Assembly: GCA_015233585.1 (NCBI GenBank)
Contig: JADFXL010000003.1
Span: 1-48,423, forward strand
DNA length: 48,423 nucleotides
Direction: 5' to 3'
From: Alphaproteobacteria bacterium
GTDB taxonomy: Bacteria; Pseudomonadota; Alphaproteobacteria; Rhodospirillales; Rhodospirillaceae
Shown here: in pieces, positions 1 through 48,423 of the stretch
Numbering within the stretch: the first letter of the stretch is position 1
How the letters are laid out: each line of letters starts with the position of its first letter
Notes under the pieces: model-generated
Told to the model about the DNA's origin: nothing
The model's input: only the letters and a program-made list of their open reading frames with translations
Databases searched by the model: none
Translations under genes and position numbers: made by a program

Positions 1-987
1 GTCGGCATCCTTGGCCAAATGACGGTAGTCCGCCATGACCTGCCCGACGGTGGCGGCAGGAGGCTGCCGTATGGCGTGAGATGAGGAAAAATGGATGATC
101 GCCTCTTCGTGATGCTCCAGCAGATGCTGGATCTTTTCGACCTCATTGACATCGACACGTTCGAGAATGGCGTCAATGTCCGTGGCCGGGAGCACGGCCA
201 GGATATCGGCCGCCTGGGCAGGCGTCATATCGTTGATCAATTCCGCAGCACGGTCCTTGTCCATGGCGGAAATCAGCTCGCGCTGGACCCTGGGCTCGAC
301 CTCCTCCAGCGTATCCGAGGCTTGCTCGATTTCCAGTTCGTTGAAGATGACCAGTCGCTCGTCGGGTTCCAGTTCCTCCAGGATCTCGTCCAGATCGACG
401 GGGTGAATCTCGGGCAGCTTTTCCTTGAGCACGTTGAGCTTCAAATCGCCCTTGAAGCCGGAAATGTCATCGGGCAGACGCTGCACATAGACCCATGGGA
501 TGGTATCGTCGTCGCGGATGCGGTCGGCCAGTCCCCGGATCAGCCTAGCAAGGCCCTTGAGGCCGATGCGGCGCAGGAAAGCGGCCCGGCTGCAATCCAC
601 GTCGGTGGCGTAAAGCCGGCCGTTACGCAATGCCAGTTTGATATCGTAGACAACCTCAATCTCGTCGTCGTCGCAATCGAGCACTTTCTTGTCGAGCACA
701 TGATCCTTCAGACAAACCTGCCCGGCTTTCGGCTCTCCCTCCAGTTCAGAAAGTGTCCTGACATCGAAAGCCATCCGCTCGGTGGTCAGTTCCTTGATTC
801 CAGCCCACGGCACCATCAAGGACTTGTACCCGAAGGAGCGGCTGACCAGCATATGGGTAACTTCGGGAATTTTGCCACTTTCCGTCACGATAACGTCGGC
901 GAGCTTGCCCACGCGCTTGCCATCGACCAGTGCCGGCAGGCCAATCAGGTCACTGAGCAGATAGGTGCGTTCGGTCTGTTGGTTCAT
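1..987 (-). CDS. PRC-barrel / MgtE N-domain / CBS protein, partial (cut by the left edge)
   Basis: The reading frame runs open for 329 codons from an ATG at 987 to the window edge. Residues 1 to about 65 resemble a PRC-barrel, with a second PRC-like stretch near 90-130. The middle, about 185-290, is a helical MgtE intracellular N domain with the pattern of repeated leucines and short D/E-rich helices (for example LPEIHPVDLDEILEEL). The last visible residues (ATVGQVMADY) look like the start of a CBS domain. No membrane segment is visible, so what is seen is soluble. In MgtE channels these domains sense cytoplasmic Mg2+. The gene is the third in an operon with a 64-residue membrane protein and an Nramp-type transporter. 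I infer that it gates or senses metal for that transporter. The 3' end lies outside the window. Confidence 0.8.
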   Translation of the reverse strand, partial: MNQQTERTYLLSDLIGLPALVDGKRVGKLADVIVTESGKIPEVTHMLVSRSFGYKSLMVPWAGIKELTTERMAFDVRTLSELEGEPKAGQVCLKDHVLDKKVLDCDDDEIEVVYDIKLALRNGRLYATDVDCSRAAFLRRIGLKGLARLIRGLADRIRDDDTIPWVYVQRLPDDISGFKGDLKLNVLKEKLPEIHPVDLDEILEELEPDERLVIFNELEIEQASDTLEEVEPRVQRELISAMDKDRAAELINDMTPAQAADILAVLPATDIDAILERVDVNEVEKIQHLLEHHEEAIIHFSSSHAIRQPPAATVGQVMADYRHLAKDAD

Positions 988-1011
988 GGCATGACTCCCG
1001 CTGGCTTGGCT

Positions 1012-1206
1012 CTAGTGGACCAGAATGGTGTAGAACTTGAATGCCAGCAGCCCAACCAGCAGCAGCAGGTACACCCTCAAACTCAAAAGGGCCAGACGCA
1101 CGGCACCCGTCATCCGGATGCGCGGGGTGGTGTAACGCTGGTTGATGTCCCGGATACGCTCCAGGCTGTCAGAAAGCATGGTACGCAGCGAATGAGTGAC
1201 GGGCAT
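1012..1206 (-). CDS. small single-span membrane protein between transporter and sensor
   Basis: This 64-codon frame starts at an ATG at 1206 with a GGGAG ribosome site about 10 bases upstream. A much longer frame can be opened upstream, but its extra residues overlap the transporter gene in another frame, so I reject it. The N-terminal half is basic and soluble (residues 1-34), followed by one strong hydrophobic segment around residues 36-58 (LALLSLRVYLLLLVGLLAF) and a short tail. It is 20 bases after the transporter stop and 24 bases before the next start, so co-transcription and assembly with the transporter are likely. I do not recognise the family; an accessory subunit is an inference. 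Confidence 0.65.
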   Translation of the reverse strand: MPVTHSLRTMLSDSLERIRDINQRYTTPRIRMTGAVRLALLSLRVYLLLLVGLLAFKFYTILVH

Positions 1207-1226
1207 AACGGCTCTCCCGGCGACGA

Positions 1227-2495
1227 TCAGATGAACAGAGTGGGGAACATGGCGCTGATGCCATAGCAGGTCGACAACACGATGATGGCGACAACGATAA
1301 TCCCGCCGATCCAGTTTTGCATCGGCGTATTGCAATACTCGCCCATGGTCTGCTTGTCGTTCAGCAGCATGACCAGAAACACCAGCGCCGCTGGCAGCAG
1401 CGTCACAGCGATCACCTGAACAAACAGGGTAATCAACACCAACGGCGCGCCAGGGATCAACACCACCAGCCCGGCGGAGACTAACAACAGAAAATAGCAG
1501 ACGTAAAACCAGGGCGCTTCCTTGATCTTGGTGTTGAGGGAGTGCGCCCAGCCGAAGATCTCGCCGAACGCCCACGAAGTGGCCAGCGAGATACAGATGG
1601 CCCCCAGCAGGCCCGCATCAAACAGGCCGATGGCCATCATGGCACCGGCGTATTTGTCCGTCTTCATCACCAATGCCGAAGCCTGAGCGGCGTCATCGAT
1701 GTTGACTCCTTTCAGGATTGTGCCGGTCAGCACGACGATGAAAACGGCTACCACGATCGTAACAATCGCCCCGAACCAGGTATCGAAACGGCCCCAGGGA
1801 ATGTCTTTTTCCTTCATGCCTTTATCGACCACGGAACTTTGCTGGAAGAACAGCATCCAGGGGGCGATGGTGGTGCCGACGTTCGCCATGATGAAGAAAA
1901 ACATGTCCCCGTTGAAGCCACCCGGAAAGTTGGGAACCACACCTTCGGCCAGAATCTTGTCGACGGGTGGATGCACCATCAGGGCGGCCGGGATATAAAT
2001 CAAGTTCAGGAGGCAAAAGCCCAGCGCGATCTTTTCCCAAGTCCAATAGCGCCCGTTGATAACCATGAACACCATCAGCAGGCAGACGGCAAGCACCGTC
2101 AGCCATTCCGGCACCCCGAAGATACGCAGGGCCGAGGTCATACCGATGAATTCGGTAACCAGGGTCAGCCAGTCGACCAGCAACAGATCAATCAGTGAAA
2201 ACCAGCCCCAGAAAGCGCCGAACCCGTCGAAGATGGCTTCGGCATGGCCGCGTTTGGTTACCGCTCCCAACCGGACCGTCATCTCCTGGACATAGTAGGC
2301 AACCGGGATCAGCACGACCAGGAACCAGATCAGGTGGTAGCCGTATTTGGCGCCGGTGGCGGCATAGGTGGTGATGCCTCCAGCATCGTTGTCGGCAATC
2401 ATGACGACGAGGCCCGGCCCAGAGATGACCAAATAAAGCAGTACCGCCTTCCAGACGCGACGGAAGAGATAATAAAGTCTGGTGATCAAATTCAT
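1227..2495 (-). CDS. Nramp-family divalent metal transporter, NRMT-like variant
   Basis: The 422-residue protein has about 11 hydrophobic segments and the Nramp fold landmarks. The first-helix metal motif, usually DPGN, reads DNDAGG (residues 35-40). The sixth-helix motif, normally a Met-Pro-His within an AxxGAxxMPH context, reads ANVGTTIAPW (204-213), so the metal-selective Met is Ala211 and the His is Trp213. Loss of that Met is the hallmark reported for Nramp-related magnesium transporters, whereas MntH-type Mn/Fe transporters keep it. I infer Mg2+ or another hard cation as substrate. An upstream TTG at 2501 is possible, but the ATG at 2495 has GAGG six bases before it. It leads an operon with a membrane microprotein and an MgtE_N/CBS protein, which fits Mg2+ homeostasis. 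Confidence 0.85.
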   Translation of the reverse strand: MNLITRLYYLFRRVWKAVLLYLVISGPGLVVMIADNDAGGITTYAATGAKYGYHLIWFLVVLIPVAYYVQEMTVRLGAVTKRGHAEAIFDGFGAFWGWFSLIDLLLVDWLTLVTEFIGMTSALRIFGVPEWLTVLAVCLLMVFMVINGRYWTWEKIALGFCLLNLIYIPAALMVHPPVDKILAEGVVPNFPGGFNGDMFFFIMANVGTTIAPWMLFFQQSSVVDKGMKEKDIPWGRFDTWFGAIVTIVVAVFIVVLTGTILKGVNIDDAAQASALVMKTDKYAGAMMAIGLFDAGLLGAICISLATSWAFGEIFGWAHSLNTKIKEAPWFYVCYFLLLVSAGLVVLIPGAPLVLITLFVQVIAVTLLPAALVFLVMLLNDKQTMGEYCNTPMQNWIGGIIVVAIIVLSTCYGISAMFPTLFI

Positions 2496-2531
2496 TCTCA
2501 ACCTCGTCGGAACGTGTCCTGGCTTTCCGTC

Positions 2532-2569
2532 TGGTCAGTCTCTGGCGGGCTGGTCAGCCGCTGGCGGGC
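2532..2569. repeat. two-copy 19-bp tandem repeat
   Basis: Two adjacent 19-base units that begin TGGTCAG and end CTGGCGGGC differ at two or three positions. They lie in the 134-bp gap upstream of the transporter operon and downstream of cysQ. No function is evident. Confidence 0.7.
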
Positions 2570-2629
2570 CGGACCCTAGCATTCGTGTGCTGAGGATGTC
2601 AGGTGCAATTCCCACCCATCACAAAATCT

Positions 2630-3433
2630 TCATCGTCCGCCTTTTGGTCCCGGAAACCCGCGTTCACCGCTGGCGATAAAGCAGGGGTTCTCGAACCCAG
2701 GCTTGCCGTAGCGCAACGTCTCGCCATCCACGGTACGCACATCGCCGCCAGCGGCCAACAGCACCGCGTGACCAGCGGCCGTATCCCACTCCATGGTCCG
2801 TCCGAAGCGCGGGTAGAGATCGGCTTGCCCCGACGCCACCAGACAAAACTTCAGCGAACTACCCGTCATGGCCAGGGCCTTCACGGTATAATCCTTAAGG
2901 AAGGCCTCAAGCTGGGCCGGGTCGCCATGCGAGCGACTGGCCACGACCACCACCCCGTCGGCGGATGGGGAACGAACCTGGATGGCGCGGGTCTCACCAC
3001 GGACTCTGATCACAGCACTACCCGGCCCGACAGCGGCATAAAAGCAATCCACCGCCGGCGCATAAACGACGCCAAGCACGGGGTAACCCTCCTCAATGAG
3101 GGCGATGTTGACGGTGAACTCGCCGTTACGCTTGATGAATTCCCTGGTGCCGTCGAGTGGATCGACCAGCCAGAATCTGTCGTTGCCGATGTCAGGTACT
3201 CGTCCGGCGGCAGCTTCTTCCTCGGCCACCACGGGAATGTCGGGGGTCAACCGCCGCAATCCTGCCAGAATTACTGCTTCCGCCGCATGATCAGCCGCAG
3301 TTACCGGCGAGTCGTCATTCTTGGTTCCCACCGCGAAATCCGACTGATAAATCGGCAGTATGACCGCCCCCGCTTGACACGCCAAAGCCCCCACCCCCTC
3401 CAGCAGGGATGCGGCAAGGACGTTGGCCACCAA
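2630..3433 (-). CDS. cysQ: 3'(2'),5'-bisphosphate nucleotidase CysQ
   Basis: The 267-residue protein belongs to the inositol monophosphatase/FIG superfamily. It shows the three metal-site motifs: DSPVTAAD (41-48), an EEE stretch near 71-73 with WLVDPLDGT (88-96), and a C-terminal WDTAAGHA. CysQ hydrolyses phosphoadenosine phosphate and PAPS and so relieves product inhibition in sulfate assimilation; it acts in the cytoplasm. Length is normal for the family. No ATG fits near the N-terminus: the frame opens at a TTG (3433) with a GTG next to it (3430), so the exact start is uncertain. Its start is 4 bases after the stop of the secreted repeat protein upstream, so it probably shares that transcript, an odd partnership with no obvious functional link. 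Confidence 0.92.
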   Translation of the reverse strand: MVANVLAASLLEGVGALACQAGAVILPIYQSDFAVGTKNDDSPVTAADHAAEAVILAGLRRLTPDIPVVAEEEAAAGRVPDIGNDRFWLVDPLDGTREFIKRNGEFTVNIALIEEGYPVLGVVYAPAVDCFYAAVGPGSAVIRVRGETRAIQVRSPSADGVVVVASRSHGDPAQLEAFLKDYTVKALAMTGSSLKFCLVASGQADLYPRFGRTMEWDTAAGHAVLLAAGGDVRTVDGETLRYGKPGFENPCFIASGERGFPGPKGGR

Positions 3434-3437
3434 GAGC

Positions 3438-3740
3438 TTAGCAGCCGCCCTGGGAGGCTATGCTGACGCAGCCTTTCTTGCCGTGACCGCTAACCACGTT
3501 CTCGATGTTCTTGGCACTGACGGCGACACTGGTTTTGCCGGTGGTGTCCTCGGTAATCGCACCTATGTTGGTCACTGCCGTGTTACCCGTGCCGGAAGCG
3601 AGGGTGCTTACGTTCTTGGCGCTGACATCGATCGTGGTGTCACCTGTAACATGCACGCCGCCCGACTGCTGGGCAGACGCCGCCTGGGATATCACCAGGG
3701 CGAGCGCCGCAAGGGCGAGCGCCGGATATTTTCTGGACAT
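3438..3740 (-). CDS. small secreted repeat protein, divergent member of the NASA-repeat family
   Basis: The ATG at 3740 (preceded by GAAAGG) gives 100 residues; a GTG at 3752 is the alternative. A signal peptide runs to about residue 24 (ALVISQAASA-QQ). The mature part has two diverged copies of the ~36-residue unit found in the three proteins upstream, recognisable by T-G-D/K-T-x-(I/V)-x-V-S-A-K-N-(V/I) followed by S-G-x-G. Unlike its relatives it contains cysteines in the C-terminal tail (KKGCVSIASQGGC). The order of genes suggests the last member of the cluster. By analogy with curli it could be a minor, nucleator or anchoring subunit, but that is inference. No known family is recognised. 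Confidence 0.75.
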   Translation of the reverse strand: MSRKYPALALAALALVISQAASAQQSGGVHVTGDTTIDVSAKNVSTLASGTGNTAVTNIGAITEDTTGKTSVAVSAKNIENVVSGHGKKGCVSIASQGGC

Positions 3741-3755
3741 GCGGGATAACACCTT

Positions 3756-4085
3756 TCACTGCACCAGCAGAATGGTCTGGGTAGGCTGAGCCTGGTAGAG
3801 CTTCTGGCTAAAGCTGTGGCCCCGTTCCAGCGAATGGTCAACGGCGGTTCCGTTTGATCGCAGCGTACTGCAATTGAAACAGCCACCGGGATAGGGTGCG
3901 GGGACCGATCCGCTTTCACGCAAGATAATGATGGTTGAATTGAAAGCTGGCTGCTGCCCGGAATCGGGCTTGATTCGCAGCGGCGTCTCCACATCGGCCG
4001 TTGCGTCAACTTCGACTCCGGCCTGCGTGAGACTCGTTGATGCCAAGGTTGCCGCAACGACGGTCGCTATGATCGCGATACGCAT
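3756..4085 (-). CDS. small secreted protein of unknown function in the repeat-protein cluster
   Basis: The 109-residue frame starts at an ATG (4085) with GGAG nine bases upstream. An N-terminal signal peptide ends near residue 22 (LTQA-GVEVDA). The mature protein is not repetitive. It has a Cys-rich turn (GGCFNCSTLRSNG) and a hydrophobic beta-like tail (TQTILLVQ). It lies in the same orientation between secreted repeat proteins, 15 bases ahead of the next start, so it is likely co-expressed with them. I considered a CsgC/CsgH-like or CsgE/F-like helper because of the position, but see no sequence motif that proves this. Confidence 0.65.
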   Translation of the reverse strand: MRIAIIATVVAATLASTSLTQAGVEVDATADVETPLRIKPDSGQQPAFNSTIIILRESGSVPAPYPGGCFNCSTLRSNGTAVDHSLERGHSFSQKLYQAQPTQTILLVQ

Positions 4086-4144
4086 GGCTTCAGTCTCCAG
4101 AGAAGGTACGGGGCCAGACCCCAGGCCTGGCCCCGCAAGCGATA

Positions 4145-4480
4145 TTACTTGCCGATACCGCCGATAACCGCCTTGGAAGAATTGCCCGTGCCGACGGCCG
4201 TGGTGTTCACGTTCTCGGCGGAAGCATTGATGTTGGTGTTGCCCTGGATCTGGGTGCCGCCACCGATGGCGCCAACGGCGGACTCGGCGGTGTTACCCTG
4301 ACCAACGGCGGTGGTGTTGATGTTCTGACCCGAGGCATTGATGTTGGTATTGCCCTGGATCTGGACGCCCTGCGGGTTGCTGCTCTGCATCGAACTCACG
4401 CCACCAGCGGATTGGGCGAACGCGGCACCGGTAAAGGTGATGGCGGCAACAGCAACGGCCACGGAAAGGATCTTGCGCAT
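4145..4480 (-). CDS. secreted NASA-repeat protein, copy 3 (curli-like architecture)
   Basis: The 111-residue protein has a signal peptide (residues 1-22, ending GAAFA-Q), a short linker, and two tandem units of about 36 residues. Each unit contains IQGNTNINAS, then (Q/E)N(I/V)NTTAVG, then a GN and an AVIGG/AVGAI turn. Regular G-N and Q-x-Q steps suggest a beta-arch or solenoid fold, reminiscent of but not identical to curlin repeats. It is extremely similar to the proteins at 4775-5125 and 5273-5608, and upstream DNA is also shared, so the set arose by tandem duplication. Extracellular or surface fibre formation is inferred. ATG at 4480 is preceded by an AAGGAACC-type ribosome site. Confidence 0.85.
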   Translation of the reverse strand: MRKILSVAVAVAAITFTGAAFAQSAGGVSSMQSSNPQGVQIQGNTNINASGQNINTTAVGQGNTAESAVGAIGGGTQIQGNTNINASAENVNTTAVGTGNSSKAVIGGIGK

Positions 4481-4638
4481 TTGATTTGGTTCCTTCGCTC
4501 TCTATTCGGTTGGATCGCTCGCCCCTTGCGGCTGCGACACTCTCCCGCCCAGGGGGGCTTCTCCCAGGGGGCCTTTCTCCAAGGCAGCACGACAGAACCA
4601 CGCCCGGAGATAATTCTCGCCGCAAAAACGCTCAAAGG

Positions 4639-4653
4639 CAATCAGGCTCTTAG
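4639..4653 (-). promoter_or_regulatory. conserved promoter element, copy upstream of the gene at 4145-4480
   Basis: On the coding strand this reads CTAAGAGCCTGATTG. Near-identical 15-mers sit ahead of the two paralogues at 5204-5218 and 5772-5786. Here it is about 160 bases from the start codon. It may be a binding site for the neighbouring response regulator or part of the core promoter. Confidence 0.5.
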
Positions 4654-4774
4654 AAAAACCACGAGTCTATATCTTCAGCCATATACTCTAGGCGGCCGGG
4701 ACAATGCCAGATTCAAATTCGTCCCGCACGGAACCAGCCGCCTAAGAAGAAACGGGACACGGCCCCATCAGCAA

Positions 4775-5125
4775 TTACTTGCCGATGCCACCGATAACCG
4801 CCTTGGAAGAATTGCTCGTGCCGGCAGCCGTGGTGTTCACGTTCTCGGCGGAAGCATTGATGTTGGTGTTGCCCTGGATCTGGGTGCCGCCACCAATGGC
4901 GCCAACGGCGGACTCGGCGGTGTTGCCCTGGCCGGCAGCAGTGGTGTTGATGTTCTGGCCCGAGGCATTGAGGTTGGTATTGCCCTGGATCTGGACGCCG
5001 CCTGGATTGGTGCTCCCTTGGGATTTGAAGCCGGGGGCCGCCACACTGCCGGCAGCTTGGGCAAACGCCGCACCAGCATAGGCAATGGAGGCAACGGCTA
5101 CCGCTATGGAAAGGATCTTGCGCAT
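4775..5125 (-). CDS. secreted NASA-repeat protein, copy 2 (curli-like architecture)
   Basis: I start this 116-residue protein at the ATG at 5125, where AGGAG lies eight bases upstream; an upstream start at 5170 would spoil the signal peptide. Residues 1-23 form a signal peptide (AGAAFA-Q). A longer Gly/Ser/Pro-containing linker than in the sister proteins is followed by two ~36-residue units with IQGNTN(L/I)NAS and NTTAAG. Both TTAVG motifs of the sisters are TTAAG here, and one GTGN is GTSN, so this copy has diverged at turn positions. Its leader is shorter (about 80 bases to the conserved element). Secretion and self-assembly are inferred. Confidence 0.83.
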   Translation of the reverse strand: MRKILSIAVAVASIAYAGAAFAQAAGSVAAPGFKSQGSTNPGGVQIQGNTNLNASGQNINTTAAGQGNTAESAVGAIGGGTQIQGNTNINASAENVNTTAAGTSNSSKAVIGGIGK

Positions 5126-5203
5126 TGTGTTTGCTCCTTTGGTTTGATTGTCCGCCCTATGTGTCTGCAACGGATCTGATTTTCGCTGCGTCCCCCTTCG
5201 AAA

Positions 5204-5218
5204 GCAATCCGGCCCTTA
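5204..5218 (-). promoter_or_regulatory. conserved promoter element, copy upstream of the gene at 4775-5125
   Basis: The coding strand reads CTAAGGGCCGGATTG, matching the elements at 4639-4653 and 5772-5786. The flanking bases also agree with the 5772 copy (an ATATCC block and a CATATA block upstream on the coding strand). Confidence 0.5.
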
Positions 5219-5272
5219 GGGATATCCGGGGGCATATACCTTTCGACGGGGAACAGGTCAGCGCTACTCCAA

Positions 5273-5608
5273 TCACTTGCCGATAGTGCCAATGTTCGCC
5301 TTGGCACTGTTACCCGTGCCGACGGCCGTGGTGTTCACATGCTCGGCGGAAGCATTGATGTTGGTGTTGCCCTGGATCTGGGTGCCGCCGCCAATGGCGC
5401 CGACATTGGATTCGGCGACGTTGTTCGAGCCGACAGCGGTGGTGTTGATGTCGTTGCCGGAGGCATTGATGTTGGTGTTGCCCTGGATCTGGACGCCGTT
5501 CGGGTTGCTGCTCTGCATCGACTTCACGCTGCCAGCGGATTGGGCGAACGCGGTACCAGTAAGGGCGATAGCAGCAACGGCAACGGCCACAGAAAGAATT
5601 TTGCGCAT
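5273..5608 (-). CDS. secreted NASA-repeat protein, copy 1 (curli-like architecture)
   Basis: The 111-residue protein starts at the ATG at 5608 with AAGGAA upstream; the longer frame to 5668 adds no signal-like sequence. Residues 1-22 form a signal peptide (GTAFA-Q). Two ~36-residue units follow, each with QIQGNTNINAS and NTTAVG, separated by a GAIGGGT turn. It is the copy nearest the divergent response regulator and so probably the first gene of the cluster. Its ~170-bp leader is homologous to that of the gene at 4145-4480, including a GC-rich palindromic stretch. Function as a surface fibre or matrix protein is inferred from repeat architecture and context only. Confidence 0.85.
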   Translation of the reverse strand: MRKILSVAVAVAAIALTGTAFAQSAGSVKSMQSSNPNGVQIQGNTNINASGNDINTTAVGSNNVAESNVGAIGGGTQIQGNTNINASAEHVNTTAVGTGNSAKANIGTIGK

Positions 5609-5771
5609 CTGATTGTTCCTTCGCTCTTTGAATCCAGTTTGATCTGCCGCTCCATGCAGTTGCGACAATCCCCCCCTGGGGGCATCGCCCAGGGGAGCGT
5701 TTCCCCGAGGATGCGGCGGCGGCCAGTGGGTCGCGCCTGCAAGTGATTCTCACCGCAAGCTCCACCGAAGA

Positions 5772-5786
5772 CAATCCGGCTATTAG
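5772..5786 (-). promoter_or_regulatory. conserved promoter element, copy upstream of the gene at 5273-5608
   Basis: The coding strand reads CTAATAGCCGGATTG. It is the third copy of the element shared by the three repeat-protein promoters and lies next to the inverted repeat at 5794-5813. Confidence 0.5.
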
Positions 5787-5793
5787 GAATATC

Positions 5794-5813
5794 CTGAAGA
5801 TATATCTCTTCAG
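5794..5813. promoter_or_regulatory. inverted repeat CTGAAGA-N6-TCTTCAG, candidate operator
   Basis: Perfect 7-base arms flank TATATC. The site lies midway between the divergent genes, about 90 bases before the regulator start. Related TATATCTTCAG sequence also occurs near 4669-4680 ahead of another paralogue. Dyad symmetry fits a dimeric LuxR-type regulator; binding is inferred. Confidence 0.45.
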
Positions 5814-5905
5814 ACATAAACATGCGCCACCAAGGGTGGCACTGTAATAAAAGTCATGCTAGACTTCCGTCGTTCGATCCTGTCCATGAAAAGGAAGAGG
5901 CTCCC

Positions 5906-6532
5906 GTGAAAATCATCATCGCCGATGACCATGCCTTGTTCCGGGGCGGCCTGAAGGCGCAACTCTCCCTGCTGGATGCCGATGGAATCATCCTTGAGGC
6001 GTGCGATTTTCCCAGTCTGCTCCAACTGGCGGCAACGGAACAGCCGGATCTGGTGGTAGCCGACCTTGGAATGCCTGGGCCACCATGGCGCGAAGCGCTG
6101 GCCACGCTGTGCCGACATGATGGAAACCGGCGAATCGTGGTGATCTCTGCCTCCGATTCCCCGGCCATCGTGCGTGAGGCCATCCGGTTGGGGGCCAACG
6201 GCTTCGTGTCCAAGGCTGAAAACCCGGAACTGTTGATGGCGGCGCTGAAGCTGGTGCTCTGCGGCGGCACCTACGTACCGCCGGCGTTCGTCTCCCAATC
6301 GGCAACCGGCACCCCTGCCAGCGATATCAAGGTCACAGGCCGCCAGCGCGAAGTTTTATCCCTGATGGCGGAGGGCCTGCCCAACAAGGAAATTGCCTAC
6401 CGCCTGAACCTGACCGAAGGCACGGTAAAATTGCACGTCGCTGCCGTGCTCAAATGCCTCAACGCCACCAACCGGACCCAGGCGGTCGGGGCCGCACGCC
6501 GCTGTGGATTGCTGGAGGCGTCGAAATCATAG
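5906..6532 (+). CDS. LuxR/NarL-family response regulator
   Basis: I choose the GTG at 5906, preceded by GGAAGAGG, which starts the receiver domain cleanly (VKIIIADDHALFRGG); the upstream in-frame residues look non-coding. The 208-residue protein has a receiver domain with acidic pair D7/D8, phosphorylation site Asp53 (VVADLGMPG) and a C-terminal LuxR helix-turn-helix at about 145-200 (GLPNKEIAYRLNLTEGTVK). It probably binds DNA as a dimer after phosphorylation. It is divergent from the secreted repeat-protein cluster, as CsgD (also a LuxR-type regulator) is from csgBAC in enterobacteria. I therefore infer that it controls that cluster. No cognate kinase is adjacent. Confidence 0.9.
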   Translation: MKIIIADDHALFRGGLKAQLSLLDADGIILEACDFPSLLQLAATEQPDLVVADLGMPGPPWREALATLCRHDGNRRIVVISASDSPAIVREAIRLGANGFVSKAENPELLMAALKLVLCGGTYVPPAFVSQSATGTPASDIKVTGRQREVLSLMAEGLPNKEIAYRLNLTEGTVKLHVAAVLKCLNATNRTQAVGAARRCGLLEASKS

Positions 6533-6800
6533 ATACTTCCGACCCATTGCTTATCAAGGGTGTGTCTTGCGATAAACAAATTAGCCACATCTATATCTTT
6601 TCGTATATTATAAAATATATATCCTTTAGTATAATGTAAATTTCCAAGGAAGCCCTTTGTTTGCTCTAATGCGCCGATTGACGAGTGGCCTGTTTTTATT
6701 TTACGCAACCCGTCTATAGTGCTACATCTGTTCAGGAAAGTGAGCGAGGCGGCCCCGCTCATCGGGAAAATGGCTTAATGCTGGATGAATGGAGCATGAT
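6533..6800. other. AT-rich intergenic region
   Basis: This stretch is strikingly AT-rich for the window, especially 6580-6660 with runs such as TATTATAAAATATATATCC. It holds no convincing gene. It may carry the promoter of the downstream secreted protein and a nucleoid-protein binding site; TATAGT at 6714-6719 could be a -10 box, but a good -35 box is not obvious. Confidence 0.5.
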
Positions 6801-7163
6801 ATGAAAAAGAGAATGGCGGCATTGGTTGTCACCTTGGGTATGGCCTTCGCGGTCAGCAATGCGTTTGCGGCTGGCGCAATCGCCGTTGCGGACGAGGAAG
6901 GGCTGAAAGCCAGTGAAGTGGGCTATGGCATCGGCAGCGGCAGCACCCGCGATGAGGCCGGCGAAGACGCGTTGAGGGTGTGCCGGAAACACGGGAACAG
7001 CGGCTGCAAAGTGGCCGTCCGCTACGATACCTGCGGGGCCTATGCCGGTTCCAAAGAAAAATTCGGCATCGGCTGGGGCAGCAGCGAAGAGGATGCCAAA
7101 TCCAAGGCGCTGGACGACTGCGGCAGCGAGCACTGCCGGATTGTGGTATCCGACTGTCAATAA
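6801..7163 (+). CDS. secreted DUF4189-like protein
   Basis: The ATG at 6801 has GGAG seven bases upstream and is preferred to the ATG at 6789. The 120-residue protein has a signal peptide to about residue 23 (SNAFA-AGAIAV). The mature part begins GAIAVADEEG and contains two G-x-G-x-(G/S)-(T/S)-x-(D/E)-(E/D)-A modules, one before each pair of cysteines: GYGIGSGSTRDEAGEDAL and GIGWGSSEEDAKSKAL. This is the pattern of DUF4189 proteins, and six cysteines suggest disulfides in the periplasm. Biochemical function of the family is unknown to me. It stands alone between an AT-rich region and a convergent ABC gene. Confidence 0.75.
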   Translation: MKKRMAALVVTLGMAFAVSNAFAAGAIAVADEEGLKASEVGYGIGSGSTRDEAGEDALRVCRKHGNSGCKVAVRYDTCGAYAGSKEKFGIGWGSSEEDAKSKALDDCGSEHCRIVVSDCQ

Positions 7164-7278
7164 GGCCATGGGCTGCACCAAATTGGCTGATGCATCTCGT
7201 GGATGAAACGAAGGCTTGGGGTGCATTCGTCTGCGAGTACGAGCACCCCAAGCCGGTGTGTGAGGCTCCCCATCCTTC

Positions 7279-9054
7279 TCAATGTGACGATGTCCCCTCT
7301 GTCATCTCCACACCAGACCCGGTGCGGCGGAGAGTGAACTTCCGGCCATGGTGCGCCTCCAGACCCGCATGGGTGCCTATGGTAACCAGCGTCGCGGCCG
7401 GAAATTCCTCGTCAAGCAGTCTCAACATCGCTTCCTCGCCGGCGGGGTCAAGCGCATCGGTGGCGTTCTCGACGAAGATCCAGTCCGGGCGGCGGAGCAG
7501 GAGGCGGGCAAAGCCCAGGCGCTGTTGCTCCGCCATTGCCAGAACTTCCTTCCAGGTCTCGGTCTCGTCGAATCGACGAATCAGATGCTGCAAACCAACA
7601 CGTTCCAACGCCGCACGGCCTTGTTCACAATCCATCATTTCCGGGGCGCCCGGATAGCACATCGCATCGCGCAAAAAGCCGCGTGGCAAATAAGGCCGCT
7701 GCGGCATGAAGAACACGCGGGTATGGGCTGGCAGTTCGATCCTGCCGGAACCCCAGGGCCACACCCGGGCCACCGCCCGGAACAACCGAATCGCCGCGCC
7801 AGGATCGCCAACGATCAACACCCGTTCGCCGGGCCGGATCTCGGCATCGAAGGAGGCGATAACCTGGGTGCCATCCGGCTCGGTAACGGCCAGGTCCTGG
7901 AACGACAACGAGCGCGCCGTGTCCGAGTGGACGACAACAATACGGCCCTGCCCGGCGGCCCCGGATGTCTGATGCTGAAGGGTGTGGAGGGCATCGTAGA
8001 GGCCCAGCACACGCTCGACCGAGGCTTTCCATTCAGCGGCACGGCCCAGGTTGTCGATGGGCCAGGACAAGGCCGCTACCGTCTGTTGAAACGCCTGAGC
8101 CGTCTGCATCAACGCGCCCAGTGAAATCGCCCCGGAGATGTATTGCGGCGCCGCAAGCAGGATGGGAAACGTGGACGACAGCACCGAATAAAAGGAACTG
8201 AAGATCGTCACGTTGGACAAGGTCCTGGTCTGACCGTTCCACCCTGCCCTCACCCCGCGCAACAGCCCGAGCAGACTGCGCCGCTCCTCGGATTCGGTGT
8301 GCATAAGCGCGATGGCCTGAGCGTTTTCCCGCACGCGCACGAGGCCGACCCGGAAATCGGCCTCAACCCCCTGCCGGCGATTGACCGCCGTCACCAGCGG
8401 CTTGCCCAGCAGAACGGCAAGACTCGTGCCAGCAGCGGCGTAAACCACGGCAATATAGAGCAGATAGCCCGGCACGGTGAACGAGATACCACCAAGCGTC
8501 ACCTCGGGCGCCCCGGACAGCCTCCACAGAATATTGGTGAAGCTGATCAGCAGCATCGCGCAGTAAGACAACGAATGGCCAAGATCAATGGCGTATTCGG
8601 TGGTGATCCGAATATCCTCGGCGATGCGGCCGTCGGGGTTATCATGATCGCCGGGCAGATTGGTGATCTGGTGGTGGCGCCCCCGCGTCAGCCAGGTTCC
8701 CAGAATTTCCTGAGTCAACCATTGCCGCCAGCCCCATTGCAGTTGCCGCTTTACCCGCAGGTGAAACGTGGTGTTGGCGATGTTGAAGACAATGATACCG
8801 CCCAGCAACCCGACGATGACCACGAACTGGTCCATGGAGCGTTGTTCCAGGGCGTCGAACAGACGCTTGCTCCATAGATTGACCAGGATCGGCACCACGA
8901 CCTGACCGACCGTCAACCCCACCAGGGCCAACGTGAGAAAGCGCACCGACCACTTTCTCTCGCCGAACCAGTATCCACCGGCCAGAGCCAGAAACCGACG
9001 CCTGAAACCAGCCGGACTCGGCTGGCGTTGGCCCGATGGTTCCCTTGCTTCCAC
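7279..9054 (-). CDS. SbmA/YddA-type ABC transporter with degenerate ATPase
   Basis: The 591-residue protein follows the ABC_membrane_2 (YddA/SbmA, ABCD-like) layout: about six membrane helices in the first 340 residues, then a nucleotide-binding domain. The ATPase motifs are broken. The Walker A position reads GDPGAAIR (416-423), with no Lys or Ser/Thr; the signature region reads LAMAEQQRL instead of LSxGEQQR; and Walker B plus catalytic Glu reads FVENATDALD, with Asp replaced by Glu529 and Glu by Asn530. The fold is retained across its length with no stop or frameshift, so this looks like selection for a non-hydrolysing protein rather than fresh decay. The start is a GTG 6 bases after purS. 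Substrate is unknown. Confidence 0.85.
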   Translation of the reverse strand: MEAREPSGQRQPSPAGFRRRFLALAGGYWFGERKWSVRFLTLALVGLTVGQVVVPILVNLWSKRLFDALEQRSMDQFVVIVGLLGGIIVFNIANTTFHLRVKRQLQWGWRQWLTQEILGTWLTRGRHHQITNLPGDHDNPDGRIAEDIRITTEYAIDLGHSLSYCAMLLISFTNILWRLSGAPEVTLGGISFTVPGYLLYIAVVYAAAGTSLAVLLGKPLVTAVNRRQGVEADFRVGLVRVRENAQAIALMHTESEERRSLLGLLRGVRAGWNGQTRTLSNVTIFSSFYSVLSSTFPILLAAPQYISGAISLGALMQTAQAFQQTVAALSWPIDNLGRAAEWKASVERVLGLYDALHTLQHQTSGAAGQGRIVVVHSDTARSLSFQDLAVTEPDGTQVIASFDAEIRPGERVLIVGDPGAAIRLFRAVARVWPWGSGRIELPAHTRVFFMPQRPYLPRGFLRDAMCYPGAPEMMDCEQGRAALERVGLQHLIRRFDETETWKEVLAMAEQQRLGFARLLLRRPDWIFVENATDALDPAGEEAMLRLLDEEFPAATLVTIGTHAGLEAHHGRKFTLRRTGSGVEMTEGTSSH

Positions 9055-9060
9055 GGATTT

Positions 9061-9300
9061 TTATTCGAATTCGATGACGTAATTTTCGATCACGGTGTTG
9101 GCGAGCAGCGTTTTGCACATACGGTCAACAACCCCGCCCGCCTTGGCGCGATCGGTTTCGGCAAGGTCGATCTCGATGTATTTTCCCTGGCGCACTTCGT
9201 TCACACCGTCGAAGCCCAGCGAAGCTAACGCGTGCCCCACCGCCTTGCCCTGGGGATCGAGAACACCATTCTTGAGCATGATGTGAATCTTGGCCTTCAC
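9061..9300 (-). CDS. purS: phosphoribosylformylglycinamidine synthase subunit PurS
   Basis: The 79-residue protein matches PurS over its full usual length, beginning MKAKIHIMLKNGVLDPQGKA and containing the GFDGVNEVRQGK turn. PurS bridges PurQ and PurL in the cytoplasmic step that converts FGAR to FGAM during purine synthesis. purC lies 56 bases upstream on the same strand, as in many alphaproteobacteria. purQ and purL, which usually follow, are not here: the next gene 6 bases on is the degenerate ABC transporter. Confidence 0.95.
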   Translation of the reverse strand: MKAKIHIMLKNGVLDPQGKAVGHALASLGFDGVNEVRQGKYIEIDLAETDRAKAGGVVDRMCKTLLANTVIENYVIEFE

Positions 9301-9356
9301 GGCAAACTCCTTGATCCTGTTGGGTTGTCGGCAGGGAGCGCGGGAATCGCAGCCCC

Positions 9357-10124
9357 CTACTGCATCGTGGAGGGGCCTTTCATGTCGCGGGGGCCGCCTT
9401 CGGGCAGAATGCCAAGCCGACGCGCCACTTCCTGATAGGCTTCCTCGACGTTGCCAAGGTCACGGCGAAACCGGTCCTTGTCCATTTTTTCGTTGGTCTT
9501 CATATCCCACAAGCGGCAGTTGTCCGGCGAAAGCTCATCGGCCAGAACAAGCTGCACGTCGCCGCTGTCATGGTAGAGACGACCGAATTCAATCTTGAAG
9601 TCCACCAGACGGATGCCAATGCCGAGGAACAGCCCGGACATGAAATCGTTGACGCGCAGGCTAAGGTTCAGGATTTCGTCGATCTCCTGAATCGTCGCCC
9701 AGCCGAAGGCGGTGATGTGTTCCTCCGACACCAGCGGATCGTTCAACTCGTCGTTTTTATAGTAGTATTCGACCACCGAACGCGGCAGCGGCGTACCCTC
9801 GGGGATGTTGAACCGCTGCGACAATGAGCCGGCGGCAACGTTACGCACCACCACCTCAATAGGGACGATCTCAACTTCGCGCACGAGTTGTTCGCGCATG
9901 TTCAGCCGACGCACAAAATGGGTCGATATGCCGATTTCCTGAAGGCGCAGCATCAGATACTCGGAGATGCGGTTGTTGAGCACCCCTTTGCCGGTAATCG
10001 TGCCTTTTTTCTTGTTGTTGAACGCGGTGGCGTCATCCTTGAAATATTGAACAAGGGTTCCGGGTTCCGGGCCTTCGAACAAGACTTTTGCCTTGCCTTC
10101 GTAAATCTGTCTGCGTCGCGCCAT
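9357..10124 (-). CDS. purC: phosphoribosylaminoimidazole-succinocarboxamide synthase PurC
   Basis: The 255-residue protein has the SAICAR synthetase signature from its start ([11 protein letters not shown]), the ATP-binding region, and the conserved [17 protein letters not shown] and [10 protein letters not shown] segments. It ligates aspartate to CAIR with ATP in purine synthesis. The ATG at 10124 has a GGGA-type site upstream. Length is typical. It is the first gene of a short purC-purS unit. Confidence 0.96.
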
Positions 10125-10256
10125 GGGTAATAATCCCGTCGGGAGAAGCGTTGTCAGGCCGGACGATCCCGACCATCACTCGTCAACTCCAGCTCCTCCA
10201 CCAGTCAACACCATATAACAGGACTGCCTTCATTCTACAACGTTGCCGGACGGGAA

Positions 10257-11033
10257 TCATGGGTGGATTGCCGGAGCGGGGAACGATGTCACCGGTAAAA
10301 ACGGAATGGTTCCAGGTTCCCCACCGGCAAAACGCCAGATGGGAACCGGATTCACCGCATCCGCCGAGGGCAAGGCAATCAACGAACTGGACGAAGTCCC
10401 GAATCCATCGGGCAACAGGAAACACATGGCCCCGGTTGGATCGCTGGTCGCTTCATGGTGGCGGCTGGCCAGCAGGGCCTCCCACGCCATCCAGTCGCCG
10501 GTGGAAGGATCGGGCCGGATCGCACCGCGAAAAAGCGGCAGATAACGGCGAATGCGCGGATCCTCAGGATCGTTCAGGTCACCAGCGGTCAGCATGGACA
10601 AGCCCGGCGCAATGGCGGTCACGAAGACGGCGCGGGACCCTCCGGGGTTGGCGATCCAGAACGCATCGCGATTATCGGCGATAATCATGTTGAACGGACG
10701 ATAGGCCCCTGCATCCAGCATCGCCAGCGCCGCCGCCGCCTCGCTGGCGTCGGCGTGATCCAGCGCTTCCAGCGTCAACTCCCCCCGCGACCGCTTGTCC
10801 TTTTGTGGGCCAAGCGTACCCGTGCGATTGAGGATGGCCGCCACCACGCCATGGTCGTTGATCCCCAGCCACGAGCCGCCAGCCAGGCCATCAAGCCCGG
10901 CCACCACATCGGGGCGGTCTGGCCAATGGCGGGCGGGGGGATGCCACGGGCGACTCTGCATCTCGTCCCGGTTGGCGGCCATCACAATGGGCCACGGATG
11001 ATCGGGTTGCCGGAGAAGCACGACGGTACACAT
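10257..11033 (-). CDS. NRDE (Ser/Thr-rich T10/TANGO2-like) protein
   Basis: The 258-residue protein begins MCTVVLLRQPDHPWPIVMAA and then carries the defining NRDE motif (AANRDE, residues 19-24), followed by GGSWLGIN and AAILNRTG. This is the TANGO2/NRDE family with an N-terminal Cys2 that could act as an Ntn-type nucleophile; eukaryotic relatives have been linked to Golgi organisation and haem handling, while the bacterial role is unsettled. It is cytoplasmic by sequence. Neighbours (purC and a histidine kinase) do not indicate a function. Confidence 0.88.
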   Translation of the reverse strand: MCTVVLLRQPDHPWPIVMAANRDEMQSRPWHPPARHWPDRPDVVAGLDGLAGGSWLGINDHGVVAAILNRTGTLGPQKDKRSRGELTLEALDHADASEAAAALAMLDAGAYRPFNMIIADNRDAFWIANPGGSRAVFVTAIAPGLSMLTAGDLNDPEDPRIRRYLPLFRGAIRPDPSTGDWMAWEALLASRHHEATSDPTGAMCFLLPDGFGTSSSSLIALPSADAVNPVPIWRFAGGEPGTIPFLPVTSFPAPAIHP

Positions 11034-11116
11034 GAATCAAAACCTGATAATGCAGGATCGCGGGGCCACTGCCCACCCATTCGTGCCGTGTCGATTCGTT
11101 TTCAGCACATCAGCCC

Positions 11117-12667
11117 TCACCCAACCGCGTCCTCAACCATCGCATCCCCAACCACCGTTTCTTCAACGCAGTTTCGCGGCAGAGTCACGGTCACGACCGT
11201 ACCCACGCCCTCCTCGCTTTCTATATAGAGGCGGCCACCGTGCAGCTCGACCAGAGACTTGGTCAGGGTGAGGCCGATGCCGGTGCCGGGTTGTTCGCGC
11301 GGTGCCTGATTGACCAGACGCTCGAACCTTTGAACAACGCGGTCGATATCACCAGCGGGAATACCAATGCCGGTATCCGTCACGCTGACAACAACGAATG
11401 CGTCATCCTCCCCCTCTTCTGCGGCAATGGTGATCGTGCCGCCGGCTGGTGTGAACTTGATGGCATTGGAGACGAGATTCAACAATATCTGCTTGATCGC
11501 CCGCTCGTCACCGCAAATCAAGGGCAGAGAAGCAGGGAGGTTGACGATGAGGGTGAGGCGGGTGCTCTCCACCTGTCCGCTGACCAGTGTCGCCACCATG
11601 TCGACGATCGGCGGCAACGAAATCATCTTGCGTTCAATCTGATACTTGCCGGCCTCGATTTTCGACAGATCAAGAACATCGTTGATCAACGTCAGAAGAT
11701 AGTGCCCACTGTCAAAGATGATCCGCGCATATTCGAGATAACGTGCATTGCCGAGGGATCCGATCATCTCGCTCTTCAGGATTTCGGAAAAGCCGATGAT
11801 GACGTTGAGCGGCGTTCGCACCTCGTGACTGGCATTGGCAATGAACGTTGACTTGGCGCGATTGGCCGTTTCCGCCGCATCCTTGGCGCGGCGAAGGATC
11901 GCCTCGCTGCGCTGGAGCTGGAGGTAAGCATCCCGCAGATCGGTCAAATCTCGGCCAATACTCTGATATTCCAGGACATTTCCGGATGTATCAAAGAAAG
12001 CGCGGTCGGTCCAGCACGTCCACGCCCGGCGCCCATCCGCAAGCTTAAGCTCATGTTCGTAATATCGCTCAGGCTGTTCCAGGGTAAAGCTTGCAAAATA
12101 TTTGGCGAAGTTTTCCTGTCCGGTGAGTGGCAGGAACTCGATGATCCGCCGGCCGATGATATCCTGGGCGGTCAGACCGAAGGCTTCCGCATAGGCGCTA
12201 TTGGCGTAAAGGATCTGGGTGTCCGGACCGAACCGGCAGATCATTTCCGACTGATATTGGGATATGGCGTCGAGGATGGCGGCGCCCCGTTGATATTCCT
12301 GGTTGGAAGCGGGATCCGTCATCGCCGGAGTCGCGACCTCGCGCAGGCGCAGGACATGAACCCTGCGGCCGTCTTCCGCCTGGGCGGCAAGACTCACGAG
12401 TCGAAGCCGCATCGGTGAACCATCGGGACGGCGGGCAATAACCTCACCGTCACTTGGCGGAAACGCAACGCCCGGCAACAGCAGACGCAGCGGCCGCCCC
12501 CGCAGAACCTCCGAAGGGGTGCCCAGCAGAAGCTCGGCAACGTGATTGATCCGTTCCACCCTCCCGTCGGCGTCGGTCACGACAATCCCATCCGCCGCAA
12601 GAGCGAGAATGACGTCGGATAACCCCGGAGCGGACGGCTTGGGATCCGAGAGCAAGTCGTTTTTCAT
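11117..12667 (-). CDS. soluble double-PAS sensor histidine kinase
   Basis: From the ATG at 12667 (GAAGGG ten bases upstream; an alternative ATG lies at 12685) the protein has 516 residues. It carries two PAS domains, about 18-110 and 125-245, then a short coiled coil and the HisKA domain with ASHEVRTPLN (phospho-acceptor His281). The HATPase domain shows the N box (LVSNAIKF), G1 (DTGIGIP) and G2 (GTGIGL). No membrane segment is present, so it senses an intracellular cue. No response regulator is adjacent. Its HATPase domain is complete and it should be active. Confidence 0.92.
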   Translation of the reverse strand: MKNDLLSDPKPSAPGLSDVILALAADGIVVTDADGRVERINHVAELLLGTPSEVLRGRPLRLLLPGVAFPPSDGEVIARRPDGSPMRLRLVSLAAQAEDGRRVHVLRLREVATPAMTDPASNQEYQRGAAILDAISQYQSEMICRFGPDTQILYANSAYAEAFGLTAQDIIGRRIIEFLPLTGQENFAKYFASFTLEQPERYYEHELKLADGRRAWTCWTDRAFFDTSGNVLEYQSIGRDLTDLRDAYLQLQRSEAILRRAKDAAETANRAKSTFIANASHEVRTPLNVIIGFSEILKSEMIGSLGNARYLEYARIIFDSGHYLLTLINDVLDLSKIEAGKYQIERKMISLPPIVDMVATLVSGQVESTRLTLIVNLPASLPLICGDERAIKQILLNLVSNAIKFTPAGGTITIAAEEGEDDAFVVVSVTDTGIGIPAGDIDRVVQRFERLVNQAPREQPGTGIGLTLTKSLVELHGGRLYIESEEGVGTVVTVTLPRNCVEETVVGDAMVEDAVG

Positions 12668-13305
12668 ATCGTTATGGCCCTTCATCCCCTAACATAATGG
12701 AAGGTATGCAAAGAATCACCAGGGGACAAGACCGGATCGAGGTTCGACGAAAAACAAGCCTCGGGGTACAGCCCGTGGGAAGCAAGGAACAGAGCCATGC
12801 GCGAAACAACGCTGACAGCCGTGGCACCACCAGTACAAATCGCCCTTACGCACCGGCTCTCCGGTAACGGCGACCGCGAAACGGTAACGCTCCAGGTCTC
12901 GGCCGCTTCGGTATTCACCGCTTTGGCTTCGATGTACCAGCCGTGGCTGGGATGGATGAGCGCTTCGCCGTTCCGGCCCTGGGTCCAGATGATAGAGGCG
13001 TGGCGAACTCCGTTGATGGCCATTACCGACCCAACCCTGTTCGCGGTCACCCTGATGAGCCGCAAAAACCCCATCGCCGCCGACGGATTCCCGGATAACC
13101 CGGACTCGGGCGTGGTCGTCGATGGCGTTTGCCGACGACTGGATTGAGAAGCAGGACGCGGGCTCTGCCCACACCCTTGCAGAAGGCCGGGGCCCTTGGA
13201 ACCCAGATCCGGTAGTTCAGGCAGAAAAAGCAAGGCATGGCAACCTGTTGCAAGGCTTTTCCTCTCACCCGCAGGGTGACGATGGGCTATTGCCCATACC
13301 CGTCC

Positions 13306-13332
13306 GGGGGCGTTCGTATACGAACGCGCCCC
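13306..13332. repeat. near-perfect palindrome GCGTTCGTATACGAACGC with G/C clamps
   Basis: The 18-base core is perfectly self-complementary and is extended by GGGG on the left and GCCCC on the right with one mismatch. It could be an operator, or the hairpin of one of the window's GC-rich intergenic elements. Confidence 0.6.
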
Positions 13333-13379
13333 AGACCCCATTATCTTTCTTTCAAATCAAATAGAAAGGAAGTTCCGGA

Positions 13380-13425
13380 GCCCCGCTCCGGGCGGGGTTC
13401 GGGGCGGCAGCCCCGAGAGCAACTG
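13380..13425. repeat. GC-rich intergenic palindromic element
   Basis: The sequence contains GGGGTTCGGGGCGGCAGCCCC, a form that recurs almost unchanged at 20135-20158 and, reversed, at 20069-20088 and 46901-46922. It belongs to a dispersed REP-like family. Confidence 0.65.
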
Positions 13426-13431
13426 CCGGAT

Positions 13432-14319
13432 TTAGAATGAATGGGAGTTTCGGGCCTCAGGCCCCAGGCAGGCATGGGCGGCAAGGCCGTCACGATAGCT
13501 CGGGTATTTGAGGTGCACGCCCAACTCGCTCTTGATACGATCATTGCGAACGCGCCGGTTGTCGGCATAGAAACTGCGCGCCATGGGCGACAAAAGGGCC
13601 GGGTCGTAGGAAACCAGCGGCGGCGGTTCGATTCCCAGCATCTCGCAGGCATAGGTAACAACATCCTGTGGAGCAGCAGGCTCATCGTCGCAAACGTTGT
13701 AGGTCGCGCCGGGATTGGGCCGGTCCATGGAGGCGCGCAGCACATTGGCTATGTCTTCGACATGAATACGTGAAAAGATCTGGCCGGGTTTGACCACCCG
13801 TTTGGCCCGCCCGGCGCGCACCGCGTCGATGGCGCTACGGCCCGGACCGTAAATTCCGGCCAGCCGGAACAGATGAACCGGCAACCCCTCCTCGCGCCAC
13901 AACGTCAGCCAGGCGTTCTCCGCCCATAGCCGGCGCGCCGACCGTTCAACGTCGGGATTGACCGGCGATGCTTCGTCAACCCACGCCCCGCCGGTGTCGC
14001 CGTAAACGCCGGTGGTGGACAGATAGCCCAGCCAGAGCAGATCGTGACGTAACGCCAACTCCATCCCGTGCCGGTCCGCCACCGGATCGCCTGCTTCATC
14101 GGGAGGAATCGAGACCAGCACATGACTCGCATCCGACAACGTGCCCGCCGGCAAGGGGTGCTCCCGGTCAAATGGCAAGACCACAATTCCATCAGCGGCA
14201 GGCGCCGCCTGGATCTCCGAACTCCGGCAGGTACCGGAAACCCGCCACCCCATAGAGACGGCCTCACGCGCGAGAACCCGCGCGCTGTAGCCGAGGCCAA
14301 AACAAAACGGGTGGGGCAT
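13432..14319 (-). CDS. NAD-dependent epimerase/dehydratase-like (extended SDR) protein
   Basis: I start at the ATG at 14319, where the Rossmann fold begins (FCFGLGYSARVLA, residues 5-17); the 50 extra upstream residues in frame look non-coding. The 295-residue protein resembles YeeZ-type nucleotide-sugar epimerase-like SDRs, with the YLSTTGVYGD active-site region, RLAGIYGPGRSA and SRIHVEDIA. The substrate is not known. The final ~16 codons (…GPEARNSHSF) are encoded by a repeat element (13448-13480), so the C-terminus has probably been replaced or extended by that element. It is divergent from the TPR gene with 70 bases between starts. Confidence 0.82.
   Translation of the reverse strand: MPHPFCFGLGYSARVLAREAVSMGWRVSGTCRSSEIQAAPAADGIVVLPFDREHPLPAGTLSDASHVLVSIPPDEAGDPVADRHGMELALRHDLLWLGYLSTTGVYGDTGGAWVDEASPVNPDVERSARRLWAENAWLTLWREEGLPVHLFRLAGIYGPGRSAIDAVRAGRAKRVVKPGQIFSRIHVEDIANVLRASMDRPNPGATYNVCDDEPAAPQDVVTYACEMLGIEPPPLVSYDPALLSPMARSFYADNRRVRNDRIKSELGVHLKYPSYRDGLAAHACLGPEARNSHSF
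13448..13483. repeat. GC-rich repeat element overlapping the 3' end of a gene
   Basis: It contains GGGCCTCAGGCCCC followed by a CAGGCATGGGCGGC tail. The same layout occurs at 21762-21796. It encodes the last residues of the SDR protein. Confidence 0.6.
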
Positions 14320-14389
14320 GGCGATGCTTGCTATTTTCTCTGACGGGGTGGAGCCTGTGTTCGCAATCTTAAACCGTTGGAGCTGGCAA

Positions 14390-15145
14390 GTGATACCGCT
14401 AATCAGGTGGCTATGGCTCTGGATGATCCTGGTCGCGTCGGTTCCGGTGCAGGCCGAGGTCATCAACAACGCTGCGGAATACCGGAACTGTCTGGCCCTG
14501 GCCCGTACCCAGCCCGAAGCCGGGTTCGAGAAAGCCCTGAGCTGGCAGAGTCTCGGTGGCGGAGATGCGGCGCGGCATTGCGTTGCCGTGGCCCTGATCG
14601 GACTGGAGAAATTCGAGGAAGCCGCCCGTCGCCTCGAAGCCCTGGCCCAGGCCAGCCGCCGCGAGGAATCCCTGCGTGCAGAAATGCTGGCTCAGGCGGG
14701 GCAGGCCTGGCTGCTGGCCAACAATTTCGAACGAGCCTATGCCGCCCAAACCGCCGCCTTGAAGCTGCGGCCGAACGATCCCGACCTATTGATTGATCGT
14801 GCCCAATCGCTTGCTGGCGCAAAAAACTATTGGGAGGCCATCGACGATTTGAATCAGGCGATCTCGCTGGCCCCCAACCGCGTCGAAGCCCTGGTATTCC
14901 GCGCCGCCGCCTATCGCTATGTCGATTCGGAAAAACTGGCGCGCGAGGATGTGGAACGGGCACTGAAACTGGCCCCGGACAATACCGAGGCCCTGCTGGA
15001 GCGAGGCATCCTGTTCCGTCTGGCCGGCAAACCCGACGACGCCCGGCGCGACTGGATCAAGATCCTGAGCCTCGCCCCAGCCTCGGCCACCGCCGACGCC
15101 GCGCGGAGGAATATTGAGCTGCTGGATGTCAGGGTGATGGAGTGA
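14390..15145 (+). CDS. secreted TPR-repeat protein
   Basis: I choose the GTG at 14390, which has GGAG seven bases upstream and opens directly into a signal peptide (IRWLWLWMILVASVPVQA). The ATG at 14318 would add 24 unlikely residues. After cleavage near residue 22 the ~230-residue mature part consists of helical TPR units, clearest at AYAAQTAALKLRPNDPDLLIDRA, YWEAIDDLNQAISLAPN and AREDVERALKLAPDNTEAL (shown here in part). TPRs bind other proteins, so a periplasmic scaffold or assembly role is likely. No partner is evident from the neighbours. Confidence 0.83.
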   Translation: MIPLIRWLWLWMILVASVPVQAEVINNAAEYRNCLALARTQPEAGFEKALSWQSLGGGDAARHCVAVALIGLEKFEEAARRLEALAQASRREESLRAEMLAQAGQAWLLANNFERAYAAQTAALKLRPNDPDLLIDRAQSLAGAKNYWEAIDDLNQAISLAPNRVEALVFRAAAYRYVDSEKLAREDVERALKLAPDNTEALLERGILFRLAGKPDDARRDWIKILSLAPASATADAARRNIELLDVRVME

Positions 15146-15199
15146 TGAGGATGTGGCCCACGTATATAACTCTTCCGAACTTGATGAGGCGTACCTGCG

Positions 15200-16387
15200 A
15201 TGCTGAATGATCAAAAATTGGCCGAGCTTTTCCGTGATCTGGAAACAGACCGTGTCGAACGCAAGGAGACGGCGAAGGATACCGGCAAAATTGCCGAGGC
15301 AATTTGTGCGTTCGCCAATGATCTTCCGCGTCACGAGGCTCCTGGTGTCGTATTCGTTGGCGTTGATGACAATGGGAACTGCGCGAATCTCGTGGTCACG
15401 GATGAAATGCTACGCAATCTGGCGGGGCTGCGCGGTGATGGCCGAATCCAGCCCTTTCCGGTAATGACGGTCCAGAAGCACACCATCGACGGCTGCGACA
15501 TGCTGATTATCGAGGTCGAACCCTCCGACAATCCCCCGGTCCGTTACAACGGCCGGTGCTGGATACGGGTTGGGCCGCGCCGGGCGCAGGCGTCCGCAGA
15601 GGAAGAGCGGCGATTGGTCGAAAAGCGACGCTGGGGCAATCTGCCTTTTGATCGTCATGGTGTCGTCGGTGCGACAATTGCGGAACTGGATTTGCGGCGC
15701 TTTCAGAATGAATACCTCCCGGCTGCCATTGCCCACGAGGTTCTGGCAGAGAACCACCGGCAAGTGGAAGACCAACTCGCGGCCATGCGCTTCCTAACGC
15801 GGGAGGCCATACCCACCAACACCGCTATCCTGGTTATCGGCATTGATCCCCGCAGATGGCTACCGGGGGCCTACATCCAATTCGTGCGCTTTGATGGTCA
15901 CGAAATTGTCGATCCAATCAAAGACCAGAAGGAGATTGGGGGCACTCTTGCCGATCAACTCCGTCAGATTGATGAGGTGCTACACGCCAATATTGCTGTT
16001 GCGGCCGATCTGTCCACAGGCCGTGAAGTACGCCTGCCGAACTATCCGATTGCGGCGTTGCAGGAATTGATCCGTAACGCGGTTCTGCACCGAACCTACG
16101 AAGGCACAAACGCTCCGGTTCGGGTGTACTGGTACAGTGACAGGATCGAAATCACCAACCCAGGAGGTCTCTATGGCAACGTGACACCTGAGAATTTCAG
16201 CCAACCCGGAGTTACCGATTATCGCAATCCAACCATTGCGGAGGCCATGTGGTCACTTGGCTATGTGCAACGGTTTGGTATGGGGATCGCCCGTGCCCGG
16301 ACCCAACTCAAAGCCAATGGCAATCCGGAAGCAGAATTTGCGATTGAACCAACCCACATCCTCGTTACGCTGAGACCACGCCCATGA
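15200..16387 (+). CDS. AlbA_2 (Schlafen-like) / GHKL ATP-binding protein
   Basis: The 395-residue protein begins with an AlbA_2 domain (about 10-130; ERKETAKDTGKIAEAICAFA and FVGVDDNG), also found in Schlafen proteins. The C-terminal part, about 280-390, resembles the GHKL-type ATP-binding domain of COG2865 proteins, with an N-box-like ELIRNAVLHRTY and the NPGGLYG and FGMGI motifs. COG2865 proteins are often called transcriptional regulators or RecG-like, and some occur in defence or toxin-like loci. It overlaps the following ParA-like gene by four bases (ATGA), so the two are translationally coupled. RNA or DNA binding is inferred. Confidence 0.82.
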   Translation: MLNDQKLAELFRDLETDRVERKETAKDTGKIAEAICAFANDLPRHEAPGVVFVGVDDNGNCANLVVTDEMLRNLAGLRGDGRIQPFPVMTVQKHTIDGCDMLIIEVEPSDNPPVRYNGRCWIRVGPRRAQASAEEERRLVEKRRWGNLPFDRHGVVGATIAELDLRRFQNEYLPAAIAHEVLAENHRQVEDQLAAMRFLTREAIPTNTAILVIGIDPRRWLPGAYIQFVRFDGHEIVDPIKDQKEIGGTLADQLRQIDEVLHANIAVAADLSTGREVRLPNYPIAALQELIRNAVLHRTYEGTNAPVRVYWYSDRIEITNPGGLYGNVTPENFSQPGVTDYRNPTIAEAMWSLGYVQRFGMGIARARTQLKANGNPEAEFAIEPTHILVTLRPRP

Positions 16388-17373
16388 AAACCGTTGCTTT
16401 TTTCAACAACAAGGGCGGGGTTGGCAAAACCTCGCTCGTTTATCATGTCGCTTGGATGTTTGCGGAACTTCGGCTGCGTGTCATCACCGCTGATCTTGAT
16501 CCCCAGGCCAATCTCAGCAGTATGTTCCTCCCGCCAGAGACATTGGAAGGGATTTGGAACGACGATGGCCATAACACCATCCACAGTGCCATGGCCCCCC
16601 TCATTCGCGGCACTGGTGATATTAGAGAGCCAGTCATCATGCGCGTGGATGATCGCATCGGACTGTTGATCGGTGACCTTGCCTTATCTCGTTATGAAGA
16701 CGAACTTTCGGCGCAATGGCCGAAATGCTTGGCGAGAGAAGAACGAGCATTTCGGGTTACCACAGCTTTCGATCGCCTGATAGACGCCGCGTGTCGCGAG
16801 TTCGGAGCGGATGTGGCGCTGGTGGATGTTGGGCCTAATCTTGGAGCGATCAACCGCGCCGCATTGATCGCCTGCGACTACGTGGTCATTCCTCTTGGAC
16901 CGGATATGTTCTCACTTCAAGGCCTGCGAAATAAGGGGCCAGCCCTTCGCGACTGGCGCCGGGATTGGGAAGACCGCCGCAGCCGCAGTCCAACGTTAGA
17001 CTTTCGCCTTCCACTAGGTCGAATGGATGCTCTCGGATACGTGATAATGCGACACTCCGTTCGTCTCGACAGACCCGTCAAAGCCTATGCCCAGTGGATA
17101 GAACGGATGCCGAAAGAATTCCGCAGTTCAGTGCTCAACGAACAAAACATGAGGGTACCACGTATTGAGGATGACCCCCATTGCCTGGCCCAATTCAAAG
17201 ACTACCGATCTTTGATGCCGATGGCCCAGGAATCCAACAAGCCGATGTTTTTACTCAAACCGGGCGATGGCGCCATCGGTGGGCACCAAACTGCCGTTCA
17301 GAGTTGCTACACCGACTTCAAGCAGTTGGCGTTGGAAATCGCCAAACGTTGCGGTATTGGCATTCCGGCATAA
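16384..17373 (+). CDS. ParA/MinD-like P-loop ATPase coupled to AlbA_2 protein
   Basis: The 329-residue protein carries the deviant Walker A motif KGGVGKT (10-16), the switch region DLDPQAN, and a Walker B-like VALVDVGPNLG. ParA-family ATPases bind nonspecific DNA or membranes as ATP dimers. No ParB, parS-like repeats or replication gene is adjacent, so plasmid-type partition is unlikely. The C-terminal 100 residues are longer than in minimal ParA proteins and contain a conserved-looking FKDYRSLMPMAQES stretch. The ATGA overlap with the AlbA_2 gene indicates a two-component system. Chromosomal orphan function or defence is open. Confidence 0.85.
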   Translation: MKTVAFFNNKGGVGKTSLVYHVAWMFAELRLRVITADLDPQANLSSMFLPPETLEGIWNDDGHNTIHSAMAPLIRGTGDIREPVIMRVDDRIGLLIGDLALSRYEDELSAQWPKCLAREERAFRVTTAFDRLIDAACREFGADVALVDVGPNLGAINRAALIACDYVVIPLGPDMFSLQGLRNKGPALRDWRRDWEDRRSRSPTLDFRLPLGRMDALGYVIMRHSVRLDRPVKAYAQWIERMPKEFRSSVLNEQNMRVPRIEDDPHCLAQFKDYRSLMPMAQESNKPMFLLKPGDGAIGGHQTAVQSCYTDFKQLALEIAKRCGIGIPA

Positions 17374-17426
17374 AGACTGGGGGACGCAGCGCGCGCCCCT
17401 GCCCCCCAAAAAAACCGAGGGGGCAC

Positions 17427-17447
17427 GGGGGAGGCCAAGCCTCCCCC
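17427..17447. terminator. hairpin between convergent parA-like and pgk genes
   Basis: A perfect 9-base stem, GGGGGAGGC / GCCTCCCCC, encloses CAA. In the pgk direction a TTTTTTT run follows about 12 bases later, within a second GC-rich hairpin. It probably ends transcription from both sides. Confidence 0.7.
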
Positions 17448-17456
17448 GGCTTGTTC

Positions 17457-18650
17457 TCAATTCTTCAGAGCCGCCACACCCGGCAGATCCTTGCCCTCAA
17501 GCCATTCCAGGAAGGCCCCACCAGCGGTCGAGATATAGGAGAAATCGGCTTCCACGCCCGCATTGGCCAGAGCCGACACGGTGTCGCCGCCGCCCGCGAC
17601 CGTCAGCAGCTTGCCTGCCTTGGTGAGCTTGGCCGCCGCCTGAGCCACGGCGTTGGTGGCGTTGTCGAACGGCTTGATCTCGAACGCACCCATGGGGCCG
17701 TTCCAGACGAGAGTCTTGCAGCTCGAAAGCTTGTCCACCACAACCTTGGCGCTGTCGGGACCAACGTCCAGGATCATCTTGTCGGCGGGCACCTGGCTGA
17801 TCGGCACCACCTGATTGGCGGCGCCTTCCTTGAACTCGCCGGCAACCACGGCATCGGTGGGCAGCAGAATTTCGCACCCGGCAGCCTTGGCCTTGGCCAT
17901 AATTTCCCGGGCGGTGTCGGCCATGTTTTTCTCGCAGAGCGACTTGCCGATATCGACCCCCTGGGCGAACAGAAAGGTGTTGGCCATGCCGCCGCCGATG
18001 ATCAGCACGTTGACGTTGGACACCATGTTGCCGAGCAGGTCGAGCTTGGTGGAGACCTTGGCCCCGCCGATCACGGCCGCGACCGGGCGCTCGGGCTTCT
18101 CCAGCGCCCGGCCCAGGGCTTCCAGTTCAGCCTGCATGAGGCGGCCAGCCGCCGACGGCAGCAGGCGGGCAATGGCCTCGGTCGAGGCATGGGCGCGGTG
18201 AGCGGTGGAAAAGGCATCGTTGACGTAAACATCGCCAAGGGCCGCCAGTTGTTTGGCAAAGCCGGCGTCGTTCTTCTCTTCCTCGGCATGATAGCGGAGG
18301 TTTTCCAGGAGCGCGACCTGGCCGGGCTGCAACGCGTTCACGACCTTCTCGGCATCGGGGCCAATGCAGTCATCCGCCCACGCCACCGCCATGCCCAGGG
18401 CCTTGGCCAGGGGTTCCAGCACCGGCTTCAGCGAGTGCTTGGGATTGCGCTGGCCGTCGGGACGGCCGAAGTGAGACAGAATGACGACGCGGGCGCCTTT
18501 GGCCACGAGGTCTTTGATGGTCTGGGCCGAACGGTCGATTCGGGTGGTGTCGGTCACCTTGCCGTCCTTGGCCGGCACGTTCAGGTCGGCACGCACGACA
18601 ACGCGCTTGCCGGCCACATCAATCTGATCGATCGTCTTGAAAGCGGGCAT
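17457..18650 (-). CDS. pgk: phosphoglycerate kinase
   Basis: Start at the ATG at 18650, with AAGGGG seven bases upstream; the frame stays open further upstream only because a tandem repeat happens to lack stops. The 397-residue protein has [11 protein letters not shown] (substrate-binding N-domain), SHFGRPDG, the [15 protein letters not shown] segment, GGAKVSTK, and the C-terminal nucleotide-binding WNGPMGAFE and GGGDTV motifs. It interconverts 1,3-bisphosphoglycerate and 3-phosphoglycerate with ATP in glycolysis and the Calvin cycle. It lies 176 bases downstream of gap on the same strand, the usual gap-pgk order. Confidence 0.97.
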
Positions 18651-18663
18651 CGGAGTCCCCTTC

Positions 18664-18735
18664 TGGTTTGGGAAACTTGGCTGGTTTGGGAAACTTGGCT
18701 GGTTTGGGAAACTTGGCTGGTTCGGAAAATTTGGC
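18664..18735. repeat. 18-bp tandem repeat, four units, in the gap-pgk gap
   Basis: Units start at 18664, 18682, 18700 and 18718. The first three are identical (TGGTTTGGGAAACTTGGC); the fourth has two or three changes. The array sits directly ahead of the pgk ribosome site, so copy number would change the gap-pgk leader length. Confidence 0.9.
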
Positions 18736-18826
18736 GGCGAGACAAAAAACACCCATCCCCTCACGCCAACGCCCGCCCCCGAAAACCGGGAGCGGGACGC
18801 GGGGAGCAGAAGGAGTTCAGGCGCGG

Positions 18827-19834
18827 TTAGATAAGCTTTGCCATCGCCACGGCGGTGTCGCCCATGCGATTGGAGAAGCCCCACTCGTTGTCGTACCACG
18901 ACATGACCCGCACGAAGTTGCCCTCGATGACTTTGGTCTGGGGGCCGTCGAAGGTCGAGCTGTGGGAATCGTGGTTGAAGTCGATGGACACCAGCGGGGC
19001 CGTGTTGTAGGCCAGAACGCCCTTGAGCGGGCCTTCGGCGGCGGCCTTGATGGCGGCGTTGACTTCCTCGGCGGTGGTGTTGCGTCCGGCAACGAACTTC
19101 AGGTCCACAACCGACACGTTCGGCGTGGGAACCCGAATGGCGGTGCCGTCCAGCTTGCCCTTCAGTTCCGGCAGAACCAGACCCACGGCGGCGGCGGCAC
19201 CGGTCGAGGTCGGGATCATGCTGAGCGCGCCGGCACGGGCGCGGTGGAGATCCTTGTGCAGGGTGTCCACGATGCGTTGATCGCCGGTGTAGGAGTGAAT
19301 GGTGGTCATGAAGCCGTGCTTGATGCCGACCAGATTATTGAGCACATAGGCCACCGGCGCCAAGCAATTGGTGGTGCAGGAAGCATTGGATACCACCAGG
19401 TGGTCCTTGGTCAGCTTGTCATGGTTGACGCCGTAGACCACGGTCAGGTCGGCACCCTTCGAGGGGGCGGAAACCAGAACGCGCTTGGCGCCGGCGCCAA
19501 GGTGAACGACGGCCTTGTCCTTGTCGGTGAAGATGCCGGTGCATTCCATGCAGATGTCGATGCCGAGGTCTTTCCACGGCAGCTTGGTCGGGTCGCGCTC
19601 GGCGATCACCTTGATGGAGCGATTGCCGACCTTCATGATGTCGCCAGTCACCGATACTTCCCCCGGCAACACACCGTGAACCGAGTCGTACTTGATCAGG
19701 TGGGCGTTATCCGAAGCGGACCCAAGGTCGTTGATCGCCACCACGTCAATATCGGTACGGCCCGACTCGACGAGCGCACGTAGGGCCAAGCGCCCAATGC
19801 GGCCGAAACCGTTAATCGCAACGCGAACTGCCAT
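18827..19834 (-). CDS. gap: glyceraldehyde-3-phosphate dehydrogenase
   Basis: The 335-residue protein starts at the ATG at 19834 (AGGGAG about ten bases upstream) and begins [15 protein letters not shown], the NAD-binding motif. The catalytic cysteine is Cys153 in [11 protein letters not shown], and the C-terminus has [12 protein letters not shown]. It oxidatively phosphorylates glyceraldehyde 3-phosphate with NAD(P)+. Length is typical of type I bacterial enzymes. It leads the gap-pgk unit. Confidence 0.97.
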
Positions 19835-20183
19835 TGTCTTTGCTCTCCCTAATATGTCTCTCTCAGCCGCAGCCGCAACACCTGGGGTCAATTACCCGCA
19901 CTGCTGGGGATAAAAACGTTTCTCACGGTCGGCCGCTGGATTAAACTCCCGGACACCCCCATCCGGGCGGCGCCAACATATCAGCACCCGTTGCGAACGC
20001 GCTACCCTCAAAATTCAGCAATTACCATTATGATGCAAAGGTTATGGCGGGCTGCCGCCCACACCCGCTCGGGGCTATGCCCCGAACCCCTATTTTGTTT
20101 ATAAACGAAGGGGGATTGGGGCACAGCCCCAAATGGGGTTCGGGGCGATAGCCCCGGGGCAGCCGTCCGAGGGGGACAACACG
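19835..20183. other. divergent intergenic region between gap and the PPK2-like gene
   Basis: The left part should hold the gap promoter. The right part, 20045-20160, is filled with GC-rich palindromic units. No gene is seen. Confidence 0.5.
20045..20160. repeat. cluster of GC-rich palindromic elements
   Basis: Units include GCGGGCTGCCGCCC, GGGGCTATGCCCCGAACCCC, GGGGCACAGCCCC and GGGGTTCGGGGCGATAGCCCC. Two units are in opposite orientation around an AT-rich TTTTGTTTATAAAC centre, which could fold into one long structure. Confidence 0.65.
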
Positions 20184-21734
20184 ATGTTTCGCACCGCAGA
20201 ATTAGGCCGCAAGGTCACCAAAGAGGAATTCGCCGCCATCGCGCCTGATTTGCGTATCGAAATCGTCGATCTGCAACAGCGACTCCGGCTGACCGATTTC
20301 CCCACCATCATGGTGTTCGCTGGTGTCAACGGCGCGGGCAAGGTGCGAACGGTCAATCTGCTCAATGAGTGGATGGACCCGCGCTGGATCGTCACCCGAG
20401 CCTATGACCAGCCCTCCGACGAGGAACGCGAGCGCCCCGAGTACTGGCGTTACTGGCGCGACATGCCGCCCAAGGGCAAGATCGGGCTGTTCCTCAGTTC
20501 ATGGTATTCGACGCCGGTACTTGACCGCGCCTATGACCGCATCGACGATTCCACGTTCGACGCCCGTCTCAACCGGATTCTCACCTTCGAGAAACTGCTG
20601 ACCGACGACGGGGCGCTGATCCTCAAGTTCTGGATGCACCTGGGCAAGGACGCCCAGAAGAAACGCTTGAAGAGCCTGGAAAAAGACCCACACGAAAGCT
20701 GGCGCGTCACCAAGGCCGACTGGGACAACTGGCACCAGTACGATGGCTTCATCACCGCCGCCGAGCACGTCATCATGCGCACCAGCGTTGCCCATGCGCC
20801 ATGGACTCTGGTGGAAGGTGTCGATTCACGCTACCGCGCCCTGACCGTCCTCAATACCTTTCGCGAGGCCGCCAACCGCCACATCGAAGCACGAACCCTT
20901 CATCGCCAGATGCTGAAAGGCCTCAAGGAGGGGGGACCAAAGGAGCAGAACCCGACGAAGCCGGTCAGCGAAAATCCCCTCCCGGCGCCCGTGGTGCTGC
21001 CGCTAAGACAGCCATCGGTTCTGCAAGGTCTTGACATGAACAAGACCATCAGCCCCGCCGCATTCACGCCCGATCTGCAAAAATTCCGGGGTCGGCTCAA
21101 CCGGCTCTACCGGGAGGCCAAGGATCGGAAAATCTCTACCGTGCTGGTGTTTGAAGGCTGGGACGCCGCCGGCAAGGGCGGTACCATCCGCCGCCTCACC
21201 TCGGCGCTGGACGCCCGCGACTACATGGTGGTGCCGTTCGGCCCCCCCACCGATGAAGAACGCGCCCAGCATTATCTGTGGCGATTCTGGCGTCATCTGT
21301 CGCGAGCTGGGCGGGTCACCGTGTTCGACCGCAGTTGGTATGGCCGCGTGCTGGTCGAGCGCGTCGAGGACTTTGCCAACCCGGCGGAATGGCGCCGCGC
21401 CTACGCCGAAATCAACGATTTCGAAGACCAGCTGGTCCAGCATGGAACCGTCGTCGTCAAGTACTGGCTCCATATCACTGAGGACGAACAGGAACAGCGG
21501 TTCAAGCATCGCCAGGAGATCGCCTACAAGCGCTGGAAACTTACCGAGGAGGACTGGCGCAATCGCGGCCGTTGGAACGACTATGAACAGGCTGTCAACG
21601 ACATGGTCGAACACACCAGCACCCACGTCGCCCCCTGGCATCTGATCGAGGCCAACGACAAGAATTATGCTCGCCTCACCGCCATCAAGGTTCTGTGCAA
21701 ACAGTTGGAACGGGTGCTCGATACCAAGGAATGA
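20184..21734 (+). CDS. pap: polyphosphate:AMP phosphotransferase (two-domain PPK2, PAP type)
   Basis: Start at the ATG at 20184, with GAGGGGG upstream. The 516-residue protein contains two PPK2 domains. The C-terminal one is canonical, with Walker A GWDAAGKGGTIRR near residue 330, the DERAQHYLWRFW lid and FDRSWYGRVLVERV. The N-terminal one is modified: GVNGAGKVRTVNLLNEWMD and LSSWYSTPV lack the GG and DR of an active site. Two-domain PPK2 enzymes of this type phosphorylate AMP to ADP with polyphosphate, linking polyP stores to energy charge; the C-terminal domain is the likely catalytic one. It stands upstream of the HlyD/YbhG adaptor. Confidence 0.92.
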   Translation: MFRTAELGRKVTKEEFAAIAPDLRIEIVDLQQRLRLTDFPTIMVFAGVNGAGKVRTVNLLNEWMDPRWIVTRAYDQPSDEERERPEYWRYWRDMPPKGKIGLFLSSWYSTPVLDRAYDRIDDSTFDARLNRILTFEKLLTDDGALILKFWMHLGKDAQKKRLKSLEKDPHESWRVTKADWDNWHQYDGFITAAEHVIMRTSVAHAPWTLVEGVDSRYRALTVLNTFREAANRHIEARTLHRQMLKGLKEGGPKEQNPTKPVSENPLPAPVVLPLRQPSVLQGLDMNKTISPAAFTPDLQKFRGRLNRLYREAKDRKISTVLVFEGWDAAGKGGTIRRLTSALDARDYMVVPFGPPTDEERAQHYLWRFWRHLSRAGRVTVFDRSWYGRVLVERVEDFANPAEWRRAYAEINDFEDQLVQHGTVVVKYWLHITEDEQEQRFKHRQEIAYKRWKLTEEDWRNRGRWNDYEQAVNDMVEHTSTHVAPWHLIEANDKNYARLTAIKVLCKQLERVLDTKE

Positions 21735-21754
21735 TGCCCAGGGAGAAACCCATT

Positions 21755-21802
21755 AAGGGGGGTTGGGGCCTAAGGCCCCAAGCGGGTATGGGCGGCCGCC
21801 CA
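21755..21802. repeat. GC-rich palindromic element between pap and hlyD-like genes
   Basis: It contains GGGGCCTAAGGCCCC followed by AAGCGGGTATGGGCGGC, the same layout as at 13448-13483. Confidence 0.65.
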
Positions 21803-21855
21803 TCGCTATCATCCGGGGGGTTCGGCCTTCGGGGTCTCCACGTCAAGGAGGGAAA

Positions 21856-22911
21856 ATGCTGCGACGCCGCCTGGTGATCGTGTTTGTGGGACTCATCGTC
21901 GCCGGAAGTGTCGCGGCCTGGCACGGTGCCGCGCGCTGGCCCATTGGCCAGATTGCCGAATTCTGGCCCATTGGCCAGATTGCCGCACACTGGCCCCTTG
22001 GCCAGGGCACGTCTGCTCAAAACGCGGCTCTGACACTACATGGCAATGTCGATATCCGCCAGGTCGACCTGTCCTTCAACACGGAGGGGCGACTGGCTCT
22101 GATGTTGCTCGAAGAGGGAGACGCCGTGGTCAAGGGCCAACGTCTGGCCCAGCTTGACACAGGCTATCACCAGGACGCCGTGGTCATGGCGCGGGCGCGA
22201 CGCGACGGGCAACGCACGGCAGTAGACAAACTCGAAGCCGGAAGCCGGCCGGAGGAAATCGACCGGGCCCGCGCCAATCTGGCTCAGGCCGAAGCACAGG
22301 TGGTTGGGACCCGAGCCACCTTCCAGCGCCAGGAACAATTGGCCCTCACCAGCGCCGCTTCGGTACAGGCCCGCGACGACGCCCGCACCGCCCTGGCTAT
22401 GGCCACGGCCCGGCGCGACTCCGCCAGCCAGGATCTGCGTCTGGCGGTGCTGGGGCCACGTCGGGAGGATATCGCCGCCGGACGCGCCCAGCTCCAGGCC
22501 GATGAGGCCACCCTGGCTCTGGCCGAACGCCACTTGGCCGATACCAATCTGTTTGCGCCCGAATCCGGAACCATACTCACCCGCATCCGCGAACCCGGCG
22601 CCGTGCTGACCGTGGGTAATCCGGTTTACACCTTGGCGCTATCCTCCCCGGTATGGGTGAGGGCCTATGTGTCGGAGCCGGAACTGGGCCGGGTGCATCC
22701 CGGCATGGCCGCCCGCGTGTTCACCGACTCCAGGCCGGAGAAACCCTACGAAGGCCAGATCGGATTCATCTCGCCGACCGCCGAGTTCACCCCAAAGGCC
22801 GTCGAAACCGAAGACTTGCGAACCAGTCTGGTCTATCGGCTCCGGGTGGTAGTAAACCATCCAGACGCAGGATTACGCCAGGGAATGCCGGTTACGGTGG
22901 TACTGGAATAA
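21856..22911 (+). CDS. HlyD/YbhG-type periplasmic membrane-fusion protein
   Basis: The ATG at 21856 has a strong AAGGAGG five bases upstream; the frame before it is repeat-derived. The 351-residue protein starts with a membrane anchor (residues 5-22) and then a threefold 9-residue repeat ([27 protein letters not shown]). Next comes a barrel-sandwich hybrid lipoyl half, a long coiled hairpin (about 95-215, with [20 protein letters not shown]) and the second half with [17 protein letters not shown]. This is the YbhG pattern. Such adaptors join an inner-membrane exporter to an outer-membrane channel. No exporter is adjacent; the ABC-2 pair at 28.2-30 kb is a possible partner. Confidence 0.87.
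21937..22017. repeat. in-frame 27-bp tandem repeat in the adaptor gene
   Basis: Units start at 21937, 21964 and 21991. The first 21 bases of units one and two are identical; the third has drifted after TGGCCC. They encode the WPIGQIA repeats just outside the membrane anchor. Confidence 0.85.
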
Positions 22912-23051
22912 GGCCGCCGATTGCGAATCCCGATGGGAGATTGAGACCCCGCTTGACGGGACGTGTCCTGCTCCATAGAGTTTCGAACGCTCATGCGGCA
23001 TCAACACGAGCCGCCCAAGCTTCCAAGAGCCCGTATTTCCAAGAGGACATT

Positions 23052-23366
23052 ATGAAGCAGGTTACCGACACTTCGTTTGAAGCCGACGTACTCAAGGCGA
23101 GTGGTCCCGTTCTGGTTGATTTTTGGGCAGAATGGTGCGGTCCATGCCGGCAGATCGCCCCTGCACTGGAGGATCTGACCAAGGATATGCCCGATCGCGT
23201 GACTGTGGCCAAGATCAACATTGATGAAAATCCGGGCACTCCGTCCAAATACGGGGTTCGCGGCATCCCGACCTTGATGCTGTTCAAGAACGGGCAGGTC
23301 GCCGCAACCAAGATCGGCGCGTTGCCAAAAACCAAACTTTACGAGTGGCTGGAGTCGGTGCTGTAG
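23052..23366 (+). CDS. trxA: thioredoxin
   Basis: The 104-residue protein starts at the ATG at 23052 with GAGG upstream; the longer frame overlapping the hlyD-like gene is not real. It has the thioredoxin core FWAEWCGPC (active-site WCGPC near residue 30), the KINIDENP turn and the cis-proline GIPTLMLF. It reduces protein disulfides in the cytoplasm with thioredoxin reductase. Length is typical. There is a hairpin 15 bases after the stop. Confidence 0.97.
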
Positions 23367-23381
23367 TCTGCTTGTGACGAG

Positions 23382-23401
23382 GGCTCGCCGCAGGGCGAGC
23401 C
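23382..23401 (+). terminator. hairpin downstream of trxA
   Basis: Arms GGCTCGCC / GGCGAGCC enclose a 4-base loop 15 bases after the trxA stop. No U-tract follows, so it may act as a 3' stabiliser instead. Confidence 0.5.
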
Positions 23402-23477
23402 GGGGTCATAAAGGGGTCTTCCCATGCGAAGCCGCGCCCGTCCCACGGGCACATCTTGCGAACCTACGCGGCACATC

Positions 23478-24587
23478 TTACGAGATTGTCGGAATGCGCG
23501 GGATGGAAAACCAGACGTTCGTACCTTCGTCGAGATGGCTTTCGATCCACAATTTGCCGCCATGCATTTCCACCAGATGCGAAGCCAGCGGCAACCCCAG
23601 CCCGATGCCACCATCCTCGGTGTGCATGATATCGCGGCCGCGTTCGAACGGCCGCAGGATACGCTCCTGATCCTCCTTGGCGATACCGATACCCTCATCA
23701 CGGACCACGACCGTCAATGTGGTGGTGTCGGCCGTGGCGCCAATTTCGACTACCCCCCCCGTCGATGAGTATTTGATGGCGTTGGCAACCAGATTCTGCA
23801 CCACTTGACGCAACGCGCGTTCGTCCGCGTATACGCGGGGCATCCCGACGGGCAGATTGATCGTTACGGTCACCCCCTTGTCGTCGGCACTCTTGCGCGC
23901 ATGAAGCCGCGCCCACTCGATCACCGATGCCGCTTCGATCATTCGCCGGTTAAGTTCATAGCGTCCGACCTCAATTCGCGCCATATCGAACAGGTTGTTC
24001 ATCAGAGCGAACAGGTGGCGTCCGCTGTCCCGGATATCGCGGGCATATTCACGGTACTTATCGGACCCAAGAGGACCAAATATCTCCTCCTCCAGCATCT
24101 CGGAAAATCCGATGATGGCGTTGAGGGGCGTGCGCAGGCCGTGGTTCATACGGGCAAGAAATTCTGACTTGGCGACATTGGCAACTTCGGCCGCTCGACG
24201 ACTGCTATCCAGTTCCGCTTCATCTTCCTTGAGTTTGGTGATGTCACGAAGGGTCGCCACGAAGATAGGCCCTGTCCGTGAGGACACGGCGGCCCGAGTC
24301 ACGGTCACCAGAGCCGGAAAAGCCACTCCATCGGCCGAGTGACATAAGACCTCATGCACGATGGGGTTCCCTCCCACGGTGGACGACGCCAGCATTGTGG
24401 AAAGCGGAAGACGCGCGGGTACAGGCATGAGAACGTCGATGCCACAACCGACCACATCGTTGGCACCCCTGCCAAACAAACGTTCCGCCGCTGGATTGAA
24501 AAGCAGCACCACGCCCGAGCTGTCGAAGGCGACGATAGGTTCGCTCACGGCACCGATAACAATTTCGTCCAATGATTCCCGGCTCAA
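23478..24587 (-). CDS. PAS histidine kinase with altered H-box (HGLRTPLN)
   Basis: The likely start is a TTG at 24587 with AGGTGG seven bases upstream, because it opens at the PAS domain; upstream in-frame residues from an ATG at 24722 are Cys-rich and unlike a domain. The 369-residue protein has one PAS domain (about 5-120), HisKA and HATPase domains (LVANAIKYS, DEGIGIA, GGIGLGLPL). The H-box reads NHGLRTPLN: His149 is present, but the usual Glu or Asp after it is Gly150. That acidic residue assists phosphotransfer and phosphatase activity in HisKA kinases, so catalysis may be altered. It lies downstream of the repeat coiled-coil gene on the same strand and may share its operon. Confidence 0.85.
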   Translation of the reverse strand: MSRESLDEIVIGAVSEPIVAFDSSGVVLLFNPAAERLFGRGANDVVGCGIDVLMPVPARLPLSTMLASSTVGGNPIVHEVLCHSADGVAFPALVTVTRAAVSSRTGPIFVATLRDITKLKEDEAELDSSRRAAEVANVAKSEFLARMNHGLRTPLNAIIGFSEMLEEEIFGPLGSDKYREYARDIRDSGRHLFALMNNLFDMARIEVGRYELNRRMIEAASVIEWARLHARKSADDKGVTVTINLPVGMPRVYADERALRQVVQNLVANAIKYSSTGGVVEIGATADTTTLTVVVRDEGIGIAKEDQERILRPFERGRDIMHTEDGGIGLGLPLASHLVEMHGGKLWIESHLDEGTNVWFSIPRIPTIS

Positions 24588-24734
24588 GGAAACGCCACCT
24601 ATAATACAATCGCAGAAAGGAACGATCCGAAAAACGCAAATTACATCCCAGCTTGTCACGTCACACGCTGGATCGCAATGATATCCCGACTCCAAGAGGG
24701 TAGATTGCCATTGGCTCCCCATGCCGTCCCGCAC

Positions 24735-27700
24735 TCACTCGATCCGGCCCAGGGCCTTGGCCAGAGTGAGATATAGTTTGCCAATATCGGAACTGGTGAA
24801 CGCAGCGGTGAGAACATCGGGACGGTCGCAGCTTCGGACCTGGTTGAGCAAAGTCTCAAATTCGGCCATGTACCGCGATACAAACTCGCGGAATTCAAAA
24901 TCTTCCTCAAAGCGGTTCTTGATGGCGGCAATTTCCGAGCGACTCAAACTCTTGAGAAGATGACGCAGAAATACCGCCTGATCCCCCTTGTAGAATCGGC
25001 GCCACATCTCTTCATCAACGTTCGTCTGATAAACCCTGGTAATGTCCACCGCCAGCGACTGGAGGCGCTCGACAATAAAGGCTGCGCCTTGCAGAAACCG
25101 CTCGATACCGACTTCAGCGCGGGTACGCTCCAGGGCCGCGATCTGGTTTTCGGCGGCTTTGGAGGCCTTGACGAGTTCGACCACCTGATTATCGAAGGAT
25201 TTAGCCATACTTTCAGCCTGCATGGACAACCGATCCCCGGTCATGGCCATCTCTTCGGATTTCTGTCGCAGATTGTCGAACATGCCGCGCAACCGCTCAA
25301 GCGTGGCCTCGGTAGTTGTCAATAATTCCCCGGAGCGTTTGCGGAAGGCATCGCCGCTGCCCCGGACCTGAACTGCGGCCTTGTCCGAACTGGCGACCAG
25401 CTCCTGAATGGTTTCCCGCAGGTGATTCGTCGTCACCCCCACCTGGGCCGAGGTCTTGCTGGCCGACTCGTCGAAGTCCCGGGCAATATGATGGAGCACG
25501 TCGCCAAAATTGCCGATATCCGCCGTCGCCTGTTCGGCTGCGTGGGTCAGTTGCAAGGTCCGTTCCTGGAGGCCCTCGGCAAACGTCTGAACGATTCCAC
25601 CCGACTCCTCGGAGGAACGGGAGAACTGGCTGGTAAGCTGTCCCAACAGCTCCCCCATCCTGGTAACGCGTACTTCCGCAAGGCTCCAGACACGGTTGAT
25701 ATCCTCGGCCCGCGCATCCAGAACCGTACCTACGGAAGACATGTATTCATTGGTCTGATTGGCGACGGAAATCATCTGCCGGGTTCGATCCCCAAGAGTC
25801 TCGCCAACCGTATTGGTATTGAGGATAACATCCTTGGCAGCCTGCGTCAGGTCGTCGGTGCGCCGGCGGAGAATCTCGCCGACGGCATCAAGATCAAAAC
25901 TTGCCCGCGATGCCGTCGCCACCAGATCGTTGGACCCCTGGCGCAAGGTATCGGTGATGTTGCGCACCCTCGCCAGCAGTTGTTCCGAAACGGCATGAAG
26001 ATGGCGCGATTGCTGAGCCAGTGCCGCCTCGCTGAGTCGGGTCTGATTGCCAACAAGGTTGGCGATATCGCTCAGTTCGTCGGCCTGCTTACGAAGCGTA
26101 CCACGAATGTTTTCAGCCACGGCACTCGCCCGTTCCGCGCCCTTGTCCAGTTCTTCCACATGGGCACGCACGGAGTCACCAACATCACGGGCGCGCAACA
26201 TCACTTTGTCGGAAGCGGCAACCAATGCCTGGGTCTGTCCCTGGAAACTATCGCCAACCTGCGAGACCCGTTCGACGACACGCTCAGAAGTCCCCTCAAG
26301 ATCGTAAGTACGCGCCGAAATCATGTCGCTCAGATTGGTCAGTCGCAGGGTGGCGCCATCGCTGGCGTGGACCAGGGCATCGGACTGCTTGCTAAACATT
26401 TCGCCCAGTTCGCGCAGCCGGGTCATCGCCTGGTCTGAGGCGGAAGTGAGCGTGCGCGACTGCATGGACAAACCATCTTCTATGACTTGCACCCTGGACA
26501 GAACCCGCTCGGTGATCTGATCCAGAGCGACACCTTGCTGTTGCATTGCCGCGCTGATGCGTGCGGTCTGGTCCCCAAGCCGTTCCGAGGCACCGGTCAG
26601 TTCTCCGCTTTGCCGATGGAAAAGTTCATTCATGGCCATGCCGTGGTTGCGCAGCCCTTCCCCGATACTGGCGACATCCGTCAGGGACCGGTTGGCCATC
26701 GCCGTCAGTCCATCGGCCTGCTCCTGGACCGCCCGCGCAGCGGTTTCGGCCTGGGCCACGGTGCGTTCCCCAATGCGTTCAAGGTATTCACCCTGGGTGT
26801 GCAGCAACTGAGCAATAGCCTGAGAGCGATTGTTGGCCGCCTCGGTAGCCCCGTTCAGAGCCTCCACCTGTTCCCGAATCGCCCCGGTGATCTGCCGCGA
26901 CTGCTCACCCGCCCGCTCGGTCGCGGCATTGAGGCCGTCGATCTGACGTCGCAGGGCGTCCTCCATCTCACGCGCACGCGCGGAGGCGCTCTCTGCCGAC
27001 ATGCCCAGACTCTGCACCTTCTGGGTGATCGATTGCACCACTCGCGTCGTGTCGGTCTCCACACGACTGGCGACGTGGGTAAGGCCCTCGGTCTGGCGGC
27101 GCAGGACATTTTCGACCAGTTCGACCTGCTGCACCGCGTGCCGGGAGGCTTCGGTCAAGTCCAGGGCCTGGCGGCGCAGAGCATCGGTAACGGTCTTGAC
27201 CCCAGCCTCGGCCCCCTCCGCCGGGTAAGTCAGACGGGCCAGATGGCGATGAAGTGCCTCGGCTTCAAGCCGAAGCTGGGTGCCACGATCCATATAGACA
27301 ATGAATAGCCAGATCAGGGCCAGGGGCAAAAACGCTCCGGCGGCCAATCCGCCGAATTCCTGGGGCATCAGCGATAAAAGCTCGTTCCACCCGACCGACT
27401 TGGTCACATAAACGCTGAACACGGCCAGCCATAGCAGGGACAACCCGGTTCCCACAATGCGGGCGACCCAGCCGCGTCGGCGTGGCTCGGGAATCGACGA
27501 CTCCCACTGATTGCGATCTGTTACCGGCACCGCCAGCGGAGGCACTGCGGCCGGCGGCGTGGAGGCCGACGGCGCTACGGCTAGCGGCGCCACGGCTGGC
27601 GGCACGGGTGACCGACGTCCACCGCTCCCGGCCGGCGTCGTACTAACGTTGAACGGGGCTATGGGAATGGGTCGAGGTGTTGAGAGGGGCGGCGGAGCCG

Positions 27701-28034
27701 TGGGAAGCGGCGGCGGAAGCGTTGGAAGCGGCGGCGGAGCCGTGGGAAGTGGTGGGATATCCGTCTTCTGGCCACTCTCGGGAGTAGTCGCATTGGGCCA
27801 TTTGCGGGCCACCGCTGACGGTGAGGAGAGCTGGAGCGGCGGTGGCTCCACGGACGGAACCAGCCACGCAGGCAGTGGCCCCATCGGCGTTTCTTCAAGA
27901 GAGGACAATGAGTCCGAGGCCCGCATCGAACCCAGCGGCTCACCCGCCGTTGGACCGGCATTACCGACACTGTCGTTTGAACTTTGAATCGGCGGCGAAA
28001 TGGGGTTGTCTGGATTCGTCGGCATTTCAGCCAT
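24735..28034 (-). CDS. giant membrane-anchored coiled-coil protein with 27 tandem 25-residue repeats
   Basis: The 1,099-residue protein starts at an ATG with AGGGGA upstream. Residues 1-185 are disordered and rich in Pro, Ala and Ser (polyproline runs near 94-127). Two membrane helices follow at about 189-211 and 228-248. Residues 287-972 are 27 consecutive 25-residue repeats, interrupted once by 11 residues (462-472). The pattern is roughly xxQxxxL-xxAS(E/D)-xxxxxx-x-(I/V)GD-x-L, all helical. The last 127 residues (973-1099) form a separate helical domain. The layout (N-terminal membrane segments, long coiled coil) recalls polarity or cytoskeletal proteins such as TipN, or MCP-like rods, but no signalling tip is seen. 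A cytoplasmic scaffold is inferred. Confidence 0.85.
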   Translation of the reverse strand: MAEMPTNPDNPISPPIQSSNDSVGNAGPTAGEPLGSMRASDSLSSLEETPMGPLPAWLVPSVEPPPLQLSSPSAVARKWPNATTPESGQKTDIPPLPTAPPPLPTLPPPLPTAPPPLSTPRPIPIAPFNVSTTPAGSGGRRSPVPPAVAPLAVAPSASTPPAAVPPLAVPVTDRNQWESSIPEPRRRGWVARIVGTGLSLLWLAVFSVYVTKSVGWNELLSLMPQEFGGLAAGAFLPLALIWLFIVYMDRGTQLRLEAEALHRHLARLTYPAEGAEAGVKTVTDALRRQALDLTEASRHAVQQVELVENVLRRQTEGLTHVASRVETDTTRVVQSITQKVQSLGMSAESASARAREMEDALRRQIDGLNAATERAGEQSRQITGAIREQVEALNGATEAANNRSQAIAQLLHTQGEYLERIGERTVAQAETAARAVQEQADGLTAMANRSLTDVASIGEGLRNHGMAMNELFHRQSGELTGASERLGDQTARISAAMQQQGVALDQITERVLSRVQVIEDGLSMQSRTLTSASDQAMTRLRELGEMFSKQSDALVHASDGATLRLTNLSDMISARTYDLEGTSERVVERVSQVGDSFQGQTQALVAASDKVMLRARDVGDSVRAHVEELDKGAERASAVAENIRGTLRKQADELSDIANLVGNQTRLSEAALAQQSRHLHAVSEQLLARVRNITDTLRQGSNDLVATASRASFDLDAVGEILRRRTDDLTQAAKDVILNTNTVGETLGDRTRQMISVANQTNEYMSSVGTVLDARAEDINRVWSLAEVRVTRMGELLGQLTSQFSRSSEESGGIVQTFAEGLQERTLQLTHAAEQATADIGNFGDVLHHIARDFDESASKTSAQVGVTTNHLRETIQELVASSDKAAVQVRGSGDAFRKRSGELLTTTEATLERLRGMFDNLRQKSEEMAMTGDRLSMQAESMAKSFDNQVVELVKASKAAENQIAALERTRAEVGIERFLQGAAFIVERLQSLAVDITRVYQTNVDEEMWRRFYKGDQAVFLRHLLKSLSRSEIAAIKNRFEEDFEFREFVSRYMAEFETLLNQVRSCDRPDVLTAAFTSSDIGKLYLTLAKALGRIE

Positions 28035-28157
28035 ACTGTGTTCCCCTACCGTGACGCAATCAACCCGCCATCGTTATCCAGGTATTGGATAACGTCGCCG
28101 ACATTTTAGGAAGAACTCGGCCAATAAGAAATGCAAAAGACGGGAAAGACAAAGACG

Positions 28158-28184
28158 GGGAAGGCTTGCCTCCCCCGCCTTCCC
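28158..28184 (-). terminator. terminator of the ABC-2 exporter genes
   Basis: On the minus strand GGGAAGGC and GCCTTCCC pair around an 11-base loop, just past the permease stop, and are followed by the T-rich CGTCTTTGTCTTTCCCGTCTTTTG region (shown across 28134-28157). Confidence 0.65.
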
Positions 28185-28189
28185 ACAAT

Positions 28190-28972
28190 TCAAGGGGTGG
28201 GTACGCCCCGTTCCCGGCGCTGGACTCTCACCATCGAAAGATACAGGCAGACGGCGACCCAAATCAGAACCACGGCCAAAGACACCAAAAACTCGGAACT
28301 GACCAGCACATCCGCAGGCTTGGCATAGAACGGCAGACGCAACAACCTCAAAGCGTGCGTTGCTGGATTAACTTCCATCACCGCATGCATCCAACCCGGC
28401 ACATGGTTGATCGGAAACAACGCACCCGACAACATCCACATCGGCATCAAAAAAATCATCATGATCGCATGGAACCCCGCCGTCGAACGCATACTCCACG
28501 CAAGCAGGAAACCCAGCGAGGTAAAACCAACCGCGCTAAGGCTCAGAATCAGAACAACCAGCACCGCCCCCAGGGGTGAAAGCGGCAAGCCCAGAATCGG
28601 CGCCAACAGCAGGAACAGCAGACTTTGCACCATGGAAACGGCGGTCCCACCCAGCACCTTGCCCAGCACGATTGCGATTCTTGGCACTGGCGCCACCAGC
28701 ACGCCTTGAAGAAAGCCCTGATCCCGATCCTCGATGATCGTTATGGAGGAAAATATGCTGGCAAACAGCAACATCATCAACAAAACGCCCGGATAGAAGA
28801 ATTCAAGGTACGTCACCCCCTCCATGCCAGCCGGGCGGAATGAGCCGGAAAACCCGAAACCAAGAAACAACCAGAACAGCACCGGCTGGCCAACACTGCC
28901 AATGACCCGGTGCGGCTGGCGGATGAAGCGCGTAAATTCGCGCCATGCCAAGGCCATGACGGCGCGCATCAT
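28190..28972 (-). CDS. ABC-2 type exporter permease
   Basis: The 260-residue protein has six hydrophobic segments and the ABC-2 family motif region (STAGFHAIMMIFLMPMWMLSGALFP), like DrrB, NodJ or YadH permeases. Its start (ATGATG at 28972/28969) overlaps the stop of the upstream ATPase gene, so the two are coupled and form one exporter. Substrate is unknown. It may be the last gene of a transcript that begins in the dsr cluster, as dsrN ends only 59 bases before the ATPase gene. Confidence 0.9.
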   Translation of the reverse strand: MMRAVMALAWREFTRFIRQPHRVIGSVGQPVLFWLFLGFGFSGSFRPAGMEGVTYLEFFYPGVLLMMLLFASIFSSITIIEDRDQGFLQGVLVAPVPRIAIVLGKVLGGTAVSMVQSLLFLLLAPILGLPLSPLGAVLVVLILSLSAVGFTSLGFLLAWSMRSTAGFHAIMMIFLMPMWMLSGALFPINHVPGWMHAVMEVNPATHALRLLRLPFYAKPADVLVSSEFLVSLAVVLIWVAVCLYLSMVRVQRRERGVPTP

Positions 28973-29961
28973 TGGACGATCTCCTTTTCGGATGCCGGCG
29001 GGATTCGGTGACTTTCCTGAACGCCGGCAGCATGGGCCGCGCTGGTGATCTGGATGAATACGTCTTCCAGGGCCGGCTGCTTGATGGCGATGCTGCGGAT
29101 TTCCGGACGGTAGCGAGCCAGCACGGTCTCCAGCAGCGGCAAACTGTCGGCAGCGGCGGCAACATCCAGACGCAATTCATCCCCGAATCGAAGTGGCGCA
29201 AGATTAAGGTCCGTGACCAGGCGACCCGCCAGGGAGACGGCATCGGTCGGCACAATCACCACAACCTCGTTCCCAACCCGGGCACGCAGGCGCTGGGGCG
29301 TATCGAAAGCCAGCAGATGGCCCCCCTTCATGATGGCCACATGATCGGCATCCTCGGCCTCCGAAAAAATGTGGGTCGTCATCAGCACCGTCATGTTGCG
29401 CTCCCGCTGGACCCGCCGCAGCACTTCAAGAAAATTGCGCCGGCTCGCTGGATCAAGCCCCGTGGTCGGCTCATCCAGCAACAGCACCTTGGGCCGGGTC
29501 AGCAGACTCTTGGCCAGTTCAAGCTGGCGCGCCAGTCCACCCGAAAGGGTATCCACACGATCCCCCATGCGGTGTTTCAACTCCGACCAGCTTAGCGCCT
29601 CCTCCAGACGCTGGGCGAGGTCGGCACCCCGATGACCGTACAGGTCGGCGTGAATGGCCAGGTTCTCACCGACGCTCAGATGTTTGTCCACCGCCGGGTT
29701 TTGAAACACCACGCCGAGGATGCGGCGAACGGCATGCGACTCGCGGGCCAGATCCAGCCCGCCGATGGTCACCGACCCGGTGCTGGGAATGGTCAGGCCA
29801 CACAGGATGCGAAACAGCGTCGACTTGCCGCTGCCATTGGGGCCGGACAAAATACAGAATTCACCACGTCCCACCTGAAACGACAAACTGGCGATCGCCG
29901 TACGCACAGGCTGTTTGCGCGTGCCAGGATATGTATGAGATATATCGCGGATTATAATCAT
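28969..29961 (-). CDS. ABC-2 type exporter ATP-binding protein
   Basis: The 330-residue protein (ATG at 29961; an in-frame ATG at 29979 is less likely) has an intact Walker A (GPNGSGKST), signature (LSGGLARQLELAKSLL), Walker B (VLLLDEPTTGLD) and H-loop (TTHIFSE). The C-terminal ~100 residues are the regulatory extension common to DrrA/CcmA-like exporters. It powers the permease with which it overlaps. Nearby YbhG-like adaptor at 21.9 kb could complete a tripartite pump, but it is 6 kb away on the other strand. Confidence 0.92.
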   Translation of the reverse strand: MIIIRDISHTYPGTRKQPVRTAIASLSFQVGRGEFCILSGPNGSGKSTLFRILCGLTIPSTGSVTIGGLDLARESHAVRRILGVVFQNPAVDKHLSVGENLAIHADLYGHRGADLAQRLEEALSWSELKHRMGDRVDTLSGGLARQLELAKSLLTRPKVLLLDEPTTGLDPASRRNFLEVLRRVQRERNMTVLMTTHIFSEAEDADHVAIMKGGHLLAFDTPQRLRARVGNEVVVIVPTDAVSLAGRLVTDLNLAPLRFGDELRLDVAAAADSLPLLETVLARYRPEIRSIAIKQPALEDVFIQITSAAHAAGVQESHRIPPASEKEIVQ

Positions 29962-30020
29962 GTATCGTGTATCCCACACATTGGGGGCGATCGTAAAGGC
30001 TTGACATTGATTCGCAATTC

Positions 30021-31418
30021 CTAGGCCGCGCTACGTTCCTTACGGCAAGCACGCACAAAGGAAACAAATCTGTCCGACCAGGGAAAGCGTTCGACAGACC
30101 GCATATGTGCATAAGTGGCAACCACATTGCGCACAACAATACCGTCGTGGTGCCCATCAATACCATCGCCACGAAGGATGTCATAAGCGAAGGTCGGGTT
30201 ATCCGACAGATTTTCAAGGCTGGAATAATGAAATTCGTGAGCGGTGATTTCCGCCCCCGCCTGAGTCCCCGGCCATGGCAAATGGCCGGTTTCCCGCAGG
30301 CGCACGAATCCCTTCCCACGTGGCCGATCATGCATGACCGTATCGCCGGATATTGCGCCCACCATGGCATGGGTACGCCCCTTCCACACGATGCTTCGCG
30401 AAAGATACATCAACCCGCCACATTCGGCATAAACCGGAAGTCCCGCCAAAATCGCCGCACGAATGCCGTCCCGCATCCCGCGATTGGCCTCCAGCACTTC
30501 CATGTGAGATTCCGGGAATCCGCCGCCGATGAAAAGACCATCCAGTCCAGGCGGCAACTGCGTATCCCGCAAGGTATCTATCGGCACCAACTCGGCCCCA
30601 CCGGCCGCCAGAGCCTCCACATCATCGGGATAATAGAAGCCAAAGGCGGCGTCACGAGCGATACCGATGCGAACGGAGGGAAACGCTCCAGAGACGGCTC
30701 GCGGGCAGGATGACGCGGGAACCAAAGGCCCGGCCGTCCGCGCCAGCGCCATGATCGCTTCCAGATCGCACTGGGCAGCAATGCCATCGCTGATGCGAGA
30801 AACAACCGCTCGTGCCTCGGCCATTTCGTTGGAGGGAATAAGGCCAAGATGGCGCTCCACGATGGCCAGATCCGGCGATCGCCGAATGGCTCCAATCACG
30901 GGCAAGTCGGTAAAGGCCTCGATAGCCGCGCGCAGTTTGCTTTCATGACGAGGGCCGGACACTTTGTTAAGGATGACGCCTCCGATCCGCGCCCCTCGAT
31001 CGAATGCCTGATACCCCAGAAGAAGCGGCGCCACACCTCGGGTGATCCCCGCCGCATCGACCACCAGAACCACCGGCGCCCCCAGCAATTTTGCCAGCGC
31101 CGCCGATGAGTCCGAGCCGTGCAGATCGACGCCATCGTGCAGTCCCTTGTTGCCCTCGATCATGGCAACATCGGCTCCATTAGCGCAGCGCAGGAACAAC
31201 GAGACAATCTCGTCTGGCCCCTGATTGTTGAAATCAAGATTGCGTCCTGTCCGGCCGGCGGCGACGCCGTGCCACATGGGGTCGATATAGTCCGGCCCTT
31301 TCTTGAACGGCTGCACCGTCAACCCACGACGAGCAAGGGCTGCGCATAAACCAATGGTGACCGTGGTCTTGCCGGAGGATTTATGCGCCGCCGAGATCAA
31401 CAGCCGAGGCAAAGACAT
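30021..31418 (-). CDS. dsrN: DsrN, cobyrinate a,c-diamide synthase (CbiA/CobB) family amidase
   Basis: The 465-residue protein starts at an ATG preceded by GGAGCG. It has the N-terminal P-loop (SAAHKSSGKTTV, 9-20) and FKKGPDYIDP, and a C-terminal class I glutaminase-like domain with the nucleophile Cys in YAECGGLMYL. In sulfur oxidisers DsrN amidates siroheme to siroamide for DsrAB. Its place at the end of the dsr set supports that role rather than cobalamin synthesis; a separate CobB lies at the right edge. A TrpD2-like gene separates it from dsrP, which is not the order in Allochromatium (dsrP-dsrN). Confidence 0.9.
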   Translation of the reverse strand: MSLPRLLISAAHKSSGKTTVTIGLCAALARRGLTVQPFKKGPDYIDPMWHGVAAGRTGRNLDFNNQGPDEIVSLFLRCANGADVAMIEGNKGLHDGVDLHGSDSSAALAKLLGAPVVLVVDAAGITRGVAPLLLGYQAFDRGARIGGVILNKVSGPRHESKLRAAIEAFTDLPVIGAIRRSPDLAIVERHLGLIPSNEMAEARAVVSRISDGIAAQCDLEAIMALARTAGPLVPASSCPRAVSGAFPSVRIGIARDAAFGFYYPDDVEALAAGGAELVPIDTLRDTQLPPGLDGLFIGGGFPESHMEVLEANRGMRDGIRAAILAGLPVYAECGGLMYLSRSIVWKGRTHAMVGAISGDTVMHDRPRGKGFVRLRETGHLPWPGTQAGAEITAHEFHYSSLENLSDNPTFAYDILRGDGIDGHHDGIVVRNVVATYAHMRSVERFPWSDRFVSFVRACRKERSAA

Positions 31419-31502
31419 CGGTAACGCTCCATTATCAGATACACAAGTCTACCGCCCGAACCCGCTCGGGGGATCACACCTCAGTCGTGCCTTCCCATTC
31501 TC

Positions 31503-31627
31503 CAAAATTGACAACTGCCCATGTACCCCTGATGTCAGACGAACACTTATTCATGAGAATTAACCAAAAGTGGTAAGAACGAGGGCCTGAGGCCCTTGCG
31601 CTCCCCATTTATCTTATTAACGGGGAG
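31503..31627. repeat. 125-bp direct repeat, left copy flanking the trpD2-like gene
   Basis: It aligns without gaps to 32949-33073 (offset 1446). The last 53 bases differ at only 4 positions; the first ~70 agree at about two thirds of positions. The core holds GAGGGCCTGAGGCCCT and CTCCCCATTTA...ACGGGGAG palindromes. Confidence 0.85.
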
Positions 31628-31693
31628 TTTACCGCCGGGCCGTCGTGCTTCGCTCGCCATTAGCGTACCATCCCCATATTCCCATGCATGGGT

Positions 31694-31739
31694 CCAGGGA
31701 CCAAGTCCCTGGTGGGGATTAAGGGGGCATAGCCCCCTT
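31694..31739 (-). terminator. tandem hairpins downstream of the trpD2-like gene
   Basis: Two perfect 8-base stems lie side by side: CCAGGGAC/GTCCCTGG with loop CAA and AAGGGGGC/GCCCCCTT with loop ATA. They are about 60 bases past the stop of the minus-strand gene. No U-tract is obvious. Confidence 0.5.
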
Positions 31740-31799
31740 GCCTTGCACCTGCAATATTTATTGGTCCCGATATGACTTGAGGAAACCAGAATCCCAAGC

Positions 31800-32801
31800 C
31801 TACGCGGCGAAAATCCGCTCACGATTTCTCCCCGCCCACAGATCGTCGGCCACGGCCTGGCTCTCCGCGATATCCCGGCATTGTCCCAAAAGTCGCAATG
31901 CCACCGCAAGCGTACCGGTGATCGTCCTGGCCGCAAAGGGGTCGCCGCCATCATCACGCCAGACCGCCGTCAACCGTTCAAGATTCATATCCTGATCCTT
32001 CGGCTGAACCGATTCCGGCAATAACACAGGCCATTCCTCCTCACCTGTTGCACCGTCGAACAGTGAGGCAACGTCGAGCGGCTTGACTGGCCGCCGTTCG
32101 GCCTCGCCTCCATCGCCCTTGAACACCACCATGCGCGGCTGTCCCAACAAACGAGCGGCGTCACGATGGATAGCACGGTAAGGCGGGTGAATGACGCTGA
32201 GTATCTGGCAGGGCGCATCCACGGGATTGATCTGCCGGGCCACCGTATGAACCGGCGACCGCACACCAAGCAACTCGCGCAGGGAAAATATCGCCTGAAG
32301 CCTTGGACTAATCGACTCAAGCGGGACGTAGGCAAAATTCCGTGTCGCGATATGCTCGGCCGCTTTCTCCATAGAGGACGCAATCGGGAGACCCAGGTGA
32401 ATCAGGACGTCACGAGCCCAAACGCGATTTGGCGTATGTCCGTCGGCGCCATGCATAAACACACGAACCCCGTTTTGTGCCAGCAACAGCGCCGCCAGTA
32501 GAAACCACGGTAATTGCCGGGACTTGCCCGCATACGTCGGCCAGTCCAGATCAACCGGCGTAGACAGGGGAAACTTGGGCAGGCTGGCGCGAATGCCACG
32601 CACAAAACCGGCCACCTCCTCCGACGTTTCGGTCCTGACCCGAATCAGGCACAGGAGCGCTCCTAGCTGGACGGGTTCCACCGCGCCGGCCATGATTAGA
32701 TTCATTGCCTCGAACGCTTCTTTTTCCGTCAACGATCGAGAGCGCTGAGGCCCCTTCCCGATAATACGGATGAATTGCGCGAATGGATGTTCCTGAATCA
32801 A
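31800..32801 (-). CDS. TrpD2/YbiB-like glycosyltransferase-family protein
   Basis: The 333-residue protein resembles anthranilate phosphoribosyltransferase relatives of the TrpD2/YbiB group: an N-terminal helical domain (LTEKEAFEAMNLIMAGAVEPVQLGAL in part) and a glycosyltransferase family 3 domain. The catalytic loop GTxGD of true TrpD is absent, replaced by HGADGHTPNR. YbiB proteins bind nucleic acid in vitro. Genes of this group also occur beside siroheme and nitrite-reductase genes. No ATG fits; a TTG at 32801 with a GGGGGG run upstream is used. It sits between dsrP and dsrN, enclosed by two copies of a direct repeat, as if inserted there. Confidence 0.82.
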   Translation of the reverse strand: MIQEHPFAQFIRIIGKGPQRSRSLTEKEAFEAMNLIMAGAVEPVQLGALLCLIRVRTETSEEVAGFVRGIRASLPKFPLSTPVDLDWPTYAGKSRQLPWFLLAALLLAQNGVRVFMHGADGHTPNRVWARDVLIHLGLPIASSMEKAAEHIATRNFAYVPLESISPRLQAIFSLRELLGVRSPVHTVARQINPVDAPCQILSVIHPPYRAIHRDAARLLGQPRMVVFKGDGGEAERRPVKPLDVASLFDGATGEEEWPVLLPESVQPKDQDMNLERLTAVWRDDGGDPFAARTITGTLAVALRLLGQCRDIAESQAVADDLWAGRNRERIFAA

Positions 32802-32948
32802 GGCACGCCCCCCGTTAGGTTTTGCAAAAAAAGCGGGTTATACCCCCGAACTCCGCCTGGGACGCCGTGCCAATAGCAACGGACTCGATGCTCAGTCAAA
32901 GGTCCGATACTTCGCCAAGGGCACGCACCTGGTGGAATTCCATAACTT

Positions 32949-33073
32949 CAAATTATGTAACTCCCCAGGCACACATGATACCATGTGAACACAGACTCAT
33001 GATAATCAACCGGAAGAGGCAAGAACGAGGGCCTGAGGCCCTCGTGCTCCCCATTTACCTTATTGACGGGGAG
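32949..33073. repeat. 125-bp direct repeat, right copy flanking the trpD2-like gene
   Basis: Same orientation as the copy at 31503-31627. It is followed by an extra palindrome GCGAGGGGCCTAGCTCCTCGC. Confidence 0.85.
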
Positions 33074-33219
33074 CGCGAGGGGCCTAGCTCCTCGCATCTT
33101 CAATCTTCTTGATGATTTGCAGTCTTTGATATCTTTTCTGGCACCAGGGCCGTTACCCTATTATTCAAAATAACAGGGCAAAGAATTCAAACCTGGATCA
33201 TCTTCAGGCAGAAGGCAAC

Positions 33220-33236
33220 TATCACATAGTGTGATA
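33220..33236. promoter_or_regulatory. perfect dyad TATCACA-TAG-TGTGATA
   Basis: Seven-base arms around TAG lie about 100 bases after the dsrP stop and about 420 bases before the trpD2-like gene. It resembles a transcription-factor site more than a terminator. No regulator can be named. Confidence 0.45.
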
Positions 33237-33335
33237 ATCGCATTCTCGCCACTTCTGCGCCTTACGCAAAATTTACACCAATTCACGCCACAGGTTCACC
33301 AAATCGGTCATTCAACGCAAACCCGTGCAAACGCC

Positions 33336-34547
33336 CTAGTGAGCGTCCGCCTCAACTGCGGCATCCGAAAGAGTAGCTGGTAAAAAGCGCAATACGGTAC
33401 AGGCAAGCACGGCCAACAGAAGGGTAATCGCTATACCGCTCAACCCTAGCATTATCTCCGGCAACGACGGCGCATAGGAGCCGACAACTCCATCAAAGTA
33501 AGATGAACTGACCTCAACGCCAGGGAACAACACAAGGGGATAGGCTTGACCACCGACGATGATGACGAAAATCTGCGCAATGCCGCCAATAAGTACCAGC
33601 ACCGAAGACAAAATCAGCGATTTGCGATGCCCCCGCAACACTGGCAGCAGCAACAAAACCAGTGGAACTATGGACCCAAGAGCTATCTGCACCACCCAGA
33701 ACAAGAACGTATACGCTCCCCCGTCCCTAAGGATAAATTGCTCAACACCAATTCGACCTGCCGAATACATATTGGTCAGATGTTGAACCGTAACGAAATA
33801 GACGACGGCGGCCACAAAGATCGCAAGCAGACGCTGGAGCCGAGTTACGACCACGTCGCCCAATTCTCGCCCTGCCCCCTTGAACATGGCCACCAGCACA
33901 AGCAGGAAGAAGGCAAGGCCGAACGAGAACGACATGGCAATGAACTCCGGCGCCATAATCGCCGAGTTATAGGCCTGACGTGACACCAGAAACCCGAAAA
34001 TAGATCCCGTACCGGTGGTAAGGGTCAGGCGCCACAGGAAGGCGATAAATGCGGCCAGCTTGTAATATGGCTTGCCATCCCTGGACATCATGGTCCAGAG
34101 ATAAGCCGCAACGATGACGAAAAACCCGGAATAAAGGATCACGTTCCAAGCGAAGATCGACTTGAAATTATACGAGGTCATGGCCACGATCAGCCGGTCC
34201 GGGCGTCCAAGGTCAAGAACCAGAACCGCCAGGCCACCAGCCAACAGCGCCAGCGCCATCAAGCCCGACAGGCGCGATAGTGGCTTGTAGACAGCCACGT
34301 CGAAAACCGAGCCAATCGACGCAATGTTAAGTGCCCCCGAAGCGGCGACAATCAGGAAAACCGCGAAAGTATGAGGCATACCCCAGACAATCTGCTGATT
34401 CATCCCGGTCACATAGTGCCCGTTGTATTCCATATAAAAGGCGGCGCCAAGCCCCGCAAGGATGAACAGGCCTATCACCCCAACCACGGCGAAAAATCCG
34501 GGGCTTTTGCCTTCCAGTTCGCGGTAGACGATGCTTTTCATGGCCAT
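33336..34547 (-). CDS. dsrP: DsrP, NrfD-like integral membrane quinone-reactive subunit
   Basis: The 403-residue protein has about ten membrane helices in the NrfD/PsrC pattern (FILAGLGAAFYMEYNGHYVTG, GRPDRLIVAM and WTMMSRDG are recognisable). DsrP is the quinone-facing membrane part of the DsrMKJOP complex and works with the periplasmic ferredoxin DsrO and cytochrome DsrJ. The ATG at 34547 lies 13 bases after the dsrO stop; a second ATG is two codons in. It is the last gene of the contiguous dsrA-P run. Confidence 0.94.
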   Translation of the reverse strand: MAMKSIVYRELEGKSPGFFAVVGVIGLFILAGLGAAFYMEYNGHYVTGMNQQIVWGMPHTFAVFLIVAASGALNIASIGSVFDVAVYKPLSRLSGLMALALLAGGLAVLVLDLGRPDRLIVAMTSYNFKSIFAWNVILYSGFFVIVAAYLWTMMSRDGKPYYKLAAFIAFLWRLTLTTGTGSIFGFLVSRQAYNSAIMAPEFIAMSFSFGLAFFLLVLVAMFKGAGRELGDVVVTRLQRLLAIFVAAVVYFVTVQHLTNMYSAGRIGVEQFILRDGGAYTFLFWVVQIALGSIVPLVLLLLPVLRGHRKSLILSSVLVLIGGIAQIFVIIVGGQAYPLVLFPGVEVSSSYFDGVVGSYAPSLPEIMLGLSGIAITLLLAVLACTVLRFLPATLSDAAVEADAH

Positions 34548-34560
34548 TGGTTCGCTTCTC

Positions 34561-35358
34561 TCAGATGCCCTGGTAATAAATTCCCGGTTTCACCCCGAGA
34601 TCGGTTCGGATCTGCGTCGTGGCGTAGACAGCGACACGCTTGGCGATATCGCTACCGGGATTGTTAAGATCCCCAAACAGCATTGCCCCGCTGCCTTTGG
34701 CTCCGCATTGTTCAACACACGCCGGCAGACGGTCGGCGTCGATCCGGTGAACGCAAAGTGTGCAGGCTTCGACGCAACCCTTGCCCCGAGGCATGTGGGA
34801 CCGCTGATCTTCGGTCTCCTCATGGACAAAAGAACGTGCCTTGTAGGGACAAGCCATCATGCAAAAACGACAACCGATACAGATATGCCGGTCCACCAGT
34901 ACGATGCCGTCGGCCCGCTTGAACGAAGCGCCGGTAGGGCACACGTCTACGCAGGGGGGGCTGGCGCAGTGCTGGCACATCACCGGGAGCGAAAACTTAC
35001 GTCCCGTACTGCTGTCGTTGATATTAACCTTGCGGATCCACTGGGGATCGGAAGTCGGGCGGCCGTGGCCCTCCCAACCTTGCTCCTGACGACAGGCATC
35101 GACACAAACACTACAGCCGCTATCGCATTTGGTGGCATCAATGAGTATCCCCCACCGCTGCTTGGCGGATGCGGCTTCTTCGACCGGCTTGGCGTCTGCG
35201 ACACTAATCAGCGTGACACCGGGAGCCAGAGAAACAACCCCCGTAAACACCCCCGCCGTGGCGATACCCGCAATAAAACCACGGCGCGACACCGCAGGAT
35301 CGGCTGCCTCACTCCGGCAGGAGGCTGTCATGACGGCGCACGACCGACGCTCGCTCAT
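34561..35358 (-). CDS. dsrO: DsrO, periplasmic Tat-exported ferredoxin
   Basis: The ATG at 35358 has AAGGGGA nine bases upstream; ATGs at 35379 and 35376 overlap the dsrJ stop and are alternatives. The 265-residue protein has a twin-arginine signal (SRRGFIAGIATAG) and four ferredoxin-type cysteine clusters: CDSGCSVCVDAC, CQHCASPPCVDVC, CIGCRFCMMAC and CTLCVHRID...CVEQC. This equals the NrfC/DsrO layout with up to four [4Fe-4S] clusters. It passes electrons between DsrJ and DsrP on the periplasmic side. Genes dsrJ, dsrO and dsrP are tightly packed. Confidence 0.95.
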   Translation of the reverse strand: MSERRSCAVMTASCRSEAADPAVSRRGFIAGIATAGVFTGVVSLAPGVTLISVADAKPVEEAASAKQRWGILIDATKCDSGCSVCVDACRQEQGWEGHGRPTSDPQWIRKVNINDSSTGRKFSLPVMCQHCASPPCVDVCPTGASFKRADGIVLVDRHICIGCRFCMMACPYKARSFVHEETEDQRSHMPRGKGCVEACTLCVHRIDADRLPACVEQCGAKGSGAMLFGDLNNPGSDIAKRVAVYATTQIRTDLGVKPGIYYQGI

Positions 35359-35375
35359 GGATTCATCCCCTTCCA

Positions 35376-35765
35376 TCATGGCACGGCCCTCTGCTCTGGA
35401 GCATTCGGAGTCGAGGCATGACAATCAAAGCAGTCAGGTCTCACACCAGCGTATTCGTGACAGGCGTTGCAAAAATGAGCCGGATTCCTGATCGTCACTG
35501 GCTTGCCATCGGCACCTTTCACAACATGGCACGTAAAGCAATTCGCCAGACTGTAGGTTCTGGTGCGGATCCCATCACGCATCGTCTCGACCCGGTGATG
35601 CTTGAGCATCTCCATATGGTTCCGCCGCATGAACTGCGTGTCCGCGACACAATGATCACCCATGCCCTTTGGAATCGTTGGCAAGGGTCCGTCCCCGGCC
35701 GTCGCCGAAGCAACGCCCAGAAGCGTCACCATCAGCACGGCCAGAATGAAGCGGAATCCGGTCAT
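35376..35765 (-). CDS. dsrJ: DsrJ, periplasmic triheme cytochrome c
   Basis: Start at the ATG at 35765, 8 bases after dsrL; the longer upstream frame is within dsrL. The 129-residue protein has an N-terminal signal or anchor (FILAVLMVTLLGVASATAG) and three haem c motifs: CFTCH, CNACH and CFDCH. Cys in DHCVAD, before the first haem motif, may be the unusual Cys ligand reported for a DsrJ haem. It is part of DsrMKJOP and handles electrons in the periplasm. Confidence 0.95.
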   Translation of the reverse strand: MTGFRFILAVLMVTLLGVASATAGDGPLPTIPKGMGDHCVADTQFMRRNHMEMLKHHRVETMRDGIRTRTYSLANCFTCHVVKGADGKPVTIRNPAHFCNACHEYAGVRPDCFDCHASTPNAPEQRAVP

Positions 35766-35773
35766 CGCACCTC

Positions 35774-37705
35774 TTACTCCTCGCCCATACCCATCTGGAT
35801 GTAGCCCGTCGGGCAAACCTCCGCGCAAATATGACAACCGATGCACTTGGCATAGTCGGTGGTCACATAGCGCCCGATCGCGTGTTCCTTTTTGGGCACA
35901 CGAAGAACCGCACCCTGCGGACAATAGATCAAGCATTGGTCACATTCGAAGCACAGGCCGCAACTCATGCACCGATTGCCCTCGGTAATGGCCTGTTTCT
36001 CACTCAACCCCTGGAACCGTTCCTTGAAGTTGCCCAGCACGCTACTGGCGTCAATATGAACCTCGGAGCGGCGGTTCAATGCTTCATACCGGAAGTGGGC
36101 CAGGAACAACTTTTCATGCGGAACGATTTCCCGCGACGAACGGTCTTCAAAGTTGTGAATGGCAAATTTCGCAGAACTGGTACCCCACCTCTCACCGGAC
36201 GGACACACATCCGGCTCCAGTTTGCGGGACCGCAATTCGTCCAACAGGTTGAAGTGGTTCACATCGACCTTGGGCCGCTTGTCCAGCTCACGACCGTTGA
36301 CATAATCGTCAATGCTTTCGCCGGCGATCCGGGCGTGGCCAATGGCGGTGGTCAGGAGATGCGGCTTAACCACGTCACCACCCACAAAATGCCCGCGCTT
36401 GGCCGATGCCCGATAGAACTTGTCGGCGTTCATCTGGCCCCAGCCGTTGTCAAGCTCCTCAAACCCTGCGAAATCACCGCCCTGGCCGGTTGCCGAAACA
36501 ATCAGCGTGCAATCGATGTTGAACGCCTCGGCATCGCGCGTGAACATGTTCTTGCCTTCCCAATCGACGGGAACCACGCGCAATGCGGTGGCGCGACCAT
36601 CGGCACCGCGTATCACTTCCAGCGGCACCAAGCTTTCCTTGATTGCCACGCCTTCCTGAATGACCGAATCCAGCTCATGCTTGGTGGCCGGCATCTTGTC
36701 GATGGGGCGACGGTAGACGATCCACACATCGGCGCCCTCGCGACGCGCCACGGAAGCCACATCATGCACGGTCTGGCCAAGAATGACGCTTTCCGGCCGA
36801 TCCTTGTCGTGGCTATGGGTGATATGGCCGATACGACGGGCTACCGCCGCCACGTCCATGGCGGTATCGCCACCACCGATAACCAGCACCCGACCGTTGA
36901 GGTGTTGCAGCCGGCCCTCGTTAAATGCTTTGAGGAACGCGATGCCGCTAACCACGTTGGGAGCCTCGCCACCGGGCACCGGCAGGGACTTGCCCGCCTG
37001 GGCGCCGATGGCCCAGAAAACGGCGTCGAATTCCTTCTCAAGCTGCGCCATCGGTACATCGACACCGACCTTGGTATTCAGCCGGGTCTCCACACCCATG
37101 TCGAGAATACGCTGGATTTCCTTGTCGAGCACATCCTTCGGCGTGCGGTAGCCGGGAATGCCAAACCTCATCATGCCGCCCAACGACGAATAAGAATCGA
37201 AGATGGTGACGCCGTGGCCCTTCCTGCGCAAGAAATAAGCCGCCGCCAGCCCCCCTGGCCCCCCACCGACGACCGCGATCTTTTTGCCGGTTTCCCGCTC
37301 CGGCTTCGGAAAGGTCATGTTGTTGGCCAGCGCCCAATCGCCGATGTATTGCTCGATGGCATTAATGCCGACGTGCTCATCGACTTCGTTGCGATTGCAC
37401 CCATCCTGACACGGAGCCGGGCACACGCGGCCCATAATGGCGGGGAACGGGTTTGCCTTCGTCATGCGGCGAAAAGCATATTCCTCCCATCGGGTACCAT
37501 CGGCGGGCTTGTCGAGGCCACGAACGATATTCAGCCAGCCACGGATATCGTGACCGGACGGGCAGCTTCCCTGGCACGGAGGTGTCCGATGAATGTAAGT
37601 CGGACACTTATAGGAGTCGCCATTAACGACAATCTGCTCGGCGTACCTGCGCGGTTTGTTGTCGCCATCCTTGAACCGACGAAACGTCAATGCAGTGTCG
37701 CTCAT
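35774..37705 (-). CDS. dsrL: DsrL, NAD(P)H:acceptor oxidoreductase iron-sulfur flavoprotein
   Basis: Start at the ATG at 37705 with GGGAGGG upstream. The 643-residue protein resembles the glutamate synthase small subunit. It has N-terminal cysteines (CPTY, PPCQGSCPSG, CPAPCQDGC), an FAD site (VVGGGPGGLAAA), an NAD(P) site (VIGGGDTAMDVA) and a C-terminal ferredoxin module (CMSCGLCFECDQC and CIGCHICAEVC). DsrL is the electron-accepting partner of DsrAB in sulfur oxidation and passes electrons to NAD+. Its presence beside dsrEFH supports the oxidative direction. Confidence 0.95.
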   Translation of the reverse strand: MSDTALTFRRFKDGDNKPRRYAEQIVVNGDSYKCPTYIHRTPPCQGSCPSGHDIRGWLNIVRGLDKPADGTRWEEYAFRRMTKANPFPAIMGRVCPAPCQDGCNRNEVDEHVGINAIEQYIGDWALANNMTFPKPERETGKKIAVVGGGPGGLAAAYFLRRKGHGVTIFDSYSSLGGMMRFGIPGYRTPKDVLDKEIQRILDMGVETRLNTKVGVDVPMAQLEKEFDAVFWAIGAQAGKSLPVPGGEAPNVVSGIAFLKAFNEGRLQHLNGRVLVIGGGDTAMDVAAVARRIGHITHSHDKDRPESVILGQTVHDVASVARREGADVWIVYRRPIDKMPATKHELDSVIQEGVAIKESLVPLEVIRGADGRATALRVVPVDWEGKNMFTRDAEAFNIDCTLIVSATGQGGDFAGFEELDNGWGQMNADKFYRASAKRGHFVGGDVVKPHLLTTAIGHARIAGESIDDYVNGRELDKRPKVDVNHFNLLDELRSRKLEPDVCPSGERWGTSSAKFAIHNFEDRSSREIVPHEKLFLAHFRYEALNRRSEVHIDASSVLGNFKERFQGLSEKQAITEGNRCMSCGLCFECDQCLIYCPQGAVLRVPKKEHAIGRYVTTDYAKCIGCHICAEVCPTGYIQMGMGEE

Positions 37706-37861
37706 GCGTATCCCTCCCATGATTTCAATCGGCGCCGTCGTTCACTTCCAGATCCACACCGAGATGCCTTCACGCACCCGCCTGTGATTTAGCCCGCCCG
37801 CACTCGCGAGCGCCCACCAAACCACCCGGTCGTCAGCCTTCTTCGGCTCCTGGTAATTTTA

Positions 37862-39361
37862 TCAAATCTTGTTGGTTCCGAGCTGGATGGCGTTGCTGAC
37901 CAGACCATGAACCGAAACGATCATCTCCATTTTCATACCGTAGTATGGAAGTACCTTGGTAAACTGGCTCTTGCAGATGGCGCACATGGCCGCCATGTGC
38001 GTAACGCCTTCGTCGCGTATCACCTGAGCCAGCGCCTCCATACGGGGCATTGCCCCCTTGATGCGCAATTCCATCAGATCATCGGTCAAAAGACCGCCGC
38101 CGCCACCGCAGCAAAACGTCTTGTCCCCGATGGTATCCGGGTGCATGTCCACGAACTTTGGCACACAGGCCTTGATCACTTCGCGCGGCAAAATGAACTG
38201 GCCGCCGGGCATGGTCCCCATGCGCGAGGCTCTGGCCACATTGCAGGAGTCATGGACCGTCAGCACCATGCCCTGATTCGCTTCCGCGTCAACCTTGATG
38301 CCGCCGCGCTTGATCAGGTCATAAGTAAACTCAATGATATGCTGGGGCACCGGATAGGCCGGATCCAGAAAATCCCATGGCCCCGCCAACGTATTGAGGA
38401 AACTGTAGGCTACCCGCCAGGCATGGCCGCATTCCCCGAACACAATCCGCTTGACGCCAAGGTCCAGGGCCGCCTTACGGATGCGGTTGGAAACCTTGTA
38501 CATCTGTTCATAGCTACCAATGAACATGCCGAAATTGCCGGCTTCGGAGGCATACGAACTCATCGTCCAGCTCACGCCCGCCTGGTGAAACACCTTGGCG
38601 TAGCCGATCAGCCCGTCCACATGCGGCTCGGCAAAGAAATCCGCCGACGGCGTCACCAGGAGAATATCAGCCCCCTTCACGTCGAGCGGGAACCTGACGG
38701 GATGGCCGGTACCATCCTGCACGTCTTCCTCCAGGCCTTCCAGCGTATCGGCAAGCGCAGGCTTGGGCAGACCAAGATTGTTCCCGATCTTGTGAACCTT
38801 GGCGATGATTTCGTTACAGTATTTCATCCCCACGCCGATGTGGTCCATGACATCGCGGGCCGCCATCGAAATCTCGGCGGTATCGATTCCATACGGGCAG
38901 AACACCGAGCAACGCCGACACTGGGAGCACTGATGGAAATAGCTGTACCATTCGTCCAGCACTTCCTTCGTCAGATCGCGAGCCCCGACCAACGAACCGA
39001 AAACACGTCCGGTCGGGGTAAAGTAACGGCGATAGACGCTGCGAAAAAGATCCTGACGCGCGACCGGCATGTTTTTAGGGTCGCCGGTTCCCAGAAAATA
39101 GTGGCACTTGTCAGCGCACGATCCGCACTTGACGCAACTATCCAGATAAACAGCCAACGAGCGATAGCGTTTCACCAGATCGCCCATGCGATCGATGGCT
39201 TTTTTCTGCCAGTCGTCTACCAGCTCGCCAGGAAACCCCAGAGGCACGTTGTGATCGGCCTTGGCAAGAAATGGTTTCAGATGCGCCATTGCGCCGGGTG
39301 TGAACTTGGTATCGAACTCGGCGGGCACGTCGTTCAAAACCGGTATCTGGAATTCAACCAT
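37862..39361 (-). CDS. dsrK: DsrK, HdrD-like iron-sulfur subunit
   Basis: The 499-residue protein starts at an ATG with GAGGAAAAG upstream. It has two [4Fe-4S] ferredoxin motifs (CVKCGSCADKC and CSQCRRCSVFCPYG) and heterodisulfide-reductase-type CCG-like segments (FGECGHAW, HDSCNVARA, CCGGGGGLL and AAMCAICKSQ). DsrK is the cytoplasmic catalytic subunit of DsrMKJOP that reacts with the DsrC trisulfide/disulfide. A 156-bp gap separates it from dsrL. It follows dsrM by 29 bases. Confidence 0.95.
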   Translation of the reverse strand: MVEFQIPVLNDVPAEFDTKFTPGAMAHLKPFLAKADHNVPLGFPGELVDDWQKKAIDRMGDLVKRYRSLAVYLDSCVKCGSCADKCHYFLGTGDPKNMPVARQDLFRSVYRRYFTPTGRVFGSLVGARDLTKEVLDEWYSYFHQCSQCRRCSVFCPYGIDTAEISMAARDVMDHIGVGMKYCNEIIAKVHKIGNNLGLPKPALADTLEGLEEDVQDGTGHPVRFPLDVKGADILLVTPSADFFAEPHVDGLIGYAKVFHQAGVSWTMSSYASEAGNFGMFIGSYEQMYKVSNRIRKAALDLGVKRIVFGECGHAWRVAYSFLNTLAGPWDFLDPAYPVPQHIIEFTYDLIKRGGIKVDAEANQGMVLTVHDSCNVARASRMGTMPGGQFILPREVIKACVPKFVDMHPDTIGDKTFCCGGGGGLLTDDLMELRIKGAMPRMEALAQVIRDEGVTHMAAMCAICKSQFTKVLPYYGMKMEMIVSVHGLVSNAIQLGTNKI

Positions 39362-39390
39362 GACTTTTCCTCACAACCCCGGTTGCCGCA

Positions 39391-40143
39391 CTATTTGGAA
39401 CGCTGTTCGTCGAGCGGCAGAGCCCACGCGGCGATATGCCGCTTCTCGCGCGCGGTATCGGGCTGGTTACGGGTCGGACTGAAGAAAACACCCGCGACAT
39501 GCAGCAGTTTCGAAAAAGGAAACACGATCAACAACATCGCCACCAGAAACAGGTGCACCAACAGCGGTCCGTCGGCAGGCAAAGGCTGCCACGAAAACAT
39601 CATCAGACCCAGAAAGAACGCCTTGACGCCAACGATGTCGGTGTGGCTGACGAAGGTCATTGACGCACCACTTGCGCCGATGGCCAGCAGCAACAGCAAA
39701 AGCAGAATGTCGGAAGGCCCCGTGATATAACGGATTCGGACCAGCATGAAACGACGGGCCAGCAACGCGGCCAGACCTGCCATCAGGGCGAAAGCCGCAT
39801 ATTTGCCAAACGGCTGAGCCAAGGCAATCAACGTCCACACCAGCCCCAGATGGGAGGATACGAAATATCGTAGATGGCGAACAATCACCAATACCAATCC
39901 CAAATGGAACATTACGGCGAATAGCCACAACCATTTGTCGGATCGGAACAGGCTTTCAAAAATCACAACTTCACGAGCCACCCTCACCGCTGCGCCGGTC
40001 TTGGTCAGCGGGGCTGGCATGGTGGGTATGGGCAACGGCGCCGGTGTGCGTGTATAGCGCACGACCTTGTAGACGAGACCAGCCACAAATGTCGCTGCCG
40101 CCACATAAAACAGAATCGTGTATACTACCGCCACGAACGCCAT
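39391..40143 (-). CDS. dsrM: DsrM, NarI-like cytochrome b membrane subunit
   Basis: The 250-residue protein has about five or six membrane helices and histidines in helices (FAVMFHLGLVLVIVRHLRYF) suited to b-haem binding. It anchors DsrK and links it to the quinone pool. ATG at 40143 is preceded by GAAGAGG. A compact GC hairpin lies in the gap to dsrC upstream. Confidence 0.94.
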   Translation of the reverse strand: MAFVAVVYTILFYVAAATFVAGLVYKVVRYTRTPAPLPIPTMPAPLTKTGAAVRVAREVVIFESLFRSDKWLWLFAVMFHLGLVLVIVRHLRYFVSSHLGLVWTLIALAQPFGKYAAFALMAGLAALLARRFMLVRIRYITGPSDILLLLLLLAIGASGASMTFVSHTDIVGVKAFFLGLMMFSWQPLPADGPLLVHLFLVAMLLIVFPFSKLLHVAGVFFSPTRNQPDTAREKRHIAAWALPLDEQRSK

Positions 40144-40187
40144 GACGCCTCTTCCGAGTTCACGGTGAAAGCACAGGCCAAACGGAA

Positions 40188-40201
40188 CGGGGATTTCCCC
40201 G
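40188..40201 (-). terminator. hairpin in the dsrC-dsrM gap
   Basis: CGGGG and CCCCG pair around four bases, 18-31 bases after the dsrC stop. It could stabilise the 3' end of a dsrC-ending transcript or cause partial termination, giving more DsrC than DsrMKJOP. Confidence 0.45.
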
Positions 40202-40218
40202 CCCGTAAGGTCGGATAA

Positions 40219-40554
40219 TCAAATGCAGCCGGTCGGCTTCGGTAAGCCGGCGATCTTGCAGGCCTGCTTGCCCGGACCGTATGGGAACAGCTCGTACAGG
40301 TACTTGTTGTTGCCCTTGTCCGCTCCCATCTTCTTCGCGACGGCCTTCGTCAACACACGGACGGCAGGAGCAATCTGGTATTCGTTGTAGTACTCGCGCA
40401 AGAAGTTCACGACCTCCCAATGCTCGGAGGTCATGTTGATGCCTTCCTTCTCCGCGAGTAGAGCCGCCAACTCTTCGGTCCACACATTGACATCGAGAAT
40501 ATAGCCTTCCTCGTCGTGCTCGAAGCTCTTACCACCAATTTCGTAGGCCGGCAT
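40219..40554 (-). CDS. dsrC: DsrC sulfur carrier protein
   Basis: Start at the ATG at 40554; upstream in-frame residues are not DsrC-like. The 111-residue protein has the flexible C-terminal arm with both redox cysteines, Cys99 and Cys110, in ACKIAGLPKPTGCI. Their 11-residue spacing and the penultimate position of the last Cys mark true DsrC, not TusE. It receives persulfide from DsrEFH, presents it to DsrAB and is recycled by DsrK. The gene sits between dsrH and dsrM as in Allochromatium. Confidence 0.97.
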   Translation of the reverse strand: MPAYEIGGKSFEHDEEGYILDVNVWTEELAALLAEKEGINMTSEHWEVVNFLREYYNEYQIAPAVRVLTKAVAKKMGADKGNNKYLYELFPYGPGKQACKIAGLPKPTGCI

Positions 40555-40594
40555 TCGATAACTCCTCTTGTTCTTAATTTCTAATGTTTTAACA

Positions 40595-40897
40595 CTACAG
40601 CCAAGCGTTGACAGTTCCATGCTCGACGGTCAGATCGACGAATTCATCGTAACCAATCACGGTAATTCCGTCCAGCACCTGAGCTTCATCGAAACCACGC
40701 GCCCGAAGATCCGGGCCCAGGACGAATACCTTAAACGCCTGGGTTGCCTGCGACACTCTCGACGCAACGTTGGTACCCTTGGTCGCCGCATAGACGGCGT
40801 CCTCGTACAGAAGAATGGCGCTTCCCTTTGCGGCCCTGGTCAGGCAGGCGTCAAGAGCGTTGCGTTCAAATGGCGACTTGTTAACGGTATGCAACAT
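40595..40897 (-). CDS. dsrH: DsrH sulfur-transfer subunit (TusB family)
   Basis: The 100-residue protein matches the DsrH/TusB family, with the conserved Cys18 (ALDAC) and the LLYEDAVYAA core. It forms the DsrE2F2H2 hexamer that relays sulfur toward DsrC. Its start is 13 bases after dsrF, with GAAGGGA upstream. Confidence 0.93.
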   Translation of the reverse strand: MLHTVNKSPFERNALDACLTRAAKGSAILLYEDAVYAATKGTNVASRVSQATQAFKVFVLGPDLRARGFDEAQVLDGITVIGYDEFVDLTVEHGTVNAWL

Positions 40898-40910
40898 TGA
40901 CAGTGTCCCT

Positions 40911-41297
40911 TCAACCGCTCAGCACAACATCCATGGAATCGATGAGGGCCGTCATGGCTGCCCGGTCGATAATCTCCACCGGCACCATGAGGTCGCTGGC
41001 TGCGATCCCCCGCTCGTCGAGCGATTCCTTTTCCACATAGAGCTTTTCGATGTCGTACCCGTCGAGCGCCCGATACGTCGGTGAGAAATTCTTCATCTCG
41101 ACGCCCTTGGTATCCTGGCCTTTTTTGATCTGATACACCCCGTCGTCAACAAAGGCGAGGTGAACGTCCTGATCGAATGCCGCCGAGATAAGCACCATCT
41201 CCAGCACCTCAAGCGCATAGATGGTGCCGTAGGGGGCCTTGCGATTGACGTACATGAATTTCTTGACAACGCCCGAGGAATTCTCGTCCGTGCTCAT
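40911..41297 (-). CDS. dsrF: DsrF sulfur-transfer subunit (TusC family)
   Basis: Start at the ATG at 41297, with GAGGGGGGAAG upstream; the longer frame overlaps dsrE. The 128-residue protein has the TusC/DsrF core (FMYVNRKAPYGTIYALEVLEM in part) and the LAFVDDGVYQI strand. It contains no cysteine, as expected of the structural member of DsrEFH. It lies 11 bases after dsrE. Confidence 0.93.
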   Translation of the reverse strand: MSTDENSSGVVKKFMYVNRKAPYGTIYALEVLEMVLISAAFDQDVHLAFVDDGVYQIKKGQDTKGVEMKNFSPTYRALDGYDIEKLYVEKESLDERGIAASDLMVPVEIIDRAAMTALIDSMDVVLSG

Positions 41298-41308
41298 ATC
41301 TTCCCCCC

Positions 41309-41668
41309 TCAATCGCCGAACACAATGAGACGGTCGGAATGAACGCCCGCCTCGATGAGCTGACCCAGGCCGGAAATCCGAAATCCGTCGGCCAGAACTT
41401 CGTCCTTGATGCCCCGCCGCAACGCGGCGGCAACACATACGACCAAGTCCAGACCATGCGCCTTGCCCAGCTCCGACCACCGCTTGGTGATATTGCGGTC
41501 GTCGGACGGCGGCTCGGTAAGCTTGTTCGCGTTATTCACACCATCGTAATAGAAGAACACGCGAAAAATCTTATGACCCTTGCCCAGTGCGGCCTTGACG
41601 AACTGATACGCCGAGTCCGAGGCTTGATGGTTGTAAGGGCCTTCGTTGACCAGAATGCCAAACTGCAT
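41309..41668 (-). CDS. dsrE: DsrE sulfurtransferase (TusD family)
   Basis: Start at the ATG at 41668 with AAGGGGG upstream. The 119-residue protein has the conserved active cysteine at position 78 (LDLVVCVAAALRRG), the same number as Cys78 reported for Allochromatium DsrE, and the FFYYDGVNNA segment. It accepts persulfide sulfur and passes it to DsrC. It follows dsrB by 26 bases. Together with dsrF and dsrH it marks the oxidative type of dsr cluster. Confidence 0.95.
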   Translation of the reverse strand: MQFGILVNEGPYNHQASDSAYQFVKAALGKGHKIFRVFFYYDGVNNANKLTEPPSDDRNITKRWSELGKAHGLDLVVCVAAALRRGIKDEVLADGFRISGLGQLIEAGVHSDRLIVFGD

Positions 41669-41694
41669 TATTTCCCCCTTTGACACCGGCCAGC

Positions 41695-42765
41695 CTAGAA
41701 CCGAACCTGAGAGGAGGCGTTCAGGCTGCTACGGCCGCCCTTCCAGCTCTCGAAGTGGTACTTGGTGAACGGCAAGTCGGTCAATTCGAAGAACCGTGGC
41801 CAACCAATACGGGCGATCCACTCACCCATACGTTCCCACGGACGACCATCCGCCTTGTAGGCATTCAGGATCTTCTTCACAACGGCGCCGACTTCCGGCC
41901 AACGCGGAGCATTGTTCGGCAGACCAGCGATTACCAACTTGTGGAAGGCCGGCTTGGAGCGGGTCGAGGAGTGCTTGCCGCCAACCCAGATGGCCAGCTT
42001 TGAATTCTCCGGGTCGTTGATCTGCATGGGCGGGCATGGAGGATAACAGGCACCGCAGCACATGCACTTCTTTTCGTCAACTTCCAGACTAGGCTTGCCG
42101 TTTACCAGCGCGGGACGAATTGCCGCCACCGGGCAGCGCGCCACTACGGCTGGACGCTCGCACACGTTGGCGACCAGGTCATGGTTGATCTTCGGCGGCT
42201 TCGTGTGCTGAATGTTGATCGCGATATCGCCCTGGCCACCGCAATTGCTCTGGCAGGACGAGGTCGTGATCTTCACGCGGTTGGGGAATTCCTCGGTCTT
42301 GAACTCATGGATAAGATCGTCCATGAGGGCCTTGACCACGCCCGAAGCGTCGGTGCCAGGAATGTCGCAGTGCAGCCAACCCTGGGTGTGGGAGATGGTG
42401 GACACCGAGTTACCGGTGCCGCCCACGGGAAAGCCGTCGCCTTCGAGCTTGGCAACCAGAGGGGCGACCCTGGATTCGTCGGTTACCATGAACTCGATGT
42501 TGGCGCGCGTGGTAAAGCGGACATAGCCGTCGGCAAACTTATCTGCAATGTCGCAGAGCTGGCGGATCGTATACACGTCCAACTGCCGCGCCGTACCCGC
42601 TTTCACCGTCCAAATCTGATCGCCGCTTTCCGCGACGTGACGCAACACGCCCGGGCGCGGGCGGTCATGCCAAGCCCAATGCCCGTAGTTCTTCTTCATA
42701 GTCGGGTGCATATACAGGAACGGATCCGGCACACCGCTTTCCGTCGGACGACGCAACTCCGCCAT
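41695..42765 (-). CDS. dsrB: DsrB, dissimilatory sulfite reductase beta subunit
   Basis: Two ATGs are adjacent; the one at 42765 has better spacing to GGAGG than that at 42768. The 356-residue protein shows the DsrB segments TQGWLHCDIPGTDAS, the cysteine sets SSCQSNCGGQGDIAINIQHT and a ferredoxin module (CMCCGACYPPCPPM). It forms the alpha2-beta2 enzyme with siroheme and iron-sulfur clusters that here probably oxidises persulfide to sulfite. It lies 92 bases after dsrA. Confidence 0.97.
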   Translation of the reverse strand: MAELRRPTESGVPDPFLYMHPTMKKNYGHWAWHDRPRPGVLRHVAESGDQIWTVKAGTARQLDVYTIRQLCDIADKFADGYVRFTTRANIEFMVTDESRVAPLVAKLEGDGFPVGGTGNSVSTISHTQGWLHCDIPGTDASGVVKALMDDLIHEFKTEEFPNRVKITTSSCQSNCGGQGDIAINIQHTKPPKINHDLVANVCERPAVVARCPVAAIRPALVNGKPSLEVDEKKCMCCGACYPPCPPMQINDPENSKLAIWVGGKHSSTRSKPAFHKLVIAGLPNNAPRWPEVGAVVKKILNAYKADGRPWERMGEWIARIGWPRFFELTDLPFTKYHFESWKGGRSSLNASSQVRF

Positions 42766-42857
42766 CATGGCCTCCAGAGTTTATAACAGTTAACCCCGGT
42801 CCGGCTGTCCCCCAGGGACGCGCCGGACGCGAACGTGTTCAATCTCGGCTGACGACG

Positions 42858-44114
42858 CTATCTAGCGGCGGCCTTGGTCTGCTTGCGCTGGTTCCACTTC
42901 TCGACTTCTTCATCCCAGTCATCCATGCGCACATACGAATTGGTGCGGGGCTGGCTGACCATGTTGGGATCGATCTCGACACCAATGCCCTCAAGGAAAT
43001 TGGGCAGGCCGATTCGGTCGATCATTTCGCCGGTACGCTCATGCTCCAGTGCGTTCTCGGCAAAGAAGTCGATGATCGTGCGCCCAAGCTCGACCATCTT
43101 TTCGCGATCCTCGTCCGAGGAAAGCTTCATGAACGGGATTACCACGGTACCCATGAGATCGCCGATCTTGAGGGTCCGCTTGCCGCCGACCAGGATGGTG
43201 GCGCCGCGATCCTTGCCCGGGTGGAGAGCCTTGGTCATCACGTTGATGCAGTGCATACAGCGCACGCACCCTTTGTTGTCGACCGCAAGGGTGTCGTCGT
43301 CGTTCAACGACAGCGCCTTGGTTGGGCAAAGGGTGATGACCTGATCAATCATCCACTTGCGACCGTTCTTTTTAACGTAGTTCTTTACCTCGGCCTGGTC
43401 GACCTGCATGTCGTCGCGCCAAGTACCGATCACCGCGCAATCGGAGCGGTGGGTGGCATTGACGCAATCGTTGGCGCAACCAGAGAACTTGAACTTGAAC
43501 TTATAAGGCAGCGACGGACGATGCATGTCGTCCATCACCGAATTGAGGGTCTCGCGCATGGCCCGCGCCTCGTCATAGCACGAGTGCTCACATCGCGCAG
43601 AGCCGACGCACGACATGGACGTACGCACCGCCGGGCCGGCCCCGCCGAGATCGAAGCCCGCTATGTTCAATTCGTCGAAGGCATCCTGAGTCTTCGCGGT
43701 GGTGGCACCCTGAAGCATGATGTCGCCAGACTGGCCGTGCAGCGCGATCAGACCCGAGCCGTGCTTTTCCCAGACATCGCAGAAAAAGCGCAGGGTTTTG
43801 GTGTCGTAGTGCATCCCGGCAGGCGGGATGATACGCAGCGTGTGGAATTCCTTGGACTCGGGGAACTTTTCGCCAACCTCGGAGAAGCGTGGAATGATAC
43901 CGCCACCATAGCCAAACACGCCGGCAACGCCGCCTTTCCAATAACCCTTGCGCGTCTGATAGGACAACTCAAGCTGCCCCAGCAGATCCTTCATCATGTT
44001 CGCGTACGGCTTATCCTCGGTCTGGGCCAGCCGCTTGAGGCCGGTAACGAAACTCGGCCACGGGCCGGACTCCAGTTGATCAAGATTCGGCGTGTTCGGC
44101 ATCGGCTTCGCCAT
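42858..44114 (-). CDS. dsrA: DsrA, dissimilatory sulfite reductase alpha subunit
   Basis: Start at the ATG at 44114 (AGGGAG upstream). The 418-residue protein has the siroheme/[4Fe-4S] cysteines SCVGSARCEHSC and FSGCANDC and an inserted ferredoxin domain (CVRCMHC). The K-G-Y-W-K-G-G and GIIPRF segments are typical. The set of neighbours (dsrEFH, dsrL) and lack of dsrD indicate the reverse, sulfur-oxidising type. It opens the leftward dsr operon; a 732-bp region lies upstream. Confidence 0.97.
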   Translation of the reverse strand: MAKPMPNTPNLDQLESGPWPSFVTGLKRLAQTEDKPYANMMKDLLGQLELSYQTRKGYWKGGVAGVFGYGGGIIPRFSEVGEKFPESKEFHTLRIIPPAGMHYDTKTLRFFCDVWEKHGSGLIALHGQSGDIMLQGATTAKTQDAFDELNIAGFDLGGAGPAVRTSMSCVGSARCEHSCYDEARAMRETLNSVMDDMHRPSLPYKFKFKFSGCANDCVNATHRSDCAVIGTWRDDMQVDQAEVKNYVKKNGRKWMIDQVITLCPTKALSLNDDDTLAVDNKGCVRCMHCINVMTKALHPGKDRGATILVGGKRTLKIGDLMGTVVIPFMKLSSDEDREKMVELGRTIIDFFAENALEHERTGEMIDRIGLPNFLEGIGVEIDPNMVSQPRTNSYVRMDDWDEEVEKWNQRKQTKAAAR

Positions 44115-44846
44115 AACTGAATTCTCCCTGTCGTTGACGCACCGCTTCATTCACTCATCGCTCGGCCCATAGGGCGCCCGAATAGGGCCACTCACACGGG
44201 CGCGCCGGGGCCTCCAGCGGCACGCTCCAGATCGCGCCGTTCGGCGCGATAAAATCTCGTCTCACGCCAAATAGCGTGACATTCTCCACCAAGCGCCACC
44301 CAGCACGGTAAATGCAGTTCCACCGATTCGGCCACGACGCCAGACGACGCCAAGCCCCCCCGTTCGAGTCTGAATTACTTCTGCTAGCACCAGACCCAAC
44401 CCAGTTACGCCGTAAACGGGCCGCCGGACACGGCCACACCCACTCGGGTTGCTGCTGGCTCCAGTTTCCTCCACCTGCTCATTGGCAGTATTTTTTGAAG
44501 ATCACCACCACCCACCCCCTGGGCACCGTGACGACCCCCCCACGTCTTTTTTACATTCACGGATCTTAATGTAGTATCCAAAACAGAATCCAGCGGTTTT
44601 TCACCGACCGATGTCGAATCAAGAGCAAGGCGGTGAGGACCGAATGCGTTATATCACGGAATACCGTCATCACCGCGCTTGCCTACCCTTATGAGTAGCA
44701 ATAATCGACCGTCGTGTGTGCCGCCCCTGTAGTTTTGGTAGATTGTTTACTGTAATACTTGTTATGGTTGATTGCGGGCGCGGTTTTATCAAGGATGACG
44801 ACGCCGAGTCGGCTTTGTTTTTCACAGAATTGCCGGAGTTAGGGTC
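44115..44846. promoter_or_regulatory. 732-bp divergent region upstream of dsrA
   Basis: This space should carry the dsr promoter (leftward) and that of the small gene at 44847 (rightward). A 94-codon minus-strand frame (44155-44439) ends just before dsrA, but has no recognisable domain and is Trp/Arg-rich, so I do not annotate it. A hairpin lies at 44231-44250. I could not assign -35/-10 boxes with confidence. Confidence 0.5.
44231..44250. other. hairpin in the dsrA leader region
   Basis: Perfect 8-base arms ATCGCGCC / GGCGCGAT enclose GTTC, about 120 bases upstream of dsrA. It may be a leader structure or operator; no U-tract follows in the dsr direction. Confidence 0.45.
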
Positions 44847-45092
44847 ATGAGTTCCGAACAAGAATCCGTTGTCAGCCTTGAACGCTTTCTGGCCCCGTGG
44901 GGCAAGGAAGTTACGTTGCAAACGGTTGATTACGACAGCGGTTTGAAAATAATGCGTGTCACGATCCGGGAAAAACACCGCTTCACCACACTGGATCTTG
45001 ATACCGAAACAGCGCTCCACCTCAGCCGCAGCCTGGCCGAATGGGCGGAACAGGCGGTGGCCACGATGCCTCTCAATTCGCCACCCTCCTGA
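44847..45092 (+). CDS. small conserved protein, possibly DUF6967
   Basis: The 81-residue acidic protein starts at an ATG; GGAG lies 13 bases upstream. The sequence (RFLAPWGKEVTLQTVDYDSG and REKHRFTTLDLD) matches my memory of a short alphaproteobacterial family annotated DUF6967, which I cannot check. No membrane segment or cysteine is present. It is divergent from dsrA and convergent with cbiX. A regulatory or accessory role in sulfur metabolism is possible but unproven. Confidence 0.7.
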   Translation: MSSEQESVVSLERFLAPWGKEVTLQTVDYDSGLKIMRVTIREKHRFTTLDLDTETALHLSRSLAEWAEQAVATMPLNSPPS

Positions 45093-45125
45093 TGGGGCGC
45101 CCCCTACCTGATTGGCTGGGTGGCA

Positions 45126-45145
45126 CCGGACTCATTTGAGTCCGG
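45126..45145. terminator. hairpin between convergent genes
   Basis: Perfect 9-base arms CCGGACTCA / TGAGTCCGG enclose TT, inside a larger GGGGCGCCCCC...GGGGTGCCCCC symmetry. It lies between the stops at 45092 and 45158 and probably serves both strands. Confidence 0.65.
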
Positions 45146-45157
45146 GTGGGGTGCCCC

Positions 45158-45952
45158 CTAATTTGACGGTGGAGGACTCATTCCCGTTATCAGGTCAAGA
45201 ACGATGTCAGCGATGTCGGGATAACTGCCGATACCCCGGCAGTACCATACCGCGCGGCCAGCGCAATGAGTGGCAGGAATGTCGTTGCTGGCCAGCGAGG
45301 CCGGGGAAAGTCCGAACAGTGGCGGCAGATCCTCGCTGCCGTGCATCCCCTCGGCCATCAGCAGCGGCACCACGATGATTCTTCTGCGCCAAGTCAGAGT
45401 CGCCCAGGCCGTTACCGCCGGTTCCTGTTCCAGGTAGGCGGTGCGGACCTCACCGAATCCGCCATCCCGGCGCAGAAGCAAGGCCAGGGCTTCGGCGGTC
45501 TTGCCGGAACCGCCAGGGCGACTCGACCCATGGCCCACCAGCAGCAGGCACACCGTCGCCGGATCGAGTCCCTCGCCAGCGATTACCGAATCGGCGCGTC
45601 GCCGCACCAATGTAGCGACTCGCGAATGTGCCCCCACGGGGGGGGTATAGGTGATCCGGTGGGCGCCGATACTTTGGGTGCCGAGACCACGAATCCCCAG
45701 TTCTCTGGGAATGACGGTCTCGGTAAAAATGCCTTCGCCTGCGAAATTGGGCACCACGAAAACCTCACGTACCCGCACGAGTCCCAACACATCGCGGATA
45801 TACGGCGTTTCCTTCCAGAAGCAGGTGTGAACCTCGGCAAAAAGGCGGCGCTGTTCGATCTCGTCCGCCACCCGGCAGGTTGAAGTTCTGGCGTTGCCAC
45901 TCCGCAACGATCCATGCCCCACCAGCACCAGAGCCGCCTGTTGCAACGTCAT
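45158..45952 (-). CDS. cbiX: sirohydrochlorin chelatase, two-domain CbiX
   Basis: ATG at 45952 is preferred to the GTG just before it. The 264-residue protein has two CbiX domains, each opening with LVGHGS (about residues 10-15 and 136-141) and each with a second His region. It inserts metal into sirohydrochlorin: iron gives siroheme, cobalt leads to cobalamin. Next to cobA and dsr genes an iron chelatase for the large siroheme demand of DsrAB is likely. It lies about 94 bases past the restored end of cobA. Confidence 0.9.
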   Translation of the reverse strand: MTLQQAALVLVGHGSLRSGNARTSTCRVADEIEQRRLFAEVHTCFWKETPYIRDVLGLVRVREVFVVPNFAGEGIFTETVIPRELGIRGLGTQSIGAHRITYTPPVGAHSRVATLVRRRADSVIAGEGLDPATVCLLLVGHGSSRPGGSGKTAEALALLLRRDGGFGEVRTAYLEQEPAVTAWATLTWRRRIIVVPLLMAEGMHGSEDLPPLFGLSPASLASNDIPATHCAGRAVWYCRGIGSYPDIADIVLDLITGMSPPPSN

Positions 45953-46045
45953 CACGAAGGCACGCCTTTAGCACAAGGTAATCTGGTGAGCAATTCCTAG
46001 TTGAGCATCTGGACTTCCGATACTCGTTTCTCACACCCCCGTTTC

Positions 46046-46815
46046 TCACATCAACGTCTCGTCTTCACCGCTCGATAAAAACCAGTTCAGGGTTTCGGCC
46101 ATTCCGACCACCCGACCAACGATGAAAATCGTGGGCGCCCCAACCCGGCCTCCACGACCCTGGCCGCCAGATTGCCAAGTGTACCGATAACCCGGCGCTG
46201 CCGACGAGTCGTAGCGTTCTGCACGGCGGCGGCAGGCAGATCGGCGGGGAGTCCGGCCAGCACCAGTTCAGCGGCGATGCGGGTGAAATTACTCAGCCCC
46301 ATGTACACTACAAGGGTCGTGTTGAGATCCGTCATGCCCTTCCAGTCATGATCAAGATCCTGGTCATCGCGGAAATGACCGGTCAGAAAGCGCACGCCGG
46401 TGGCCAGTCCGCGATGTGTCAGCGGGATGCCGGCATAGGCGCTGCCGCCCGACGCGGCGGTAATTCCCGGCACGATTTCAAACGGAATGCCATGCCGGGC
46501 CAGATATTCGGCCTCCTCACTCCCGCGCCCGAACACGAAAGGGTCGCCCCCCTTCATCCGCACCACAATGCGGCCGTCGCGCGCCAGGCCACACAGCAGG
46601 GAATTAATCTCCTCCTGAGGCAGGTGGTGATTCATAGGCCCCTTGCCGGCGTAGATCTGCTCGATTCCAGACGGGATAAGCGCCATGATCTCGGGGCTGA
46701 CCAGGCGATCGAATACCACCACGTCGGCCTCTTTAAGCAATCTCACCGCCTTGACCGTCAACAGCTCGGGGTCGCCTGGCCCGGCACCGACCAGATAAAC
46801 GCGACCGTTCCCCAT
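46046..46815 (-). pseudogene. cobA: uroporphyrinogen-III C-methyltransferase (SUMT) with 3' frameshift
   Basis: The frame from the ATG at 46815 (GGAGGCG upstream) encodes SUMT: VYLVGAGPGDPELLTVKA, DVVVFDRLVSPE, RMKGGDPFVFGRG, PFEIVPGITAA and LTHRG. It ends at 46087 after 242 residues with a tail unlike the family. Shifting frame at the G run 46138-46141 (one base missing) restores a normal ending, PTIFIVGRVVGMAETLNW, up to a stop at 46046. The gene is thus 1 base short near its end, either a true mutation or a sequencing error. SUMT methylates uroporphyrinogen III twice for siroheme and cobalamin. Most of the protein, including the SAM site, is intact, so some function may remain. Confidence 0.88.
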
Positions 46816-46865
46816 GTCCGCCTCCGTATTTCATTCCTGCGTGGTCATTTAAAACAAAGGTGGCC

Positions 46866-46954
46866 GAGGGCGATAGCCCCAAATCGTGGACCAGATGCCT
46901 CGGGGCTATCGCCCCGAACCCCATCTGGAGCTATGCCCCAGACCCCCTTTTTTT
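46866..46954. repeat. GC-rich palindromic element with T8 tract
   Basis: GGGCGATAGCCCC (46870-46882) pairs with GGGGCTATCGCCC further on, followed by CGAACCCC, another GCTATGCCCC unit and TTTTTTTT. It belongs to the dispersed family also seen at 20045-20160. Confidence 0.7.
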
Positions 46955-46963
46955 TCGCGTCCT

Positions 46964-47656
46964 TCAGCCATAGCGATGCAACATGGGACCATTGCGCCGC
47001 AACCAGATGCGAGCCTCGGCCACATTATCCACCAACCGGGCGCCGACCCGCCAGAATGCGGGCGAATGGTTAAGCTCGATCAGATGCGCCACCTCGTGGG
47101 CGGCAACATAATCGGCCACGGCGGCGGGAGCGAACACCAGCCGCCAGGAAAAAGACAAATCACCACGCGCCGAGCAGCTCCCCCAGCGCGAGCGGGAATC
47201 GCGCACGCTGATACGGCCGCACGGATGCTCCAGACACTGGGCGAATCGGTGGGCGCGGTCGGCCAGCGTCCGGTGGGCTTCCCGCTTCAGCCAGTCACCA
47301 AGACGACGGGGTAGATACTCGATCCGCCCCGAGACATGGATAATGCCGTTCTCGACCCACACGCCGCGCCGGGCCTCAGGGGTATGGCAAATCCGGTGAT
47401 CCTGACCGAACAGAGGCAGCATTGCCCCATCAGCGAAGACCCGACGTGGCGGCAGGGCCGCAAGCCGCGCCAAAATCCACTCGTTTTTGGCGCGCACGAA
47501 CCCTAGCCCCTCAACAACGGCAACGCCCTGAGGCAGGACCAGGAGCACGGTTTCGCTGGCAGGATCGACACGCAGGCTCATGCGGCGGGCAGCGGCACTC
47601 CGTCGCACCCGGACCAGGATCTCCCGGTCAGACAGAGCGATATTGTGCGACGGCAT
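46964..47656 (-). CDS. YgjP-like (DUF45/SprT-type) zinc metallopeptidase
   Basis: The 230-residue protein has the zinc motif HEVAHL with third ligand in NHSPAFW, preceded by SRWGSCSARGDLSFSWRL, the hallmark of the YgjP/M48-related family. It is cytoplasmic, and the substrate is unknown. Its ATG overlaps the stop of the upstream gene (TGATG at 47654-47658), so translation is coupled. Confidence 0.92.
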   Translation of the reverse strand: MPSHNIALSDREILVRVRRSAAARRMSLRVDPASETVLLVLPQGVAVVEGLGFVRAKNEWILARLAALPPRRVFADGAMLPLFGQDHRICHTPEARRGVWVENGIIHVSGRIEYLPRRLGDWLKREAHRTLADRAHRFAQCLEHPCGRISVRDSRSRWGSCSARGDLSFSWRLVFAPAAVADYVAAHEVAHLIELNHSPAFWRVGARLVDNVAEARIWLRRNGPMLHRYG

Positions 47657-48111
47657 CAGTCGGGCCAGTCCACGATGTGTTCGACCATCTGCGCCAGCCG
47701 CGCACGATCGCTGGCTCGCCGTAATTCGGGAATGGCGCCCCGGCTGCCCACCGATTGGCCGGCCTCATCCACCGTGCGGCGGTTTCCCGACACCAGAGGG
47801 TGCCACCATGGCAGTTCCTTGCCTTCCCACAGCAGCCGATAGGCGCAGGTGGCTGGCAGCCATTTCAGTTCGTCGAGAGCATCGGTGGTAATCTGAACAC
47901 AGTCAGCCACCACCCGTCGTCGCCGCCCATAATCCAGACAGCGCCCGGTCTTTATATCAAGCCGATGGCAGGCGACCCTGGTATAGGTAATTTCGTCCGA
48001 ATTCGCGTCAATGATTTTGTGCAGACAACACTTCCCGCATCCGTCGCAAAGATGCTCCCATTCGCTGGTCGTCATCTCGCCGAGGGTCTTGGTGCGCCAG
48101 AAATCATCCAT
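47656..48111 (-). CDS. YcgN/UPF0260 cysteine-rich protein (YkgJ-like cluster-binding fold)
   Basis: Start at the ATG at 48111 (MDDFWRTKTLGEM), as in YcgN proteins; the frame to 48147 overlaps cobB. The 151-residue protein has the conserved cysteine set CDGCGKCCLHK, a later VACHRLD, GRCLDYG and ADCVQIT. The family is thought to bind zinc or an iron-sulfur cluster, with no settled function. It overlaps the metallopeptidase gene. Confidence 0.92.
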   Translation of the reverse strand: MDDFWRTKTLGEMTTSEWEHLCDGCGKCCLHKIIDANSDEITYTRVACHRLDIKTGRCLDYGRRRRVVADCVQITTDALDELKWLPATCAYRLLWEGKELPWWHPLVSGNRRTVDEAGQSVGSRGAIPELRRASDRARLAQMVEHIVDWPD

Positions 48112-48138
48112 GCCGGATTCTTTAACCCTGCCAACTCG

Positions 48139-48170
48139 CCCGATCAATAAGATGCCCGATCAATAAGATG
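48139..48170. repeat. 16-bp tandem duplication at the end of cobB
   Basis: CCCGATCAATAAGATG occurs twice in direct succession. It changes the last residues and stop of cobB. Confidence 0.85.
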
Positions 48171-48423
48171 AACGAAAGACCCCGCCACCGAACCGGCACA
48201 CAGTCCCGCGTTGCCCAGAGACTGCCCGCTGGCATCCGTGACCGCGAACAGCGGCTGTCCCGGCCCTTCGCCCGATGTGCCCTCGCCCAGTGATGTGGCG
48301 TAATGGAACTCGTGACCGCGAAACCCGACCCCGGCTGGCCCCAGCGGCCCCGCCGCCATCAAGGTTGCGACCCGGTAACCCAGGTGGAGCTTACGCTTGG
48401 CAAAACTGGTGACCACCGGCAGC
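48144..48423 (-). CDS. cobB: CobB, cobyrinate/hydrogenobyrinate a,c-diamide synthase, 3' part
   Basis: The frame enters from the right edge and ends at 48144. The 92 visible residues match the C-terminus of CobB: TSFAKRKLHLGYR, RGHEFHYAT and GSVAGSFVHLID. This is distinct from DsrN at 30 kb, so the genome encodes at least two CbiA-family amidases, this one for cobalamin. The final residues (RASY) arise from a 16-bp tandem duplication. The start and catalytic parts lie outside the window. Confidence 0.85.
   Translation of the reverse strand, partial: LPVVTSFAKRKLHLGYRVATLMAAGPLGPAGVGFRGHEFHYATSLGEGTSGEGPGQPLFAVTDASGQSLGNAGLCAGSVAGSFVHLIDRASY

Follow-up and report, generated by a model that had tools for sequence, protein, structure and literature searches.

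The Fap system (functional amyloid of Pseudomonas, FapABCDEF) builds its fibre from an Asn-rich beta-solenoid subunit with imperfect repeats, and the Fap operon has a dedicated protease, FapD. In the curli system (csgBAC-csgDEFG; nucleation-precipitation or type VIII secretion), the minimal subunit repeat is X6-Q-X-G-X2-N-X10 (PMC3521004), and curlin repeats measure 23 plus or minus 5 residues with a mean of 23 (PMC10192328). A third relevant system is the Caulobacter holdfast anchor, in which HfaB, a CsgG homologue, puts HfaA and HfaD on the cell surface, where HfaA forms SDS-resistant multimers (PMC6707917). Here, we analysed a 48,423-nt stretch of alphaproteobacterial DNA (the window), part of which had been read in an earlier note as possibly encoding an undescribed alphaproteobacterial amyloid or surface fibre with a curli-like layout. 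That reading gained support from a CsgG homologue and an all-beta structure prediction, but the family proved not to be restricted to alphaproteobacteria. The system is best read as a variant of CsgG-dependent fibre (functional amyloid) systems that is not curli.

As described in the earlier note, the locus consists of five small secreted-protein genes and a response regulator gene that diverges from them; the five are arranged head to tail on the minus strand at positions 3438-5608. The features of the locus are as follows.

3438..3740, minus strand: diverged two-repeat protein, 100 aa, with a conserved C-terminal cysteine pair; orthologues in 10 other clusters
3756..4085, minus strand: secreted partner protein, 109 aa, unrelated to the repeat proteins; BLAST relatives at E 3e-5 and 2e-6
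4145..4480, minus strand: secreted two-repeat protein, copy 3, 111 aa; AlphaFold2 model of all-beta repeats, pLDDT ~90
4775..5125, minus strand: secreted two-repeat protein, copy 2, 116 aa; family HMM E 2e-38
5273..5608, minus strand: secreted two-repeat protein, copy 1, 111 aa; signal peptide, short linker and two 37-aa units; family HMM E 7e-42
5803..5818, no strand assigned: possible operator of the TATCTC-nAAA-GnnATA type in the divergent intergenic region; borderline, weakly common to three other genomes
5822..6532 (likely start GTG 5906), plus strand: response regulator with receiver and LuxR/GerE domains (Pfam domains, orthologues)

Copies 1 to 3, which had been called almost identical, share 75-86% protein identity in pairwise comparisons, and their DNA forms a 300-nt repeat family of 81-84% identity, far above chance. 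The dN/dS values among the three copies (0.24-0.30) indicated that they are kept by purifying selection on the protein. Each main copy is composed of a signal peptide, a short linker and two units spaced exactly 37 residues, one more than the ~36 first estimated, with the pattern QIQGNTNINA...N-x-x-x-x-A-x-G-x-x-N-x-A...G-x-I-G. The diverged protein at 3438-3740 was recovered as a family member by an HMM built on the first group (E 1.7e-12). No Pfam or NCBIfam model covers any of the five small secreted proteins, and a PDB sequence search returned nothing for the repeat protein; across these three resources, no characterised non-fibrous family matched the repeats. The AAAGGNATATRNCC motif occurs in the window at a frequency no higher than chance, and an Rfam search yielded no RNA.

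The view that the repeat differs from that of curlin was upheld. The curlin repeat model PF07012 matched none of the window proteins at E values up to 5 and nothing in the genome at 1e-3, and Q-x-G-x2-N was found in 0 of 31 family members, versus five occurrences each in the E. coli CsgA and CsgB controls. With two units of 37 residues, the proteins also fall outside the curlin length and number range (23 plus or minus 5 residues, four or more repeats). When a repeat protein (A1) was compared directly with CsgA, the match was confined to the signal peptide.

The beta fold that had been proposed for structure prediction was obtained with AlphaFold2 (20 aligned sequences), which modelled the repeat protein as all-beta, in two identical beta units at a pLDDT of ~90, with predicted strands at residues 40-42, 45-59, 64-72 and 77-79, 82-96, 101-109. 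A Foldseek comparison of this model with known structures gave no significant match. Among its few weak, non-significant matches, FapC ranked first and the CsgA fibril and HET-s were also present; the values for the FapC fibril (Foldseek E 1.5; VIA-align Z 2.8, rmsd 4.2, 70 aligned) are likewise not significant. The likeness of the predicted model to FapC, CsgA and HET-s is suggestive only.

A scan of 84,980 species genomes with the repeat protein yielded 14 credible loci. Relatives were found in Terasakiella, a Magnetospirillum MAG, Rhodocyclaceae, Azonexus, Giesbergeria, Accumulibacter, Nitricoxidireducens and a deltaproteobacterial MAG, and the family thus extends beyond the alphaproteobacteria. 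Two Paenibacillus loci (L015 and L016) were discarded, their common stretch being the signal peptide only. In 10 of the 14 loci, a conserved gene set with a CsgG-like pore lies within 10 kb of a repeat gene, and the repeat genes of L007, L011, L013 and L014 have no pore nearby. The set comprises a CsgG-like protein of 500-560 aa, a secreted protein of ~200 aa and a ~105-aa 'VINGxxxIDG' protein, together with a diverged repeat protein, a secreted protein of ~110 aa, an OmpA-family protein and one to three main repeat copies. It further includes a putative metallopeptidase, a ~300-aa secreted protein with an invariant HExxH and an invariant Glu downstream. The 109-residue partner of the window has a relative directly 3' of the repeat gene in a same-family genome (L044) and another in the L003 cluster. 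At two loci we noticed unusual arrangements. In the deltaproteobacterial MAG (L005:11354-19289), the repeat genes are followed immediately by a POTRA/ShlB two-partner secretion transporter and a very large open reading frame, and at L002:9998-10600 two repeat genes of a MAG are without normal C-terminal ends, a sign of an assembly join or gene decay.

By profile alignment and modelling, the large protein of the conserved set is a CsgG homologue. Over its first 260 residues, the Pfam CsgG model gave E 0.0018 and 18.0 bits, just below its cut-off of 20.8, and the HfaB profile NF037935 matched at E 5e-7; at ~29 bits, the HfaB match is far under the curated cut-off of 300. A single E. coli CsgG sequence compared with the pore profile settled nothing, but a proper CsgG profile, combining sequences from alphaproteobacterial genomes with E. 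coli CsgG, aligned with it over 207 columns at 97.7% probability and E 1.4e-12 (hhalign profile-profile), versus 0.5% for an unrelated control profile. The AlphaFold2 pore model is of moderate quality (pLDDT 57). In Foldseek, CsgG chains filled its top ranks (E 4e-6), and VIA-align superimposed the model on CsgG with Z 10.0 and rmsd 4.6 over 188 aligned residues; three long strands followed by a long helix are predicted, as in CsgG. PDB sequence searches returned nothing for the CsgG part of the pore or for the HExxH protein. PG_binding_1 and DUF4384 domains make up the C-terminal part of the pore protein.

There is no CsgG-like gene within the window, as the earlier note had it, and the genome-wide search that it proposed was positive. 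The pore homologue of this genome lies at G000:C408:10128-11672, 300 bp from the contig end, and matches the Rhodocyclaceae copy at E 2.7e-92; the Pfam CsgG search of the genome missed it. It carries a lipobox, 'LLGC', as a signal for an outer-membrane lipoprotein; a lipobox is also present in L003 and L001 and absent from several betaproteobacterial copies. Since the pore gene lies on another contig than the repeat genes, its linkage to them in this genome is by analogy only. The 'VINGxxxIDG' protein was found on contig C177 (E 1e-14). In this assembly, which is ~80% complete, searches yielded no HExxH protein, no convincing partner OmpA and no match to CsgF (PF10614) at E values up to 1. An OmpA match on C126 was rejected as a part of the system, as it is without the cluster-specific N-terminal signature. 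The contig of the pore also bears FecR-like and CHASE2-adenylate-cyclase-like genes (L025:824-3875), and relatives of the cyclase-like gene are found near the cluster in L001 and L012.

With the pore as the sole query, a search of 249 genomes from the phylum detected it in 14 further genomes, ~6% of the sample. With a repeat HMM built solely from loci found via the repeat protein, distant two- or three-unit repeat proteins were recovered within ~3 kb of the pore in 6 of these 14 genomes, plus G026 (E 2e-14 to 2e-5). The same HMM run on ~130 kb of background sequence matched only the window's own genes, with no stray matches. OmpA and the 110-residue partner are also present in several of the reverse-search loci. 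The pore homologues of L071, L072, L073, L074 and L076 have no recognisable repeat protein nearby, and the pore may therefore export other cargo too; three of them, in one family, have a response regulator a few kb away. In a same-family genome (L046:7127-7600, plus strand; G029:C46), the secreted protein next to the pore is of another kind; it has three 'NxAxGxxNxAxQ...Q' units whose style is closer to curlin, and it is possibly another cargo of the same pore. At L047:7303-11274 (G026:C2), the pore, an OmpA and another secreted protein are flanked by Gly/Asn-rich secreted repeat proteins of three differing sequences, a variety that suggests fast diversification of the subunits.

We consider it probable that an extracellular polymer, most likely a functional-amyloid type of beta-solenoid fibre, is built from the four repeat proteins; both fibre formation and the amyloid nature are what we infer. 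Like curli, the system combines small Sec-exported, Asn- and Gly-rich repeat subunits with a CsgG-homologous pore and a LuxR-type regulator that faces the subunit genes. In contrast to curli, its subunits belong to another repeat family (37 versus ~23 residues, two versus four or more units), no CsgE or CsgF family was found in the cluster, the pore is fused to PG-binding and DUF4384 domains and has OmpA and HExxH partners, and the regulator has a receiver domain, as a complete response regulator does. A diverged form of true curli (csgBA plus csgG) is accordingly disfavoured, and we regard it as highly improbable: the CsgG homologue, the facing LuxR-type regulator and the Asn- and Gly-rich repeats would all fit it, but PF07012 is absent from proteins and genome, none of the 31 members has Q-x-G-x2-N, the units lie outside 23 plus or minus 5 residues (PMC10192328), and the genome search gave no CsgF. 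With Fap, the system shares Asn-rich imperfect repeats, a beta-solenoid fibre subunit (proposed here) and a dedicated protease in the operon, of which the HExxH protein would be the analogue; it differs in having a CsgG-type pore instead of FapF and no significant structural match to FapC.

The Hfa system invites a different explanation, namely that small beta-solenoids exported through the pore decorate the cell or anchor polysaccharide as a non-amyloid coat or adhesin. The pore does fit the HfaB profile better than Pfam CsgG (E 5e-7), HfaB brings HfaA and HfaD to the surface with HfaA in SDS-resistant multimers (PMC6707917), and two repeats per protein are short for a fibre core. Yet the ~29 bits of the pore are far from the HfaB cut-off of 300, its partner genes and domain fusions are different, the HfaA and HfaD families have no match among the repeat proteins, and several subunit copies per locus would suggest a polymer over a stoichiometric anchor. 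Thus, we judge a coat or adhesin unlikely. That the repeat proteins are periplasmic or otherwise non-polymeric, their genes being mere neighbours of an unrelated CsgG-like complex, is improbable as well. The separate contigs of pore and repeat genes in this genome would agree with it, but the association recurs across several classes and was recovered in both search directions.

For the preferred reading, a fibre, we propose that the subunits cross the inner membrane via Sec, remain unfolded in the periplasm and, once exported by the CsgG-like pore, stack on the cell surface. The role of major subunit would fall to the three similar copies, and the diverged copy with its cysteines may act as a minor or nucleating subunit. 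The apparatus may be held to the cell wall by the OmpA protein together with the PG-binding domain of the pore itself. In loci that have one, the HExxH protein could process subunits or clear them, and the regulator, being phosphorylatable, would activate the operon during growth on surfaces or in biofilms.

We give an even chance to the broader proposal of a separate proteobacterial functional-amyloid family, independent of curlin and FapC subunits, with 37-residue two-unit subunits, a wall-anchored CsgG-type pore (CsgG, PG-binding and DUF4384), OmpA and, in many lineages, a metallopeptidase. Such a family would go unseen because neither subunit nor pore passes current family cut-offs; curli surveys depend on the Pfam CsgG model and on the curlin repeat, neither of which detects the system. 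No description turned up in the literature search, with preprints and most subscription papers outside its scope, whether under the peptide motif, under DUF4384 combined with CsgG or under CsgG in the host taxa. Should the fibre prove real, a surface or biofilm constituent that is common among environmental and wastewater bacteria (Azonexus, Accumulibacter relatives) has escaped notice, and its two-unit subunits would offer a minimal system for seeing how the number of repeats shapes a functional amyloid.

The regulator, whose receiver domain scores above the Pfam cut-off, has orthologues in the same position in Terasakiella, Magnetospirillum and the same-family genome G020 (50-54% pairwise identity), and in Terasakiella a dCache hybrid histidine kinase adjoins it. 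Its start is more likely the GTG at 5906, because the relatives begin '(M/V)KIIIADD'. The candidate operator site, common to the divergent intergenic regions of four genomes, is of borderline significance: its 18-mer scored 60 versus a maximum of 59 in 60 shuffles, and the 16-mer was exceeded by 1 of 60. No motif common to all ten upstream regions was found. Just 3' of the response regulator, at 6801-7163 on the plus strand of the window, lies a gene for a secreted DUF4189 protein (Pfam E 2.6e-17).
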